Positions 1 to 64,000 of a stretch of 64,000 bases of DNA are shown here, piece after piece. Origin of the DNA: an uncultured Draconibacterium sp. Its GTDB lineage: Bacteria; Bacteroidota; Bacteroidia; Bacteroidales; Prolixibacteraceae. The notes under the pieces were generated by a model. The model did no database searches, had not been told where the DNA came from, and saw only the letters and a program-made list of their open reading frames with translations. Position 1 is the stretch's first letter, and every line of letters starts with the position of its first letter. A program made the translations under genes and the position numbers. The DNA lies in NCBI RefSeq assembly GCF_963677155.1, contig NZ_OY781884.1, forward strand, positions 3,158,501 to 3,222,500. Direction: 5' to 3'.

Positions 1-170
1 CATTTATGGCCAATTATGTTGGAATGTCAGGAGGTTACGAATGCGCTGGAAGATCATCGGTTTGGAATGAACAAGGGGAGCTAATGGGGCAAGTCGGCGA
101 TAAATCGAAAGCCTTATTAGTTTATGATACTCAAAAGGAAATAATAACTATTACTAACGGAGAGGAATAA
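1..170 (+). CDS. Carbon-nitrogen hydrolase (nitrilase family), C-terminal end only
   Basis: The window opens inside this gene; the open frame runs from base 3 to a TAA at 168-170 and gives about 55 residues. They contain FMANYVGM, then GYECAGRSSVWNEQGELM and a closing ALLVYD strand, which is the usual end of nitrilase/CN-hydrolase domains (a glycine-rich Gly/Ser turn, a conserved 'x.G.l' strand and a final beta strand). The family cleaves non-peptide C-N bonds with a Glu-Lys-Cys triad, but the triad lies upstream of the window, so the substrate and even activity cannot be judged. The next gene follows after 23 bases on the same strand and may be co-transcribed. Confidence 0.7.
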   Translation, partial: FMANYVGMSGGYECAGRSSVWNEQGELMGQVGDKSKALLVYDTQKEIITITNGEE

Positions 171-193
171 CACCTAAATATAGAACGAAAACA

Positions 194-664
194 ATGAATA
201 AATTTTTAGACAACAACCAGCTTGGCAATGAAGCAGCAGAGCTGTTTTTGCAGGATTATAATTGTGCCCAATCTGTTTTGTTAGCTTATTCTGATGTTTT
301 GCAAATAGATAAGGAAACCGCGATTAATTTGTCGTGTGGATTTGGGGGCGGGATGAGCCGGTTGCAGGAAACTTGTGGTGCTGTATCAGCAGCCTATATG
401 ATTTTTGGTTTGGCAAATGCCGATTTGAAAGATAATCCGGAAAAGGTTGCGAAGACATACACGATGGTTCAAACATTTCATAAGCAGTTTACGCAGCTAA
501 GAGGAACAACCGTTTGTAAAACCTTAATCAGTTGTGACTTAAATACTGAAGATGGTCAGAAGTATTTTAAAGCCAATAACTTGAAAGCGGATGTCTGCGA
601 GGGGTGTATCCGCGATTCAGTTAAGCTGATAAATGAAATAATCCGAGAATCTCACCGGGAATAA
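194..664 (+). CDS. C_GCAxxG_C_C family redox-type protein
   Basis: A 156-residue soluble protein with the hallmark cysteine pattern of the C_GCAxxG_C_C family: NCAQSVL near residue 24, CGFGGGMSRLQETCGAVS around residues 48-65, a cysteine in TVCKTLISC around 107-113 and CEGCIRD near 134-138. The family is small, of unknown biochemical role, and probably binds metal or does thiol redox chemistry; members are common in anaerobes. Here the N-terminal motif reads YNCAQSVLLAY. No signal peptide is visible, so a cytoplasmic location is expected. It follows the nitrilase-like gene closely on the same strand. Family assignment is firm; function is not known. Confidence 0.85.
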   Translation: MNKFLDNNQLGNEAAELFLQDYNCAQSVLLAYSDVLQIDKETAINLSCGFGGGMSRLQETCGAVSAAYMIFGLANADLKDNPEKVAKTYTMVQTFHKQFTQLRGTTVCKTLISCDLNTEDGQKYFKANNLKADVCEGCIRDSVKLINEIIRESHRE

Positions 665-715
665 TTTTCTCCTATTCCGGATGATAATTCACTCATATTT
701 TAAGCCCGATCTTCT

Positions 716-1540
716 TTAATTTGGGTTTTGCCGGCCTTTAAGAAAGGTGATAATACCACCAGCAGATGCCAGCACAAAAAAGTATTCGGCAATAATGCCA
801 ATGTAGAAAAAAAGTGATTCTTCACTTCCGGTTTTGCCCGAATGTACATTATGAACAATTACACCGGCAATCGCAACAGGAAGCGAGACTACCGCTATAG
901 TCAACGTGCCTTTTAACCTTTTTTGGAGTTTTTCTACTAATGCCACTTCCATTTCTGGGGAGAAAAAGGAGTGCTTTTTTCGGAGGATTACGCCCAAATA
1001 AATCCAAAATGCCAATGAAAGAATTATCCCCCAGGGAAACGCGAAGAAGATCATAACCATTACGCCTAATCCAATTCCCAAGCCGTTTAGTAGCTTCTTG
1101 TCAGCCGCAGTTTGAATTTGGTTATTTATTGGTTTTATCGACGCGGCTATAAAAGTTAGTATTGCGGCAGTTAGGTCGCAAAAGATACTTGTAAACATCA
1201 AAAAGGAAATGTATAGGACATCCTTATTGTCGAGGTATGCAAAAGCCCCGTCGGTATCAATTAATCCCAAAAGAAGCAGAACAACACCGATAGCGATGTA
1301 TCCTCCAATCCGTATGTTGTCGTTATGTCTGCTTCTTTTAATAATTAGCAGGTAGCCGAACAACAGTGCCAGGCGAAATATAATTGCCAGAGATATTCCA
1401 ATTAAAGCGCCTGTATTGGCTGAGCCGGGTAGTGTTTTGGTATAAACTCCGGGCGCAACAATGAGTAAAAAAAGGATTGACAGTAACAATATACTGACAG
1501 CAATAACCAAAAGCCTGATATGTCCCTGTGTAATTTTCAT
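716..1540 (-). CDS. Multi-pass membrane protein of unknown function
   Basis: An integral membrane protein of 274 residues when read from the ATG at 1538-1540. The frame is open 14 codons further upstream, but that extension is polar and unlike a membrane protein N-terminus, whereas MKITQGHIRLL leads straight into the first hydrophobic segment. I count about seven or eight hydrophobic stretches, for example LLVIAVSILLLSILFLLIV at the start and YIGIIAEYFFVLASAGGII near the end, with a short RKKHSF basic loop in the middle. No known motif, cofactor site or catalytic residue was recognised. Neighbours (redox protein, RNA helicase) do not suggest a role. Confidence 0.6.
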   Translation of the reverse strand: MKITQGHIRLLVIAVSILLLSILFLLIVAPGVYTKTLPGSANTGALIGISLAIIFRLALLFGYLLIIKRSRHNDNIRIGGYIAIGVVLLLLGLIDTDGAFAYLDNKDVLYISFLMFTSIFCDLTAAILTFIAASIKPINNQIQTAADKKLLNGLGIGLGVMVMIFFAFPWGIILSLAFWIYLGVILRKKHSFFSPEMEVALVEKLQKRLKGTLTIAVVSLPVAIAGVIVHNVHSGKTGSEESLFFYIGIIAEYFFVLASAGGIITFLKGRQNPN

Positions 1541-1773
1541 TGTAACTTGTTTAATCCCGCGTTGCTCCACATTTACACGCAACGATACCTTTTTTTACAT
1601 AAATATTCTAAAAAAGGTTACGGGATTTCTTCAGTTGAAATCACTTAGGATTTCGGAGGATTTCCACGGTTTAGGATGCAAAACTTTCGGTAATAAGTTG
1701 TTGTGCTTCCTGTTACGCAAAAATCAACTTAAGGAAAATGAAACTGGGAAGATGGATATTTTTGAGTGCTTCA

Positions 1774-3084
1774 TTAAATAAGCGAAATGCGAACTTTTTT
1801 ATTTTTCAACTTAGTGTTGCTAACTGCCGGAATTACTGCCTCAACTTTATCCGACCGAACAGCTACAAAAGCGCAGTCGTGTTTTAATTCGATCACACCT
1901 AATTCATCTTTGCCGAGTTTACCTTGTTTAAAAAACAGTCCGGCAATATCGCCTTTCGAAATTTTATCTTTCCGTCCGCCCGAAACAAAAAGCGTATCCC
2001 AACCTGTTAGTGCGGGTAGAGGTGCATCTGTCAGTTCCTCAATTTTGGTAGGTTGAATAAAATCAGGATAATTTTCCCCTTCCCATTTTAGTATATAAGC
2101 AGTTCCTTCACTGTGCATTCGAGCTGTTCGCCCATTGCGGTGTGTAAATTCCTGAAAACGTAAGGGAAGATGGTAATGCAGAATAAATTTTAACTCAGGA
2201 ATATCTAAACCGCGCGCTGCCAGATCGGTTGCTATAATTAACCGGAGCGTGCCGTTTCTGAATTTAATCAGTACCCGCTCTCGGTCGGTTTGTTCCATGC
2301 CTCCATAAAAAGTACCGTGGCTAATCCCGTTATCAGTAAGAAAAGTACTAACCCGGTCAATTGATTCTTTAAAATTGCAAAAGATAATGCCGGGTTGGTT
2401 TCCTAAATGTCGCAAAGCTTTTACCAATGTTTCCAGTTTATCTTTCTCGGGCGAAACAATAGTTTTTATCTCCAGTTCAGGAATCTCATCTTTCAGAAAA
2501 TTGACACTGAGCGGGTTATTAAAAGCCAGAAACTCGGGGATGCGCACACGATGAGTTGCCGATGTAAGAATCTTTTTCTCTACTTCGGGAAGGAAAGATA
2601 CAATGTCTTGCATATCTTTTTCAAAACCAATTTCCAGCGATTTATCAAACTCATCAAGAACGAGCGTTTTTATTTTGTGCGTATAAAACGTTTCACGTCG
2701 CATGTGGTCGGCAATTCTTCCCGGCGTACCAATTAAAATTGCTGGTGGCCGGTTTAAATCAATTCGGTCTTTACTAAAATTTCGTCCTCCGTAAAAAGCA
2801 TTGCATTTATAACCTGTACCCATATCGCGGGTAACCTGCTCAATTTGTATCGCCAGTTCGCGCGAAGGAACTAGAATTAACACCTGTACAAATTCGCAAT
2901 CCGAATCGAGTTCTGCAATAATGGGTAACATAAAGGCCAGCGTTTTTCCTGTTCCGGTTGGCGAAAGTAAAATGGTATTATCGGCTTTATGAATGGCAAG
3001 TTTTGCCTCCTCCTGCATCGGATTAAGCTTTTCGATATTTAGCTTGCTGAGAATATTTTTCTGGTTCTTCTTTTTTCCTGACAT
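1774..3084 (-). CDS. DEAD-box family ATP-dependent RNA helicase with DbpA-type RNA-binding tail
   Basis: A 436-residue helicase with all core motifs: Q-motif glutamine in LNPMQEEA (about residue 24), Walker A SPTGTGKT (residues 41-48), the Ia motif PSRELA, TPGRI, motif II written DEFD instead of DEAD, SATH for motif III, and the C-terminal RecA motifs IIATDLAARGLDIP and HRNGRTAR. The last 65 or so residues (KISKGDIAGLFFKQGKLG onward) match the DbpA/CsdA RNA-recognition domain that in DbpA binds 23S rRNA hairpin 92. This suggests a role in ribosome assembly or RNA remodelling. The start ATG lies only a few bases from a TACCTTTG box on the same strand, so the message may be leaderless. The DEFD variant is seen in other Bacteroidota helicases. 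Confidence 0.9.
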   Translation of the reverse strand: MSGKKKNQKNILSKLNIEKLNPMQEEAKLAIHKADNTILLSPTGTGKTLAFMLPIIAELDSDCEFVQVLILVPSRELAIQIEQVTRDMGTGYKCNAFYGGRNFSKDRIDLNRPPAILIGTPGRIADHMRRETFYTHKIKTLVLDEFDKSLEIGFEKDMQDIVSFLPEVEKKILTSATHRVRIPEFLAFNNPLSVNFLKDEIPELEIKTIVSPEKDKLETLVKALRHLGNQPGIIFCNFKESIDRVSTFLTDNGISHGTFYGGMEQTDRERVLIKFRNGTLRLIIATDLAARGLDIPELKFILHYHLPLRFQEFTHRNGRTARMHSEGTAYILKWEGENYPDFIQPTKIEELTDAPLPALTGWDTLFVSGGRKDKISKGDIAGLFFKQGKLGKDELGVIELKHDCAFVAVRSDKVEAVIPAVSNTKLKNKKVRISLI

Positions 3085-3088
3085 GGCG

Positions 3089-3096
3089 CAAAGGTA
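3089..3096 (-). promoter_or_regulatory. Promoter-like -7 box (TACCTTTG) of the helicase gene
   Basis: Read on the minus strand this is TACCTTTG, an exact match to the Bacteroidota TAnnTTTG -7 element. The helicase ATG starts five bases downstream, so transcription would begin at or next to the start codon. A clear TTG -33 element was not seen. Confidence 0.4.
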
Positions 3097-3174
3097 AGTT
3101 TAATTCGTTGAGTTTGATTGAAAAGAAGTTTTACGCCATGTAATATTATCGCGCCGATTAAAATGTCTTTGAAA

Positions 3175-3633
3175 TTAATTCGCGTTCGTGCAGAAAATCC
3201 GCTTCATCAATGTTCCAACATTTCTGTTTATTTGCTGTGAAAAGTGTCTTGCAACAAAGCTTTCAACATCGGGAATACCAAATCGTTTATCTTCTCCTTC
3301 GCCTCCGTTCCTCTTTTGTAAGTTTGATCGACTGTACAAACTGTATACTTTATTCATTGATACCAATGTTAGGCCAATGTATTTGTGAACAGATTCCCAT
3401 TTGCCGGTTTTTAACAGGCCAAACCACATATTAAAATTTCTGAATTGCTGTTTCTTGGTGTCGATGTCAACACCGGAATAGGAGCCCAGTAGAAACCACC
3501 CCAATATAGCGTGAATACTGAAAATAATCCAGGCTTGCTCGAATAACGACATTATACCAACAACGACAAAATAGATGCCGATAAAACGATACGGGCCTTC
3601 AAGCGTTTTTGAAATTTTGTTGGAAACGAGCAT
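3175..3633 (-). CDS. Small membrane protein of unknown function
   Basis: A 152-residue protein with two hydrophobic segments close to the N-terminus (FIGIYFVVVGIMSLF and WIIFSIHAILGWFLLGS, about residues 17-48), followed by a soluble part with a YIGLTLVSMNKVYSL stretch and a basic C-terminus. No motif was recognised. It sits between the helicase and the DNA glycosylase, all on the minus strand but separated by 90 and 49 bases, so a shared transcript is possible. It could be an orphan membrane protein; I have no functional suggestion. Confidence 0.5.
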   Translation of the reverse strand: MLVSNKISKTLEGPYRFIGIYFVVVGIMSLFEQAWIIFSIHAILGWFLLGSYSGVDIDTKKQQFRNFNMWFGLLKTGKWESVHKYIGLTLVSMNKVYSLYSRSNLQKRNGGEGEDKRFGIPDVESFVARHFSQQINRNVGTLMKRIFCTNAN

Positions 3634-3682
3634 AGTTTAAAGGTAATGAAAATCTTTACCGTGTGATTTTCTGCTTTAACTT

Positions 3683-4318
3683 TTACTCCAGAACCAGTTT
3701 ACGTTTTTGAATATAAAAATGCCACAAAATATAAGTTGCCACTGAGCGGTTAGGCGAAAAACGTTTCATGTACTCAACAATCTCTACTTTTGTGGCTTCG
3801 GGTGGAACAAGTTTTAATTCGTATACCGCTTTTATAGTTGCCAGATCTCCGGGAGGGAAAATGTTAGAATAGTGAAGGCTCATTAAAACATACATATCGA
3901 CAGTCCAGTTGCCTATGCCTTTTAGTTTTGTCAGAATTTCTCGGATGGTGGCTTCTTCCATTTCGTTAATTTCCGCGAGCTTGAGTTTGCCGCTTACAAT
4001 TTCGTTGGCAAGAATACGAGTGTACTGAATTTTTTGGCGACTAAAATAACAGGCCCGCAACTCTTCATCCGATAGTTTTAACAGGTTTTCAGGAGTAACA
4101 TCCTTTATTTTATCGAGCAATTTATTGTAAGCCGCCTTTGCCGATGCCAGTGAAACCTGTTGTTCTAAAATAGTGAGAATGAGTGTGGCGAAATCTGGTT
4201 TGCGATACCACAGCGGAGGGTAATCGTATTCCTTTATTACAGTCTCTAATTTTGGCTCAACTGTGGTACACCATTCGCAAAGTTCTTTAAAATGGCTTTC
4301 GTTTTTAATTTTGGTCAT
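3683..4318 (-). CDS. AlkA-type DNA-3-methyladenine glycosylase (HhH-GPD family)
   Basis: A 211-residue base-excision repair enzyme. The helix-hairpin-helix is seen in LTKLKGIGNWTVDMYVLM, and the catalytic aspartate of the GPD loop is D158 in FPPGDLAT. Upstream, TLILTILEQQVSLASA matches the conserved helix of the AlkA/MPG-II group (Q and S in 'iieQQvS'). The family flips out and cleaves alkylated purines from DNA. It lacks the extra N-terminal domain of E. coli AlkA, which fits the shorter 'DNA-3-methyladenine glycosylase 2' forms common outside enterics. No iron-sulfur cysteine loop is present, so it is not an endonuclease III/MutY type. Exact damage specificity is inferred from the family. 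Confidence 0.85.
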   Translation of the reverse strand: MTKIKNESHFKELCEWCTTVEPKLETVIKEYDYPPLWYRKPDFATLILTILEQQVSLASAKAAYNKLLDKIKDVTPENLLKLSDEELRACYFSRQKIQYTRILANEIVSGKLKLAEINEMEEATIREILTKLKGIGNWTVDMYVLMSLHYSNIFPPGDLATIKAVYELKLVPPEATKVEIVEYMKRFSPNRSVATYILWHFYIQKRKLVLE

Positions 4319-4371
4319 ATTGTAAAATACTTATCACAAACAACTGATTTCAGACAGATATGTTCAATAAA

Positions 4372-4398
4372 AAAGAGGAACGCCTGGCGTCCCTCTTT
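4372..4398 (-). terminator. Rho-independent terminator after the PHP phosphodiesterase gene
   Basis: A hairpin with outer arms AAAGAGG/CCTCTTT and inner arms ACGC/GCGT around a three-base loop, with one mismatch between. On the minus strand it is followed by a run of T. It closes the operon that runs from the SusC gene or the genes before it to the PHP gene. Confidence 0.75.
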
Positions 4399-4511
4399 GA
4401 AGGCAATACCGAATTAAATAAATGAAAATCTTCTCTCGTAAGATTGTTTTCTGCCTTCAGTGAGAAAAAACGATAATTGCGTATTGTAGTACTACTAAAT
4501 CAGTGTTGATC

Positions 4512-5594
4512 TTATAGGTTTAATTTAAGTTTCAGATTTTCAGTTCCTTTTGTAAACAAGTTCTTTACCTCAACTACATTGTCAAAATCATTCGGAATAG
4601 TTACTATTGTTTCTCCGTTGGCGGGAATAGTAAAAAGCTTTTCTTCCGATGATAATATGAATGGAACATCTGATGTATTGGCGATGATATAGGCCTTCCC
4701 TTTTTTATGTTCCTGGTAAAACTTAATTTTTACTGAAGCCTCGAAAATTGCTTTCAGGTATTCTTCCTTACCAGCCAAAATATTTCCGAAATAGGCCACT
4801 GTGCGGTTGGCAAACAAGGCTTCACGAAGTGATTCAAGCGAGCGTTCTTTTGCCAGTACCAATGTCATTGGGCGGTGGTAATCTTTCAGGTTGTACATTT
4901 CTGAATTTATTCCGTGAATATCGGATGCGGCGTGTGGCGCAATGTTTTTATCCATACACCAGTCGAGCGCAATGGGGTACCATTCTTTTTCGTTAAATAC
5001 CTCTATTGCATTTAGCATTCCGTTTTCCATGAGTTCGGAGTGTTCATCCCACCACATACAAGTATCGGGTTGTTGGGCTTTCCAGCCCGGGTGGTTCCAT
5101 ATGAAATATGCCCCTTGTTTTTTAGCTTCTGCAAAAGCATCGTGCCAGTTTTCGACATCAAGTGCCTGTGTATCTTTTAAAAACAGGGTATTGAAATGCC
5201 CCGGAGCCATGCTGCGTGTAATCTCACCGGCTTTTATAAGAATGATATTTTTTTGCTGTGCGCGTGGTAGAGCAATTTCATATGATGAATTGTCGTCTCC
5301 ATTCACATATTTTTTTGATGGATTACGTTCAATATGATCGGTAATTGCAATGGCATCAAGCCCTTCGTTGTAAGCTTCGTCAACGCGAACCGTTGGCCAC
5401 ACAACGCCATCGGAAAAAATGGTGTGCATATGAAAATCGCATTTTAAGGTTTGGTAGCCCAAAATGTCAGGGATGTTTATTGTTTTGCGCGAATTCTTGT
5501 TTAAGAGTTCCGGCATTTGAATGTTATTTACATTTTGCGCAAAAACGTTCGTTGCACAAAAAATTACAAGAAATGTAAAAAGTATTGATTTCAT
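4512..5594 (-). CDS. PHP-domain phosphodiesterase, secreted (Sb-PDE-like)
   Basis: A 360-residue exported protein: an N-terminal signal peptide (FTFLVIFCATNVFAQ) is followed by a PHP metal-dependent phosphoesterase domain. The first PHP motif is DFHMHTIFSDGV (about residues 53-64), the second is AITDHIE, and later histidines occur in GHFNTLF, IWNHPGW and APHAASDIHG. The last ~80 residues look like a small beta-rich accessory domain. The nearest family I can name is the Sb-PDE type of PHP phosphodiesterases that hydrolyse organic phosphodiesters. It lies 12 bases after the GDPD-like gene and downstream of SusD/SusC, so it probably works in the periplasm on a phosphodiester brought in by that system. 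Substrate is not known. Confidence 0.8.
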   Translation of the reverse strand: MKSILFTFLVIFCATNVFAQNVNNIQMPELLNKNSRKTINIPDILGYQTLKCDFHMHTIFSDGVVWPTVRVDEAYNEGLDAIAITDHIERNPSKKYVNGDDNSSYEIALPRAQQKNIILIKAGEITRSMAPGHFNTLFLKDTQALDVENWHDAFAEAKKQGAYFIWNHPGWKAQQPDTCMWWDEHSELMENGMLNAIEVFNEKEWYPIALDWCMDKNIAPHAASDIHGINSEMYNLKDYHRPMTLVLAKERSLESLREALFANRTVAYFGNILAGKEEYLKAIFEASVKIKFYQEHKKGKAYIIANTSDVPFILSSEEKLFTIPANGETIVTIPNDFDNVVEVKNLFTKGTENLKLKLNL

Positions 5595-5606
5595 TTTTTC
5601 TACTAT

Positions 5607-6380
5607 TTAATTGATTTGATTTAAATATTTTCGAAGGTTTTCCGGTGAATCGGTATTGATATAATCTGCCCCGATTGATATCAGGAAGTCATACATCTTT
5701 TCGTTGTCACCGGTATTCCAAAAACGAATTGGTTTATGTTTTGCGTGACAAGCGTTTACAAATTTTATAAGCTTTTGTTTTTCGCTGTTTGAGAGGTTGC
5801 CTTCTCCGCGCCACTTTGTAAATGCTGAAAAGTTTTGACTAATAATTGCAACTTTTCCGGCGTTTATTCCTTCTGCGTCACCCGGTTTTCGCCCATCGAA
5901 GAAAATAAAAGAAGCATAGTTATTATAGAATTCAGGATTGGGTCTGTTGCCAGAAATAATAACTTTAATTCCATCGTCTGAAAAAATATCAGGATATTTC
6001 AACAAGGTATTTTGAATTTCGTTTAGTGTTGGAACAGCCTCGGATTTAATGTCGAGCATCAAATGAAAATCCGGTTTTGCATCCTGCTTTAACAGGTATC
6101 TTTTTAGCGGTATAATGTAGCTATTCTCAAAGGTATTTTTTTGTGTTATTTCTTCCTTTGTGTGGGCAACATATAGTTTCCCATCGATTAGGAATATATC
6201 TGCCTCGATGGATTTTGCACTGGCATTTAAAGCATTTATTAGCGGTTTTTCACTTAAATAGTCGTTATGAGCGTGGATATAAATTTTGCGATTATGTGAT
6301 TGTGCTTTAACGCTAAAACTTCCGGCAAAGATTAGGCAACAAATAAAAAAGTGCTTAAACGTGGCTGATTTGGCTTTCAT
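5607..6380 (-). CDS. Glycerophosphodiester phosphodiesterase / PI-PLC-like secreted enzyme
   Basis: A 257-residue protein with a signal peptide (hydrophobic FFICCLIFAGSFSVKAQ) and the features of the bacterial AIM6/PI-PLC-like branch of the GDPD superfamily: IHAHNDYLSEKPLINAL (catalytic His and the HNDYL motif), SIEADIFLIDGKLYVAH (metal-binding Glu-x-Asp and the second His), a mid-domain LMLDIKSE strand and the terminal YINTDSPENLRKYL. These enzymes cleave glycerophosphodiesters or phosphoinositide-type headgroups. It sits between SusD and the PHP phosphodiesterase on one strand, with a 12-base gap to the latter. Two different phosphodiesterases in one operon suggest sequential or complementary cleavage of imported phosphodiesters. 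Confidence 0.8.
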   Translation of the reverse strand: MKAKSATFKHFFICCLIFAGSFSVKAQSHNRKIYIHAHNDYLSEKPLINALNASAKSIEADIFLIDGKLYVAHTKEEITQKNTFENSYIIPLKRYLLKQDAKPDFHLMLDIKSEAVPTLNEIQNTLLKYPDIFSDDGIKVIISGNRPNPEFYNNYASFIFFDGRKPGDAEGINAGKVAIISQNFSAFTKWRGEGNLSNSEKQKLIKFVNACHAKHKPIRFWNTGDNEKMYDFLISIGADYINTDSPENLRKYLNQIN

Positions 6381-6448
6381 CTGAATAATATTAATGGTTT
6401 AAATGTTGGTAAACTAATAGGTTCATGTTCGCAGTTTGAGAAAGATTT

Positions 6449-6478
6449 AAAGGCCTGTATAAATATACACAGACCTTT
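6449..6478 (-). terminator. Possible weak terminator after the SusD gene
   Basis: Arms AAAGG/CCTTT and CTGT/ACAG with one mismatch and a ten-base loop. It lies between SusD and the GDPD-like gene. It lacks a long T run, so it may only attenuate transcription or do nothing. Confidence 0.35.
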
Positions 6479-6508
6479 AGTAATAAATCTATGAAAAAAG
6501 AGAGCGTG

Positions 6509-7987
6509 CTATTTTAACCACCATGTAGTTTCTCTGATTTTGTCGTTACCTTCTCCAAATTGTGCAGAAATTGCAGCGCTTACATGTTTGCTGTTTTGCT
6601 GGTATTCGCTGGTTGGGTACATCCATCGCAATGGTGGAGTATTTGTGCCATCAACTCTAAACTCTGGATAACCGGTGCGTAAATGATCAAAATACATCCG
6701 CCATCCGCCTTGCAGAAATGATGGAATATATTTCTGAAGCATTATCAGCTTTAGTTTCTCTTTGTTTGATGAAGCATTGGCAAAATCAACCAATTCGCCT
6801 TGCAAATATGCATTTGCTGCATTGGTATTTACATAAGCAGCATAATCGGCAGCATGGGAGTTGTAAAACTCAAACGATGCTTTTACCGCATTTTCGTAGT
6901 GCTCTTTGCCCGAGGTGTTGATCCATCCACGTACAGCGGCTTCGGCAAGAATTAGCTGAACTTCGGTATATCCCAAAAATACATGAGGTTCGGTTGTCGG
7001 GTCGGTGGTGTATCTCAGGTTTACTTTCGATGCTTTTCCGGCTGCTGCTTTTAGGTTTACCTCGTTATAAGGAGCAATCGGGTCGCCACCTTCGTAGGCC
7101 GAAAAATCGTTTATGCCCAAACCGGCTTCTTTTGCATTACGTGTTTGTCCGCAAAAAATAAATAATCGCGGATCGTTCAAATCCTGCAGACGCTTCACGT
7201 ATGTTGAGTCCATGTATCGGGCCGAGCCATAGCTACTGCTGTTGTATTCGGTATAACGACTTCCCAATTCGTCGATAAAAACGAGTTGTCCGTTGTCGGT
7301 ATTCGATTCAATAATTGGCGAGTTGTTGTAAATGTTTGCAAAGGTGTTTTTAACGTTCAAATCAGAATCCGATTCTTTTTTTGAAAGAGTGATGAGTACT
7401 TTTAAACGAAACGAGTTGATACATTTACGCCACTGGCTTGTGCTTCCATTGTAAATAATATCGCCAGCAATAATGCTGTTGTCGTTGGCCAGCAAGGCAT
7501 CAGCTTCTTCCAGCTCCTTCAATATTCCTTTAAAAATTTCCTTTTGCGAATCGTAAACCGGGGCAAATACTTCGTCGGTTTCTCCTTTCAAAGCATCAGA
7601 ATAAGGTATGTCGCCAAAAGTTAGTGTGAGATTATAAAAATAATAGGCACGGAAAAATTTTCCCAATGCGGTATAAGCTGTGTTTTCAATACGTTCTGCT
7701 TCCTCCATCATTTTTGTAATATTCCGTAGTTTTGCATAATCGCCAAAACCCGCACGGTTCCAGTTGTAGTACTGGTTCGCATTTTCTCCATCGGTTTGCA
7801 CTACCATTCGTGCGGCAAACATTGGGTCTAGTCCTTCAACCTGAAAAGCATTCCATTCAATATCGGTAAGTAAAAGCTGCGGATGCGTTTCGGGTACATT
7901 GTTTGGGTTCTCGTTTAGCTCTTCCAAATTGCTGCAAGAACTGAATACCCAAACCAAAAGTATTGCTGATAATATATATTTCTTCAT
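6509..7987 (-). CDS. SusD/RagB-family nutrient-binding outer-membrane lipoprotein
   Basis: A 492-residue lipoprotein: the lipobox VFSSC places the lipidated cysteine at residue 18, and the mature part begins NLEELNENPNNVPETHPQLL, the typical opening of the SusD-like group 2 family. A TPR-like helical body follows, and the conserved SusD motif region FLGYTEVQLILAEAA is visible around residue 340. SusD proteins sit on the cell surface and cap their SusC partner, catching a substrate for uptake. It lies 28 bases downstream of SusC. Unlike most such pairs, no glycoside hydrolase is near; phosphoesterases are, so the substrate may be a phosphate-bearing organic compound (inference). Confidence 0.92.
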   Translation of the reverse strand: MKKYILSAILLVWVFSSCSNLEELNENPNNVPETHPQLLLTDIEWNAFQVEGLDPMFAARMVVQTDGENANQYYNWNRAGFGDYAKLRNITKMMEEAERIENTAYTALGKFFRAYYFYNLTLTFGDIPYSDALKGETDEVFAPVYDSQKEIFKGILKELEEADALLANDNSIIAGDIIYNGSTSQWRKCINSFRLKVLITLSKKESDSDLNVKNTFANIYNNSPIIESNTDNGQLVFIDELGSRYTEYNSSSYGSARYMDSTYVKRLQDLNDPRLFIFCGQTRNAKEAGLGINDFSAYEGGDPIAPYNEVNLKAAAGKASKVNLRYTTDPTTEPHVFLGYTEVQLILAEAAVRGWINTSGKEHYENAVKASFEFYNSHAADYAAYVNTNAANAYLQGELVDFANASSNKEKLKLIMLQKYIPSFLQGGWRMYFDHLRTGYPEFRVDGTNTPPLRWMYPTSEYQQNSKHVSAAISAQFGEGNDKIRETTWWLK

Positions 7988-8015
7988 CGTGGTAAAATTT
8001 AATTGTTAGTGTTTT

Positions 8016-11000
8016 TTAGAATGTTACGGTTAATCCCAAGCCCACATAACGTGTTGACGGATCCTGCAGATCGTTGTCATTTCCATAGTCGGGATCAATG
8101 ATATCGGCTTTTTTCCACATAGCAAGGTTGTAACCGTAAGCTGATGCTTCAACTTTTTTGAAAGCATTTACATTGATAAGGTTGGTTAAATCGTAAGAAA
8201 AAGACACTTTGCGTAGTTTTACAAAGCTGCGATCGAAAACATTGGCAAATTTTTCGCTTTCGTCTTGCGACACTCTTGCGCGGTAAGGATAGTTTTGGCT
8301 CCAGGTTTGCCAGCTAACGGCAGTTTCGTTGGGTTGGTATTGGCGTGTATCGGAAATTACGTTTCCTTCAGTATCGGTGGTTAGTTCGCCACTAACAACG
8401 TTTACGGCATCGGGCACATAAACCGGATGACCGGCAGCGTACTCTGCATCGCGGTATTCAACCGAGTTGGGGTGTTTACCTCCCCACCACATTTTTTCTA
8501 CTGTTTTCGACCACATTACGCCGCCAATCGATCCGTCGATATCGATATCGAGCGAAAGGTTTTTGTATTTTAAATGGTTTTGTAAGCCAAACATCCAGTC
8601 GGGAGTCGTATGTCCAAATAATTGCGGATTAGGGTCTTTTGATGGCAGACCGGTTTCTGCCGATACAATAAGCTTACCTTCGGCAGTTTTCATCCAGCCT
8701 GTGGAGTAGTAGTTGTCAACGCGCTCATTCAACGAGTAGTTCCCGTATTTTTTTGCACCGCCATAAATTTCAGTAAGTTTCTTAACGCTTGTTGTCCAGT
8801 TTAATCCAACATCCCAGCGGAAATTACTTTTACGCACTGGATTAGCACTCATCATTACTTCGAAACCATTGGTTGTGTATTGGTTACCATTTACTTTTCT
8901 TGCTTCAAATCCACTTGCTTCAGAAATTGGCAGGTTAATGATTTGATTTTCATCCACAATATTGTAGTAAGTGAAATCAAAACTTAACCGGTTTTTTAAA
9001 AATACGGAAGAAAGCCCCAATTCGAATGAAATAGACTTTTCAGGTTTGATATTTGGATTTGCGATGGCTATTTTTCCTGTTTCAGGATCTGGAATTGGAT
9101 AAGATACTTTTGACGCTCCATTATAAGTTCCTTGATTATTGTAATACGATGAGATTTGGTAAGGATCAAGATCGCTTGATACTTCTGCCCACGATCCGTA
9201 TAATTTTAGGTAGTCAACAGCTTCCGGAAAATCAATAAGGTTTGACAAAAGGGTACTTAAGGAAACCGAAGGGTAGAAGTACGAATTGTTTGAGGTTGGC
9301 AGTGTAGAAGACCAGTCGTTACGTGCAGTAACAGTTAAGAAAAAGGCATCCAGCATATCCCCCGATAAAGTTCCGAATACACTTCGTATTTCGCGTTCCT
9401 GAAAGTAGGTTGATGCTTTTACATTTCCCAGCGAGTTGTTCAAACTATACACCCAGGGAACTACTAAACCATCGGTAGCGTTATATTCCTGCTGGTATTT
9501 TTTGTAAAACATTGATGCTCCGGCGTTGGCACTTAATCCAAATTGCTCGGAGAAATCTTTTTTATACGACAGCAAAATGTCGTTGTCGATATTTACTTGG
9601 TCGGTATTCCATGTTTTGTAATCACCTTCGCGCGGGTCGCCGTAGTTAAGGTATGATTTTGGGCTTTCGCGGTCTTCAAAAGTATGTTTTAACACCGCAG
9701 AGCTTCTTCCCTGTAGGCTCAGGTCTTCGGTAATATCCCACTTCATTTTAACCTGGCCGTTAACCGTATTTCTATCGTGTTTTTGGTTTAGCTCGTTAGC
9801 TGCAAAATACACGTTGTTATACCAGGCGTAGTTGTAGTTGGCCTGGCGGTAGCCTTCCTGCCCGGGAATATACATGTGTTCTTTCAGTTCTTGTCCGTTT
9901 ACATCGTCGCCCATCCAGATAAGTATGGTGTACATGTGGTTTTTAGGACCGTAGCCATAGCGAGGATAATTGGGCGAATAAACTTTGTTGTACGACAGTT
10001 TGGCATCGAGTGTAAGGTTTGAAGTAAGGTTGTATAACCCGTTAAAAGTTAGGCCTCCGGTTTTTAGTTTTGAGTTGGGTACTCTCCCTTTCTCTGACTG
10101 GTAAAAGCCTGAAAAACGTGTTGATGCTTTTTCGTTTTTTGATGCGATTGAAAAGTTTGATGTTGACACAATGCCGGTTCCCATAAAGTCTTTCAGGTTG
10201 TTGTGGTATTTCCAAGGTATTGGAACCCTCGAATAGCGCGATTTATCATCGTATTGCGTTCCCGAAACATCGCCCCACCACGGAATAGTTTCGCCTGTTA
10301 CATTGTCGTAAATCGGGCTGTTCCACTGCGGAATTTCAAGGTTGTCGGAGAATTTGGGGCCCCATATCATATCTCCGTCTGAGATACCACCGTCTTGTCC
10401 GTCCCAGAACTCGTACTTGCCATTCGATCCGTTTCCATATTCGTTTTGTGTTTCCGGGAAAACGGTGTAACCAGCCGAAATCATTGTGCTGTTTGAGATG
10501 GTAATATTCAGACCCTTTTTGGCAGCTTTTTTGGTAGTAATAAGAATAGCCCCGTTCCTTCCCCGCGATCCGTAAAGCGACGAGGCAGTGGGCCCTTTTA
10601 GTACTACAATGTTTGCAATGTCGGCAGATGAAACATCAAAAAAGTCGGTTTCAACCGGAACTTCATCAATTACAATCAGCGGCTCTTTGCCACGAAGATG
10701 GAAGCCGGGGCTTTGAAAAATACCTGTTTTGGTATCAACGGTTAAACCGGCTACCTGACCACTTAACATGTTCCCCATGTTGGGCGCATTAACACTGGTT
10801 ATGGTTTCCGCCTTTACTTCCTGAGTAGTATAACCAAGCGCTTTTTTCTCCTGGCTAATACCCAGAGCAGTTACAATAACTTCATCAATTTCCTGAAGGT
10901 CTTCTGCTAAAACAACATTAAGCAGGGTGTTCCCCTCAACCGGTACTTCTTTTGCTGTATAGCCAATAAACGAAAACAAAAGCGTTGCGTTTTCGCTCAC

Positions 11001-11183
11001 TTCAATTCGGTAATTTCCATTGGAGTCGGAAACTGTTCCGTTTGATGTTCCTTTTTCCATAATAGTTACTCCGGGTAAGGAAAGTCCGTTTGTTTCTGTA
11101 ATTCTTCCCGTAATTTCCTTCTTCTGGGCAAAAAGGACTAGCCCCATCATCAGAAATCCGATAGTTACAATAAAGTGTTTCAT
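8016..11183 (-). CDS. SusC/RagA-family TonB-linked outer-membrane transporter
   Basis: A 1055-residue outer-membrane protein. Order of parts: signal peptide (IGFLMMGLVLFAQ), a carboxypeptidase-D-like beta-sandwich (ITGRITETNGLSLPGVTI to FSFIGYTAKEVPV), the TonB-box-like EIDEVIVTALG, the plug (GNMLSGQVAGLTVDTKTG, PLIVIDEVPVET, IVVLKGPTASSLYGSRG) and a 22-strand barrel ending VGLGLTVTF. It imports a ligand trapped by its SusD partner, driven by TonB-ExbBD. The length and plug signature are those of the family. It is the first gene of the SusCD-GDPD-PHP run. No ECF sigma/anti-sigma pair or hybrid two-component regulator is next to it, so its control is not visible here. Confidence 0.95.
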   Translation of the reverse strand: MKHFIVTIGFLMMGLVLFAQKKEITGRITETNGLSLPGVTIMEKGTSNGTVSDSNGNYRIEVSENATLLFSFIGYTAKEVPVEGNTLLNVVLAEDLQEIDEVIVTALGISQEKKALGYTTQEVKAETITSVNAPNMGNMLSGQVAGLTVDTKTGIFQSPGFHLRGKEPLIVIDEVPVETDFFDVSSADIANIVVLKGPTASSLYGSRGRNGAILITTKKAAKKGLNITISNSTMISAGYTVFPETQNEYGNGSNGKYEFWDGQDGGISDGDMIWGPKFSDNLEIPQWNSPIYDNVTGETIPWWGDVSGTQYDDKSRYSRVPIPWKYHNNLKDFMGTGIVSTSNFSIASKNEKASTRFSGFYQSEKGRVPNSKLKTGGLTFNGLYNLTSNLTLDAKLSYNKVYSPNYPRYGYGPKNHMYTILIWMGDDVNGQELKEHMYIPGQEGYRQANYNYAWYNNVYFAANELNQKHDRNTVNGQVKMKWDITEDLSLQGRSSAVLKHTFEDRESPKSYLNYGDPREGDYKTWNTDQVNIDNDILLSYKKDFSEQFGLSANAGASMFYKKYQQEYNATDGLVVPWVYSLNNSLGNVKASTYFQEREIRSVFGTLSGDMLDAFFLTVTARNDWSSTLPTSNNSYFYPSVSLSTLLSNLIDFPEAVDYLKLYGSWAEVSSDLDPYQISSYYNNQGTYNGASKVSYPIPDPETGKIAIANPNIKPEKSISFELGLSSVFLKNRLSFDFTYYNIVDENQIINLPISEASGFEARKVNGNQYTTNGFEVMMSANPVRKSNFRWDVGLNWTTSVKKLTEIYGGAKKYGNYSLNERVDNYYSTGWMKTAEGKLIVSAETGLPSKDPNPQLFGHTTPDWMFGLQNHLKYKNLSLDIDIDGSIGGVMWSKTVEKMWWGGKHPNSVEYRDAEYAAGHPVYVPDAVNVVSGELTTDTEGNVISDTRQYQPNETAVSWQTWSQNYPYRARVSQDESEKFANVFDRSFVKLRKVSFSYDLTNLINVNAFKKVEASAYGYNLAMWKKADIIDPDYGNDNDLQDPSTRYVGLGLTVTF

Positions 11184-11373
11184 AGATACGTAGATTTGTG
11201 TAAATACTTTGATTCGATTTCTATTAATTTTTAATCATAGTAAACCCATTTTAACCTACTTGCGTAAGTCAATTTTATGAAATGCAGTGTTTATTGTAGC
11301 TGAAAAATGGCTCCGTAAAATTGAGGAGCGTTGGATATGATTATCCGGTATTCATTATACTATTCTATTGGAT
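11184..11373 (-). other. Leader region of the SusC gene
   Basis: A 190-base AT-rich gap between the metallophosphoesterase stop and the SusC start; the two genes run in the same direction, so this is both the 5' leader of the SusC gene and the space after... the phosphoesterase lies on its upstream side. I found no TAnnTTTG box, hairpin or repeat in it. Confidence 0.3.
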
Positions 11374-12309
11374 TTAGAATTTATATTCTTTTAAATCAGT
11401 AGTAATGGTTCCGTCGGCATAAAAGTCGATTATTGCATAAGCCGGGCCAAATTCCTGATAACTGCCATCCCACCAACCGCCACACGCGGCACCGTTGCAA
11501 TGGTAGTGTACGCCCAAATATTCAGTTTTGTCGGCCAGGTGAACATGCCCGCTTAATGCTGCTTTTACATTTGGGTGTTTATAAAAAAGGTCTTTTAACT
11601 TTTTTGAATCAGTGTGCATCCAGGCTCCGGGAACCTGCCATTGGCCGTCTTTTACATTGTTGCCATCGTAAAAAACTGATGCAGATAAAATTGGGATATG
11701 CGAAACAATACATATTGGTGTTGAAGCTTCAGTATGGTTTAATTCTTTCTTTAACCACTGAAACTGTTCATCATCGAGTAGGGCAGTGTAACTTGCATTT
11801 TCTACTGGTGCCGGACTGTCGAGACAAATAAATTTCCAGCCTTTGTGTTCGAATGCATAAAATCGTTCTTCGAGTTCCAGCATTTTCATGGCCCATGCTT
11901 TTCCGTATAGCGGATCGTTCTGGATGGGTTGGTCTTTTAGTCCCCATCCCCAAACATCGTGGTTGCCAATGCAGCTGTATAAAGGGTATTGTAACTCATT
12001 TTTATAATAGCGCGTCCAGGCAGCCCACTGCTGCTCCACTTCTTCTTTCGAATGCTTAAGGGCATCCATAATATTATCACCGGTGTTGAGCACAAAATCA
12101 GGCTTGTCTTCCATTTGGTGAATCTCTTTCAACAATTGTTTCATTCCGCGGGCTACTTTCTCCGATTCAAAAATGTGCATATCAGTTAAGTGAGCGATTC
12201 GGAATAACCGATCTTTACTCTCATCGGGAGTGATGTTTGTTGTAAAGGATAATGTTGATACGGAGAGCGCTGATGTTCCAAGTGCTCCAAGAAAATTTCG
12301 TCGTTTCAT
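11374..12309 (-). CDS. Calcineurin-like metallophosphoesterase, exported
   Basis: A 311-residue protein with a complete binuclear-metal phosphoesterase set: HLTDMHIFES (D-x-H), LNTGDNIMDAL (GD), GNHDVWGWG (GNHD), IVSHIPILS (H) and SGHVHLADK (GHxH). The N-terminus MKRRNFLGALGTSALSV has a twin-arginine-like RRNFLG start followed by a hydrophobic stretch, so export by Tat or Sec to the periplasm is likely. The overall order matches the CpdA/3',5'-cyclic-nucleotide phosphodiesterase-like group, but substrates in this superfamily vary widely. It lies directly upstream of SusC on the same strand and adds a third phosphoesterase to the locus. Confidence 0.85.
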   Translation of the reverse strand: MKRRNFLGALGTSALSVSTLSFTTNITPDESKDRLFRIAHLTDMHIFESEKVARGMKQLLKEIHQMEDKPDFVLNTGDNIMDALKHSKEEVEQQWAAWTRYYKNELQYPLYSCIGNHDVWGWGLKDQPIQNDPLYGKAWAMKMLELEERFYAFEHKGWKFICLDSPAPVENASYTALLDDEQFQWLKKELNHTEASTPICIVSHIPILSASVFYDGNNVKDGQWQVPGAWMHTDSKKLKDLFYKHPNVKAALSGHVHLADKTEYLGVHYHCNGAACGGWWDGSYQEFGPAYAIIDFYADGTITTDLKEYKF

Positions 12310-12462
12310 TGCATTGATTTAAGTGTCCGCAAGTTGACGACTATTTGTAAACAGTATGTTTTCTCAGTTTTATTTATTCTGTATAAAAAGCATTCTAACG
12401 TTAATATTAGGTTATTCGATTCTCATTTCCCGCACATTTGTTTCAAAAAGCGGAGTTTGAAT

Positions 12463-14865
12463 TTAAAATTTAAATAATGCAGAAATAACAAAGTTCATTC
12501 CCGGCGACACAACTCCCGAAGAATAAGGACGATAGCGTTTGTTGAAAATGTTTTCTATTCCGCCACTCAGTGTCAGGCTTGAATTCAATTGGTAGTTCGA
12601 TTTTATGTTGGCCGTCCACCATGATGGCGAATACGGATTGCCGTTTTCATCGGGAATATACAAATGAGGTTTGTCTTGCTCGTCGGGAGCCAGATTCTCG
12701 AAATTAAGTTTGCCATTGTAGTTTACGTAGAAATCAAGGTACAATTTTGGCCCTTCGAAAATAATGTGCGACGAACCAAATACCGGCGGCACATGTCGAA
12801 TGGGTAAACCCTCCGAATCTTCTCCTTTTGTAACAGTAATATCGTGGCGGGTTCGCCACTGGTTATTAAAGAGGTATTCTATATTCACCGTTGTTCCGTA
12901 AATGGTTGCCGACTCGGCATTCACCAATGCTTCCACGCGGCTCATTTCGCCGTCGTATAAAATAGAGTCCTGTCCGAGTCCGTCGAAAGCTCGCCGAACC
13001 ATGGCATCTTTCATCCAGGTGTAAAAACCGGTAAGTTCAACCTTCACTTTATTTTGGTACGATCGGATTAGACTTAGCTCCAGGTTGCGGGCATATTCCG
13101 GTTTTAAGTCGGGATTGGGAACCACAACCGTGCCGGGTTCCGAGTCGAAAACCTTGGCAACATCATCAATATTGGGCGAGCGAAAACCGGTGGAGCCATG
13201 AATATTAATTTGCCACTCGGTAGTGGGGTGCCAAACAAGGCCCAGGTTCCCGTTAAAGGCCGAGTTGTTCATATTGAATCCATCGAAGGGGAACTGATAA
13301 TAGTTGGAGTCGAATTTGCCTTCTAAATGCGTGTAGGTAAAGCGCGATCCCATCTGGAAAATAATTTTGGGGCTGATGGAATATTTAAAAGAGTAATACG
13401 CCGCCAGGCTCGAATACTTTGAGTCGTTGGGATAACGCGGAGCAATATTTTCCTGTTCACCCGAGAGCAGATTTTCGGAAAAGCCGGTTGAACCGACCTT
13501 GTTAAAATAGCCTTCTAAACCATAAAATAGTTCACTTTTTTTATCGATATCTTTTCCAAAATCGAGGTTGGCCGAATATACATTTACATTTTCGGTGCGG
13601 TTACGCAGTACGTCTTTATTCCGTTTGCGGTCGTGTCGGCTTTCGGTGTAATCCTGGTAGCCCAACAGCAAGTTTGCCTTGTTGAATAATAACATTTCTT
13701 TTTTCAGTTGCAGTCGCCCCGATAAAAGTGTCCATTCTTGCGGTCCATAATACCATTCGGCATATTTTAGTTCATCGCCACTGTACTGAATAAGCCTGTC
13801 GTAACGCGGAATATCACTGGTTTGCGAGTGCTGGGCGCTCAGAGTCATATCAATTGTTTCATTGGGTCTGTAGCGCAGTTTCCCCAATAAGTTAAACTGG
13901 TTGTAGCCTGTATATTTTTGTTCGCGGTTGTTGCTGTTTTGCACAATCTGGTCTTCGCCGGAATAAGGAGCGTCCGCCACATATTCGGGACGTAAATATT
14001 CGTCGGGGCCGGAAGTTCCCATTGTTAAATCATCAAAATCGGTGAAGGTCGCGCTAATTACTGATGCCCATTTTTTGCCACCAAAATTATATGAGAAATG
14101 TCCGGTTTTTTCAAAATTGGCAGTTGAGTAGCGGGCGTATACTTTTCCAAAAGCTTCAAAATCATCGTTTGTCGAAAGTTTGGGCGAAAGCGTGTTAAAA
14201 CTCATTACGCCTCCTAGTGCATCGCTTCCGTAAATTACCGACCCCGGTCCAAAAATAACTTCGGTATTTTGCAGGCTTTGCGCATCAACAGAAATTACAT
14301 TTTGCAGATTTCCGCTGCGGTAAATGGCATTGTTCATCCGAATTCCGTCTACCATAATCAGAACGCGGTTGGCAGCAAAACCACGGATCATCGGACTGCC
14401 GCCTCCCATCTGGCTTTTTTGGATAAATATACCACTTTCGGTACCCAGCATGTCGGCAGTGGTTTGCGGATTGTAATGCATTATTTCCTCGGGCTGTATT
14501 GATATTATGGTATGCGGAATCTCTGTTTTCGACTGTTTCCAGCGGTTTACCGAAACAACTATTTCATCAAGCCGTACCGGACTTTCAACCAATAGCACCG
14601 TTCGGCTATGATTTTCAATTTTTTGGCGAGTGCTTACAAACGGTATGTAAGATGAATGTTTGAAAAGTATTTTTTCATCCTCCCAAAAACCGTCGAGTTT
14701 TGCCCTGCCTTCGTCATCGGTTTGTGTAAGAAAGTTATCAGAAATAAGTATGGCATGCTCAATTGGCGAACTGGTTTTGGCATTTATTACACGAACATAC
14801 GACTGAGCAGAAACACCGGAAACAGAAAGCAGAAATATAAAAAAGGCTAGTTTTAATTTTATCAC
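12463..14865 (-). CDS. TonB-dependent receptor (haem/haemoprotein-receptor-like)
   Basis: An 800-residue outer-membrane receptor with signal peptide (FFIFLLSVSGVSAQ), a short carboxypeptidase-regulatory-like domain, a DEIVVSVNRW TonB-box region and a plug containing GGGSPMIRGFAANRVLIMVD, RMNNAIYRSGNLQNV and VIFGPGSVIYGSDALGGV. This plug signature is close to that of haemoglobin/haem and related receptors in Bacteroidota. The barrel ends with FVISALFKF, a standard aromatic C-terminus. Ligand specificity cannot be settled from sequence; vitamin B12 or a siderophore are alternatives. A TACATTTG promoter box lies just upstream, so it probably has its own transcript. It is flanked by two metallophosphoesterase genes. 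Confidence 0.85.
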   Translation of the reverse strand: MIKLKLAFFIFLLSVSGVSAQSYVRVINAKTSSPIEHAILISDNFLTQTDDEGRAKLDGFWEDEKILFKHSSYIPFVSTRQKIENHSRTVLLVESPVRLDEIVVSVNRWKQSKTEIPHTIISIQPEEIMHYNPQTTADMLGTESGIFIQKSQMGGGSPMIRGFAANRVLIMVDGIRMNNAIYRSGNLQNVISVDAQSLQNTEVIFGPGSVIYGSDALGGVMSFNTLSPKLSTNDDFEAFGKVYARYSTANFEKTGHFSYNFGGKKWASVISATFTDFDDLTMGTSGPDEYLRPEYVADAPYSGEDQIVQNSNNREQKYTGYNQFNLLGKLRYRPNETIDMTLSAQHSQTSDIPRYDRLIQYSGDELKYAEWYYGPQEWTLLSGRLQLKKEMLLFNKANLLLGYQDYTESRHDRKRNKDVLRNRTENVNVYSANLDFGKDIDKKSELFYGLEGYFNKVGSTGFSENLLSGEQENIAPRYPNDSKYSSLAAYYSFKYSISPKIIFQMGSRFTYTHLEGKFDSNYYQFPFDGFNMNNSAFNGNLGLVWHPTTEWQINIHGSTGFRSPNIDDVAKVFDSEPGTVVVPNPDLKPEYARNLELSLIRSYQNKVKVELTGFYTWMKDAMVRRAFDGLGQDSILYDGEMSRVEALVNAESATIYGTTVNIEYLFNNQWRTRHDITVTKGEDSEGLPIRHVPPVFGSSHIIFEGPKLYLDFYVNYNGKLNFENLAPDEQDKPHLYIPDENGNPYSPSWWTANIKSNYQLNSSLTLSGGIENIFNKRYRPYSSGVVSPGMNFVISALFKF

Positions 14866-14881
14866 AGGAAATAATTTTGCG

Positions 14882-14911
14882 CAAATGTATTATTTGGTCG
14901 CGTTACAACAA
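14882..14911 (-). promoter_or_regulatory. Bacteroidota-type promoter of the TonB receptor gene
   Basis: On the minus strand TACATTTG (14882-14889) matches the TAnnTTTG -7 box, with a TTG (14909-14911) 19 bases further upstream as a -33 element. The predicted transcript start is about ten bases before the ATG at 14865. Confidence 0.55.
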
Positions 14912-14945
14912 AAATTATGCCCTGATGCTTTCTGCGAAGGGGGGA

Positions 14946-15797
14946 TTAATTATTGAATACAAGTTGGTTAAAAAGTGTGGTGTAAAGCTCCTTTTTTGTA
15001 GGAATTAAAAGGTCTTCAGGTTCAGCCTCATTGTGCTCGATAGTATTGAACGTTGTCGCATAATTACATAAGTTCCAGGAGCCGTTTTCAAATTCGGCGG
15101 CGGTAAAATTTTCAACCCAGTCGCCGGTGTTGATGTAACGAATTGATCGGTTATTGTAATGCAATATTTTATCAACTGCTCTGTGGGTATGCCCGCAAAT
15201 TATCAGGTCAACATTTTTTTCGTAGGCCAGTTTTGCGAGTTTGGTTTCAAATTTTGTGGTTTCGGTGTTCGGATTACCCAGCAATTCTTTGAGCCATTTA
15301 TATAAAACAACATCGTTAATCCGAATTGTTTTAAGTATTAAATTGATGAGTTTATTAAAAAGCGTTACCAAACCGTAAGCCGCAGCTCCAAATTTGGCAA
15401 GCCATTTAGCTTTATGAATAACCGAATCAATGAGGTCGCCGTGAAAAATCAGTGTTTTTTGGTTGTCGAGGTGGAGCGTTATTTGGTCAACAATTCTTAG
15501 TTTGCCCATTGTCGTGTTGCCCAGTTCGCGCAAAAACTCATCGTGGTTACCGGTTACATAAACTACCTCCGTTCCTTTTTCCATCATTTTTATCAGTTGG
15601 CGCACCACTTTTAAATGGGCTTTCGGGAAATAGTTTCGCGAAAAACGCCAGGCATCAATAATGTCGCCATTCAGAACTAACTGTTTGGGAAGAATGGATT
15701 TGAGGTATTTGAGAATTTCCGTCGCCTTACAAGCATGTGTCGCGAGATGAAAATCGGAAACAACAACAATATCAGGTTTTCTTACTTGCTTTGCCAT
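14946..15797 (-). CDS. LpxH-like metallophosphoesterase (UDP-2,3-diacylglucosamine diphosphatase family)
   Basis: A 283-residue cytoplasmic protein with the metallophosphoesterase motifs VVSDFHLATHA (D-x-H), LNGDIIDAWRF (GD-x2-D), VTGNHDEFLREL (GNHD), IFHGDLID and ICGHTHRAVDK (GHTH), then YINTGDWVENFTA near the end. The GDIIDAW and TGDWVEN stretches are typical of the LpxH/LpxH2-like group that cleaves UDP-2,3-diacylglucosamine in lipid A synthesis. The protein has an inserted hydrophobic helix region in the middle (about residues 125-150) that could dock on the membrane. Whether it is the lipid A enzyme or a paralogue is uncertain. It lies upstream of the TonB receptor on the same strand. 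Confidence 0.75.
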   Translation of the reverse strand: MAKQVRKPDIVVVSDFHLATHACKATEILKYLKSILPKQLVLNGDIIDAWRFSRNYFPKAHLKVVRQLIKMMEKGTEVVYVTGNHDEFLRELGNTTMGKLRIVDQITLHLDNQKTLIFHGDLIDSVIHKAKWLAKFGAAAYGLVTLFNKLINLILKTIRINDVVLYKWLKELLGNPNTETTKFETKLAKLAYEKNVDLIICGHTHRAVDKILHYNNRSIRYINTGDWVENFTAAEFENGSWNLCNYATTFNTIEHNEAEPEDLLIPTKKELYTTLFNQLVFNN

Positions 15798-15885
15798 AAT
15801 TTGTTTGTCTGTTACAAATATGCTGTGCAGTAATCAATTGAGTGTGAACAGAAAGCTAATTATTTGTGAAGTTTTTGTACAAAAA

Positions 15886-15911
15886 ATCCGGGCTGAACAT
15901 TCGGCCCGGAT
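15886..15911 (-). terminator. Rho-independent terminator of the glutamate dehydrogenase gene
   Basis: Perfect eight-base arms ATCCGGGC/GCCCGGAT with a ten-base loop, followed on the minus strand by a run of six T. It lies 25 bases after the stop codon. Confidence 0.8.
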
Positions 15912-15936
15912 AGAATATAAATTATTATGGGTTAAG

Positions 15937-17292
15937 CTATACCAATCCCTGAGCTATCATGGAATTAGCAACTTTTACAAAGCCTGCAATGTTTGCGCCT
16001 TTTACGTAGTTGGTAAAATCAGCACTCTCTTTTCCGTATTTCACACACATTTTGTGAATGTTTTGCATAATCGAATGTAATTTGGTATCCACCTCTTCGC
16101 GGCTCCACGAAATACGCATACTGTTTTGTGTCATTTCCAATCCTGATACGGCAACTCCACCGGCGTTGGCCGCTTTTCCCGGTCCGTAAAGAATTTGTTT
16201 CTCAAGGAAATAATGTACCGCATCTTCGGTGCTCGGCATGTTGGCACCTTCAGCCACCAAATAACAACCATTGTTAAGCAGCATTTTTGCCTCTTCAAGA
16301 TTTAGCTCATTTTCGGTAGCACAAGGCAAGGCTACATCGCATTTTACGCTCCACGGACGTTGTTTTTCCATGTATTTTACGGAGTATTTGTCGGCGTATT
16401 CCTTTATCCTTCCGCGATGTATATTTTTCAGTTCCATTACAAAATTCAGTTTTTCCCGATCAATGCCTTCCGGATCGTAAATTGAGCCGCTTGAGTCGGA
16501 CAAGGTTACCACTTTACCGCCAAGTTCAATTACTTTTCCGGTGGCAAATTGTGCTACGTTTCCTGAACCTGAAACAGCCACTACTTTTCCTTTAAAACTT
16601 TCTCCGCGCGTTTCCAACATTTCTTCGGCAAAATACACGGCGCCATAACCGGTAGCCTCCGGCCTTATCAGCGAACCTCCCCACTCAACGCCTTTTCCGG
16701 TTAATACTCCGGTAAATTCGTTTCGCAGGCGTTTGTATTGGCCAAAAAGGAAGCCAATCTCACGTCCGCCAACACCAATATCGCCGGCCGGCACATCGGT
16801 GTACGGCCCTATATGGCGAGACAATTCGGTCATAAAACTTTGACAGAAACGCATTACTTCATTGTCCGATTTGTTTTTCGGATCGAAATCAGAACCTCCT
16901 TTTCCGCCCCCCATTGGCAACGAAGTAAGGCTGTTTTTCAAAACCTGTTCAAAAGCCAAAAATTTAAGAATACTCTGATTTACGGTTGGGTGAAAACGCA
17001 AGCCACCTTTGTAGGGGCCAATGGCGCTGTTCATTTCTACACGATAGCCACGGTTGATATGAATTTTTCCACGGTCGTCTATCCACGGAACACGGAATTG
17101 GATGATGCGCTCTGGTTCAATCATACGTTCCAGAATTTGTGCGTGAAGATACCTTGGATTGTCGAGTAGAAAATCGGCCAGCGATTCAACAACTTCGTGC
17201 ACTGCCTGGTAAAACTCAGGTTGTCCCGGATCTTTTGCCTGTACGTAGTTCATAAAATCATCAACAAATAGCTTACTGTTTTTAGTGTTCAT
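15937..17292 (-). CDS. gdhA: Glutamate dehydrogenase, probably NADP-specific
   Basis: A 451-residue hexameric-type Glu dehydrogenase. Key parts are GPYKGGLRFHPTVNQ (substrate lysine region), LPMGGGKGGSDFDP (catalytic lysine), the aspartate in TDVPAGDIGVGGREIG, the Rossmann loop VAVSGSGNVAQFA around residue 245, and AEGANMPST. The enzyme interconverts 2-oxoglutarate plus ammonia and glutamate, linking nitrogen assimilation to the TCA cycle. The length (about 450) and the S-G-S-G-N nucleotide loop suit the NADP-linked biosynthetic class, but cofactor preference is inferred. It is monocistronic, with a strong terminator behind it and divergent leuS in front. Confidence 0.95.
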   Translation of the reverse strand: MNTKNSKLFVDDFMNYVQAKDPGQPEFYQAVHEVVESLADFLLDNPRYLHAQILERMIEPERIIQFRVPWIDDRGKIHINRGYRVEMNSAIGPYKGGLRFHPTVNQSILKFLAFEQVLKNSLTSLPMGGGKGGSDFDPKNKSDNEVMRFCQSFMTELSRHIGPYTDVPAGDIGVGGREIGFLFGQYKRLRNEFTGVLTGKGVEWGGSLIRPEATGYGAVYFAEEMLETRGESFKGKVVAVSGSGNVAQFATGKVIELGGKVVTLSDSSGSIYDPEGIDREKLNFVMELKNIHRGRIKEYADKYSVKYMEKQRPWSVKCDVALPCATENELNLEEAKMLLNNGCYLVAEGANMPSTEDAVHYFLEKQILYGPGKAANAGGVAVSGLEMTQNSMRISWSREEVDTKLHSIMQNIHKMCVKYGKESADFTNYVKGANIAGFVKVANSMIAQGLV

Positions 17293-17483
17293 TTTAATGG
17301 TATTAGTTTTTATATGTTGAAGTTACGAAAAAAAGAAGTAGTTATCCTGTTGCTTTTCAGCATACTAATTGGTACCTAAAATATTAGACTGCTTGATATA
17401 GACCCAATCAGTTGTAAACTCAATCATTTTGTTTTGATTTATTTTGAATGTGTAAAATCGCCTGATACATCCAACAAAAATTT

Positions 17484-17491
17484 TATCTTTG
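17484..17491 (+). promoter_or_regulatory. Promoter-like -7 box (TATCTTTG) of leuS
   Basis: An exact TAnnTTTG match 34 bases before the leuS ATG. A CTG at 17462-17464 is at the right distance to act as a degenerate -33 element. Confidence 0.5.
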
Positions 17492-17525
17492 CGCCTTTAA
17501 AATCAGAATCTTATTACGTAAGAAA

Positions 17526-20177
17526 ATGGAATATAAATTCGCGGAAATAGAGCCGAAGTGGCAAAAGTACTGGGAGGATAACAAAACGTTTAAAACCAAC
17601 GACGATTACTCGAAACCAAAATATTACATTCTTGATATGTTCCCGTACCCTTCGGGCGCAGGATTGCATGTTGGTCACCCTGAGGGTTATACCGCAACCG
17701 ATATTTTGAGCCGTTACAAACGTATGAAAGGCTTTAATGTATTGCATCCGATGGGTTACGATGCTTTTGGTTTACCAGCCGAACAGTACGCCATGCAAAC
17801 TGGTACACACCCGGCAATTACCACTCAGAAAAACTGCGATAACTTCCGTCGACAAATTAAAGCCATTGGTTTGAGCTACGATTGGGATCGTGAAATAAAT
17901 ACCACCGACCCAAAATATTTTAAGTGGACACAGTGGATCTTCAAAAAATTATACGATACTTATTTTGATGAGGAGCAACAAAAAGGCCGTCCAATTTCGG
18001 AGTTGGTAATTCCTGAAGACGTAAAAGCAAAAGGAGAAGAGGCTGTAAAAACTTATATCAGCGAAAAACGCCTGGCCTATTATGATAACGCACAGGTTTG
18101 GTGGTGTGATTCGTGTAAAACGGTTTGTGCCAACGAAGAAGTACTGACGGATGGTTCGCACGAAAAATGTGGTAATACGGTTATTCGTAAAAACCTGAAA
18201 CAATGGTTGCTGCGTATTCCTCATTATGGTGAGAGATTACTGAGCGGACTTGAAAACCTGGACTGGCCGGAAGGAGTAAAAGACATGCAGCGCAACTGGA
18301 TTGGCAAATCAAGTGGTGCTGAAGTGGATTTTGCTATTGATGGACTGGATAAAAATTTATGTGTTTACACAACCCGTCCAGATACGTTGTTTGGTGCAAC
18401 TTATATGGTAATTGCACCGGAACACGAGTTGGTAAATGAAATTGTTACCGAAGACAAAAGAGAAGCGGTTGATGCATATATAAAAGCTGCGGCTTTAAAA
18501 TCGGATTTGGATCGTACTGATCTGGCTAAAGAAAAGACCGGAGTATTTACAGGCCGTTATGCCGTGAATCCGGTGAATAAACAGTTGATTCCGATCTGGA
18601 TAGCTGATTATGTATTGATGGGCTATGGAACAGGAGCAATTATGGCTGTTCCGGCACACGATACCCGCGACTTTGAATTTGCGAAAGAATTTGACATTCA
18701 GATCAACTGCATTCTTGATCCGAAAGATGCAGAGAACCGCGATGAGATTTTAGCCGGCGATGCCTGTTGGACAGAAGACGGTGCTTACATCAACTCTTCA
18801 AGCGATGAAACCGGTTTGGACATAAATGGTTTGAATAAAGCTGTCGGAATTCAACAAGTTGTTGAGTGGCTGGAGAAACAAGGTATTGGAAAAGCAACGG
18901 TGAATTTTAAATTGCGCGACTGGCTGTTTAGCCGCCAACGCTATTGGGGCGAGCCTTTCCCGGTTATTCACTGGGAAGATGGTGAAGTAAGCCTGGTTGA
19001 AGATGAGGACTTACCATTGCAATTGCCAAACCTGGAAGAATATTCACCAAGTGCAACCGGCGAATCGCCATTGGCAAATGCAGAAGACTGGTTAATGGTT
19101 ACCGATAAAAACGGACGAAAAGGTCGCCGCGAAACCAATACCATGCCACAGTGGGCCGGTTCGTGCTGGTACTACTTGCGCTACATCGATCCGAATAACG
19201 AAGACAGTATTTTCGATGTGAAAAAGGAACAGTACTGGATGCCTGTTGATTTGTATGTTGGTGGTGCCGAGCATGCTGTTCTGCACTTGTTGTACTCACG
19301 CTTCTGGCACAAAGTGTTGTTCGATTTGGGCGTTGTTTCAACCGACGAGCCTTTCCAAAAACTGTTTAACCAGGGAATGATTTTGGCCTTTGCATACGAA
19401 ACTGCAACAGGTGCCAAAGTCGCTTCTGATTTGGTGGAGGAAAAAGACGGTAAATATTTCCACACAGAAACCGGCGAGGAACTGAGACAGATCGTTGCAA
19501 AAATGTCGAAGTCGCTGAAGAATGTGGTAAATCCGGATGATGTAATTGAAAACTATGGTGCCGATTCGCTGCGTTTGTACGAAATGTTTATGGGGCCACT
19601 TGATGAGCGTAAACCATGGGCAGAAAACGGTGTGAAAGGAGTGTTTAACTTTTTGGCACGTGCTTACCGTTTCTTTGCCGATCCTGATAAAATTGTTGAT
19701 GGAGAAGAAGATAAAGAAGTGGCAAAATTGCTGCATCAAACCATACAGAAAGTTGCGCACGACATTGAGAACATGAAGTTCAATACCGGAATTTCGGCAC
19801 TGATGGTGTTCAATAACCTGGCAATAAAAAAAGGAAAAGTTAGCAAACAAACGGCTGAAACCTTTGCAAAAATACTGGCACCTTATGCGCCACACATGGC
19901 CGAAGAGTTGTGGTCGCTTTACGGAAATAAAGAAACGCTTGCTTATGCAACCTGGCCGGAAGTTGACCAAAGTTTGCTGACCGAAGATTCGCACGAATAC
20001 CCGGTGTCGTTTAATGGTAAAATGCGCTTTAAAATTGAGCTGCCGTTGGATATGGCAAAAGATGAAGTTGAAAAGACCGTACTTGCCGACGAGCGCGCTG
20101 CCAAATGGATGGAAGGTAAAACCGTTCGGAAATTTATTTTTGTACCGAAAAAGATCATTAATATTGCTGTAGGATAA
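17526..20177 (+). CDS. leuS: Leucine--tRNA ligase
   Basis: A class I aminoacyl-tRNA synthetase of 883 residues. The HIGH signature appears as [12 protein letters not shown] near residue 42, after [11 protein letters not shown]; the CP1 editing domain carries [19 protein letters not shown]; the KMSKS loop is [16 protein letters not shown]; the anticodon-binding domain and C-terminal LeuRS domain follow and end [16 protein letters not shown]. It charges tRNA-Leu in the cytoplasm and is normally essential. A CDSC...C zinc-type pair is visible in [10 protein letters not shown]. It is divergent from gdhA, has its own TATCTTTG promoter box and ends at a very strong terminator, so it is probably a single-gene transcript. 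Confidence 0.98.
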
Positions 20178-20210
20178 TAAGTTAAACTTTTAATCTTTAC
20201 GATATATTTT

Positions 20211-20246
20211 GAAAGGGCAACCATGTGGTTGCCCTTTCATTTTTTA
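20211..20246 (+). terminator. Rho-independent terminator of leuS
   Basis: A perfect 12-base stem (GAAAGGGCAACC / GGTTGCCCTTTC) with a four-base loop, followed by ATTTTTT. It lies 34 bases after the leuS stop. Confidence 0.92.
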
Positions 20247-20342
20247 AATCTATATTATTTCGCAAATCCCTGACAATCATCACATTTTTTTCAGTAAAGG
20301 CTTTGTTCTTTTGCGCGATTTTAAACGACAAAATTTGTTGAG

Positions 20343-21221
20343 ATGTTTACAAAACTTTTTGCGACACAACAGAAGCTAATTAAAACGATTCAGGACTATG
20401 GGATCATGACTTTTGGCTTATTTCTCTTTGCTATGGCATGGACCCTTTTTGTTATTCCTGCCGAAATTGCAGGTGGTGGCATTAGTGGTGTAGCCGCGGT
20501 GGTATTTTATGCCACAAAAATTCCGGTGAGTATCACTTATTTCTCCATAAATATCGTTTTGGTGTTGATTGCCATCAAGTTTTTGGGTGCCAATTTTGGC
20601 GTAAAAACAATCTACAGTATTGTGGTCGTTTCTTCATTTTTTGGTTTATTTCAGGATATCTTGTCTGAGCCGCTGGTTGATGACATGTTTCTATCGGCAG
20701 TACTCGGCGGAATGATGAGTGGAGTGGGACTTGGTATTGTGTTTTCGCGTGGAGGAAGTACAGGTGGTACCGACATTATTGCCATGATTGTTAATAAATA
20801 CCGAAATGTTAGCCCGGGCCGGGTTATTATGCTTTGCGATGTGGTTATTATTGGCTCAGTTTATTTTGTTTTTCAATCGGTTGAAAAGCTGGTTTACGGT
20901 TATGTAATGATGTGGGTGGTATCGTATGCACTCGATTCAGTTTTGAGTGGTGCCAATCGCTCGGCACAAATGTTTATCATATCAAAAAAATACGAAGAGA
21001 TTGCCCGGTATATAGGAAACGAAGCCTACAGAGGTGTAACGCTTTTGGATGGTTCGGGCTGGTATACTCAGAAGAAAACAAAAATTGTAATGTCGGTTGT
21101 ACGTAAAAAAGAAACCGGCGATATTTTTCGAAAAATCAAACAAATCGATCCTGATGCTTTTATATCAATGGGCAGCGTAATGGGCGTGTATGGCCAGGGT
21201 TTCGATAAACTGAAGTTGTAA
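20343..21221 (+). CDS. YitT family membrane protein (DUF161/DUF2179)
   Basis: A 292-residue protein with five or six membrane spans in the first 200 residues and a soluble C-terminal DUF2179 domain. Family marks are the first-helix IPAEIAGGGISGVA, the repeat-related FSRGGSTGGTDIIAMIVNKY and the junction YALDSVLSGANRSAQMFII, followed by the soluble GVTLLDGSGWYTQKKTKI. YitT proteins are widespread in Bacillota and Bacteroidota; their transport function is not established. It stands alone between the leuS terminator and a repeat tract that can also fold into a hairpin after its stop codon. Confidence 0.9.
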   Translation: MFTKLFATQQKLIKTIQDYGIMTFGLFLFAMAWTLFVIPAEIAGGGISGVAAVVFYATKIPVSITYFSINIVLVLIAIKFLGANFGVKTIYSIVVVSSFFGLFQDILSEPLVDDMFLSAVLGGMMSGVGLGIVFSRGGSTGGTDIIAMIVNKYRNVSPGRVIMLCDVVIIGSVYFVFQSVEKLVYGYVMMWVVSYALDSVLSGANRSAQMFIISKKYEEIARYIGNEAYRGVTLLDGSGWYTQKKTKIVMSVVRKKETGDIFRKIKQIDPDAFISMGSVMGVYGQGFDKLKL

Positions 21222-21288
21222 GGTTCATTCGTTTATATTTTCAGGGTTTATGAAACCTTGAAGGTATGGCAAACAATGCAATAATAGA

Positions 21289-21469
21289 AGAAACCATCCG
21301 GGAACAGGAAAAACCATCCGGAAATAACTCACGACGCTGTAAAACTTATTTCCGGGCGGTTTTTTGGAATTCCGTGTGGTAAAGATCCATTTCCGTGCGG
21401 TTGAGTGGCATTTCCGTGCGGTAAAATCGCGTTTCCGGATGGTTTCTTGCATTTCCGCCCCGTTTCTCG
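21289..21469. repeat. 21-bp imperfect repeat tract A, with inverted arrangement
   Basis: Six units of 20-21 bases run on the plus strand from 21346 to 21469, each built on a TTTCCGnnnGGT core (units start at 21346, 21367, 21388, 21409, 21430, 21450). Two more units lie before them, at about 21289-21330, in the opposite orientation (CCATCCGGAAAT). The innermost opposed units can pair over about 17-19 bases around a short loop, so the tract may also work as a terminator for the YitT gene. Read on the plus strand the units keep an open frame with a heptad HFRAVKS-like repeat. Tract B at 62567-62790 shares the core ACCGCnCGGAAATG. Confidence 0.75.
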
Positions 21470-21514
21470 CAAACAGGTTTCGCAAAGAAGTTTTTACCGG
21501 TACACATACTAAAC

Positions 21515-21543
21515 TTGTTTTCTGCTCAGTTTTTATATTTTTG
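21515..21543 (+). promoter_or_regulatory. Bacteroidota-type promoter of the M23 lipoprotein gene
   Basis: TTG at 21515-21517, an 18-base spacer and TATTTTTG at 21536-21543 fit the TTG/TAnnTTTG pattern. The predicted start lies about 14 bases before the ATG at 21563. Confidence 0.6.
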
Positions 21544-21562
21544 CATTTAATAAAATCTGAAG

Positions 21563-22849
21563 ATGAGGAAATTGAGATCGATAGTTGTGGGGATGGGACT
21601 CATTGTTGCATTGAGTCAGTTGTTTTCGTGTGCACCTAAAAAGGCCAAACAGGAAGAAGCTTCAGTGTTGGATACTGTGGTTGAAGTAAAAATGCCGGAG
21701 TTAAGGTACGGGCTTCCGGTTGATTCGTTTTCGCTTGAAATGGGAAAAGTGAAAAACAACCAATACCTCAGCCAGATTTTAAATGCACGTGGTGTGGGCA
21801 TGGGAACCATCGATAAAATTGCCCGAAAATCGAAAACTGTTTTTGACGTTCGCAAAATTAAAAGCGGCGAAAACTTTTGTGTTCTTTCTACACGCGATTC
21901 AATTCCTGTGGCAAAATACTTTGTTTACGAAAACTCCCCGGTTGAATATACTGTTTTCGAGTTAACTGATACATTAGGGATTTACAGGGGTGAAAAGGAA
22001 GTAAAAACACGGTTGCGAACAGCTTATGGCGAAGTAGAATCGTCGTTATGGAATGCTATGGTGGATAACGGACAAGACCCGATGCTGGCACTTGAATTAT
22101 CTGATATTTTTGCCTGGACCATCGACTTTTTTGCGATCCAAAAAGGCGACCGTTTCCGTGTGATCTACGACGAGCAATTTGTTGATTCTGTTTCCATTGG
22201 TATTGGCCAAATTTATGCAGTACAGTTTGATCATTATGGTGAAGAGAATTATGCATTTATCTTCGATCAGGACGACCGTTGGGATTATTTCGATGAGCAG
22301 GGAAAAAGTCTTCGTAAGGCCTTCCTGAAAGCACCACTTCAGTTTTCACGAATAAGTTCGCGCTTCTCGAACAGCCGTATGCATCCGGTTTTGCGTATTC
22401 GTCGTCCGCATCATGGCGTTGATTATGCTGCACCAAAGGGGACACCTGTAATGAGTATTGGAGATGGAACTGTAATTGCTCGTGCTTATCAGGCCCGTGG
22501 TGGCGGTAATTATGTTAAAATAAAACACAACTCGGTTTATACCACAACTTATATGCACCTTTCAGGCTTTGGCAAAGGAATTACAACCGGAGCGCGTGTA
22601 AAACAAGGCCAGGTAATTGGCTATGTTGGAGCAACGGGACTTGCCACCGGGCCTCATCTCGATTTTCGTGTAGCAAAAAACGGTACTTATGTTGATCCGC
22701 TAAAAGTAAAAGCGCCTCCTGTTGAGCCCGTTAAGGAAGAAAACATGGAGCGCTATATCGTAGTTAAAGATTCGCTAATGCAGGAGTTGCAAAAAATTGA
22801 ATGGGAACCTGTGGAGCAAATACTTGCTGAAGCCGAAAACGGACAGTAG
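21563..22849 (+). CDS. M23 (LytM-type) peptidase-like lipoprotein
   Basis: A 428-residue lipoprotein: lipobox LFSC with the lipidated cysteine at residue 23, a middle region with NlpD/EnvC-like or LysM-replacement folds (residues about 45-230), and a LytM domain (about 255-385). The HxxxD zinc motif is H283-D287 in PHHGVDYAAP. The second motif, normally HLH or HxH, reads H365-L-D367 in GPHLDFRV, so the third zinc ligand is Asp instead of His. The domain could still bind metal, or it could be a non-enzymatic amidase activator like EnvC/NlpD. It acts on, or at, peptidoglycan in the periplasm. It has its own promoter and no close operon partner. Confidence 0.85.
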   Translation: MRKLRSIVVGMGLIVALSQLFSCAPKKAKQEEASVLDTVVEVKMPELRYGLPVDSFSLEMGKVKNNQYLSQILNARGVGMGTIDKIARKSKTVFDVRKIKSGENFCVLSTRDSIPVAKYFVYENSPVEYTVFELTDTLGIYRGEKEVKTRLRTAYGEVESSLWNAMVDNGQDPMLALELSDIFAWTIDFFAIQKGDRFRVIYDEQFVDSVSIGIGQIYAVQFDHYGEENYAFIFDQDDRWDYFDEQGKSLRKAFLKAPLQFSRISSRFSNSRMHPVLRIRRPHHGVDYAAPKGTPVMSIGDGTVIARAYQARGGGNYVKIKHNSVYTTTYMHLSGFGKGITTGARVKQGQVIGYVGATGLATGPHLDFRVAKNGTYVDPLKVKAPPVEPVKEENMERYIVVKDSLMQELQKIEWEPVEQILAEAENGQ

Positions 22850-23161
22850 GTTGGGCGTTATGTGAGTTGTTTCTTTTCTGTTTTGTTGAGTTATCTTTCA
22901 GTTCCCTAACGTTTTTTACATATCTAGAAGTTTAGATGCGTTTTAAATTAGTTGTTATAAAATTGGCAATTAAAATTCTGTTTCTATTTCTTATTAGTAG
23001 TCTTATTGCATTTTATTGAACACTCGTTCGGTAGTAAAACGAAATAAATCGTAACTTTCTAATTTATAGCTGGTTTGAAATACTATTCTATGGCGTTTTA
23101 ACGTATAGTATTTTATAAAATATTTCTAGATTTAATTTACCAACCTAAATTGAAGTGAACA
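22850..23161. other. 312-base non-coding leader before the cytochrome operon
   Basis: AT-rich, no open frame of note. A TAACTTTC at 23052-23059 is one base off the TAnnTTTG box and could be the promoter of the following operon, though a TTG at the proper distance was not seen. No repeats or stable hairpins were found. Confidence 0.3.
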
Positions 23162-24031
23162 ATGGGACGGTTTTGGCATTCGCTGTACTTGTTTTTATTA
23201 GTGTCAATTACAGTTTTTGTATTTGTTTTTTTGCTTGTTTACGGAGCTGATTATTATCTGGCAGATTTGAGTGAACGTCATTTCCACGAGCAGGATATTT
23301 TGTTGAGGCCATCTGGGTTAATCGGGCACGGGCTCGGAGTTATTGGAGCTACGTTAATGGTCGTTGGCGTATTTGCTTATATGGCACGCAAACGATTCCG
23401 GTTTTTATCGCGGTTGGGAGTGCTAAAACACTGGCTCGAGTTTCATATTTTTTTATGCACACTGGGACCGATTATGGTCCTGTTTCACACGTCATTTAAG
23501 TTCGGAGGGATTGTGGCTGTAAGCTTCTGGAGTATGGTTGCGGTTGTTGTTAGCGGTGTAATCGGGCGGGTAATTTATTTGCAAATTCCTCGTACCATCG
23601 AAGGGCGTGAAATGAGTCTTAACGAGCTGAATAAAATGGAAGCCGATCTTTGGGCGCAATTTAGCGAGGGGAATGAAGCTCTTTCATCAGGTCTGCATAA
23701 AGTAAATGCAGCGTTAAAAACACAATTGTACCGCGAGGATGGTAACTACGTAAAACGCCTTGCAAATCGGTTCCGATTTGAACGCTCGTTAATTGCCGAC
23801 TTGAGAAAAGAACTAAAAGAGAAAGGCCTTAAAGGCGGAAACTACCGGAAGGCGATAAAAATATTGAAGTCAAAAATAATTATGAACCGCAGAATTGCAT
23901 GGCTTTCAACCATGCAAAAACTAATGCGATACTGGCACGTGGCACACCTTCCTTTTGCCTTAATAATGCTGGTGATAATGTTGGTTCATATTGTTGTGGC
24001 TTTGCTTTTTGGTTACACCTGGATTTTTTAA
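23162..24031 (+). CDS. Multi-histidine integral membrane protein, cytochrome b-like, first gene of the electron-transfer operon
   Basis: A 289-residue protein with membrane spans at about residues 7-30, 55-75, 95-115, 120-142 and 260-288. Histidines that could bind haem lie inside or at the edge of spans: IGHGLGVIGATLM, LKHWLEFHIFLC, MVLFHTSFKF, and YWHVAHLPFALIMLVIMLVH at the end. A SGVIGRVIYLQIPR stretch resembles the 'SG.iGRyiY..iPR' signature of b-type membrane proteins that accompany multihaem cytochromes. A soluble alpha-helical loop (about 150-255) separates the last span. I infer a quinol- or NAD(P)H-linked haem b subunit that passes electrons across the inner membrane. It is 3 bases from the next gene, hence co-transcribed. 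The exact family name is not certain. Confidence 0.65.
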   Translation: MGRFWHSLYLFLLVSITVFVFVFLLVYGADYYLADLSERHFHEQDILLRPSGLIGHGLGVIGATLMVVGVFAYMARKRFRFLSRLGVLKHWLEFHIFLCTLGPIMVLFHTSFKFGGIVAVSFWSMVAVVVSGVIGRVIYLQIPRTIEGREMSLNELNKMEADLWAQFSEGNEALSSGLHKVNAALKTQLYREDGNYVKRLANRFRFERSLIADLRKELKEKGLKGGNYRKAIKILKSKIIMNRRIAWLSTMQKLMRYWHVAHLPFALIMLVIMLVHIVVALLFGYTWIF

Positions 24032-24034
24032 CAG

Positions 24035-25369
24035 ATGGAAAACTTGCTTGAACAAATATTAATTTACGGCGCAGTAGTAATTTTTCTACTCGGCGTAGTT
24101 TTCATCTATATAAGGAAGTTGAGACGTGAATCGAAAATTGTTGAAGAAAAAATTGAACGGGCAAAAGAAGCTGGCTTGTATGAACCGGTTTCATTACATC
24201 CGGTTGTCGATCCAAATTCTTGTATTCAAAGCGGAGCCTGCGTGCGAGCGTGCCCAGAACATGATATTCTGGGAATTAGAAACGGAAAAGCAACAGTGAT
24301 AAATGCCAGCCAATGTGTGGGACATGGCGCGTGTTTTCATGCCTGTCCAACGCAGGCTATTTCGTTGTTTATTGGCACCGAGAAGCGTGGTGTCGATTTG
24401 CCACACGTTAATCAAACTTTTGAAACCAACGTAAAAGGAATGTTCATTGCCGGCGAAATGGGAGGAATGGGACTTATACGAAATGCGGTGGAGCAGGGAC
24501 GGCAGGCTGTTCAAAATCTGGCAAAAGGAATAAAACAGGAAGTGGGTACTGAATACGATTTGATTGTTATTGGTGCCGGACCAGCAGGAATTTCTGCTAC
24601 ACTGGAGGCAAAACGCCTGAAATTGAAAATAGTTACATTGGAACAAGATACACTGGGCGGAACTGTTTACACTTTTCCGCGGGCTAAAATTGTAATGACC
24701 TCCCCAATGGATTTGCCCTTGTTCGGAAAAGTAAAACTATACGAAACCAGCAAGCCCGAATTACTGGATTTGTGGAACGAAGTACTGTCGAAAAACGACA
24801 TTAAAATTTCCGAAAAACAAAAGGTTAATAAAATTACTAAAACAGAACAAGGCTTTCGGGTGGAATGTAACAACGGAGAACTGTATACCTCGCAAAGCGT
24901 TTTGCTGGCTATTGGCCGGCGAGGTACACCTCGAAAGCTAAATGTTCCGGGCGAAGATTTGCCTAAAGTTGCTTACCGTTTGCTTGAGCCTGAACTTATT
25001 TCGGGAAATAAAATATTGGTTATTGGAGGTGGAGATTCGGCTGTTGAATCAGCACTGTTGTTAGCGGATGCAAATGATGTTACTCTTTCGTACCGAAAAG
25101 AAACATTTTCGCGACTGAAACCAAAAAACCGAAAGAAACTGGAAGAAGCCATTGATTCAAAATTTTTGGATGTGATTTTAAATTCAAATGTAAACGCTAT
25201 TGAAGAGGAATGTGTGCATTTAAAAATTGCCGGACAGGAAGAGGAATTGACAATTACCAACCAGCTGGTTTACATTTTTGCTGGTGGAGAGTTACCTACC
25301 CAATTTCTGCGAAATGCAGGAATTGAAATAACTACAAAATTTGGCGAAGCACTATTAAAACACGCTTAA
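24035..25369 (+). CDS. Membrane-anchored 4Fe-4S / FAD-NAD(P)-binding oxidoreductase
   Basis: A 444-residue protein. Residues 6-26 form one membrane anchor; two ferredoxin-like motifs follow: C63, C69, C73 (CIQSGACVRACP) and C94, C100, C104 (CVGHGACFHACP). In both, the second cysteine of the usual CxxCxxCxxxCP is replaced (Ser66 and His97), so each set has only three obvious ligands plus a possible non-cysteine or neighbouring ligand. The rest is a two-dinucleotide-binding flavoprotein of the thioredoxin-reductase fold: VIGAGPAGISATLEA near 176 for FAD and VIGGGDSAVESALLLA near 330 for NAD(P). It has no CxxC redox disulfide after the FAD loop, so it is not a thioredoxin reductase. It probably feeds electrons from NAD(P)H or takes them from the haem b partner. 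Confidence 0.8.
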   Translation: MENLLEQILIYGAVVIFLLGVVFIYIRKLRRESKIVEEKIERAKEAGLYEPVSLHPVVDPNSCIQSGACVRACPEHDILGIRNGKATVINASQCVGHGACFHACPTQAISLFIGTEKRGVDLPHVNQTFETNVKGMFIAGEMGGMGLIRNAVEQGRQAVQNLAKGIKQEVGTEYDLIVIGAGPAGISATLEAKRLKLKIVTLEQDTLGGTVYTFPRAKIVMTSPMDLPLFGKVKLYETSKPELLDLWNEVLSKNDIKISEKQKVNKITKTEQGFRVECNNGELYTSQSVLLAIGRRGTPRKLNVPGEDLPKVAYRLLEPELISGNKILVIGGGDSAVESALLLADANDVTLSYRKETFSRLKPKNRKKLEEAIDSKFLDVILNSNVNAIEEECVHLKIAGQEEELTITNQLVYIFAGGELPTQFLRNAGIEITTKFGEALLKHA

Positions 25370-25373
25370 ACGA

Positions 25374-26969
25374 TTGAAAAAACAGGGAAAACATATCGCT
25401 TTTCTTTTGGCTCTATTTTTAGTTGCGGCAAAATCCTTTGCTCAATTATCTCCGGGCGAGTTATCTGCTGTGCATGCCCATTTGGAGGGACTAACAAACT
25501 GCACAAAGTGTCATGTTTTGGGCGAAAAGCAAACCTCGGCAAAATGCCTGGCATGTCATACCGAAATAAAAAGATTGGTAGATCAAAAGAAAGGTTATCA
25601 TGCATTGGCAGAAGTTACCGGGCAACGATGTGCTGCTTGCCATGGAGAACATTATGGTCGCGATTTTAAGGTGGTTCGACTTGATAAAGATACTTTTAAT
25701 CACGACTTAACGGGCTTTAAACTGGAAGCAAAACATGCGGAGATAAATTGCGCTGATTGCCACAAAGCGGAGTTTATAAAAAATAATATTTCACAGAAAA
25801 AATCGGCCGGCACTTACCTGGGATTGGGCACCGAATGTATCGATTGTCACACAGATGTGCACCAGAATACCTTGTCGCAAACCTGCACCAACTGCCACAA
25901 CCAGAAGACTTTTGTTCCGGCTACAGGATTTAATCATCAAACAACTGAATTTCCCTTAGTTGGTAAACACTGGGAGGTTGATTGTGCAAAATGCCATGAA
26001 AAAACTACTTTGAACGGAAAGGAATTTCAGGAATTTTCCGGGGTAGAATTTAAAAACTGCACCAGCTGCCACAAGGATGTGCACAACAATAAATTTGGCA
26101 ACGACTGTCGTAAATGTCACGATGAGTTTTCATTCACGCAAGTGAAGAATATTCGCGAGTTTAATCACAATAACACCGACTATCCGTTGCGCGGAAAACA
26201 TGTTGCGGTAGACTGTAAATCATGCCACACCTCAGGGAATCACACAAAAGCACTGCCATATAATAATTGTACCGATTGCCACAGCGATTACCATAAAGGG
26301 CAAATGGCAAAAAGCGGAGTTTCTCCCGATTGTAATTCTTGTCATTCGGTTAATGGATTTTTGCCTTCTTCTTTTGACTTCGACCGGCACAACAAAACCG
26401 AATTTGCCTTAAGCGGTGCCCACAAGGCAACACCGTGTTTTGAGTGCCATAAAAAAGGGAAAGAATGGAAATTTAAGTTCGATCAACTCAACTGTGTTAC
26501 CTGCCACGAAAACATTCACGAAAATAAGATGAGCAACAAATTCATGCCCGATTCTGATTGCCGCTCGTGTCATAACGAGGAAATTTGGAGTGAGGTAGAA
26601 TTTAATCATACAAAAACCAATTTTGATCTTGAAGGAAAACATAAAACGGTATCGTGTCGTGATTGCCATTTTACTGAAAATGCGGGGGTTGTAACACAGC
26701 ATTTTACAGGACTCCCGATGAACTGCGAAAACTGTCATGATGATATTCACAGGGGACAGTTTAATGAATCTGGAAAGAATGATTGTGTAAGGTGTCATAC
26801 TTTTGACAATTGGCAACCTGAAAAATTCAATCATGAAAATGCACGGTTTAAAATTGATGGGAAACATGAAGGCTTGGATTGCATCGCCTGTCATAAATCC
26901 ACTGATAATTTAATCCGGAATTACATCGTTTACAAATTTGAAGATATAACATGCGCAAGTTGTCATTAA
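25374..26969 (+). CDS. 20-haem c-type cytochrome (cytochrome c3/c7-like repeats), TTG start
   Basis: A 531-residue exported cytochrome. A signal peptide (IAFLLALFLVAAKSFAQ) is followed by 20 CXXCH haem motifs, first at CTKCH near residue 43 and last at CASCH, which are the final residues before the stop. Between motifs the phrase FNHxxTxFxLxGKH recurs (for example FNHQTTEFPLVGKH, FNHNNTDYPLRGKH), supplying extra histidines for bis-His haem ligation. The only sensible start is TTG at 25374, five bases after the upstream stop; the signal peptide begins right after it. This protein would lie in the periplasm and carry electrons between the inner membrane and the outer membrane barrel. It overlaps the next gene by 19 bases. 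Haem count is a direct motif count. Confidence 0.93.
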   Translation: MKKQGKHIAFLLALFLVAAKSFAQLSPGELSAVHAHLEGLTNCTKCHVLGEKQTSAKCLACHTEIKRLVDQKKGYHALAEVTGQRCAACHGEHYGRDFKVVRLDKDTFNHDLTGFKLEAKHAEINCADCHKAEFIKNNISQKKSAGTYLGLGTECIDCHTDVHQNTLSQTCTNCHNQKTFVPATGFNHQTTEFPLVGKHWEVDCAKCHEKTTLNGKEFQEFSGVEFKNCTSCHKDVHNNKFGNDCRKCHDEFSFTQVKNIREFNHNNTDYPLRGKHVAVDCKSCHTSGNHTKALPYNNCTDCHSDYHKGQMAKSGVSPDCNSCHSVNGFLPSSFDFDRHNKTEFALSGAHKATPCFECHKKGKEWKFKFDQLNCVTCHENIHENKMSNKFMPDSDCRSCHNEEIWSEVEFNHTKTNFDLEGKHKTVSCRDCHFTENAGVVTQHFTGLPMNCENCHDDIHRGQFNESGKNDCVRCHTFDNWQPEKFNHENARFKIDGKHEGLDCIACHKSTDNLIRNYIVYKFEDITCASCH

Positions 26970-29080
26970 TAATAGCAGTGTTGTTTTCGGTTTTTCAACT
27001 GAGGGCACAAGAAAATCCTCATGGCGAGGATCTTTCAATTGATTGCCTCGATTGCCACACCACCGAAGGATGGATTTTTTCGAAAGCGACGGCACGTTTC
27101 TCGCATGATTCAACTGATTTTGTGCTTGAAGGGCAGCATGCTGGTGCCGATTGTAGAACGTGTCACAGCTCACTGGTTTTTAACGATGCAAAAACGAACT
27201 GTATTGATTGTCATAACGATATGCACAACAGCACGGTTGACCTGGATTGTAGTCGTTGTCACGATTCACGCTCCTGGCTGGTCAGTAACATTACCGAGAT
27301 TCATCAAACCAGCCGATTCCCGTTGCTGGGAGCTCACAATACCGCCGATTGTTCGGCCTGCCATTCCGGTGCTTCATTGCTGGAATTTCAGCCTCTGGGT
27401 GTAGAGTGTATCGATTGCCACCGGGAGAATTACTATGCAACAACAGAACCGAATCATGTTGGATCAGGTTTTTCTACCGATTGTATGGAATGCCACCGGA
27501 TTGATGCCTTTTCGTGGGCGGCTCAGGGAATTAATCATGATTTTTTCCCCTTAACAAAAGGACATGCAGTTAGCAGCTGTATCGAATGTCATACATCAGG
27601 AGTTTTTGATCCGATCTCAACGGATTGTTTTAGTTGTCATGAATCTGATTTTGCATCGACAACAAATCCTTCGCATCAAAGCAGCGGTTTTTCAATGCAA
27701 TGCACTGATTGTCATACAACCGATCCGGGTTGGAGTCCGGCGGAGTTTAGCGTTCATGATGATTATTATTTCCCGATTTATTCAGGCAAACACCGTGGTG
27801 AATGGAATGATTGTTTTGATTGCCACACACAACAAAATAATTACTCGGTGTTTAGTTGCACCGATTGCCACGAACACAATCAGAATGAAACGGATGACGA
27901 ACACCGGGGAATAAACGGTTATTCATACAATAGCCTTGCCTGTTTTGCCTGTCATCCGCTGGGGCGTGAAGAGGGGGCATTTAACCACGACGCAACCGGA
28001 TTCCCGTTGAAAGGTGCACATGTTCAAAACGATTGTTTAAGTTGCCATGCTGCCGGTTTTTCGGGGACTTCAAGCTCATGTAGCAGTTGTCATACGTCAA
28101 ATTATAGCGAGGCAGCTAATCCGAATCATTTATCGGCCGGTATTTCTTTGGAGTGTGAACCATGCCACACTGAAGAGGGATGGACTCCATCGTTGTTCGA
28201 TCATACTGTAACCACTGGTTTTGAACTTGCCGGAGGACACGATAGAACACAATGTGCAGATTGCCATTTGGGAACAACAACCGCAGCTGATCCGGCTTGT
28301 ATCAGCTGTCACCAGGAGAATTATAATAATGCTGAAAATCATTTGGCTTCGAATTATCCAACCGATTGCTTGCAATGTCACAGCGTAAACACCTGGGATG
28401 GTGCGGATTTTGACCATAACTTAACTCAGTTTCCTTTAACCGGTGCGCACATTGCAACAGAATGTACCGCTTGCCATACTGACGGATATGCGGGAACATC
28501 GATGCAGTGTAATTCGTGTCATCAAAGTAATTTTAATAGTACGGCAAATCCAAATCATTCGTCTTTAGGATTGTCGATGAGTTGCGACGAATGCCACACG
28601 ACCAATCCGGGATGGGAGCCTGCGTTGTTTCCAAATCATAACGATTATTACGCATTAAACGGCGCACACGCAACTGTTGCAAATAATTGCTTTTTGTGTC
28701 ACGAAGGGAATTATACTTCAACAGCAACATCTTGTTACGGTTGCCATTCAACAGATTATAATAATACAACTGATCCTTCGCATGCGGCTGCCAATTTCCC
28801 AGTAGATTGTGAGTCTTGTCATTCGGAAAATGCCTGGGAACCATCCACTTTTAACCACGATGGGCAGTACTTCCCGATTTACACTGGAGAGCATCGTGGC
28901 GAATGGAGTTCATGTATCGATTGTCACACACAAACGAGTAACTATTCTGTGTTCTCGTGTATCGATTGTCACGAACATAATCAATCAGAAATGGATAGTG
29001 AACACCGAGATGTAAGCGGCAATGTTTATGCATCGGTAAGTTGTTATGAGTGTCATCCAACAGGCGAGAAAAATGATTAA
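26951..29080 (+). CDS. 28-haem c-type cytochrome
   Basis: A 709-residue exported cytochrome with 28 CXXCH motifs by my count, from CLDCH near residue 32 to CYECH close to the C-terminus. The signal peptide is LIIAVLFSVFQLRAQ. The repeat phrase FNHDxTxFPLxGAHVxxDCxxCH runs through it, and two blocks (about residues 250-325 and 620-700) repeat almost the same sequence (FPIYxGxHRGEW then DCHEHNQ), showing internal duplication. It overlaps the 20-haem gene by 19 bases and its stop overlaps the barrel gene start. No lipobox is present. It may be periplasmic or threaded into the barrel next door; location is inferred. Confidence 0.92.
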   Translation: MRKLSLIIAVLFSVFQLRAQENPHGEDLSIDCLDCHTTEGWIFSKATARFSHDSTDFVLEGQHAGADCRTCHSSLVFNDAKTNCIDCHNDMHNSTVDLDCSRCHDSRSWLVSNITEIHQTSRFPLLGAHNTADCSACHSGASLLEFQPLGVECIDCHRENYYATTEPNHVGSGFSTDCMECHRIDAFSWAAQGINHDFFPLTKGHAVSSCIECHTSGVFDPISTDCFSCHESDFASTTNPSHQSSGFSMQCTDCHTTDPGWSPAEFSVHDDYYFPIYSGKHRGEWNDCFDCHTQQNNYSVFSCTDCHEHNQNETDDEHRGINGYSYNSLACFACHPLGREEGAFNHDATGFPLKGAHVQNDCLSCHAAGFSGTSSSCSSCHTSNYSEAANPNHLSAGISLECEPCHTEEGWTPSLFDHTVTTGFELAGGHDRTQCADCHLGTTTAADPACISCHQENYNNAENHLASNYPTDCLQCHSVNTWDGADFDHNLTQFPLTGAHIATECTACHTDGYAGTSMQCNSCHQSNFNSTANPNHSSLGLSMSCDECHTTNPGWEPALFPNHNDYYALNGAHATVANNCFLCHEGNYTSTATSCYGCHSTDYNNTTDPSHAAANFPVDCESCHSENAWEPSTFNHDGQYFPIYTGEHRGEWSSCIDCHTQTSNYSVFSCIDCHEHNQSEMDSEHRDVSGNVYASVSCYECHPTGEKND

Positions 29081-30689
29081 GCGCATAATCAGAAATATCG
29101 GATTATTGTGCTTGCTCTTCTTAATTTTTGCAGTAGGCGAAACAAGTGCTCAGGAATCGACTAATCTGATGGAAGGAAAGGTGTCGTACATAACCGGAGA
29201 GAATATCTATGTACGTTTTACTTCAACAGAGCAAATTGAAAATGGCGATACGCTGTTTGTCAGGGATGAAAACAGTCTAACATCGGCTTTACTTGTTGAC
29301 CATAAATCTTCCATTTCATGTTTGTGTTTCAAATTAGCTGAGCACACATTTAAAGTAGACGATATTGTTTATGGCCGAAAAAACAATCCGGTTCGAGAAG
29401 TTGTGAAGCCGCAACAGGAATTGCCTGAAAAAGACGTAAATGAACAGGTATTAATTACTCAGGAACCGACAAAAGAACCGTCGAGGACACAGGATATAAG
29501 CGGTAGATTGTCCATGTCTTCTTACTCCAATTTTTCTGATGAGGGGGATAATATTCATCGATTCCGTTATACTTTATCGGCAAAAGCGTCGAATTTGTCA
29601 GGATCAAAACTATCTGCCGAAACCTACGTGTCATTTACGCATAAATTGCATAAGTGGGATGTAGTGCAGGAGAATCTGAACAATGCCTTGAAAGTTTACA
29701 GTCTGGCACTGAAATACGATATCAACGAGTCGGCAACTGTGTGGGCCGGGCGAAAAATAAATCCGCGCATTGCTAATGTTGGAGCAATTGATGGATTGCA
29801 GTTCGAGTATAAATTTAGAAATATGTTTGCCGGAATTGTTGGCGGTTCGCGACCCGATCACCAGGATTATGGCTACAATTTTGATTTGTTTGAATACGGA
29901 GCTTACGTTGGGCAGAGTGCAAAAACTGAAAATGGTTTTGTGCAATCGTCGCTGGCTTTTTTCGAGCAACGAAATACCGGAAATGTCGACCGGCGTTTTT
30001 TTTACATGCAGCACACCAATTCTGCTATTAAAAATTTAACCTTGTTTTCTTCGCTGGAGCTTGACTTATACAAACTTGAAAACGATAAGCCAACAAATAC
30101 CGTAAGTTTAACCAGCCTGTATTTTTCGGCGCGTTATCGCTTTTCAAAACGACTTTCGGTTTTTGGTTCGTATGACAATCGGAAGAATGTGATTTACTAC
30201 GAAACATTCAGGAATTACGCTGACGAGATTTTACAACAGGCAAGCAGACAGGGAGTAAGGGCCAGGATTAACTATCGTCCTGTAAATGGCTTTATTGTTG
30301 GAGCCAGCGCCGGAACACGTTTTCGCGATGAGGATTCGCGACCAACAAAAACATTGAATGGTTTTGCAACGTGGACAAAGGTACCGGCGCTGAATGCCTC
30401 GTTTAGTATTTCCACTAATTTGATGCAAACCAGCTATCTCGACGGGCAGGTTTACGGAGCACGATTATCAAAGAATCTTGTTTCAGGAAAATTATATACA
30501 ATGCTGCATTATCGTTGGGTAGATTTTAAATATGTGAATACTTTAACTAATTTACAGCAGCACATTGGAGAGCTTGATTTGTCGTGGCAGTTCAGTAAAA
30601 AGCTGTATATATTGGCGAACTACGAGGCAACATTTCAGGAGCAACAGTTGTTTAACAGGTTGTACCTAAATTTGAGAATTAAATTTTAA
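29073..30689 (+). CDS. Outer-membrane beta-barrel protein of the cytochrome operon (porin-like)
   Basis: A 538-residue protein starting at ATG 29073, inside the end of the cytochrome gene (stop 29078-29080). The signal peptide is GLLCLLFLIFAVGETSAQ. An N-terminal domain of about 100 residues (EGKVSYITGENIYVRF to FKVDDIVYGRK) resembles a small beta-domain seen before some barrels; a linker rich in Pro/Glu/Gln follows; then alternating beta strands (SGRLSMSSYSNFSDEG to NRLYLNLRIKF) with a terminal phenylalanine, typical of outer-membrane barrels. No sequence family was recognised. By position it is the best candidate for the barrel that would sheathe the cytochromes, as MtrB/PioB do, but no sequence similarity to them is claimed. 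Confidence 0.7.
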   Translation: MIKRIIRNIGLLCLLFLIFAVGETSAQESTNLMEGKVSYITGENIYVRFTSTEQIENGDTLFVRDENSLTSALLVDHKSSISCLCFKLAEHTFKVDDIVYGRKNNPVREVVKPQQELPEKDVNEQVLITQEPTKEPSRTQDISGRLSMSSYSNFSDEGDNIHRFRYTLSAKASNLSGSKLSAETYVSFTHKLHKWDVVQENLNNALKVYSLALKYDINESATVWAGRKINPRIANVGAIDGLQFEYKFRNMFAGIVGGSRPDHQDYGYNFDLFEYGAYVGQSAKTENGFVQSSLAFFEQRNTGNVDRRFFYMQHTNSAIKNLTLFSSLELDLYKLENDKPTNTVSLTSLYFSARYRFSKRLSVFGSYDNRKNVIYYETFRNYADEILQQASRQGVRARINYRPVNGFIVGASAGTRFRDEDSRPTKTLNGFATWTKVPALNASFSISTNLMQTSYLDGQVYGARLSKNLVSGKLYTMLHYRWVDFKYVNTLTNLQQHIGELDLSWQFSKKLYILANYEATFQEQQLFNRLYLNLRIKF

Positions 30690-30701
30690 AACGATAACAG
30701 A

Positions 30702-31439
30702 ATGATGAGGATGACTAAGATTTTGATGATACTGGCAGTTGCCGGCATGTTTTTAGCGTGTGTGAGGAATAAAAATGGCGCGACAACTCAGACTCAGAGC
30801 GAGAGCGCATTCAATATGATAAAGGTTTCGGAAGTGATTCAGGGAGAGAGTTACACTTACATTAGTGCAACTGAAAACGGCATTGCAAAATGGATTGCAG
30901 TAGCGAAACAAAACGTAAATCCGGGCGAAGTTTTATACTACTACGATGCACTCCCGATGAAAGATTTCCATAGTAAAGAGATCGATAAAACCTTTGATAT
31001 AATATATTTTGTAAATAATATCAGTAAAACACCCGGGGCAAAACAACTAGCCATGAGTGGCGGAATGCCATCGTCGCACCAGGGGAAAGTGGCTGTTAGC
31101 GATGCCGAAGTTGAGATGAGTAAGGTTGATGGAGAACTGAAGATTGCTGATATTTTTGCAAACAAAGCTGATTATAGCAGCAAAGAATTTGAGATTAAGG
31201 GTGCTGTGGTAAAAGTAAACGAACAGGTGATGGGTAAAAACTGGGTACACATTCAGGATGGCACCGGCAGCGGTGGTAATTACGATCTGACAATTACAAC
31301 GCAAGCCAATGTAAAGGTGGGCGATGTGGTTACTTTTAAAGGAAAACTTACACTAAATAAAGATTTTGGTGCCGGTTACTTTTACGAGGTGATCATGGAA
31401 GACGGATCGTTGGTTGAAAAGCAGGGAGCAGCAATCTAA
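30702..31439 (+). CDS. NrfJ-like lipoprotein with C-terminal OB-fold
   Basis: A 245-residue lipoprotein, lipobox FLAC with the lipidated cysteine at residue 20. The N-terminal part (residues about 35-105) matches the NrfJ-type domain: VSEVIQGESYTYISA, then GIAKWIAVAKQNVNPG, the short MKDFHSKEIDKTFDIIYFV. The C-terminal part (about 140-240) is OB-fold-like: GAVVKVNEQVMGKNWVHIQD, DLTITTQANVKVGDVVTFKG. NrfJ and this domain accompany nitrite-reductase and other multihaem cytochrome clusters; the exact job is unknown. It is the last gene of the operon. Its stop codon overlaps, on the opposite strand, the stop of the terpene cyclase gene by three bases. Confidence 0.75.
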   Translation: MMRMTKILMILAVAGMFLACVRNKNGATTQTQSESAFNMIKVSEVIQGESYTYISATENGIAKWIAVAKQNVNPGEVLYYYDALPMKDFHSKEIDKTFDIIYFVNNISKTPGAKQLAMSGGMPSSHQGKVAVSDAEVEMSKVDGELKIADIFANKADYSSKEFEIKGAVVKVNEQVMGKNWVHIQDGTGSGGNYDLTITTQANVKVGDVVTFKGKLTLNKDFGAGYFYEVIMEDGSLVEKQGAAI

Positions 31440-33229
31440 ATTTTAGAAGTATATCCTTTAACTGCTTTAAGGTATGCGGTTAAAGGATATAACTTTTCAT
31501 CGTACCACAACGATGCAAAATACAATCCGATAGGGGCTTTTTTAAGCCCGTTTTTTTTGTAATAAATGTCGAGCCATGCTAGTCCCTTTTTGATCTCAGT
31601 TTTTGATTTTGTGCTGTTCAAAGCCGCAACAGCAAGTGCTGTTTCTTCAATCGTTCCTGCAATTCCATAGTCACCTCCCCAGCTGCCATTTTCATTCTGA
31701 ACTTTTAGCAGGAAGTTATTTCCTTTAGCAATCATCTTTTTAATTTTTGCGACCAATACCAGCTCATCTTTCAATAACCGTTTTGCTTTTTGAAAATAGG
31801 TGAGTACGCGGGCGGTTCCATACACCGGATTTTTATGGTTTGGTGTGTGCTGGTTTCCAAACCAAAGCGGCAGCCACGAACCATTTTCTTTTTGGTGTTT
31901 TTCCAGATAATCGACAGCTTTATTTATGGCTGATTTATACTGCTTTTTCTGTTTTGAAGTTAGCTCAGCCCTGTATGAATCCAAAAGCTTGGCAAGTGCT
32001 AAAACACAGTGTCCGGTTAAATCGGCACAGCTTTGGTCGAAAGGTAACTTTCCCCAGCCACGTGAAAATGTTGGGAAGCCTCCATCGTTATTCTGAAGTT
32101 GAAGGAGCCATTCGCCACCAACTAGAATTTCCTCCCTGATTGTATGGTGTGGTGCCAGATCTAAAAGTGCCAGAATTGCTCCGGGTGTATCGTCGCAGTC
32201 GGGTACCGATCCTGAGTAATTTGTCCAGCCCCATCCGCCCGGCGAAGTTCCGTTAAACGGATGTATAGTTTTATTCTGTACCGAAAGCAGGTGGTTGACA
32301 ATATGCTTTTGTTGGATTTCTGAAAGCACTTCGTTTTTTCGTTCACCCAAAGCTTTTACACTGAGAGTAGTTACCCATGTTGACAGGTCGATATCTATGG
32401 GCCAGCTGCCGTCTTCGCGTTGTGTACGCTTTAAAAAGGCAATTCCTTTGTCTACAACCATCGAGTTTTTCAATCCTGCATTTATCAAGCTTAATGCAAC
32501 AAAGGCGGTTAAAGGAATAGCTTCCAGAAAACCACCGCTGTCAGGTAGCGTTCGTTCCAGAATTTTAAGTGCTTTCTTTTCGGCTTTTGTCCTGATGGCT
32601 CGTGTTAATCCGTTGGATTTTTTCTTGCGGAATACCACAATTCCAACGGCAATCAATGCCGGAATTGCATAACTCACCACACTCAGATTCAGCAAGCGAT
32701 AAAACCGGCGTGGTAACAAAGCGAGTTCGAAAGGCAACTGCGGAATATGTTTAAAGCCATCTTCGCCGGGAATTCCACAAAGTGCACACAACGTTAAAAT
32801 GGGCACCGAGAATGTATAATCTTTTTGGTAGTGATCGAGAATAACTTTTGCTACCTGTGCAGAGAGAACATTAACATTTTGCGTTTTCAGGTAGTCAGCC
32901 AGTTTTTGCTGTGTTGCTTTTACTTCAGGATTGTTTTCTATGTATAAATTTAATGCAGCGTAAGAAAGTAACGAAGTCGAAATATTAGCAGGACTTTCGG
33001 GAGTGTCACCATAACCTCCATCAGAATTCTGGTTTAACGAAAGCCATTTCAATCCCTTTTTAATTTCTTGTTGATGAAGACTGGCATCGTGGAAATGAAG
33101 AGCAGCAACAGCAACGGCAACTCCGAGTGCACTTGACGATAATTCTCCTGACCAAAAGCCATCCTCGTTAAGCTCGCCAAGCAAGATGTCGCTCAGTTCT
33201 TTAAACCGTATTTCTAACTTATCCTTCAT
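31436..33229 (-). CDS. Class II terpene cyclase (squalene-hopene cyclase superfamily)
   Basis: A 597-residue protein if started at the ATG 33227-33229; eight extra codons of open frame lie upstream but are not needed. The catalytic DXDD motif is DCDD at about residues 344-347, in VPDCDDTPGAILALL. QW-type repeats are visible (QNSDGGYGD, QREDGSWPI, QNNDGGFPTFSRGW, QKENGSWLPLW, QNENGSWGG), and the N-terminus has GELSSSALGVAVAV. The (alpha/alpha) barrel fold binds a linear isoprenoid and cyclises it by protonation. It is close in length to squalene-hopene cyclases, but its neighbours and the hydrophobic insert near 190-215 (YAIPALIAVGIVVFRKK) make a squalene substrate uncertain. It is the last gene of the cluster; a 155-base gap separates it from the one before. 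Confidence 0.85.
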   Translation of the reverse strand: MKDKLEIRFKELSDILLGELNEDGFWSGELSSSALGVAVAVAALHFHDASLHQQEIKKGLKWLSLNQNSDGGYGDTPESPANISTSLLSYAALNLYIENNPEVKATQQKLADYLKTQNVNVLSAQVAKVILDHYQKDYTFSVPILTLCALCGIPGEDGFKHIPQLPFELALLPRRFYRLLNLSVVSYAIPALIAVGIVVFRKKKSNGLTRAIRTKAEKKALKILERTLPDSGGFLEAIPLTAFVALSLINAGLKNSMVVDKGIAFLKRTQREDGSWPIDIDLSTWVTTLSVKALGERKNEVLSEIQQKHIVNHLLSVQNKTIHPFNGTSPGGWGWTNYSGSVPDCDDTPGAILALLDLAPHHTIREEILVGGEWLLQLQNNDGGFPTFSRGWGKLPFDQSCADLTGHCVLALAKLLDSYRAELTSKQKKQYKSAINKAVDYLEKHQKENGSWLPLWFGNQHTPNHKNPVYGTARVLTYFQKAKRLLKDELVLVAKIKKMIAKGNNFLLKVQNENGSWGGDYGIAGTIEETALAVAALNSTKSKTEIKKGLAWLDIYYKKNGLKKAPIGLYFASLWYDEKLYPLTAYLKAVKGYTSKI

Positions 33230-33384
33230 TCGAAATTTTCTATTTAAACACAAAGAAGCTAAGACACGAAGTTAATTTTCTCGCGAAGTTATCAAGGCGC
33301 AAAAAACTTCTGAAATCAAAAATCGTTAATCATCATTCGTCATTCATTCTTCCTCCTTTTGCCTTTCAACTTTTTCCTTTTGCC

Positions 33385-34218
33385 TTATTCTCGTACAAGG
33401 CTTCCCAGCGCCAGCAACCCATAAAACGTATATTCCAAGTCGTGGGTTTCGTCGCCGTCGCCGGAAAGAAAAGCTCCTGAAAGATAATTCATTTGAATAA
33501 AATCAAGACAATCGGGAGTGATCAACCGCAGATCATAATTGGTTTCAGCCAAAGAGAAAAGTGCCACTCCTGTTGATAAAGTATCGCTGAACGGTGTGGT
33601 TTCAAAAGTTCTGAACCCTGCTTCTTTATGATGAAATTTCAATAATAATTTTTGGTATTTTTTGTAGCTTAATTCAAGATCAAATCGGGCAAAACAAAGT
33701 GCCGAAACCAGACTGCAAGGAGAGTTTTCTTTCACTTTGTAAAAGGGCAACCAAATACGCGCCATCAGGTTAAAAAGAAAGCGGCTTTTGGCTGTCGCAT
33801 CAATGGTTAATGCCAGCAAAAAAAAGCGATACGAAACATCCATAAAATTGTGCCCCGAAAAAACTTTTTTTAGCAACGAAAACAGCGATTCGTTTTTCTG
33901 CTGATGAAACAGCTCCGCTTTCATTAGATTTAGCGCAAGTTCTTCAACGGTACTTGATGTTTCAGGTTGTTTCGAAATGTAGGCTTTTAATTGCTCAATT
34001 TCTTCTTTTTGTTCTGTAGCTAAACTTAGCCAGCAGCCAAAAAGCGAGTAGTAAGGATCGGGATTTCCGGCACGGTCGCAAAAGCCACCCGAGCTATGTT
34101 GCTGGCTTTTTATAAAATCAATGATTTCGTGTTGTATTTCGGGCGATAAAGTTTCAAATCCTAAAGAAAGTCGCCGAACCAGTTTTTTATAGATCGCGAT
34201 TTTCTTTGGTTTACTCAT
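33385..34218 (-). CDS. Half-length prenyltransferase/squalene-cyclase-like repeat protein
   Basis: A 277-residue helical protein of the prenyltransferase-beta/squalene-oxidase repeat fold. It begins with QQHSSGGFCDRAGNPDPYYS, the typical 'GGF.dr.g..D..yt' start of one alpha6-alpha6 barrel half; GFRTFETTPFSDTLSTGVALFSLAE is a second repeat and GAFLSGDGDETHDLEYTFYGLLALG a third. No DXDD motif is present; the acidic DGDETHDLEY could be a metal or substrate site. It overlaps the preceding gene by 8 bases, so co-translation with the DUF116-synthase gene is likely. It may be a partner of the big cyclase or a separate prenyl-lipid enzyme. Function not established. Confidence 0.65.
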   Translation of the reverse strand: MSKPKKIAIYKKLVRRLSLGFETLSPEIQHEIIDFIKSQQHSSGGFCDRAGNPDPYYSLFGCWLSLATEQKEEIEQLKAYISKQPETSSTVEELALNLMKAELFHQQKNESLFSLLKKVFSGHNFMDVSYRFFLLALTIDATAKSRFLFNLMARIWLPFYKVKENSPCSLVSALCFARFDLELSYKKYQKLLLKFHHKEAGFRTFETTPFSDTLSTGVALFSLAETNYDLRLITPDCLDFIQMNYLSGAFLSGDGDETHDLEYTFYGLLALGSLVRE

Positions 34219-35794
34219 TGGTAGTTTCTGATTTAAAGATTTTCCCCATTACTGCATAGAGGCTCAGACGAAGTTTGGAATTTTCCAGTTTGTCGAGTTC
34301 TGCGTAGCAGTTGTCAATGTATTTCTGTAAGTATCCTTGCGCAACTTCCAGTAGTGCGGTTTCATCAATCAGTTTTCTGAATTCAGCAGCCTGTTCGAAC
34401 AAATTTGTTGGTGTTTCTTTTGCCTGATCTGCAAAATGTTTGTTCAGTAAAGCCAGCAGGAAGGGATAATCGCCGGTTTTTTCAGCGGAGTGTTGTTCGG
34501 TATATTCATTCAGGTCGTCGCGAATTTGGTAGGCAATTCCCATAAAATCGGCAAACTGCTCCAATGTTTCCTGTTCTTGTTTGTTTGCTCCGCCAACAAT
34601 TGCTCCCAGCAATAAGGCCACTTTAATGGCTTCACTGGTTTTATTTTTAAAAACCCCGATCATTTCATCGGGCAACAGTTGTATTTTGCCGTCGTTAAAA
34701 AGAATGTCGACGCCTTGTCCGCGTGTTAATTGAATGTGTGAGCGTGCAATAAAACGCAGACATTTTTTCATGATTGCATTCGAAATATCCAGTTCACTCA
34801 ACAACTCGTAACCTTTTCCAATCAGAAAATCTCCGGCGTTAATGGCCTGAGGCACGCCGTATTTTTCATGCGCAGTAAGCGTGTTGTAACGCTGGTTAGC
34901 ATTGTCTTCTATATCGTCGTGAATTAGTGATGCCTTATGAAAACACTCAATAATAAGCGTTAAAGGCTGGAGAAGCTCATTGCTATTGGTATTTGAATAG
35001 GCAAGGAAACTTAACGCTGTAAGAAGTGGTCGTATCCGTTGACCATCAACAATCAAATATTCCTGTGCAATTTGTTCGGTTTTATCGTGACCCTGAATGT
35101 ATTTTTCGATGTTTTCTTTGATGAAAAATTCTTCGATCCGGTTTTTTAATAATGACACCGAAATGGGCTGGTGTTCATCATCTGCTTCATACGAACGCAT
35201 TTCATCCAGAATCCATTTAATATCGGCGCGGGTTTCTTCACAGCCATCAAAAAGCAACGGGATGCCAATTACCGGCACTGCCGCATTTGAAACCGGTTCG
35301 AACGAGCGTTGTAACACCGGCATACAACTCACGCCAATTACGGCATCAATCGATCCTTCTTCCACCAATCCAACCGCAACTGTGGTTCCTTCTGCCACCA
35401 GGTTGGCATATCCTTTTGATTCGGCCTCAATTAACAGATCGTCGATTGGGCAGGCCTTACATCCTGCACAGTTTAGCCCCAGTTCATCGAATAGGCCCTC
35501 GCATTTTTCTTTGTTATTCAAACATTGAGGGAGCAACAAAAGCCGGCGATTCATGGGTGTGGCTTTTACCGTTTTGCGCCACGATTCGTTGCCCAGCAAA
35601 ACCATTGCAAAAGGAATAAATTCAGCAGAGATTTCTTGTTCGTGCACCAAATCAGCGGCCAGTTCTTCCAGTTTCAGAATGTTTACAGGAGGACTTAGAC
35701 CGATACTTTCAATCATAGCAGCAGCGGCCTTACGCATTTTGTTGCGTACGGACGATTCCTCAGGAACTTTTAGTATGCCGTTTGTTTCCTTCAT
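34211..35794 (-). CDS. DUF116 - polyprenyl synthetase fusion protein
   Basis: A 527-residue fusion, started at ATG 35792-35794 one base after the radical SAM gene stop. Residues about 20-195 are DUF116: MIESIGLSPPVNILKLEEL, LPQCLNNKEKCEG, LNCAGCKACPIDDL, AVIGVSCMPVLQRSFEP. Its cysteines suggest a metal or Fe-S site. From about residue 215 on it is a trans-isoprenyl diphosphate synthase: GQRIRPLLTALS, first Asp motif HDDIEDNANQRY, KTSEAIKVALLLGAI, second Asp motif RDDLNEYTEQ. Both metal-binding motifs are present (the last residue of the second is Glu for Asp). It makes a polyprenyl diphosphate of unknown length, presumably the cyclase substrate. DUF116 has no known activity; fusion to this enzyme is unusual. 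Confidence 0.85.
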   Translation of the reverse strand: MKETNGILKVPEESSVRNKMRKAAAAMIESIGLSPPVNILKLEELAADLVHEQEISAEFIPFAMVLLGNESWRKTVKATPMNRRLLLLPQCLNNKEKCEGLFDELGLNCAGCKACPIDDLLIEAESKGYANLVAEGTTVAVGLVEEGSIDAVIGVSCMPVLQRSFEPVSNAAVPVIGIPLLFDGCEETRADIKWILDEMRSYEADDEHQPISVSLLKNRIEEFFIKENIEKYIQGHDKTEQIAQEYLIVDGQRIRPLLTALSFLAYSNTNSNELLQPLTLIIECFHKASLIHDDIEDNANQRYNTLTAHEKYGVPQAINAGDFLIGKGYELLSELDISNAIMKKCLRFIARSHIQLTRGQGVDILFNDGKIQLLPDEMIGVFKNKTSEAIKVALLLGAIVGGANKQEQETLEQFADFMGIAYQIRDDLNEYTEQHSAEKTGDYPFLLALLNKHFADQAKETPTNLFEQAAEFRKLIDETALLEVAQGYLQKYIDNCYAELDKLENSKLRLSLYAVMGKIFKSETTNE

Positions 35795-35795
35795 A

Positions 35796-36968
35796 TTAAC
35801 CGTAGGCCCCAAAGCCAAAAAATGCCCGTTTTTTGGCAAAACGGTACAACCAGCTCTTTTCGCGAACGGGTTTTGCCGAACCATGACTGGAAACTTTTTT
35901 CATTTGGTTCAGCCGTTCAACTTCGTTATCCCGGCCCGATGTATCTTTTGCGGAGTGTTGTTTTATATAATTAACCAACCACTGCGGATCGTCCATAAGG
36001 ATGCAGCCCGTGGTAAGTTTTGGTATTTCTGTTTTAAATTCGGACAGGAAAGTTGAATTGCGGTAAATACTTTCCAGGTCGCCATCGGCCACATTGTTGG
36101 TGGCAAACTGAATTACCGGACAAGGTTCAATATCGCCCGATGCATTAATGTGGTGACTTAAGCCCGATGCCGCCGGACACAAACCCTTACCATTCTCATC
36201 CCAGTAGGCATCAATAATGGCAATGTTATATTTCTGACGCGCATTCACCATAAACTGACGAAGTTGCTCAATCTGTTCTTCCGAAAGGCAGAGGTCTACT
36301 GTTGCGTCTTGTCCCGCTGGCCGATAAATATAGTACCACAAATAAAGTACTCCACGGTCGATCAGCGATTGAATAAAATCATCAGAGAAGGCCAGATCGA
36401 TATTCGATTTACAAACACTCATCGCCACACCTGTTATCAATCCTGCGTCGGTTGAATGATCGATGGCGGATTGCGTTTTTTTGTAAACATTTTTTCCTCC
36501 ACGGCGCACATCGGCAACTTCATTGTCGCCTTCAAAACTGATTAGCGGCGAAACGTTGGCCAGTTTTCGCAAACGTTCAGCAATATCTTTTGTTAATAAG
36601 GTGCCGTTGGTAAACAGCTGAAAATAGCAGTCGGAATGTTTTTCGAAAACATCGAAAAGTGGTTTGTATAGCAGTGGTTCGCCGCCCAGTATTCCAAAGA
36701 AATAAGATCCTTTTGCTATCGACTGCGTAATGATGGAATCCAACATTTCGAGCGACATGTGTGCGTTCTGTTTTTTATGGGTTACCCAGCAGCCCTGGCA
36801 ATTTAGGTTGCAGTCGTCGGTAACCGAAATAAAATGAAATGCAGGAAAGAAGTCGCCTTTTTTCAAACGTTTTTGAAAACGCTGAATACCACGGGCACCT
36901 TTTATACCCATGTTGTATGTAAACTTATACAGGCATTTTTTATCTGTTTTCAGTAATTGTTTAAACAT
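35796..36968 (-). CDS. Radical SAM enzyme with C-terminal Fe-S (SPASM-like) region
   Basis: A 390-residue protein. The radical SAM triad is in DDCNLNCQGCW (CxxxCxxC, about residues 54-61), followed by GILGGEPLLY (GGEP motif), LFTNGTLL and SFEGD. A second cysteine set lies around residues 265-310: GLCPAASG, DIEPCPVIQ and LTTGCILMD, as in SPASM/twitch auxiliary cluster proteins. The N-terminus (residues 1-40) is basic and may touch the membrane or nucleic acid. It overlaps the Fe-S protein gene by 8 bases and is one base from the synthase fusion. It could modify a prenyl chain or a cyclised terpenoid, as HpnH-type radical SAM enzymes do for hopanoids, but sequence does not show the substrate. 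Confidence 0.85.
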   Translation of the reverse strand: MFKQLLKTDKKCLYKFTYNMGIKGARGIQRFQKRLKKGDFFPAFHFISVTDDCNLNCQGCWVTHKKQNAHMSLEMLDSIITQSIAKGSYFFGILGGEPLLYKPLFDVFEKHSDCYFQLFTNGTLLTKDIAERLRKLANVSPLISFEGDNEVADVRRGGKNVYKKTQSAIDHSTDAGLITGVAMSVCKSNIDLAFSDDFIQSLIDRGVLYLWYYIYRPAGQDATVDLCLSEEQIEQLRQFMVNARQKYNIAIIDAYWDENGKGLCPAASGLSHHINASGDIEPCPVIQFATNNVADGDLESIYRNSTFLSEFKTEIPKLTTGCILMDDPQWLVNYIKQHSAKDTSGRDNEVERLNQMKKVSSHGSAKPVREKSWLYRFAKKRAFFGFGAYG

Positions 36969-37743
36969 CGCTTTTGGGATTCTTTAAGCTGTTCTTCAAT
37001 TCCTCCAGGGCTCTTTTTTTCTCTTCTTCGGCTTGTTGAAAAGCGCCTTGCCTGAAAATGTTTCTGCGAGCATTGTTGCGCTCGTTCAGCATAACAAACA
37101 AATTTCCTTTTTGCTCGTTGCCCGATGGCTTTTTATCACTGGTTGGTTCTGCACCTGATAAGGCCGAATTTTCTGGTAATCGCGGAAAGATGATTGCTGA
37201 GGCGGGGCAGGTGCGTCCGCATGCCGGACAGTTGTTTTTACACGACAACGGATTAACAACCTCAAGACTTTTTTTGTTGTACGAATAAACCCCAAAAACG
37301 CAGAATCGTGCACATTGTCCACAAAGGGTGCAACGTTCTTTATCGATGATAGGGTACCATGCCGGAACTTTCAGGTCGGTCTTTTTTATTTCGTAAAAAG
37401 TTTGGTCTTGTTTCCCGTCTATTTTAGCTGATAACTCAGCTGTAATCTGTTCGGTGTCTGCTTCTCTGAAATTAAATACCTCGAAATCGCTAAGTCGTAT
37501 CTCGTTCTGTTCGAACATATTTTTAATGGCCCGTGGGTAACAGGCAGCGATTAGTGTTTTATCGTAATCGTTATCGATTTTGTGCAGGAAGTCCTTCTCA
37601 TTCAGCGAAAAAGCACACAGGTCGTGTAGCTCGTATATATCAACTCCGAGCGGTTTAAAAGCTTCAGAAAGCTCTTCCTTTTTGTCGTCGGAAATGATGC
37701 CCGCACCACAGTTACAAAAAATCAGGCAAGTTTTGTTTGTCAT
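36961..37743 (-). CDS. Fe-S protein with HdrA-like N-terminus and ferredoxin clusters
   Basis: A 260-residue protein, first gene of the cluster. The N-terminal 110 residues (TCLIFCNCGAGIISD, then DLCAFSLNEKDF and TLIAACYPRAIK) look like the small Rossmann-like domain with Cys-rich loops at the start of HdrA-type proteins. Cluster ligands follow: CTLCGQCARFC and CKNNCPACGRTCP, giving one or two 4Fe-4S centres. The C-terminal 60 residues are charged and probably coiled coil (RQGAFQQAEEEKKRALEEL). It may supply electrons to the radical SAM step or reduce an isoprenoid double bond. The 8-base overlap with the next gene supports coupled translation. Confidence 0.75.
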   Translation of the reverse strand: MTNKTCLIFCNCGAGIISDDKKEELSEAFKPLGVDIYELHDLCAFSLNEKDFLHKIDNDYDKTLIAACYPRAIKNMFEQNEIRLSDFEVFNFREADTEQITAELSAKIDGKQDQTFYEIKKTDLKVPAWYPIIDKERCTLCGQCARFCVFGVYSYNKKSLEVVNPLSCKNNCPACGRTCPASAIIFPRLPENSALSGAEPTSDKKPSGNEQKGNLFVMLNERNNARRNIFRQGAFQQAEEEKKRALEELKNSLKNPKSDV

Positions 37744-37997
37744 TTTCTTGGTAATGAAAAGCTAAATAAGCAAAATTCTGCGCAACTTAAAAATGCTTTC
37801 ACGGCTTTAACAATCAATTAAGGCAGATAGGCTGTTAGCCGCGATAAATAAAATTGTTTTGCAGATGAGTTGACCCGATTGGCAGAGGAAAAAGAACGCA
37901 CACTGAATTAATGGCACAAAAGAGGAGGAATGGCCTGATTTTGTAATAATTATTCCGAAATTTATACCAGTACATTGAAACAGACAATCTTAATATT
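37744..37997. other. Intergenic region between the terpenoid cluster and the fucosidase gene
   Basis: 254 bases between two divergent genes. No repeat or clear promoter box was found; a GAATTTTG on the minus strand near 37770 is one base off the TAnnTTTG pattern. An AGGAGGAATGG stretch near 37930 is followed by stops and does not lead to an open frame. Confidence 0.25.
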
Positions 37998-39754
37998 ATG
38001 AATCGCTTATTATTACTACTTGCCTTGTTTGTTCTGCTATTTGTTTCGTGCGATTCGAAGAAAGAGCAGAAAACCAGAAAGAATGTTGAACTATCGGCGC
38101 ACGACCAGAAAATGGAGTGGTGGCGCGAAGCCCGCTTTGGAATGTTTATTCACTGGGGTTTGTATGCCGAGCCGGCAGGAGAATGGAAAGGTAAGCGTAT
38201 TCCGGGTATCAGCGAGTGGATTATGGCCAATGCGAAAATTCCGGTAAAGGAATACGAAAAACTGGCTGAATCGTTTAATCCTGAAAAATACGATGCTGAA
38301 GAATGGGTAAAACTGGCTAAATATGCCGGAATGAAATACATTGTAATAACCTCGAAACACCACGATGGATTTGCACTATTTCATTCAAAAGCCAGCAAAT
38401 ATAATATTGTTGATGCTACTCCTTTTGACCGCGATCCGTTAAAAGAGCTGGCCGATGTTTGTGAAAGAGAGGGCATACGATTGGGGTTTTACTACTCGCA
38501 GGCACAAGACTGGCACGAGCCGGGCGGAACTTACTGGAATATTGAAGAGGGCGAACCGCATTGGGACCCTGATTTGAAACGCGAACCATTGATGAATTAC
38601 ATCAACGGAAAAGCGGTGCTGCAGGTGAAAGAAATTCTGGAAAATTACGGAGGACTGGATATTCTTTGGTGGGACACGCCACGAGGAATGACCGAAGAAG
38701 CAGCCAACGCTTTAAAAGCAGTCACAGATGATTATCCGAACTTGATAACCAATAACCGTTTGTATCGGCCGTGGCCGGGCGATTTTCAAACACCTGAGCA
38801 GCATGTGCCACCAACAGGGCTTGATTACGATTGGGAGGTGTGTATGACCATGAACACCAGCTGGGGCTATAAATGGTACGACGAAAACTGGAAATCGACA
38901 GAAGAGCTGATAAAAATGTTAGTTGATATTGCCAGTAAAGGCGGAAATCTGTTGCTGAATGTTGGACCAACTGCAACCGGAGAGTTTCCGAAAGCCAGTG
39001 TTGAGCGGTTAAAAGAGATGGGGCACTGGATGCAGCAAAATGGCGAATCGATATACGGTACCAGTGCCAGTCCGTTTTATAAATTGCCCTGGGGGCGTTG
39101 CACCACAAAAAAGGAGGGTGGCGTAACCAAACTCTACCTGCATGTTTTCGACTGGCCAAAAGATGGTCTGCTCAGCGTTCCGGGGCTGGAAGCGAATGTA
39201 CGCGATGTTTACCTGTTGTCGAATCCGCAGCACCATTTTGCCTGGAAATTTGAAGAGGGCGATTTACATGTTCATGCGCCGTCGGTAATATTTAATGAGA
39301 TTAATACGGTGGTGGTTGTGAAAATACGTGGCGATATTACAGTAACAAGTAATAAACCACGCTTAAAAGAAGGTAGTATTTTGTTACCTGCTGATTTTGC
39401 GGACATTTATAATCCCGGTTATGGCGAACATGCCGTATTAAAAGGCCGCGGATCAAAATCGTTAATTGCCAACTGGATAGATGCCGTACGCGACTTGAAT
39501 GGATATTTGATGCAGCACCGGGCAACTACCGTGTGGAAGCCTTGGTCTGGAGTGCTGAAAAAGGAGGATTGACGGTTCGTTTAGGTGATCGGAAAATAGA
39601 AACAGAACTACCGGATACGGGAGAGGAATTTGATTTGATAGAATTGGGAGAAATTGAAATAACTGAAAGTGGAGAACAAGCCATTTCTTTGCTGCCTGCT
39701 GCCGAAAATAATAGCGATAAACAGTTGATGTATTTGGAGTTGATAAAGTTGTAG
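37998..39754 (+). pseudogene. Alpha-L-fucosidase (GH29) lipoprotein with a frameshift near its end
   Basis: A GH29 enzyme with lipobox LFVSC (lipid cysteine at residue 18). The catalytic barrel is complete: FGMFIHWGLYAEP, TSKHHDGFALFHSK, and the nucleophile D226 in ILWWDTPRGM. The first open frame ends at 39572 after an ending that does not fit the family. The expected continuation lies in another frame: APGNYRVEALVWSAEKGGL and on to a stop at 39752-39754. The two frames meet near 39495-39500, where one missing base would restore RDLEWIFDAAPGNYRV. So either a one-base deletion has cut off the C-terminal beta-sandwich, or there is a sequencing error. The enzyme would remove alpha-fucose in the periplasm or at the surface. 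Confidence 0.85.
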
Positions 39755-39780
39755 CAAATACTAAATATAGCCAAAATCAG

Positions 39781-39815
39781 CGGGTGACTTTTTTGTCTCG
39801 GAAAATAGTCACCCG
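39781..39815. terminator. Stem-loop after the fucosidase gene
   Basis: Nine-base perfect arms CGGGTGACT/AGTCACCCG around a 17-base loop, 27 bases after the fucosidase-frame stop. It is a likely terminator for the plus strand although the following T run is short. Confidence 0.5.
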
Positions 39816-39827
39816 TTGAATATTTTT

Positions 39828-39914
39828 GTCATCTCTTTCCGTCAGCTGACGGAGAGAGAGCTGTTACAACAGAGCTGTTTTGTGACAGATTCTTCGCTGC
39901 GCTCAGAATGACAG
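39828..39914. repeat. REP-like dispersed palindromic element
   Basis: Begins TGTCATCTC and ends AATGACAG, so the ends pair; inside lies a perfect 14-base palindrome CCGTCAGCTGACGG (39839-39852) and the stretch CTTCGCTGCGCTCAGAATGA, a form well known as a dispersed intergenic repeat in many bacterial genomes. It sits between convergent genes. A partial relative lies at 46996-47024. Confidence 0.6.
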
Positions 39915-39928
39915 TTGTTTAGAATCTT

Positions 39929-41299
39929 TTATTTACTCATTTCCGCAAAATATTTATAGAACAGCGGAATGGTTTTTATGCCTTTGTAAAACTGTTCCAG
40001 TGGATAGTTTTCGTTGGGCGAGTGGATGGCATCCGACTCCAGACCAAAGCCCATCAATACCGATTTAATACCAAGCACCTTTTCAAAAGTTGATATAATA
40101 GGAATACTTCCACCCGAACGAACCGGTACCGGACGTTTGCCAAAAGTATCGGTATACGCTTTTTCAGCAGCCTGGTAGGCAGGAATATCAATCGGGCAAA
40201 CATAAGCCGGGCCACCGTGTAACGAGGTAACCTCAACTTTTACCGATTTTGGAGCAATACTCTCGAAGTGTTTTTTAAAAAGTATGGCTATTTTTTCGTG
40301 ATCCTGATCGGGAACCAAACGCGAAGAGATTTTTGCAAATGCTTTTGATGGTAATACCGTTTTTGCTCCTTCGCCGGTGTAACCTCCCCAAATACCGCAC
40401 ACATCAAACGACGGGCGTATTCCGGTGTGCTCGCTTGGCGTAAATCCTTTTTCGCCTTTTAGCTCGTCAACGCCAATGGCTTTTTTGTAGGCATCCTCAT
40501 TAAACGGAGCTTTAGCCAGCAAGGCACGTTCTTCGGCCGAAACTTCCTGTACGGTGTCGTAAAATCCGGGAATGGTGATTTTGCCATCTGCATCAACCAT
40601 TTGGTCGATCATTGAACAAAGAACATTGATTGGGTTGGCAACAGCACCACCAAAAATACCTGAATGTAAATCGCGGTTAGGGCCGGTAACTTCCACCTCC
40701 CAATACGCTAGTCCACGTAATCCTGTTGTAATCGATGGAATATCAGCAGCCAGCATCGAAGTATCGGAAACCAGGATAATATCGGCTTTTAGCATTTCTT
40801 TGTTTTGTTCACACCAAAGTCCGAGGTTTGGCGATCCTATTTCCTCTTCGCCTTCAATCATAAATTTTACGTTGCAGGGCAGGGTGTTGGTTTTTACCAT
40901 CAGCTCGAAAGCTTTAGCGTGCATCATTCCCTGTCCTTTATCATCGTCGGCACCACGGGCGTATATTTTTCCGTCGCGCACTTGTGGTTCAAACGGTGGT
41001 GTGTCCCATAAATCAATGGGATCAACCGGCATTACATCCATGTGGCCGTAAACCAATACGGTTGGCAGTGCGGGATCGATGATCTTTTCGCCATAAGTAA
41101 CCGGATTACCGGCGGTTTCAAAAACTTCGGCTTTGTCAGCACCCGCTTCCAGCAATGTCTTTTTCCAGTATTCGGCAGCTTTATACATATCTGGTTTGTG
41201 GTCGGCTATCGAACTTATCGACGGAATGCGAATCAACCCAAATAATTCCTCCAAAAACCGGTCTTTGTTTTCCTCTACATATTTATTAATGTACTCCAT
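39929..41299 (-). CDS. M20-family metallopeptidase (dipeptidase)
   Basis: A 456-residue M20 peptidase. Metal-site motifs: VYGHMDVMPVDPIDLWDT (His and Asp), YARGADDDKGQGMMHAKA (bridging Asp), the general base in IEGEEEIGSPN, later LVSDTSM, and the C-terminal metal His in SDAIHSPNENYPLEQF. A lid domain interrupts at about residues 210-330. The family removes amino acids from di- and oligopeptides with two zinc ions in the cytoplasm; exact specificity (carnosinase-like, PepV-like) is not readable. It stands between a REP-like element and the OmpA/TPR lipoprotein gene. Confidence 0.9.
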   Translation of the reverse strand: MEYINKYVEENKDRFLEELFGLIRIPSISSIADHKPDMYKAAEYWKKTLLEAGADKAEVFETAGNPVTYGEKIIDPALPTVLVYGHMDVMPVDPIDLWDTPPFEPQVRDGKIYARGADDDKGQGMMHAKAFELMVKTNTLPCNVKFMIEGEEEIGSPNLGLWCEQNKEMLKADIILVSDTSMLAADIPSITTGLRGLAYWEVEVTGPNRDLHSGIFGGAVANPINVLCSMIDQMVDADGKITIPGFYDTVQEVSAEERALLAKAPFNEDAYKKAIGVDELKGEKGFTPSEHTGIRPSFDVCGIWGGYTGEGAKTVLPSKAFAKISSRLVPDQDHEKIAILFKKHFESIAPKSVKVEVTSLHGGPAYVCPIDIPAYQAAEKAYTDTFGKRPVPVRSGGSIPIISTFEKVLGIKSVLMGFGLESDAIHSPNENYPLEQFYKGIKTIPLFYKYFAEMSK

Positions 41300-41393
41300 A
41301 ACTTTTACTTGAATTACCCTTAATATTTGAGCTTGAAAAATAGTGTTTTACGCAGGATTAAAAAAGAGGTTTTGTCATGAACCTGCACAAAAA

Positions 41394-41417
41394 AAGGGCG
41401 ATCATTTGATCGCCCTT
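41394..41417 (-). terminator. Rho-independent terminator of the OmpA/TPR lipoprotein gene
   Basis: Perfect 11-base stem (AAGGGCGATCA / TGATCGCCCTT) with a two-base gap, T run on the minus strand. It closes the gene at 41441. Confidence 0.85.
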
Positions 41418-41440
41418 CCCTTTAAGTTATCACAACTTAA

Positions 41441-43201
41441 TTAGTCAACAATAGCTTTAAATCTGGCATTGTCGAAATATTTTGCAAATTCCATATCTGT
41501 TTTGGCTACTTCTTTCAAACCGGCATTCATGTCAACAGCAGCTTTCAGGCTGTCGAACAATAACGATTCTTTAGCTGTGCGTGCACCAATAACAGCTTTG
41601 AAATATTCAGTCATATAGCAACCTTCGATTGTACAGGCGTCAAGATCTTTAACTGCACCGTTGTTGTTTCCGGCCAGTAATTTTGCCAATCCTGAGTTTA
41701 CATCAGCAAATCTGTTGAAATACTGAACAGCTCTGTCGTATTCGGCTTTTTTAATGCTCACAATTCCCATGTTGTAGTTAACAGCGTCGCCGGCACCTGC
41801 AGCAGCACCAAATAAAGCTTCAGCAGCGTCAACATCACCTTCGGTTAAAGTAACTGCACCAACGTTGTTTTTAACAATTGGCTCGTTGTTGGCTAATTTC
41901 TCCGCTTTCTCGAACAATGGTTTTGCATCGGCATATTTGTATTGCTGAACCATTACGTAACCTGCGTTGTTTGGCCCTCTCCAGTCGTTCGGATAAGCTT
42001 TCATAAACGCATTGTATACTGAAAGTTGTTCGTTAAGGTCAGTAAACAAAGTTGCAGCGTAAAGCAATTCTGCCGGATTTAACGAAGCAGGATCAGCTGT
42101 GGCCGCTGCTTTTAATTCTTCGTCGGTTTTACCAATCATATCAACGCTGGTAGTCATTTTTGCACGACGCAACTGAGGAAGAATCTCGTCAGCAACTTCA
42201 TTAAAAGTTTCGCTTAAATTACGGATTTCACGCTCGCGAACTTCCGGGTCGTTGTACATCGAAAGTACACGTAGGATCAGTTCTTTGTCTTTAATGTTCG
42301 ACTGCTCCAGCAAGGTTTTAAAACCGTCCCAGTCTTCAGGCGTATATCTTGTTTTCAACTTAACATCAATACCGTTTTCCTTTAATTTTTTTGCCAAAAA
42401 TGCCGAAGATGTTTCTTTACGTTTCGCAGCAAGATCAAGGTTCAGGTCAATTGTTCCGTCAGGAGATGCATACGCTGAAACCAAAACATCTTTCAAATCG
42501 ATTCTTTCGTCTTCGTTTGCTTTTTTAGTGTAGTCTTCCAACGCTGTTACTTCTCTTTTCGAAATTTCGTCTCTGCGAATGTTTGAACGGTTGATCAGGT
42601 ATTTGATGTCGGCAGTCATTTCGTCAGGAACAATACGCTGAAAAGCATCAATATTTGGATCGTATTTTCCGCTGTTGTTAGCTTCGCGTTCAACACCTAA
42701 AATTGCTTTAGGAATCATGATTACTTTTTCGCTGGTGGCAATAACACCATCGGCAACTTTTATTGGCTCGAAATCAACAGATTTCGCACCCTGTCTGGCT
42801 TTGAGGTTTACGTAAAGCTCTGATTTTGCCATGGCTTTATTGTAGGCAACAGCATTTTTGTAATTAACACTACCACCGTTGTAGCTAATTACTTTGTTGT
42901 TGGCTTCAACGCTTTCGCCCTGCACCGAAATTGGATCAAACGCAGTTTCTCCACCATCGTATTTTAGCACGGGGGTAGCAGTTAATGTAACTTTTTTATT
43001 GAAGTATTTGGCGGGGAAACGGGTGTCGATTGCAACGGCAACTTCACTGGCATGTGCCTCAAGTACCTCAGGGGTAACTTTGAAGTTGATTTGATCTGCA
43101 TCTTTTTTCATTTTGTTCAGACCGGAACATCCGGACAATAATACCGCAACACCAATGAAAAGGGCGATAGGTTTAAAGTTGATTCTTCTCATAACAGACA
43201 T
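41441..43201 (-). CDS. Large lipoprotein with OmpA-like middle and TPR-type C-terminal part
   Basis: A 586-residue lipoprotein, lipobox LLSGC with the lipid cysteine at residue 25 (another ATG three codons later is equally possible). The first 200 residues form a beta-rich domain (FPAKYFNKKVTLTATPVL). The central part (about 230-330) holds an OmpA-C-like peptidoglycan-binding pattern, VSAYASPDGTIDLNLDLAAKR. From about 375 on there are helical TPR-like repeats (PAELLYAATLFTDLNEQL, YADAKPLFEKAEKLANNE, VNYNMGIVSIKKAEYDRAV). Similar abundant lipoproteins exist across Bacteroidales and probably anchor the outer membrane to peptidoglycan. It is monocistronic with a promoter box and strong terminator. 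Confidence 0.75.
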   Translation of the reverse strand: MSVMRRINFKPIALFIGVAVLLSGCSGLNKMKKDADQINFKVTPEVLEAHASEVAVAIDTRFPAKYFNKKVTLTATPVLKYDGGETAFDPISVQGESVEANNKVISYNGGSVNYKNAVAYNKAMAKSELYVNLKARQGAKSVDFEPIKVADGVIATSEKVIMIPKAILGVEREANNSGKYDPNIDAFQRIVPDEMTADIKYLINRSNIRRDEISKREVTALEDYTKKANEDERIDLKDVLVSAYASPDGTIDLNLDLAAKRKETSSAFLAKKLKENGIDVKLKTRYTPEDWDGFKTLLEQSNIKDKELILRVLSMYNDPEVREREIRNLSETFNEVADEILPQLRRAKMTTSVDMIGKTDEELKAAATADPASLNPAELLYAATLFTDLNEQLSVYNAFMKAYPNDWRGPNNAGYVMVQQYKYADAKPLFEKAEKLANNEPIVKNNVGAVTLTEGDVDAAEALFGAAAGAGDAVNYNMGIVSIKKAEYDRAVQYFNRFADVNSGLAKLLAGNNNGAVKDLDACTIEGCYMTEYFKAVIGARTAKESLLFDSLKAAVDMNAGLKEVAKTDMEFAKYFDNARFKAIVD

Positions 43202-43238
43202 TATTTATTCTAAAATTAAATATTCACATTCGAGCAGA

Positions 43239-43246
43239 CAAAAGTA
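43239..43246 (-). promoter_or_regulatory. Promoter-like -7 box (TACTTTTG) of the OmpA/TPR gene
   Basis: An exact TAnnTTTG match on the minus strand, 38 bases before the ATG. No clear TTG -33 partner. Confidence 0.4.
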
Positions 43247-43287
43247 AAAAGCTTTTCATTATTTAAAAGCTGTGCCACATGTTTTTA

Positions 43288-43917
43288 TCACAATATAAGA
43301 CGGTTTATTCCTAATTTATATTCATGATCAAAAATGGCCGATTTCAACTGTTGATAATGGTCGGGATTCTTCACAAAATCGATGCCGTTAATGTCAATAA
43401 TCAGGATCGGGAAGGTGGAAATTTGTTTAAAAAAGTTAAAGTATCCATCGCCGATTATTTCCAGGTAATCAGGATCCATATTTTGTTCATAATCGCGTCC
43501 GCGCATTTTAATATTTTTCATCAGTCGGTCGACATCTGAATGGAGGTAAACATACAAATCGGGTTTGGGCATCGATTCAAAAATAATGTTGAAGATCTGC
43601 CGGAACAGGTGATACTCGTCTTTTTTAAGGGTGTTTTCGGCAAAAATGGCTGTTTTGGCAAAATAGTAGTCGGCCACCATAAACGAGTGAAAAAGATCGA
43701 GGTTGAGCACTTCGTTTTTGATTTGCGTATAGCGGTCGGCCAGGAACGAAAGTTCCAGCGGAAATGAATAACGTTCTTTGTCTTTGTAAAACTTGGGTAA
43801 AAAGGGATTATCGGCAAATTGTTCCATCACCAGTTTGGCGTTGTAATCTTCGGCAATCATTCGCGAAAGTGTTGATTTGCCAGCCCCTATATTTCCCTCA
43901 ATAACCAGAAATTGCAT
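43288..43917 (-). CDS. Deoxynucleoside kinase
   Basis: A 209-residue P-loop kinase of the dNK family (deoxyadenosine/deoxyguanosine/deoxycytidine kinase type). The P-loop is EGNIGAGKSTLSR (residues 7-19), the substrate-site FADNPFLPKFYKDKERYSF fits the family's base/sugar-binding region, the catalytic DRYTQIKNE replaces the usual DRS loop, and the LID arginines are in MKMRGRDYEQ (given in the sequence as IKMRGRDYEQ). It salvages deoxynucleosides to monophosphates in the cytoplasm. Hairpin 43935-43965 lies just upstream and would isolate it from the prolyl oligopeptidase transcript. Confidence 0.88.
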   Translation of the reverse strand: MQFLVIEGNIGAGKSTLSRMIAEDYNAKLVMEQFADNPFLPKFYKDKERYSFPLELSFLADRYTQIKNEVLNLDLFHSFMVADYYFAKTAIFAENTLKKDEYHLFRQIFNIIFESMPKPDLYVYLHSDVDRLMKNIKMRGRDYEQNMDPDYLEIIGDGYFNFFKQISTFPILIIDINGIDFVKNPDHYQQLKSAIFDHEYKLGINRLIL

Positions 43918-43934
43918 TGTTCTTCAACATAAAA

Positions 43935-43965
43935 ATTCCCGGTAACAAATCGTGCTACCGGGAAT
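43935..43965 (-). terminator. Terminator-like hairpin between the prolyl oligopeptidase and the deoxynucleoside kinase genes
   Basis: Ten-base perfect arms ATTCCCGGTA/TACCGGGAAT with an 11-base loop, followed on the minus strand by five T. Confidence 0.75.
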
Positions 43966-44054
43966 CCAAAAGTAGTATTTCTTGATTGAAAATTATGGCT
44001 TGCCTGGAATTAATTTTTTCGGGATAATCGTTTCCTGGTAATAATTCTAATTAA

Positions 44055-44191
44055 CCCCGTCATTTATGGCGGGGCTAAAATATACATGTGAAAAAGGATT
44101 AAAAGGGAATTTTGTAAATTAAAAATTACAAAATTCCCTTTTAATCCTGTGGTAAACCCGAAGTTGTTAATCCCCACCCTAAAGGATGGGG
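44055..44191. repeat. MITE- or REP-like composite: hairpin, perfect inverted repeat, hairpin
   Basis: Three parts: a 7-bp stem (CCCCGTC / GGCGGGG, 44055-44061 and 44068-44074), a perfect 22-base inverted repeat (44096-44117 and 44126-44147, with an eight-base loop ATTAAAAA), and a closing hairpin CCCCA..TGGGG (44172-44191). It carries no gene. The subterminal GC-rich hairpins around a long AT-rich palindrome resemble REP/BIME or IS200/IS605-derived non-autonomous elements. It lies after the prolyl oligopeptidase gene and might end its transcript. Confidence 0.7.
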
Positions 44192-44223
44192 TTATTCATA
44201 TTTTTATTCAGAAATCCACTTGT

Positions 44224-46350
44224 TTATTCAGCCAGTGACTGAATGCCCATATTCCACAATGTGAAACCATAAATGTCGGCATACTGCTCAATGGTTTTGC
44301 TTACCGGTGTTCCTGCCCCGTGGCCGGCATCAGTTTCAATGCGGATAAGAACAGGGTTGTCGCCCGCTTGTTTAGCCTGCAGTTCAGCCGCAAATTTAAA
44401 GCTGTGTGCCGGAACAACACGGTCGTCGTGGTCGCCGGTGGTTACCAGTGTTGCCGGATATGCAACGCCCGCTTTAACGTTGTGAACCGGAGAATATCCT
44501 TTCAGGTATTCAAACATCTCTTTGCTGTCTTCGGCTGTGCCGTAATCGTAGCCCCAACCTGCACCAGCGGTAAAGGTGTGGTAACGTAACATATCCATTA
44601 CACCAACTGCCGGAAGTGCCACTTTCATTAACTCGGGGCGTTGTGTCATTACTGCACCAACCAATAATCCTCCGTTCGATCCGCCACGGATGGCGAGGTA
44701 ATCGCTCGATGTATAATTCTCGGCAATCAGGTATTCAGCTGCAGCAATAAAGTCGTCGAAAACATTTTGTTTTTGCATTTTAGTTCCGGCGTCGTGCCAC
44801 TTTTTACCGTACTCGCCACCACCACGCAAATTGGCAACAGCATACACCCCGCCTTGCTCTAACCAAACGGCATTGGTAACCGAAAAGCTTGGCGTAAGGC
44901 TAACGTTAAAACCACCGTAACCGTATAGGATGGTTGGATTCTGTCCATTCAGTTTGGTACCTTTTTTATAGGTGATGATCATCGGAATTTTAGTTCCGTC
45001 TTTTGAAGTATAAAATACCTGTTTGCTTTCAAAATCGTTTGGATTAAAATCGATAGCTGATTTGCGGTACAGTTCCGATTCGCCGGTTTTGAAATCGTAT
45101 TGATATATGCTTCCCGGCGTAATGTAGTTGGTGAAGGTGTAATATATCTCGGTATCTTTTTTCTTCGCACCAAAACTACTAACCGAACCCACTCCCGGCA
45201 ACTCTACTTCCCGAATAATTTTACCATTGTAATCGTACTGAAATACTTTTGATACGGCATCGATCATATATTCGGCAAAGAAATAACCACATCCGGTTGA
45301 AGGGCTGAGAACGTTTTCTGTTTCAGGAATAAAATCCACCCAGTTTTCAGGAGTTGGGTTGCTGACATCGGTAGTAACCACTCGTTGGTTAGGTGCATTT
45401 AAATTGGTAACCAGGTATAGTTTCGTACCAACATTATCAATTACGTAGGTATCGCTTTCGTCGGTTCCAATTATGGTAATCAGTTTACTGTTTGGCTGGG
45501 TAAGGTCTTTTATAAACAGTTTATTCCCGGAAGTAGAAACACTGGCGGTAATAACCAGGTAACGGTTGTCGTCGGTTACTTTACCGCCAACGTAACGGTG
45601 TTTTTCTTCGGGAGTTCCACCAAATATCAGCTCGTCTTGGTTTTGAGCCGTACCCAGTTTATGGTAGTACAATTTATGCTGATCGGTTTTTGCCGATAAC
45701 TGGCTGCCTTTGGGTTTGTCGTAGCTTGAGTAGAAAAAGCCTTCGTCGCCTTTCCATGAAATACCGGTAAATTTCACATCAATCAGTGTATCGCCAATTT
45801 GCGTTTTTGAGTCGGTATCCATAATGATAATCTTTCGCCAGTCGCTGCCACCTTCCGAAATAGAGTAGGCGGCAATTTTTCCATTTTCCGAAAAACTCAA
45901 GGCATCTAACGACGTTGTTCCGTCTTCTGCAAACGTATTCGGATCGAGAAAAACTTCGGCAGTAGACTCATCTGCTCCGGTTTTAAAACGGTAAACTACG
46001 TATTGGTTTTGCAATCCGTCGTTTTTGTAAAAATACGTCCAGTCGCCTTCTTTAAACGGCGCACCCACTTTTTCGTAGTTCCATATCGATGAAAGTCTTT
46101 CTTTTAATTCCTCACGGTACGGAATCTGGTTTAGGTAGTTGTAAGTTACTTTGTTTTCTGCCTTTACCCATTCGGCAGTTTCTTCCGAGTGGTCGTCTTC
46201 CAGCCAACGATACGGGTCGGCCACTTCAACACCAAAGTAGGTGTCTTTTACGTCTCCTTTTTTTGTCACAGGATAATCTAATTTTTTTTGTTGTTCAGTA
46301 CAGGCAAACAGAACAAGTGTTGCCAGTACAAATAAAACAGTGTTCTTCAT
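44224..46350 (-). CDS. Prolyl oligopeptidase family (S9A) lipoprotein
   Basis: A 708-residue peptidase counted from ATG 46348-46350; this start gives a proper lipobox (LVLFACTEQ, cysteine 17), whereas the 29 upstream codons have no signal features. N-terminal seven-blade propeller: [18 protein letters not shown], the [16 protein letters not shown] repeats. The hydrolase domain has [13 protein letters not shown], the nucleophile S558 in [12 protein letters not shown], the acid in [12 protein letters not shown] and the base in DAGHGAGTP. It cuts short peptides after proline, probably at the periplasmic face. The gene is followed by the palindromic element at 44055-44191. Confidence 0.9.
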
Positions 46351-46461
46351 TGTGCAGTTGTTTTTCGCTAAATTAACTATTTCTTGATTCCAATTTTCTT
46401 GATATATGTATTGATCGTTTGGGAAAGGTAACAGCACATCACTGTTTTTTGTTGATGAAAT

Positions 46462-46944
46462 TTACATTAGTCTCTTTTCTTTTCTGATTTTTTTGTCTTT
46501 CAAATATCCCCAAATATAGGTTGGTAACAGACCTATGGAAATACCAATCAGAAACAATTCAAGTTTTATGTCGGCATTAAGTTGCATAAGCAGGTAGCCC
46601 AAAACAGAGCCGCCAATAACTCCAAAGAATGAAATAAGGTAGGTAAAATAGTATGGTGCGTAAAAACCGTGCTCTTTTTGCATGTGTTTAGATAGGCGTG
46701 ATATCAGCCGGTCGTAATTGCGGCGCTGTTTGCCAACGTGGCTTACTGCTTTCCCGATCGTGTCAACAGTTTCTGTAATATTGACCCGGACTTTTTGGCA
46801 TTCGGGGCAGTTGCCAGAAAAATCATCAACACGCGAAATATTACGTTTAAATTCGTCGATACGGAAAAAGCGCAGGTCTTTATCTCTGCAGCCACTTAAT
46901 TGTTCGTCTATTTTATTGTGAAGTTCTTCTGACCAGTTGCCCAT
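46462..46944 (-). CDS. Small two-span membrane protein with a CxxC pair
   Basis: A 160-residue protein: a soluble N-terminal half with CRDKDLRFFRIDEF and a CPEC pair (NCPECQKVRVN, about residues 41-45), a helical linker (TVDTIGKAVSHVGKQRRNYD), then two membrane spans (YYFTYLISFFGVIGGSVLG and LELFLIGISIGLLPTYIW) ending with a basic tail. The CPEC could be a zinc or redox site. No family recognised. It is 112 bases upstream of the prolyl oligopeptidase start and may be the first gene of that transcript. Confidence 0.55.
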   Translation of the reverse strand: MGNWSEELHNKIDEQLSGCRDKDLRFFRIDEFKRNISRVDDFSGNCPECQKVRVNITETVDTIGKAVSHVGKQRRNYDRLISRLSKHMQKEHGFYAPYYFTYLISFFGVIGGSVLGYLLMQLNADIKLELFLIGISIGLLPTYIWGYLKDKKIRKEKRLM

Positions 46945-46995
46945 GTTCTCAAATTTTAGTGGCGAAGTTAATGAAAGGAATTGGAAGTTTAGTTA

Positions 46996-47024
46996 TCTGT
47001 CATCTCGGAGCAAAGCGAGAGATC
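46996..47024. repeat. Partial REP-like element
   Basis: CTGTCATCTCGGAGC followed by AAAGCGAGAGATCTG: arms that pair (TCTCG/CGAGA) in the same GTCATCTC style as the element at 39828-39914. Confidence 0.45.
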
Positions 47025-47072
47025 TGTTTTGGTTTCAAGTTTTCAGTCTCAGTCCATAAAATTAGTAGCGGT

Positions 47073-47273
47073 ACTCATTTTCCAGAAGATGCAGGCTATC
47101 TGCTGTCCGCGAATGGTTCTTTCTTATCAGATAATGATCATCTGGTAAAAGATGAAGGCAATCTTGTGAAAGATATAGTTGATCTTATAGCAGATGAAGG
47201 CTATCTTGTTTCAGCGTATGGTTCGCTGGTGGGAGAGAATGATTATCTGCAATCAGCGCTTTGTCATCTTTTT
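47073..47273. repeat. 21-bp imperfect repeat tract C
   Basis: About nine units of 21 bases. Translated on the plus strand they give consecutive heptads such as GYLLSAN, GSFLSDN, DHLVKDE, GNLVKDI, VDLIADE, GYLVSAY, GSLVGEN, DYLQSAL. The DNA core is ATCTnGTnnnAGATGAAGG with degenerate copies. The surrounding open frame starts at 46959 but has no signal or composition that would argue for a real protein. Same period as tracts A and B, but a different core sequence. Confidence 0.65.
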
Positions 47274-47295
47274 AGAGCAAACTGTTATTAATAAA

Positions 47296-47323
47296 AAACG
47301 CTCCACCAAAAGGCAGAGCGTTT
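47296..47323 (-). terminator. Rho-independent terminator of pnp
   Basis: Eight-base arms AAACGCTC/GAGCGTTT with a 12-base loop, followed on the minus strand by TTTTTT (part of the stem end). It lies 30 bases beyond the pnp stop. Confidence 0.75.
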
Positions 47324-47352
47324 AATTATTTTGCTTGAATTTTATTCAGCTT

Positions 47353-49638
47353 TTAGTCGTTATCGCGACGAGGGCGGAATTCTCTGCGATCACCACCTCT
47401 GCGGTCATCACGTCTTCTGTCTCCACCTCTGCGATCACCACCACGGCGGTCTCCGCCTCTGCGGTCACCACCACGGTTTTCTCTTGGTGGGCGCTCCACA
47501 TAACCTTCTGGTTTTGGAAGCAACACTTTGCGCGAAAGTTTCAGTTTGCCGGTTTTTTCATCAATACCGATCAGTTTAACTTCAACTGTTTCACCTTCTT
47601 TGGCAAAGTCTTCTGCGTTTTCAACACGCTCCCAAGCCATTTCAGATACGTGTAGCAGTCCTTCTTTTCCAGGAATAATTTCGATAAATGCTCCGAAAGA
47701 AACTACCGATTTTACTTTACCCTGGTATACTTCACCTACTTCAGGAAGAGCAGTAATGGCCTTAATTTTAGCTTTTGCAGCTTCAATTGGCTCCAGTCCC
47801 TGTCCTGAAATTTCAACTCTACCCTGATCTTCGATTTCTTCGATAACAATAACCGTTTCGGTTTCTTCCTGAATTGCCTGAATTACTTTTCCACCAGGTC
47901 CGATAATTGCACCAATCATGTCCTTCGGAACCATAACGATTTCAATACGAGGAACATTTGGTTTGTAATCTTCGCGTGGTTCTGGAATCACTTTCAGCAT
48001 TTCGCCCAAAATGTGTAAACGGCCTTCTTTTGCCTGTTGCAAGGCTTCGGCAAGCACTTCGTACGGAAGTCCGTCAACTTTAATGTCCATTTGTGTAGCG
48101 GTAATACCATCGGCAGTACCGGTTACTTTAAAGTCCATGTCGCCAAGGTGGTCTTCGTCACCTAGAATGTCAGAAAGAACGGCGTATTTTTCAGCACCTT
48201 TATCGGTAATCAATCCCATTGCGATACCCGATACCGGTTTTTTAATTTTAATACCGGCATCCATCATTCCCATTGTTCCGGCACAAACAGTTGCCATCGA
48301 TGATGAACCGTTTGACTCTAAAATATCAGACATTACACGAACAACGTATGGGAAATCTTCAGGAATCATTCTTTTTAAACCGCGCAAGGCCAGGTTACCG
48401 TGTCCAATTTCACGACGGCTGGTTCCGCGTGGTGTTTTTGGATCGCCTACACAAAATGGAGGGAAGTTGTAGTGTAACAAGAATTTTTCCGTTCCCTGGA
48501 AAGTTACACCATCAATTTTCTTAATGTCCATTTTGGTCCCCAATGTAACCGAAGTCAGCGATTGAGTTTCTCCACGCGTAAATATAGATGAACCGTGTGC
48601 TCCCGGCAAATAGTTTGTTTCACCCCAAATAGGACGAATTTCGTTGGTTGCACGTCCGTCTAAACGAATTTTGTCGTCAAGAATCATGCGGCGCATGGCT
48701 TCTTTTTCAACATCGTGGTAATATCTCTTAATTAAACCAATATGCTGGTCTAAATCAATTTCCTCGTTTTCTGCATTTTCTTCTGTGTATTTCTCGATGA
48801 ACTCATCGCGAATTACCATAAACGAATCCATGCGCTCGGCTTTGTTGGTTATTTGCTTTTTGGCAACTTCGTAACAAGCCTCGTAAGTTTCTGCTTTTAC
48901 GCGCTCGCGTAATTCTTCGTTATTGTTTTCGTGGCAATATTCACGTTTAACAACACCAAGTTCGGCAGCTAGTTCTTCCTGAACTTTACAGTGCTTTTTA
49001 ATTTCTTCGTGTGCCACTTTTATGGCTTCCAGCATTACTTCTTCCGAAACCTCATTCATCTCGCCTTCAACCATCATAATGTTGTCGTACGATGCACCAA
49101 CCATAATTTCAAGGTCGGCTTCTTCCATCTGTACACGAGTTGGGTTGATCATGTATTCGCCGTTAATACGAGCCACACGACATTCTGAAATAGGTGTTTC
49201 AAAAGGAACATCTGAAACTGCAATGGCTGCCGAAGCAGCTAATCCTGCCAATGCATCTGGCATTTCGTCTTTTCCAACAGAAATCAATGAGATCATCACT
49301 GCTGTTTCTGCGTGGTAATCGTCCGGGAAAAGCGGACGAAGAGCACGGTCTACTAAACGTGCTACTAAAATTTCGTCGTCACTGGGGCGAGCTTCTCTTT
49401 TTAAGAACCCTCCGGGGAAACGACCTGCGGCTGAAAATTTTTCGCGGTAATCAACCGATACCGGCATAAAGTCTACATCTTCTTTAGCTTCTTTTGCCGA
49501 CACAACTGTTGCCAGCAACATGGTGTCACCCATTCGAACCACTACCGAGCCATCAGCTTGTTTTGCCAATTTGCCGGTTTCAATGGTAATCGTCCTGCCG
49601 TCGGCAAGTTCGATTGTTTTAACTGTAGCGTTTACCAT
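47353..49638 (-). CDS. pnp: Polyribonucleotide nucleotidyltransferase (PNPase) with an Arg-Gly-rich tail
   Basis: A 761-residue enzyme with the usual order: first RNase PH domain, all-alpha linker, second RNase PH domain ([35 protein letters not shown]), KH domain ([17 protein letters not shown]) and S1 domain ([18 protein letters not shown]). The last ~38 residues are a [10 protein letters not shown] repeat tail ending RRDND, which is not part of the catalytic core. It degrades RNA phosphorolytically and acts in mRNA decay. The tail's basic, Gly-Arg repeat may bind RNA or partner proteins. rpsO lies upstream, the classical rpsO-pnp order. Confidence 0.97.
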
Positions 49639-49721
49639 AATTTAAATAAAAATTTTTGCGGCCTGTTTTGCGGCCTTTGTTAATTACAATGGGTGGTGAG
49701 GTTTTGCAATTTACAAAAAAA

Positions 49722-49749
49722 GAAAGGCAATACCTATGCATTGCCTTTC
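49722..49749 (-). terminator. Rho-independent terminator between rpsO and pnp
   Basis: Ten-base arms GAAAGGCAAT/ATTGCCTTTC with an eight-base loop, T run on the minus strand. It lies just after the rpsO stop, so pnp may also have its own promoter or be read through. Confidence 0.85.
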
Positions 49750-49757
49750 AATATAAT

Positions 49758-50027
49758 TTACTTACGTAAGTTCAACTCTTTGATAATCGCACGGTAACGT
49801 TCGATATCTTTTTTAATGAGGTAGTCGAGTAAGCTACGACGTTTACCTACTAATTTAATCAATGCACGACGTGTGCTGTGGTCTTTTTTGTTTTTTTTCA
49901 GGTGCTCTGTTAAGTGGTTAATTCTTAACGAGAACAATGCAATTTGACCTTCTGCACTACCTGTGTCCTGAGCTGATTGGCCATGTTTGGCGAAAAGCTC
50001 TTGTTTTTTTTCTGATGTTAAATACAT
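49758..50027 (-). CDS. rpsO: 30S ribosomal protein S15
   Basis: An 89-residue S15 with the family's conserved core: GSAEGQIALFSLRINHLTEHL, KKDHSTRRALIKLVGKRRSLLDYL, and a C-terminal YRAIIKELNLRK. It binds 16S rRNA early in 30S assembly. It is upstream of pnp as in many bacteria, with a hairpin between. A TAnnTTTG-type promoter lies about 80 bases upstream. Confidence 0.98.
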   Translation of the reverse strand: MYLTSEKKQELFAKHGQSAQDTGSAEGQIALFSLRINHLTEHLKKNKKDHSTRRALIKLVGKRRSLLDYLIKKDIERYRAIIKELNLRK

Positions 50028-50106
50028 TTTTTAAAGAACTATTTGTTATACAATGTTTACGCCGCAACATCGCTTTCAATAGAAACGGCATAAAATTAAT
50101 TGGCCG

Positions 50107-50137
50107 CAAAAATAGTTAAAAGATTTTTGATTGACAA
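50107..50137 (-). promoter_or_regulatory. Bacteroidota-type promoter of rpsO
   Basis: On the minus strand TTG (50135-50137), a 20-base spacer and TATTTTTG (50107-50114) form a full match. The predicted leader of rpsO is about 70-80 bases. Confidence 0.65.
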
Positions 50138-50524
50138 CGGTTTGGCGTTTTTTACTGACTAATAGTAGTCTGGAAGCGTCGAAGCGACAAAAATAATACA
50201 ATTTTACCCCTAAATAAAAAAAGTTAAGTAGCAGAGAGAAGTTTTTTTCGGGTTGAAGATATTTCGCCTGTTTAAACCATGGAACGGAACGCTATTCACG
50301 GTAAGTTGTTGATAAATGGTGAATAGAATCGGAACATTCCTGTATGGATTCCTTAAACTTGTTGTACCCTTATTTTTTATCATTATGAATTTATGAATGG
50401 GTGGTCGTTGGGCTACCCTTTTTCTTTTTACTATCAAGTATTGCTATTTTAATTCATCGGACTTTTGAAAAGGCATTAAACTTTTACCTTATCGGTGGGT
50501 CATATCAAACGTAACAAGCTTATA
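50138..50524. other. Non-coding region between rpsO promoter and the lipocalin-like gene
   Basis: About 390 bases, AT-rich. It holds an eight-base inverted repeat CTATTCAC/GTGAATAG at 50292-50299 and 50329-50336 but no other structure. I see no convincing promoter for the gene at 50525. Confidence 0.3.
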
Positions 50525-50953
50525 ATGAAACTAAAATCGATTTCTTCAAAATTTATTGAGTGGATAAAATCTCCCGAAGTATTTGGTAGTAAAAAGAAAC
50601 TGATTCCAGGCAAATGGCAATTGTTTGAATATTATGTAGATGAGGAGAAGGAGTTATTCCATTTTGAAACAGATGCGCTGAAAGAAAAAAATGTACTGTT
50701 TGTTTTATCTTTTCTCGAAAATCATGATTTTATAGTAGCAGGCAATGCACCGGTAAAACTGTTGGAAGGAACTACTGAAGGTAAATGGAGCGTTGCCCGA
50801 AACTTTATAACATTAATCAACCCAAAAGATTTCAGAAGTAATATTGAGTTTCAGTTTGCTTTTGAAAAAAGAAACCTGAAACTGCTCAAGAAAGATGCCA
50901 TGGGCAAGATTGAATTTTTTGGATTCTTTAAACCGTATAAATCTACTTCTTAA
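50525..50953 (+). CDS. Small soluble protein, lipocalin-like (uncertain)
   Basis: A 142-residue protein started at ATG 50525 (MKLKSISSKF); ten codons further upstream are open but start poorly. GKWQLFEYYVDEEKELFHF, LSFLENHDFIVAGN and LLEGTTEGKWSVARNFITL suggest a lipocalin-like beta-barrel fold, with an alternating strand pattern to the end. No signal peptide. It ends convergently with hydF, overlapping by 11 bases. The role is unknown. Confidence 0.55.
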   Translation: MKLKSISSKFIEWIKSPEVFGSKKKLIPGKWQLFEYYVDEEKELFHFETDALKEKNVLFVLSFLENHDFIVAGNAPVKLLEGTTEGKWSVARNFITLINPKDFRSNIEFQFAFEKRNLKLLKKDAMGKIEFFGFFKPYKSTS

Positions 50954-52172
50954 ATCCACTTTTGTATATATCCAGTGCCGCCGGAAAGGGTTGCAATGCC
51001 CGTTCAAATATTCCCAGCGAATAGGCAATGGTTAACCCATAATTGGTAATTGCAACTCCTGCTTGTTTAGCTTTCATTATACGGCTCAGCATTTCGCGGC
51101 GGTTCCACATGCAAGCACCACAATGAATAATCAGTTTATATTCCGACAGGTTTGGCGGAAAATCATGCCCGCGTGTACTTTCAATTTCCAATTTGCCGCC
51201 AACATATTGTGTGAGCCAGCGTGGAATCTTTACGGTTCCAATATCTTCACCAATGGGATGGTGCGAGCAGGCTTCGGCAATTAAAACTTTATCGCCGGTT
51301 TTTAGTCGATCAATAGCCATTGCTCCGCGAACCATTTCGTTCAAATCGCCCTGGTGGCGCGCAAATAAAATAGAAAATGAGGTTAACGGAATTTCGGGTG
51401 GCGTGTCGGCAGCCACTTTTAAAAAAGCCTGCGAATCGGTAACAATCAATTTGGGAGGTTTGTTAAATCGCGACAATGCTTCGCGCAATTCACGTTCTTT
51501 TACCACCATACAAAATGCATCGTTGTCTAGTAAGTCGCGGATACTTTGCACTTGTGGCAAAATCAATCTGCCCTTTGGCGCTTCTTTATCGATCGGTACC
51601 ACCAAAACAGCAGCTTCTCCGGCTCCAACAAGATCGCCTAAAATACTGGGGCGGTTAATAAAATCGGCAGGGGCTGAATTCAGCAATAACTGTCGGAGCT
51701 CAAGTAAACCCTTATTTTCAGTGACTGAAGTCTGCGCCAGCTTTATTTTTTTGCCATCGAGGGCACCAATAAGTTCAAAGTTTTCTTTGTACAGATCGCA
51801 TTTGTTAAAAACGACTACAAACGGAATTTCTCGTTCGTTGAATTCGCCAATCAGCGATTCTTCGTATTCTCCCCAATCGTTAAAATTCGAGACAATTACA
51901 CCCAAATCGGTTCGGTCGAAAACAGCTAGTGTTTTGGCAATTCGTTTTTCGCCTAACGCTCCTACATCGTCAATACCTGCTGTGTCGATAAAAAGTACCG
52001 GCCCCAGCGGAAGCAGTTCCATTGGCTTTTCAACCGGGTCGGTGGTTGTTCCGGCAACATCCGAAACAATAGACACATCTTGCTGTGTTAGTGCATTTAA
52101 AATACTTGACTTGCCGGCATTTCTGCGGCCAAAAATTCCAATATGTAAACGAAATGATTTTGGTGCTCTCAT
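50943..52172 (-). CDS. hydF: [FeFe]-hydrogenase H-cluster maturation GTPase HydF
   Basis: A 409-residue protein from ATG 52170-52172 (an upstream 12-codon extension is unnecessary). The GTPase domain has the P-loop IFGRRNAGKSSI, G2/G3 TTTDPV and FIDTAGIDD, and G4 FNKCDLY. The C-terminal part carries the Fe-S ligands and shape typical of HydF: EACSHHPIGEDIGTVKIPRW and IIHCGACMWNRREML (HCGxCM). HydF holds the immature 2Fe cluster built by HydE and HydG and passes it to HydA. It is 9 kb away from hydG/hydE in this window, on the same strand as hydG. A role for [FeFe]-hydrogenase in this organism is strongly implied. Confidence 0.95.
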   Translation of the reverse strand: MRAPKSFRLHIGIFGRRNAGKSSILNALTQQDVSIVSDVAGTTTDPVEKPMELLPLGPVLFIDTAGIDDVGALGEKRIAKTLAVFDRTDLGVIVSNFNDWGEYEESLIGEFNEREIPFVVVFNKCDLYKENFELIGALDGKKIKLAQTSVTENKGLLELRQLLLNSAPADFINRPSILGDLVGAGEAAVLVVPIDKEAPKGRLILPQVQSIRDLLDNDAFCMVVKERELREALSRFNKPPKLIVTDSQAFLKVAADTPPEIPLTSFSILFARHQGDLNEMVRGAMAIDRLKTGDKVLIAEACSHHPIGEDIGTVKIPRWLTQYVGGKLEIESTRGHDFPPNLSEYKLIIHCGACMWNRREMLSRIMKAKQAGVAITNYGLTIAYSLGIFERALQPFPAALDIYKSGFKK

Positions 52173-52239
52173 GTTCTCTGTTTTGCGCGACTGAAAGTAC
52201 AAATTCAATTCAACTCACGCAATTATTGCCATAAAAAAA

Positions 52240-52255
52240 GGATGCCAAAGCACCC
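52240..52255 (-). terminator. Short terminator after the first Cys/Lys-rich gene
   Basis: On the minus strand GGGTGC, four-base loop, GCATCC, then TTTTTTT; six-base stem with one G-U. It lies about 27 bases after the stop. Confidence 0.6.
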
Positions 52256-52281
52256 TCTAATTAATTTATTTGAAGTTGATT

Positions 52282-52599
52282 TTACTTCGATCCTCCACAA
52301 CAACTTTTTTTCTTAGAAGTGGCTTTTTTGTTACCACAGGTTTTGCCCGATGCTGCACAACTTTTCTTTTGTGCCTCGGTGCAACCGGTCGCCTTCTTGT
52401 CGGCTTTTTTAGCAGTTGTGGTTTTCTTTTCTGTTTTTTTCTTTTTTTCGTCCTCTTCTTTACTTATTACAACAGAATTATTGTCGTCGGCAACAAGGGT
52501 TACTACCGATTCTTTAACGGTATTAACCTTTGCGCTTGTGCTGGCCATAGCAACACTATAAGCTGCAATAAGAGTGATTACAATAAGAATTCGTTTCAT
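52282..52599 (-). CDS. Small exported Cys/Lys-rich protein
   Basis: A 105-residue protein: signal peptide ILIVITLIAAYSVAMA, a Glu/Lys-rich middle (EEDEKKKKTEKKTTTAKK), then a Cys-rich C-terminus (GCTEAQKKSCAASGKTCG, KKKSCCGGSK) with five cysteines in 30 residues. It probably binds metal or is a thiol-rich periplasmic factor; no named family recognised. The near relative in style, not in alignable sequence, lies at 54822-55112 on the other side of the two-component genes. It has a TATATTTG promoter box, divergent from the kinase gene. Confidence 0.6.
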   Translation of the reverse strand: MKRILIVITLIAAYSVAMASTSAKVNTVKESVVTLVADDNNSVVISKEEDEKKKKTEKKTTTAKKADKKATGCTEAQKKSCAASGKTCGNKKATSKKKSCCGGSK

Positions 52600-52627
52600 G
52601 ATTTTTGAGTTTTTTATGATTGTGTGA

Positions 52628-52635
52628 CAAATATA
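52628..52635 (-). promoter_or_regulatory. Promoter-like -7 box (TATATTTG) of the Cys/Lys-rich gene
   Basis: Exact TAnnTTTG match, about 29 bases before the ATG; no clear -33 TTG. Confidence 0.45.
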
Positions 52636-52804
52636 TTGTTTACTGGTTTAAGTAAGCGTTAATGCGAGGTTAATGCGTTTATCAGTCGGAGCGTTTGTTG
52701 ATTTTATGGTTATTTTTGAGTTTTATATACGCCATAAAACAATTGGTTATCAATATGGTTATGGTAGTAAATATTTCATTAACGAGGAGCAGGGAAATTT
52801 ATAC

Positions 52805-54070
52805 GTGAAAACAGTATTCCGAAAATATACATTTTTATTGGCTTTGCTTATAATTCTGGCACTGCTGGCAACACAAATAAAATGGATTGTTTATTCGATT
52901 CGCTTTCAGGACAAGGTATTTGAGAAAAGTGTAGAACTGGCACTTGGCGAAACGATGACAAATCTTACGGCCGATAAACCGCTTTGTAAAGTGGTGAAAT
53001 CTTGTGTTGATTGTGACTCTGTTCGCCTGAAAACCCAACTGGCCTCAGCCGGAGTTTGGCAGAAAATTCACGATGCCATTCAGAACGAATTAAAATCATA
53101 CGACATTGACCTGGATTTTGAAATGTATATCCTCGAAAATGATTCGGAAGAGCTTAAACTAATAGAGGCTGAATATGACAAGGGATTGTACTACTCGCGT
53201 TGTATGGGCGGAATACTTGGGCAAACCGGGTATCAATTGGTGGTGGAATTTCCGTCGCGAACCCGTTTTTTCTTTGCTACGGCCGGAACTATGTTCGTTG
53301 GGTCGGTAATTCTGATTTTCCTGCTTATTGTTTCGCTGTTATATCTGTTGCGCATTTACAACCGCGAAATTCGTATTGCCAAACATACCAAAGAGTTGCT
53401 GAATAATGTGAGTCACGAGTTTAAAACGCCGTTGTCGTCGATTGCGCTGGCATCGAATATGATTCGAAAAAAACGATATGGCGAAGATGAGCAAAAATTA
53501 ACCAGTTACGCCGAGCTGATAAGCAAAGAGAACCGGAAATTACAAAATCTGGTAGAAAGCTTATTGCGACTGGAAGCAGTTGAGCGTAACGAATTTGATT
53601 ACAGCAAAGAAGAAACATCGATAGAGGATGTGGTAAAAGAAGCGGCATCAACCTGCGAAATGTTACTGAACGAGAAATACGGACGAATATCTTATGATTT
53701 TGAAACGGATAAAACTCCGGTTTTTATCGATCGTATGCATTTTGTAAACGTTTTTGTTAATCTTTTTTCGAATGCCATAAAGTATTCTAAGCGCAATCCT
53801 GACATTGCAATATCTACTCGTGTTGAAAATGATATGCTGGCAATCTTTGTAAAAGATAATGGAATAGGTATTCCTGATAAATTTCAAAAGTATATTTTTG
53901 ATAAGTATTACAGGGTGCCAACAGGCGATGTGCACAATGCCAAAGGTTTTGGTATTGGATTGGCCTACGTAAAACAAATTGTTGAAGCGCATAACGGAAC
54001 CATTTCGGTTGAAAGTATAAGCGATGAAGGGACTAGTTTTAAGATTGAATTGCCACTAGAAAAATCGTAA
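52805..54070 (+). CDS. Sensor histidine kinase with a Cys-bearing periplasmic sensor
   Basis: A 421-residue kinase if started at GTG 52805, which gives KTVFRKYTFLLALLIILALL as the first membrane span; the ORF is open from 52673 but the additional 44 codons look unlike coding sequence. A periplasmic segment contains LCKVVKSCVDCDSVRL with three cysteines. A second span (FVGSVILIFLLIVSLLYLL) follows, then the dimerisation helix with H204 in NNVSHEFKTPL, the N box LFSNAIKYSK, the G1 box DNGIGIP and G2 GFGIGLAYVKQIV. No HAMP was obvious. It phosphorylates the regulator encoded 3 bases downstream. Cysteines in the sensor suggest a metal or redox signal. Confidence 0.85.
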   Translation: MKTVFRKYTFLLALLIILALLATQIKWIVYSIRFQDKVFEKSVELALGETMTNLTADKPLCKVVKSCVDCDSVRLKTQLASAGVWQKIHDAIQNELKSYDIDLDFEMYILENDSEELKLIEAEYDKGLYYSRCMGGILGQTGYQLVVEFPSRTRFFFATAGTMFVGSVILIFLLIVSLLYLLRIYNREIRIAKHTKELLNNVSHEFKTPLSSIALASNMIRKKRYGEDEQKLTSYAELISKENRKLQNLVESLLRLEAVERNEFDYSKEETSIEDVVKEAASTCEMLLNEKYGRISYDFETDKTPVFIDRMHFVNVFVNLFSNAIKYSKRNPDIAISTRVENDMLAIFVKDNGIGIPDKFQKYIFDKYYRVPTGDVHNAKGFGIGLAYVKQIVEAHNGTISVESISDEGTSFKIELPLEKS

Positions 54071-54072
54071 AG

Positions 54073-54765
54073 ATGGACGAAAAAAACTTAAACATTATTT
54101 TAGTTGAGGACGACCTTAATCTTGGATTTTTGTTGGAGGATTTTTTGAAGAGCCATGGAGTTGGAGTAACGCTGTATCGCGATGGAGAAGAAGGCTTGGA
54201 AGGATTCAGAAAAAAAGGTGATTTCAATTTTTGCATTTTTGATGTGATGCTCCCCAAAATGGATGGATTTACGCTGGCCAAAAAGGTAAAAGCTGTTCAA
54301 CCCGAAATTCCGGTAGTTTTTCTTACGGCGCGTGCCATGAAAGAGGATAAAATGAAAGGCTATACTATTGGTGCCGACGATTACATTACCAAACCTTTTG
54401 ATGAGGACGAGTTGTGGTGTAAAATTATTGCCATTAGTAAACGCAGCGATTTTATCCAGGAAGAAACCGAAACGGTTTACCAGGTTGGCGCTTACGAATT
54501 CGATTATGAAAACCTTTCGCTTTGTTTGGACGGAAATATAAAACGCCTTACCACGCGCGAGGCCGAGGTGTTGCGTATGCTTTGTAAGGAGAAAAAGAAT
54601 GTGGTTCGGCGCGAGCAGATTTTAACAGCCATTTGGGGCGAGAACGATTATTTTGCCGGTCGAAGCCTCGATGTATTCATTTCGAAACTCAGAAAGTACT
54701 TTGCCGGAGATCCTTCAATTTCGATCGAAAATGTGGTAAAAGTGGGGTACATTTTACATTGCTAA
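54073..54765 (+). CDS. Response regulator, OmpR/PhoB-type
   Basis: A 230-residue regulator: receiver with acidic pocket DDLNLGFL, phospho-acceptor D57 in CIFDVMLPKMDG, the Thr in VVFLTARAM and the Lys in YITKPFDEDEL; then a winged-helix DNA-binding domain (RLTTREAEVLRMLCKEKK, AIWGENDYFAGRSLDVFI). It is in an operon with its kinase, 3 bases apart. Its likely targets are the flanking Cys-rich genes, but no operator was identified by eye. Confidence 0.93.
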   Translation: MDEKNLNIILVEDDLNLGFLLEDFLKSHGVGVTLYRDGEEGLEGFRKKGDFNFCIFDVMLPKMDGFTLAKKVKAVQPEIPVVFLTARAMKEDKMKGYTIGADDYITKPFDEDELWCKIIAISKRSDFIQEETETVYQVGAYEFDYENLSLCLDGNIKRLTTREAEVLRMLCKEKKNVVRREQILTAIWGENDYFAGRSLDVFISKLRKYFAGDPSISIENVVKVGYILHC

Positions 54766-54771
54766 ATAAAA

Positions 54772-54801
54772 AAAGTCGCTCATTATTTAATGAACGACTT
54801 T
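54772..54801. terminator. Shared bidirectional terminator between the regulator and the second Cys/Lys-rich gene
   Basis: Fourteen-base arms (AAAGTCGCTCATTA / TAATGAACGACTTT) with one mismatch and a two-base loop. On the minus strand it is followed by TTTTTTT; on the plus strand it closes the response regulator gene. Confidence 0.75.
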
Positions 54802-54821
54802 CCTTTATAGGCGGTAATCAA

Positions 54822-55112
54822 TTATGATTTACCTGATTTATCACCACCACAAGATTTGCTGCAGTCGCTTTTCTTTTCTGCTGATTTTTCGCCTGAGCAG
54901 CCCTTAGCTTTTGCTTTTGTTCCTGAACATCCTTCGCCTTTCGCTTCAGACTTTGAGGCTTTTTTTCCATCCTCTTTCTTTTCTTTTTCTACTTTGTCGG
55001 CGTTATCTACAACCTGAACGATTTCATCGTTGGTAACAACTGTAGCTTCAGTCATTGCTAATGATACTCCGTAAACTGCAACAAACGCTAATAGAAATAA
55101 TACTTTTTTCAT
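54822..55112 (-). CDS. Second small exported Cys/Lys-rich protein
   Basis: A 96-residue protein from ATG 55110-55112 (a TTG three codons upstream is less likely). Signal peptide VLFLLAFVAVYGVSLA, an acidic/lysine-rich middle (VEKEKKEDGKKASKSEAKG) and a GC-rich tail with GCSGTKAKAKGCSGEK and DCSKSCGGDKS, four or five cysteines. It has the same plan as the protein at 52282: signal, charged spacer, Cys-rich end. Role unknown; metal binding is the simplest guess. Confidence 0.6.
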   Translation of the reverse strand: MKKVLFLLAFVAVYGVSLAMTEATVVTNDEIVQVVDNADKVEKEKKEDGKKASKSEAKGEGCSGTKAKAKGCSGEKSAEKKSDCSKSCGGDKSGKS

Positions 55113-55301
55113 GATTTCCAATTTTAGTTATTAATGAATAATTATTGTTTTAATGTTTATTTAGACTCAATATTAATAACTAATACAGTTAAAAGCAAAT
55201 TGAAAATAAGACAAGTAGGTTTTTATTCTGTTTTTAGGGTTTAATCATCAGAAAAACAGTGGTTTGTGTGCATGTTAATGTGTTGTTAAAAATGTTAACG
55301 C

Positions 55302-56696
55302 CTAGTTGCCCAAACGGCAAACGGCTTCGGGAGTAATCAACTGATCAAACTCGTTAGCAGTTAAAAGCTCTGATTTTAAGACTGCTTCCTTGATCGATAA
55401 ACCACTGTTTTCGACCATTTTTATGAGCTCTGAACAACGCTCGTAACCAATTTTCGGAATAAGCGCAGTAATCGTAGCGGTTGAGTTGTGCACATGCGAA
55501 CGGCAAAGCTCTTCGTTGGCAGTTATCCCTGAAACACATTTTTCGTTGAATAACTTACAGGCATTTTTAAGCAAATCAATGGATTCGAGAAAACTATGCG
55601 CAATCAGTGGCATAAACTGGTTAAGCTCAAGATTTCCGGCGCTGCAGGCTTGTGCTATCACCTGATCGTTACCCATAACTTTTATGGCGGTTTGCGCCAC
55701 AGCTTCGGGAATAACCGGATTTACTTTTCCCGGCATAATCGATGAACCCGCCTGAAGTTGGGGTAGGTTAATTTCCCCAAGTCCGGCATGTGGCCCGCTG
55801 GATAAAAGTCGAAGGTCGTTGCTGATCTTTAGTAAATTAACAGCACATGCTTTTAATATCCCTGAAACTTCAACAAATACATCTACGTTTTGTGTACCGT
55901 CCATCAGGTTTTCGCTGCGTGCCAGACCAATGTTTGTATTTTCACGCAGCTTGTCGACTACCCTAAAAATAAATTGTTTGGGTGCACCAAGCCCTGTTCC
56001 GATGGCTGTTCCGCCAAGATTTACCACGCGCAATCGTTCTTCGCATTTGTAAATACGCCGCCTGTCGCGGTTTAAAGCTTCGGCATAAGCACTCATTTCG
56101 CGCCCTAACGTTGTTAAAACTGCATCTTGTAATTGCGTGCGGCCAATTTTAACGATGTGTGCAAATTCTTTTTCTTTTTGCTGAAAAGCTTCCTGCAGGT
56201 TTAGCACATGTTGTTCCAGTTCGCGCAACAAACGAATAGCAGCAACTTTAAGCGCCGTGGGGTAGGTGTCGTTGGTGCTTTGGTGCAGGTTGATATCATC
56301 AAGAGGAGAGACAAATGCATAATTACCTAATTCTTTTCCGAGAATTTGCAGGGCACGATTAGCCAATACTTCGTTCACATTCATATTGGTTGATGTTCCG
56401 GCACCGCCCTGCAAAGCATCCACCAAAATGTGCTCATTTAGTAATCCCTGGCTCATCTCAAAAGCGGCCTTTTCAATGGCTTCTGCTTTTGTTTTGTCAG
56501 TCCAAAAGCCAAGTGTATTATTGGTTTGTGCGCAAGCCTGTTTTACTTCGCCGTAAGCTTTAATAAGCTCCGGATGAACCTTGTGCCCGGAGATGGGAAA
56601 ATTCTCCACCGCACGGGCGGTATGAATACCCCAAAGTGCATCGGCTGGTAGTTGCTTCTTTCCAATAAAGTCACTTTCTTCTCTTGTGTTGATCAT
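55302..56696 (-). CDS. aspA: Aspartate ammonia-lyase
   Basis: A 464-residue enzyme of the fumarase/aspartase superfamily. Signatures: GGAGTSTNMNVNEVLANRAL, the LHQSTNDTYPTALKV loop and GSSIMPGKVNPVIPEAV (the superfamily signature with the catalytic serine). GTGLGAPKQFIFRVV and AQACSAGNLELNQFMP fit aspartase rather than fumarase or argininosuccinate lyase. It converts aspartate to fumarate and ammonia, a fermentative or fumarate-respiration entry route. It lies next to hydG but shares no obvious function with it. Confidence 0.9.
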   Translation of the reverse strand: MINTREESDFIGKKQLPADALWGIHTARAVENFPISGHKVHPELIKAYGEVKQACAQTNNTLGFWTDKTKAEAIEKAAFEMSQGLLNEHILVDALQGGAGTSTNMNVNEVLANRALQILGKELGNYAFVSPLDDINLHQSTNDTYPTALKVAAIRLLRELEQHVLNLQEAFQQKEKEFAHIVKIGRTQLQDAVLTTLGREMSAYAEALNRDRRRIYKCEERLRVVNLGGTAIGTGLGAPKQFIFRVVDKLRENTNIGLARSENLMDGTQNVDVFVEVSGILKACAVNLLKISNDLRLLSSGPHAGLGEINLPQLQAGSSIMPGKVNPVIPEAVAQTAIKVMGNDQVIAQACSAGNLELNQFMPLIAHSFLESIDLLKNACKLFNEKCVSGITANEELCRSHVHNSTATITALIPKIGYERCSELIKMVENSGLSIKEAVLKSELLTANEFDQLITPEAVCRLGN

Positions 56697-56771
56697 GATT
56701 TGCTTGATTATTGGATTACATGATTTTGTTGTGAACTCTTTTGAATATTAAACTTCTAATTCCAAAGTTTA

Positions 56772-58172
56772 TTAACAATAAACATCATCACGGCCAGCTT
56801 CAACACGATTTACCAGTTTTTCAGCGCGTTGTTTGGCAATACCACTCATGCCGGCTATTGTTTCGCGAATTAATTTATCCCCAATCTCACGTGTTTGTGG
56901 CGATGCATAGTTTTGCAAATATTCTTTAAACGAACTAAGGCCATTTGGAGCACAGTGTAAGCGAATATCGCCGGGTTTTGCCAAATCCATAAAATCCTGA
57001 CCGGTTCTTCCCAATCGATAACAAGCCGTGCAGAATGATGGAATGTATCCCATTGAAGCCACATCGCAAATTACTTCATCGAGCGGACGATGGTCGCCAA
57101 GCGAAAACTGGCTTGAAGGATCGTCTTCCGAAGTTTCACCGTATCCTCCTGGATTGGTTTTACTTCCTGCCGAAATCTGGCTTACTCCCAATGCGAATGT
57201 ATCGCGGCGCATTTGTGCTGTTTCGCGGGTTGACATGATGATGCCGGTGTACGGAACTGCCAGGCGCAGAATGGCTACCATTTTACGAAAATCAATATCT
57301 GAAACCGGAAAAGGCGGATGCGATGCCATATCGCTGTTGGTTGCCGGTTCCATACGTGGTACACTGATGGTGTGCGGACCAACCCCAAATTTATCTTCCA
57401 ATTCAAAAATATGCTGCATCATGGCCAGTGTCTCAAAACGATAGTCGAACAGACCAAGCAATACGCCAATTCCAACGTCGTCAATTCCGGCTTCCATTGC
57501 TCTGTGTAATGCCCAGGTGCGCCAGTTGTAATCGCGTTTTTTTCCGCCTAGATGTACTTTATTGTAGGTTTCGCGGTGGTAGGTTTCCTGAAAAATCTGA
57601 TAGGTACCAATATTCGCATCTTTTGCCTGTTTAAATTCTTCAACGGTGAGCGGAGCAACATTGATGTTCACACGTCGTATTTCGCCATGTTCGTTTTTAA
57701 CGCTGTATACTGTTTTAATGCAGTCGAGAACATACTGGAAACCATCTTTATCAGGGTAGGATTCTCCGGCAACCAGCAAAACTCTTTTGTGTCCTTGATT
57801 GATCAGTATTTCTACTTCTTTTGCAATCTCTTCCTGCGATAAGGCATGGCGAACAATATCTTTATTGCTTGCTCTGAATGCACAATATAAGCATTCGTTT
57901 TTACACAAATTCGACACGTATAGCGGCGCAAACAGCACCAGCCTTTTTCCATAAATGGTTTCTTTTACGGTGTTTGCTGTGTTAAACAGTTCTTCCATCA
58001 TTTCCGGATCGCTGATGGCGGTAAGAGCTGCGACGTCAGTAAGGTTTAAGCCTTTCATTTCGGCAGCTTTGGCTAATATTTCTTTAATTCTTGCTGGCTC
58101 TGGGTTTTTATTTTGTTCCAGTGCTTCCCAAACTTTGGCTTCGTTGATAAAATCGGCAGGTACGTTATACAT
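56772..58172 (-). CDS. hydG: [FeFe]-hydrogenase H-cluster radical SAM maturase HydG
   Basis: A 466-residue radical SAM enzyme from ATG 58170-58172; the longer ORF needs a TTG start and adds an unlike N-terminus. The SAM triad is CKNECLYCAF (about residues 87-94), and the C-terminal extra cluster ligands are in FCTACYRLGRTG and the later RLHCAPNGL, which are typical of HydG and absent from ThiH. It splits tyrosine to give CO and CN- ligands for the H-cluster. TM1266-type regulator lies 34 bases upstream on the same strand. Confidence 0.95.
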   Translation of the reverse strand: MYNVPADFINEAKVWEALEQNKNPEPARIKEILAKAAEMKGLNLTDVAALTAISDPEMMEELFNTANTVKETIYGKRLVLFAPLYVSNLCKNECLYCAFRASNKDIVRHALSQEEIAKEVEILINQGHKRVLLVAGESYPDKDGFQYVLDCIKTVYSVKNEHGEIRRVNINVAPLTVEEFKQAKDANIGTYQIFQETYHRETYNKVHLGGKKRDYNWRTWALHRAMEAGIDDVGIGVLLGLFDYRFETLAMMQHIFELEDKFGVGPHTISVPRMEPATNSDMASHPPFPVSDIDFRKMVAILRLAVPYTGIIMSTRETAQMRRDTFALGVSQISAGSKTNPGGYGETSEDDPSSQFSLGDHRPLDEVICDVASMGYIPSFCTACYRLGRTGQDFMDLAKPGDIRLHCAPNGLSSFKEYLQNYASPQTREIGDKLIRETIAGMSGIAKQRAEKLVNRVEAGRDDVYC

Positions 58173-58206
58173 ATTTTTTTGAGTTAAAAGATCGGTTTTT
58201 ATTCTT

Positions 58207-58452
58207 CTATTTTTTTGCAAGTCCTGATTTTACAGAAATGCCCGGAATGCTACCGAGTGTTCCTGTTAATTTGCCTAACTCGTCGGTTGTGGCATCGATT
58301 ACCAGTGTGATAACTGAGTAATTTTCTTTTGCGTTCGGTAGGCCGGTGCGTGCCAGAATAAGTTCCGAAAACTGACTCAGAACCTGATTTACGTTTTCTG
58401 ATGATTTTTCGCGGTTTTCAATTATTATGCCTACAAAACCCAGTCGTTTCAT
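58207..58452 (-). CDS. TM1266-family iron-only hydrogenase system regulator
   Basis: An 81-residue protein with the TM1266 pattern: LGFVGIIIENREKSSENVNQ, LILARTGLPNAKENYSVI, LVIDATTDELGKLTGTLG, IPGISVKSGLA. This ACT/ferredoxin-like small domain is found next to hyd maturation genes and is a putative regulator. It starts just before hydG, so the two probably share a transcript. Confidence 0.88.
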   Translation of the reverse strand: MKRLGFVGIIIENREKSSENVNQVLSQFSELILARTGLPNAKENYSVITLVIDATTDELGKLTGTLGSIPGISVKSGLAKK

Positions 58453-58739
58453 ATATAAGAGTTAGAAGTTGCATGTTTGAAGACCGAAATTTTTCTGTCA
58501 ACAAACATCAACATAATTTTTACAAATAAATTCTACGGGGAATACAGGGAAAGCAGATCAGTGATTAATCTTTTAACATTAATCATTAATTCTTTATCGT
58601 TTTCCCTAAAGTCAGCCGTAGCCTTCCCGCAGGATTATGATGCAAAAGTAACTTTAATTTTAATTGACTAACATGAGAAATGTTGTAAACTGCTAATGTT
58701 ATGCAACCTAGTTCTAAAACATAACATACGGTTTCGTTC

Positions 58740-58772
58740 TTGAGCTTTATTGCGCAGAAAAGCATATTTTTG
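58740..58772 (+). promoter_or_regulatory. Bacteroidota-type promoter of hydE
   Basis: TTG (58740-58742), 22-base spacer, TATTTTTG (58765-58772). Transcription would begin only about four bases before the ATG at 58782, so the mRNA is nearly leaderless; this favours the 58782 start over the longer ORF start. Confidence 0.55.
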
Positions 58773-58781
58773 TGGCTCAAA

Positions 58782-59837
58782 ATGATTGGTTTGGATAAAC
58801 AGGAAATCATACAATTACTAAAGGCTAGAGGCGAAGAGCGCACTGAACTTTTAAAGCGGGCACAGGAGGTGAAGGTAAACGAAACCGGGAATAAAGTTTA
58901 TTTCCGTGGTTTGATTGAGTTTTCGAATATTTGCGCCAAGGATTGTTTGTATTGCGGTATTCGGAAAGGAAATGACAAGGTTGTGCGTTACGAGGTAAGT
59001 GATGACGAGATTTTGGAATCGTGCCGTTTCGCCTGGGAAAATCGTTTTGCTTCGGTGGTGTTACAATCGGGCGAATTATCGTCGCCGGCTTTTGTGAAAA
59101 GGGTAGACGGTTTGCTAAAAAAAATCAAGCAGATTTCGAACGGAGAATTAGGAATTACATTGAGCTGCGGAGAACAAAGCCTGGAAACCTATCGTCGTTG
59201 GTTCGAGAGTGGTGCACACCGTTATTTGTTGCGCATTGAGTCATCGAGCCGAGAGCTGTATTACAAGATCCACCCTGAAAATGAGATCCATTCGTTTGAA
59301 AAGCGAATAGAAGCATTAGAAAGTTTAAAAGCGGCCGGTTATCAGGTTGGAACAGGAGTAATGATTGGATTGCCATTTCAAACCTACGAACACCTTGCCG
59401 ATGATTTGTTGTTTTTCAAAAAACTTGATATTGATATGTGTGGGATGGGGCCATACATCGAGCACGAAGATACGCCGCTGTATCAACACCGGCATCTGCT
59501 AAAAACAAAGCAGGAACGGTTTGATTTGGCATTGAACATGATTGCCGTTTTACGCTTATTAATGCCCGATATTAATATTGCTGCGGCAACTGCCTTGCAA
59601 GCCATTGATCCGGCAGGGCGTGAAAAAGCACTGGCCATTGGAGCCAATGTAATTATGCCCAATTTAACGCCAACTGCTTATCGTGAGGAGTATCAGCTTT
59701 ACGAGAATAAACCTTGTTTAGATGAAGATGCCGAATTGTGTCGTAATTGTCTGGAGGCGAGAATCCACATGGCCGGATCGGAAATTGGTTACGGCGAATG
59801 GGGCGATTCGAAACATTTTCATAAAAGGAAAAAGTGA
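58782..59837 (+). CDS. hydE: [FeFe]-hydrogenase H-cluster radical SAM maturase HydE
   Basis: A 351-residue radical SAM enzyme started at ATG 58782 (the ORF is open from 58740, but the promoter box falls inside the extension). The SAM triad is CAKDCLYCGI, with LVEFSNI-like FRGLIEFSNI before it and LQSGELSSPAFVKRV, GITLSCGEQSLETYR, HRYLLRIESSSRELY, GTGVMIGLPFQTYEHLADDL after it. It makes the dithiomethylamine-related part of the H-cluster bridge. It is divergent from the TM1266/hydG pair. Confidence 0.93.
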   Translation: MIGLDKQEIIQLLKARGEERTELLKRAQEVKVNETGNKVYFRGLIEFSNICAKDCLYCGIRKGNDKVVRYEVSDDEILESCRFAWENRFASVVLQSGELSSPAFVKRVDGLLKKIKQISNGELGITLSCGEQSLETYRRWFESGAHRYLLRIESSSRELYYKIHPENEIHSFEKRIEALESLKAAGYQVGTGVMIGLPFQTYEHLADDLLFFKKLDIDMCGMGPYIEHEDTPLYQHRHLLKTKQERFDLALNMIAVLRLLMPDINIAAATALQAIDPAGREKALAIGANVIMPNLTPTAYREEYQLYENKPCLDEDAELCRNCLEARIHMAGSEIGYGEWGDSKHFHKRKK

Positions 59838-59994
59838 AGTATTGATTCACCGCGATTATTTATCTTTCTTGGCAATCTGTTTTTCTGTGATTCTTCGTTA
59901 AGTGATGATAGATAACAAGAACCAATTCATTTTTTGAGATAAGTATGTGTTTGGGGATTAATGATTAGTTGCAGAGATTTTTTCTCAAGAAGGT

Positions 59995-60336
59995 TTATTG
60001 ATAGCTAATAAAACCTAAAGCCGCAGCGCTTTTTTCGTATTTTTCAAAAACTTCAATGTAAATTTTTCTGCCGGAGGGCGTACTACACTCTCCGTAAGGA
60101 GGAGCATCGAAGAGGCGTTGTACACGAATTGATTCAACCGGAATCTTTTCTTCTTCCAAATAGGTTTTTACTTCTTCAATGTAATTCGCGCTGTTAGGAA
60201 GTGCCTCCCAGGGATTGGCGCATCGGGTTTCGCCAAAATACATTTTGATTAAAAGATCATCCGTTTCTTTTTTTGTTTCTTTACAACTGCACAGAATAAA
60301 TATTGCACAAGCACTTAGGAGTAAAATTTTTTTCAT
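59995..60336 (-). CDS. Small lipoprotein of unknown function
   Basis: A 113-residue lipoprotein, lipobox LCSC with the lipid cysteine at residue 18. The mature part is short, has two cysteines (ETRCANPWEAL, YGECSTPSGRK) and a helix in the middle (YIEEVKTYLEEEKIP). No family recognised. A TAAATTTG promoter box lies 23 bases upstream. It stands alone between hydE and the SulP gene. Confidence 0.65.
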   Translation of the reverse strand: MKKILLLSACAIFILCSCKETKKETDDLLIKMYFGETRCANPWEALPNSANYIEEVKTYLEEEKIPVESIRVQRLFDAPPYGECSTPSGRKIYIEVFEKYEKSAAALGFISYQ

Positions 60337-60358
60337 GTTTTATGTTTTTCTGATGAAG

Positions 60359-60366
60359 CAAATTTA
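60359..60366 (-). promoter_or_regulatory. Promoter-like -7 box (TAAATTTG) of the small lipoprotein gene
   Basis: Exact TAnnTTTG match, 23 bases before the ATG; no clear TTG partner. Confidence 0.4.
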
Positions 60367-60546
60367 TGAAAATGATTGTTATGTTTTACATAGATTACAT
60401 TCTTTAATGATTGTTAGCAAAAGTTTAGAAAGAAAAATGAGGCGAAAGGGAGGCCGAATAACGCGTAAAATAAGTACGAATAATAATTTGGCTGAGGAGA
60501 GGAAGTAATTGATGCTTGTAACTAATAAATGTTAATTTTTACCCTA

Positions 60547-60599
60547 AAAAAGCAGCCTAAAACTGAAAGATGAACATTGTTTTTGTTTCAGGCCGCTTT
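60547..60599 (-). terminator. Probable terminator of the SulP gene
   Basis: AAAAGC...GCTTTT outer arms and CTGAAA/TTTCAG inner arms with a larger loop; followed by a T run on the minus strand. The rest of the 311-base gap between 60337 and 60647 holds no other feature I can support. Confidence 0.5.
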
Positions 60600-60647
60600 T
60601 GAAGCTAATCCGTAAAAGCTTTTCTATATTTAACGACAAGTATTGTA

Positions 60648-62255
60648 TTATGAAGTTGCATTTTCATTCAATTTTGTCTGCAATTTCGTTAACTTGTTGT
60701 AGTGGTCGATGGCCACAAAATAATTCGGATCTTCCACCACATTTACATCGCAAATAGCTTCTGCTTTTTTTACCAGTTTTATACAATCGCGGCTAAGGTG
60801 ACGAAGGTGAATTGTTTTGCCTGCTTTTTGGTAACGCTCGGCCAGTTTGTTAATGGCCTCAATAGCCGACTGATCGGCAATACGCGACTCTTTAAAGTCA
60901 ACGATCACTTCGTTTGGATCGTTTTGAACATCAAACTTACTTTGAAAAAGCGCAGTGGATCCAAAAAACAATGGCCCAAAGATTTCGTAGTGTTTAATGC
61001 CGTGCTCGTCAACACTTTTGCGGGCACGAATACGCTTGGCGTTTTCCCACGAAAATACCAGTGCCGAAACCACAACTCCGGCCAAAACCGCAATGGCAAG
61101 ATCGAAAGCTACGGTGAGCCCGGTAACCAAAATAATTACGATAAGATCGGAAAGCGGGATTTTATTCATGATTCTGAAAGTACTCCATGCAAAGGTGCCA
61201 ATTACCACCATAAACATTACGCCAACCAGTGCTGCAATCGGAATCATTTCGATATACGACGAGGCGAATAAAATAAAAACAAGCAACATTACGGCAGCCA
61301 CAATACCCGACAAACGGCCACGACCACCCGATTTTATATTGATAATACTCTGTCCGATCATGGCACAACCGCCCATTCCTCCAAAAAATCCGTTTACGAT
61401 GTTGGCGAATCCCTGTGCGGCAGCTTCGCGGTTTCCGCTACCACGCGTTTCTGTTAACTCGTCAACCAGGTTTAGTGTCATTAGCGATTCTATCAGACCA
61501 ACTGCTGCCAGAATTAAGGCATAAGGAAAAATGAGTTCCAAGGTGTGCAGGTTTAAAGGAATTAGCGGAACATTAAACGTCGGCAGGCCAGCTTTAATAC
61601 TATCGCCACCACCACTTTGAATAAAACTACGTACCGTTTCTGTTTCTATGTTTCCGAAAATTACGATGGCAGTAACCACTAAAATTCCAACCAGCGCTGC
61701 CGGTATGGCTTTACTGAGTTTGGGCAGCAGAACCATTATCGCCATAGTTAGACCAACCAAACCAAGCATGGTGTACAGTGGCGTTCCGCTTAACCATTCG
61801 CCGCCGGTTTTAAACATATTCAGCTGCGAAAGGAAAATAACAATAGCTAGTCCGTTTACAAAGCCCATCATTACCGAATGCGGTACCAGGCGAATAAACT
61901 TTCCGAGCTTGAAAACACCAAAAAGTGCCTGTATTGTTCCGGCCAGAATGAGGGTAGCAAATAAGTACTGCAAGCCTTGTCCGTCGCCGATGGCATTACC
62001 TTGTTGTACCAGGCTTACCATTACAACGGCCATTGCTCCTGTTGCTCCCGATATCATTCCCGGGCGGCCTCCAAAGATGGAGGTAATCAGTCCCATCATA
62101 AACGCACCGTACAAACCAACAATTGGCGATACACCAGCCACAAAACTAAAAGCCACCGCCTCGGGTACCAGTGCCAGCGCAACAGTTAGCCCCGAAAGGA
62201 TATCATCTTTTATGCTTCCCTGCTTCTTATCTATAAATTTGAATTCAAATTTCAT
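60648..62255 (-). CDS. SulP-family anion transporter with C-terminal STAS domain
   Basis: A 535-residue transporter. The SulP core shows GLTVALALVPEAVAFSFV, GLYGAFMMGLITSIFGG and SGATGAMAVVMVSLV, with 10-14 spans to about residue 390; the STAS domain (about 420-520) has FGSTALFQSKFDVQND, VIVDFKESRIADQSAIEAI and LRHLSRDCIKLVKKA. The family moves sulfate, bicarbonate, chloride or other anions; the substrate is not clear. A structured leader candidate lies 30 bases upstream. Confidence 0.92.
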   Translation of the reverse strand: MKFEFKFIDKKQGSIKDDILSGLTVALALVPEAVAFSFVAGVSPIVGLYGAFMMGLITSIFGGRPGMISGATGAMAVVMVSLVQQGNAIGDGQGLQYLFATLILAGTIQALFGVFKLGKFIRLVPHSVMMGFVNGLAIVIFLSQLNMFKTGGEWLSGTPLYTMLGLVGLTMAIMVLLPKLSKAIPAALVGILVVTAIVIFGNIETETVRSFIQSGGGDSIKAGLPTFNVPLIPLNLHTLELIFPYALILAAVGLIESLMTLNLVDELTETRGSGNREAAAQGFANIVNGFFGGMGGCAMIGQSIINIKSGGRGRLSGIVAAVMLLVFILFASSYIEMIPIAALVGVMFMVVIGTFAWSTFRIMNKIPLSDLIVIILVTGLTVAFDLAIAVLAGVVVSALVFSWENAKRIRARKSVDEHGIKHYEIFGPLFFGSTALFQSKFDVQNDPNEVIVDFKESRIADQSAIEAINKLAERYQKAGKTIHLRHLSRDCIKLVKKAEAICDVNVVEDPNYFVAIDHYNKLTKLQTKLNENATS

Positions 62256-62285
62256 TCGTTCTACTTATTTTTTGTTGTGGAAAAA

Positions 62286-62362
62286 CCCGGAAGGTGAGAG
62301 ACCCCAGCACTGTGGCTGGTTGGAGTAGCTACTTTTGCTCGCTCCTGAAGTCTCGTTCCGGG
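62286..62362 (-). ncRNA. Candidate structured leader RNA (riboswitch-like) of the SulP gene
   Basis: Read on the minus strand, a three-way junction can form: P1 CCCGGAA/TTCCGGG (62356-62362 with 62286-62292), P2 GAGAC/GTCTC (62350-62354 with 62298-62302), then two hairpins, GGAG...CTCC (62122 bases on the plus-strand coordinates 62322-62345) and CCAGC...GCTGG (62304-62319). The 3' arm of P1 is followed by five T, so the fold could also end transcription. It lies 30 bases before the SulP start. It matches no riboswitch class I know. All pairing was found by eye. Confidence 0.5.
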
Positions 62363-62566
62363 GGATTAATAATAAAAATTCAAAAAGACTATTCGTTTAA
62401 TTGTTCTTACAATTAAAGCGCGCGAAAATAGGGCTAATTTTTAGAAAGTATGTTGTAGAGCATGTTTTAAGGGGGATTGTTAATGTTGGGATAAAGTGAA
62501 GAAAAGGGAGGGGATTGATTACTTAAACCTTCAAGGTCTAAGTAACCTTAGAAAATGCATCAACCT

Positions 62567-62790
62567 GATCAGAAAAGCGATTGTTCCATCAGAAAAGGTG
62601 AAAAACCGAACGGAAGTGCAATTGTACCAGCTGAAAATGCTAATGTACCGCTCGGAAATGTGATTGTACTGCCCGGAAATGTGATTGTACTGCCTGAAAA
62701 TGCTATTGTACCACCTGAAAGTGTGATTGTACTGGCCGGAAATGCTATTTTACCGTCTGAAAGAGTGATTATACCGGTCGGAAAATGACC
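62567..62790. repeat. 21-bp imperfect repeat tract B
   Basis: Ten units, nine of exactly 21 bases and one of 20 (starts at 62567, 62588, 62608, 62629, 62650, 62671, 62692, 62713, 62734, 62755), plus a partial unit. The core is TACCGCnCGGAAATGTGATT in the best copies. Heptads such as GNVIVLP, ENAIVPP, ESVIVLA repeat in the plus-strand frame. The core ACCGCnCGGAAATG is shared with tract A on its minus strand. Confidence 0.8.
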
Positions 62791-62935
62791 TTTCCTAAAA
62801 TAGCTTGACAGATTATTACTTTCTTTACTGATAGGAGTAAATGATTTTTTCTCATTTACTGTTTTACAAAACTACTAAGTTTTTCTTTACTGTTCTTTCC
62901 TGCGTTTTCATTTTTTGTTTCTGCAAAGTCCGACA

Positions 62936-62968
62936 TGATTTTGTGTATGCCCTAAAACTGGCGACAGG
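62936..62968. repeat. Possible terminal end of the IS3-family element
   Basis: A TGATTTTGTGTATGCCC stretch followed by TAAAACTGGCGACAGG, 40 bases beyond the orfB stop, resembles terminal inverted repeats of IS3-family elements. The other end lies outside the window, so this cannot be confirmed. Confidence 0.35.
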
Positions 62969-63007
62969 TAAATTTTATCCTCCTGTAGTTTCTTACAGTA
63001 TTATTTT

Positions 63008-63928
63008 TTAATCCTGGTTTGCAGGAACACTCTGCAGGCTTTCCCCTGTTTCCGCATTCGCCTTATAATGCCGCTTTTTCCAGTGTTTTTTTAGTACTCC
63101 TGTATGCAAGTGTGCATCTGTTGGAAACATGAAGTCTACGCTGCGGTGAGGCCGTTTGTTGTTGTATTTGTACACCGCAACTTTTGTGGCTTCAAGCGCT
63201 TCCCGATAATCAGAAAATGTATGGTTTAAATCGTATTCGTCCTTTAAAATCCCATTAACCCTTTCGGCTATTGCATTTTCGTACGGATCGCCGTTTTCGG
63301 TCATCGAGATATTTATTTTCGAGCCCTTCAGAAAGTTCACATAGTCGTTACAACAGTATTGTATCCCCCGGTCAGAATGATGGATGAGACCTTGTTTCAC
63401 TCCCTCGCCTGCAACTGCCATACGCAAGGCGTTTAATGCCCCTTCGCTGGTTAAATCGGGCCAGAGGCACCAGCCTACTATCTTCTTCGAATAGGCATCG
63501 GTTACCAGTGAAAGGTAAACAAAGCCTTTTTCGGTGCGGATATAGGTAATGTCGCTCACCCATAAGCGCCCTGAGCTGAGTAGTTCTATCTCCCGGATCA
63601 GGTTGGAATATTTACGGTAAAAATGGTTCGAATTCGTGGTTTTAGGTCCTCTTCTTTTACGTTTTACCAATAAACCGTGTTCGCGCAAAAGGTAGTAGAA
63701 TTTGTCACGTCCATATTTAATATTATGGTCCTGTAACTGCGGCGCTATCAAATGATGGAGCTTCTCGGCCCCCATGCGAGGGTGATCCCCACGCAGCTCT
63801 TTTACCAATGTTAATATAAATACTTCCTGCATTTGAAGCCCCGACTGGCGCTTTTTGCTGTCGTACCAGGCCTGACGGCTAAACCCAAACAGTCCGCACA
63901 GTACCGCTTTGCTTGTTAGCGGGTACAT
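63008..63928 (-). mobile_element. IS3-family transposase, orfB (DDE integrase core)
   Basis: A 306-residue protein with an N-terminal HTH_21-type part (QMQEVFILTLVKELRGDHPR, GAEKLHHLI) and an rve integrase core. The catalytic triad is D in LWVSDITYIRT, D in IHHSDRGIQYCC and E in YENAIAERVNGILK; NNKRPHRSVDFMFP ends the core. It catalyses element movement. The orfA partner ends 15 bases upstream at the window edge. The gene looks intact. It is a bacterial IS likely inserted beside repeat tract B. Confidence 0.93.
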
Positions 63929-63942
63929 GTGCGTTAGTACAC

Positions 63943-64000
63943 CTACTGCTTGGGGCCAGACTTTTTTCTGATCTCGAGTTTGTAGTCGTTCTCGGCAATG
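63943..64000 (-). mobile_element. IS3-family orfA, C-terminal end (cut by the window edge)
   Basis: The last 18 residues read IAENDYKLEIRKKSGPKQ and stop at 63943-63945. This ending, with RKKSGPKQ, is typical of orfA proteins of IS3 elements. The rest lies outside the window. Confidence 0.75.

Follow-up and report, generated by a model that had tools for sequence, protein, structure and literature searches.

A candidate whole-envelope electron conduit of Bacteroidota with a multihaem cytochrome that varies in length by three-haem modules

Few lineages have been studied in detail for extracellular electron transfer, and the inner- and outer-membrane parts of the pathway have often been pieced together from separate loci. 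MtrCAB, PioAB and MtoAB each combine a barrel, of 26 strands in the MtrB type, with exported multihaem cytochromes in one operon. The GSU1996-type triheme nanowire cytochromes of Geobacter are chains of three-haem units that cover roughly 1 nm per haem, and in transmembrane NADPH oxidases and MsrPQ a cytoplasmic nicotinamide/flavin module feeds two b haems across the membrane. According to the available text of PMC6344600, the OmbB-OmaB-OmcB and Ext conduits of Geobacter join unrelated barrel types to one inner and one outer cytochrome, unnamed novel conduits occur in Bacteroidetes, and a 51-haem conduit protein lies on an unbinned contig. OmbB- and MtrB-like conduits are found in Ignavibacteria, and related Burkholderiales cytochromes have gained or lost haem domains (PMC7399161, available text). 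A Bacteroidetes cluster from an anode contains six cytochromes and a barrel (PMC8258643, available text), and a homology-free scan yielded 440 novel clusters that are not described singly in the available text (PMC11475568). The available parts of these papers and of PMC6295460, PMC7829351, PMC5492636, PMC10809760 and PMC12977616 contain no description of the present gene set that we could find, nor of the length rule reported below; an earlier listing without description is possible in the supplementary lists of PMC11475568, PMC6344600 and PMC8258643.

The window, by which we mean the whole 64,000-nucleotide stretch that was analysed, is part of a single-contig 5.27-Mb genome. Reading of its ORFs places six genes, A to F, on the plus strand at 23162-31439, at the coordinates of the tight six-gene operon described in the initial annotation. 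Intergenic gaps are 3, 4 and 12 bases. C and D overlap by 19 bases and D and E by 35 bases as called; several E homologues start about ten codons later, which may reduce the true D/E overlap to about 5 bases. The features are as follows.

23162..24031, plus strand: gene A, 289 aa, predicted five-helix inner-membrane protein and candidate two-haem cytochrome b (H95/H262, H109/H276), from invariant His, hydropathy, a helical model and weak DUF4405/b561 matches
24035..25369, plus strand: gene B, 444 aa, N-terminal membrane helix, two Fe-S motifs and FAD/NAD(P) domain, from Pfam, motifs and hydropathy
24221..24256, plus strand: B cluster motif 1, CIQSGACVRACP, second Cys replaced, from a motif alignment of 87 sequences
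24314..24349, plus strand: B cluster motif 2, CVGHGACFHACP, His replacing the second Cys, from the same kind of alignment of 87 sequences
25374..26969, plus strand: gene C, 531 aa, TTG start, exported 20-haem cytochrome of nearly fixed size, from 20 CXXCH
26951..29080, plus strand: gene D, 709 aa, exported 28-haem cytochrome of one haem plus nine three-haem modules, from 28 CXXCH and their spacing
26951..27985, plus strand: D head, about residues 1-345, 13 haems, from identity to the 13-haem D of a sister species (L021)
27986..29077, plus strand: D tail, variable, here 15 haems in five modules, from module spacing
29046..30689, plus strand: gene E, 547 aa, predicted beta-barrel of the outer membrane, preceded by a signal peptide and a small beta domain at the N-terminus, from a structure model and fold matches
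29493..30686, plus strand: E barrel domain, residues 150-547, 22 strands of at least 8 residues, from model secondary structure
30702..31439, plus strand: gene F, 245 aa, lipoprotein and optional operon member, from a lipobox seen by eye

By Pfam and NCBIfam searches, B is an FAD/NAD(P) oxidoreductase carrying motifs of the 4Fe-4S type, and both C and D belong with the multihaem cytochromes of c7/c3 type; the window's copies of A, E and F score below every family cut-off. The motif counts first given for the two exported cytochromes, 20 in C and 28 in D, are exact. A chance origin of these counts is rejected by conservation and by shuffling, since 500 shuffles of the same residues gave mean CXXCH numbers of only 0.2 (C) and 0.4 (D), with maxima of 3 and 4. 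The CXXCH DNA pattern occurs 472 times in the 5.27-Mb genome versus 265 for a reversed control, and none of six other haem-cytochrome stretches in this genome holds an ORF with more than eight CXXCH. Non-motif His residues number 1.23 per haem in 71 C proteins and 1.13 in 63 D proteins, which leaves room for bis-His ligation. Neither cytochrome matched a solved chain at E 0.01 in sequence searches. C or D as a nitrite or sulfite reductase was rejected because no such family reaches its cut-off in Pfam or NCBIfam, and neither the family libraries nor the literature consulted named homologues with an unrelated role of this kind, the outcome that the initial annotation had listed against its own reading.

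The locus encodes a predicted barrel in synteny with exported multihaem cytochromes, which is the gene part of the functional definition of a porin-cytochrome conduit, and conduits of this general kind are already known. Like MtrCAB, PioAB and MtoAB it holds both components in one operon, and C and D pass the cut-off (30) of the MtrC/MtrF haem domain PF22113 with 39.8 and 54.2 bits, a general haem-domain likeness. Unlike MtrCAB, it includes its inner module, and its cytochromes carry 20 and 28 haems where MtrA/DmsE is a decahaem protein (TIGR03508, 45.1 bits for C and 39.5 for D versus a cut-off of 192.2); against OmcA/MtrC (TIGR03507), C reaches 14.1 bits versus 209.3 and D has no match. It differs from the Geobacter OmbB and Ext conduits in haem numbers, in the modular D and in its inner module, the barrels having been compared through NCBIfam models only. 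D shares three-haem units with the Geobacter triheme nanowires but begins with a 13-haem head and can hold as many as 88 haems, and both cytochromes stay below the cut-off of 40 in TIGR04257 (C 25.4, D 19.8 bits). As in the Burkholderiales conduits, in which the large barrel-adjacent cytochrome differs between relatives by CxxCH domains (PMC7399161, available text), D changes in haem content; here, however, the change comes in quanta of three haems across a phylum, beside a nearly fixed partner cytochrome.

Structure prediction gave E a 22-strand beta-barrel (pLDDT 83, built from 42 sequences) whose sequence ends in Phe, in agreement with the barrel with terminal Phe proposed initially and contrary to the barrel-less outcome that would have refuted that proposal, and the model resembles porins, receptors and ushers. 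The barrel had been said to belong to no recognised family, and we likewise found that none of 42 homologous barrels reaches a curated family or, by sequence, a solved structure. MtrB_PioB, which we take to be PF11854, is absent from the 19 Pfam families matched at E up to 1 by any of the 42, and no MtrB/PioB-kind solved chain was matched at E up to 5; against NCBIfam, ExtJ appeared at E 0.03-0.14 in 3 of the 42, far below its cut-off. Profile and sequence searches of E itself against solved chains returned chance-level matches only (E 1.1-5). F is a lipoprotein as annotated (lipobox LAC, by eye), presumably NrfJ-like with an OB-like fold, a likeness drawn by eye, and follows E in 19 of the 52 loci that reach E.

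The inner module consists of A and B, which sit in the same operon as the cytochromes and E, so that inner- and outer-membrane modules do occur together as first suggested. In A, noted earlier as a multi-His membrane protein, H56, H95, H109, H259, H262 and H276 do not vary in any of the 57 sequences aligned, and among them are two invariant pairs spaced 14 apart. Hydropathy predicts helices near residues 8-26, 53-71, 92-112, 116-134 and 265-283. By charge balance, a cytoplasmic position suits both loop 74-92 (6 basic, 0 acidic residues) and the insertion 141-257 (25 basic, 13 acidic); with this loop topology the two His-bearing helices would run the same way, placing H95/H262 at the cytoplasmic end and H109/H276 at the periplasmic end. 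This arrangement is the pattern of a two-haem b cytochrome, and we infer that A binds haem b. At E up to 1 in Pfam, DUF4405 was weakly matched by 43 of 57 A members (best E 2.6e-4) and cytochrome b561 weakly by 8 of 57 (best E 6.9e-3). The predicted structure is helical (pLDDT 76) and gave no haem-protein match among solved structures; its fold matches to ABC transporters, receptors and other helical bundles were discounted, their Z being reached by chance among helical models. Profile and sequence searches of A against solved chains gave chance-level matches only (E 0.33-5). Unlike CymA and ImcH, A has no match to NapC/NirT (PF03264; C 14.5 and D 16.8 bits versus 24.1), and unlike CbcL and MtoC, in which a HydC/FdnI-kind b cytochrome is fused to c haems, A is unfused.

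B was annotated as an Fe-S/flavin oxidoreductase, and its Pfam matches agree (Pyr_redox_3, 155 bits; Fer4_10, 41 bits). It has a single predicted N-terminal membrane helix (residues 8-26), and its FAD motif and GGGDSA nucleotide motif are conserved in an alignment of 87 sequences. Position 4 of cluster motif 1 is S, T, C or A in 46, 33, 7 and 1 of the 87, and in cluster motif 2 the usual place of the second Cys is His in 87/87, which suggests a His-ligated cluster. Only six Cys are conserved at 93% or more, all within the cluster motifs; a role as disulfide reductase for cytochrome maturation was rejected for lack of any conserved Cys outside them. B also stays below the cut-offs of YpdA (163.9 versus 339.9) and thioredoxin-disulfide reductase (90.5 versus 343.45). 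It is best read as a membrane-anchored FAD/Fe-S oxidoreductase of NAD(P)H type without a redox disulfide. By description, the B-A pair resembles transmembrane NADPH oxidases and MsrPQ in joining a nicotinamide/flavin module to two candidate b haems; unlike them, B is thioredoxin-reductase-like with two Fe-S motifs, and the pair would feed multihaem wires.

A scan with the alignment of A found 421 encoding stretches. The best 80 of these are all Bacteroidota-group by title, one being labelled Chlorobiota. E is reached in 52 of these 80 loci, each with the order A-B-cytochrome-cytochrome(-cytochrome)-E; in the remaining 28, many of which lie at a contig end, fewer genes are visible. E is present in 27 of 61 genomes including the window's own, one of these (G029) by a 22-residue match. 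In a sample of 392 genomes of the phylum, A occurs in 44, E in 38 and both in 37. In the single E-only genome the match covers 31 residues and contains a stop, and the seven A-only genomes lack an E match at threshold, three of their A matches being fragments. In G354, about 20 kb separate A from E. Gene order differs in part of the 17 stretches around A from other phylum genomes: 8 have the B homologue behind the barrel position rather than behind A, and in 10 the gene following A encodes a protein of about 200-250 aa, the one scanned being a TPR protein. In one locus with B behind the barrel position (L126), the barrel itself is unrecognised by profile.

To compare the two cytochromes across the phylum, we combined loci L021-L100 and L111-L144 with the window and dropped duplicates and loci whose cytochromes are cut by contig ends. 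This left 73 operons, of which 66 have two cytochromes; seven with three were kept apart. In the 66, C has 20 haems in 55, 23 in 8, 26 in 1 and 19 in 2, while D ranges from 13 to 88. D haem numbers equal 3n+1 in 56 of 66 by CXXCH, and in 66 of 66 when CX3CH, added after inspection of the ten exceptions, is also counted; nine of the ten hold one or two CX3CH in the expected slot, and the tenth (L055) has its cytochrome genes swapped. Four operons outside the 66 fit by CXXCH alone (L013, 40; L014, 31; L015, 34; L019, 46), and 6 of the 14 D-like proteins in the seven three-cytochrome operons violate the rule. The rule follows from the haem spacing, one haem followed by three-haem modules: D opens with 36,16,16,34,19,25 exactly in 45 of 73, with most others close, and continues in repeats of about 31-37, 15-16 and 23-28.

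Judged by these counts, C is nearly fixed while D varies in three-haem steps, which is new; the haem-domain gain and loss between related Burkholderiales cytochromes is the nearest precedent in the available text of PMC7399161. Residues 1-345 of the window D match the full-length 13-haem D of a sister species (L021) with 82.5% identity over 343 residues. At the sequence level D grows by three-haem modules, visible in sister species as in-frame 429-bp tandem repeats, with 2.8 copies (94% match) in L128 (40 haems) and 4.7 copies (88% match) in L130 (52 haems); tandem repeats of this kind were not found in the window. The step from 709 to 995 aa corresponds to two 143-aa six-haem units. Of 42 operon pairs with E more than 75% identical, which share members and hence are not independent, all 42 agree in the haem number of C and 12 in that of D. 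The barrels of L023 and L133 are 91.7% identical, with D of 52 versus 13 haems. Draft assemblies can misassemble repeats, but D length also differs between single-contig genomes, both within the genus (13 haems in L133, 28 in the window, 40 in L135) and elsewhere (22 in L119, 28 in L112, 37 in L114, 43 in L111). With D of 13, 28, 40 and 52 haems and closely similar partner proteins, this genus offers a natural test of wire length versus electron transfer.

Together, these observations support the conduit reading of the initial annotation and make it probable that the operon encodes a whole-envelope conduit in which electrons would pass from NAD(P)H through B, A, C and E to D, most likely outward. 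B, tethered to the inner membrane, would have its domains on the cytoplasmic side and take electrons from NAD(P)H via FAD and two iron-sulfur clusters, and A would carry them across the membrane over two b haems, first the H95/H262 and then the H109/H276 haem. C would serve as a 20-haem wire of fixed size across the periplasm. Within the predicted 22-strand barrel of E, one end of C, the conserved 13-haem head of D, or both may form the junction, and D would be a surface wire whose length is set by its number of three-haem modules. A fixed C and a free D fit a C that bridges a gap of fixed width and a D that lies outside; at about 1 nm per haem, an 88-haem D would, if extended, far exceed the periplasm. 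Outward flow from NAD(P)H would spend rather than build membrane potential, which favours a redox sink over a main respiratory chain; the electrons would be discharged onto minerals, humics or other cells. What seems most distinctive, and goes beyond the initial annotation, is the phylum-wide conservation, an inner module of NAD(P)H rather than quinol type, and the modular length of D. More tentatively, the set may be a phylum-wide, quinone-bypassing conduit, encoded as a single unit that leads from NAD(P)H in the cytoplasm to the outer face of the cell, with a fixed 20-haem periplasmic C and a surface wire that evolves its reach in three-haem quanta (13 to 88) by recombination among in-frame repeats, as a length-tunable cable. 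As a whole-envelope conduit, the set would make an entire electron path transferable as one group of genes across an environmentally abundant phylum, and it predicts that Bacteroidota take part in the redox processes of sediments, sludge and lakes.

The entry point and the direction of flow could each be read differently. Cytochromes of the b type often bind quinone, and A might oxidise menaquinol as CymA, ImcH and CbcL do, with B as a side entry or serving another reaction. The known inner modules of such conduits are quinol oxidases (PMC6295460, available text). The retention of B even where the gene order differs, and the missing NapC/NirT match of A, speak against this, and we regard it as somewhat unlikely. 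Run in reverse, the same wire would draw electrons from partner cells, metal or Fe(II) and deliver them to NAD(P)+ or to the respiratory chain. That such conduits can be bidirectional (PMC8258643, available text) and that copies are present in groups with aerobic members would suit uptake; by established energetics, however, reducing NAD(P)+ from donors near 0 V is uphill, and this direction appears unlikely.

Other readings change the place of E or D. The best structural matches of E include ushers and ordinary porins and D is long and repetitive, as might be expected if E, rather than sheathing haems, served D as a pore for export or assembly or were a porin in its own right, with D polymerising or staying attached outside. 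Yet the signal peptides of C and D look, by eye, like plain Sec ones and E strictly accompanies A, so that we consider a pore of this kind quite improbable. Capacitor roles have been proposed for multihaem proteins, and no surface signal was recognised in D, which would suit a role confined to the periplasm, as an electron store or a terminal reductase. Against such a role, CXXCK is absent from the ten D outliers examined, D is tied to a large barrel, and its up to 88 haems would outreach the periplasm if extended; it seems very improbable.

The outward NAD(P)H-linked conduit that we favour need not be an anaerobic device. Bacteroidota groups with copies include ones usually regarded as aerobes or fermenters, and one copy is hosted by Emticicia, presumably an aerobe, so that an exclusively anaerobic role may be mistaken. 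In Emticicia oligotrophica, plasmid pEMTOL02 carries the A-B-cytochrome-cytochrome-E set at 36-62% identity. This is the one plasmid record, and spread by plasmids was not adopted as an explanation; a phage origin was likewise set aside, A having no match in a phage collection. The plasmid set is preceded by a ResB/CcsA cytochrome-assembly gene, and the Emticicia counterpart of F carries a GW domain.

Very long forms of the exported cytochrome D occur at two operon relatives, with 88 CXXCH motifs in 2204 aa (L082) and 82 in 2075 aa (L088); to our knowledge, these are among the most haem-rich proteins known. In L052, L061, L069-L072, L076, L097, and L099, the penultimate haem slot of the D protein carries CX3CH instead of CXXCH, and from its sequence this variant is a predicted regular noncanonical haem site.

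Four further features lie in the genome of this Draconibacterium or beside an operon relative:

L017:9418-10293, own genome: 291-aa protein with weak likeness to part of the barrel protein
L150, own genome C1:4519000-4537000: second cytochrome cluster
31436-37743, minus strand, window: convergent neighbor cluster downstream of the operon
L013:91-1407: DUF5777 beta-barrel gene and Rieske-protein gene, near the operon on the Emticicia plasmid

Residues 72-187 of the barrel protein E weakly match the L017 protein (30%, E 6e-5). The L150 cytochromes have haem numbers of 4, 6, 7, and 6 and are accompanied by a small, b-type-like membrane protein; a large protein there resembles, by eye, a ResB/CcsA synthase. 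The convergent neighbor cluster looks like a terpenoid pathway: it encodes two cyclase/prenyltransferase-toroid proteins and a polyprenyl synthetase fused to DUF116, together with one radical SAM and one Fe-S protein.
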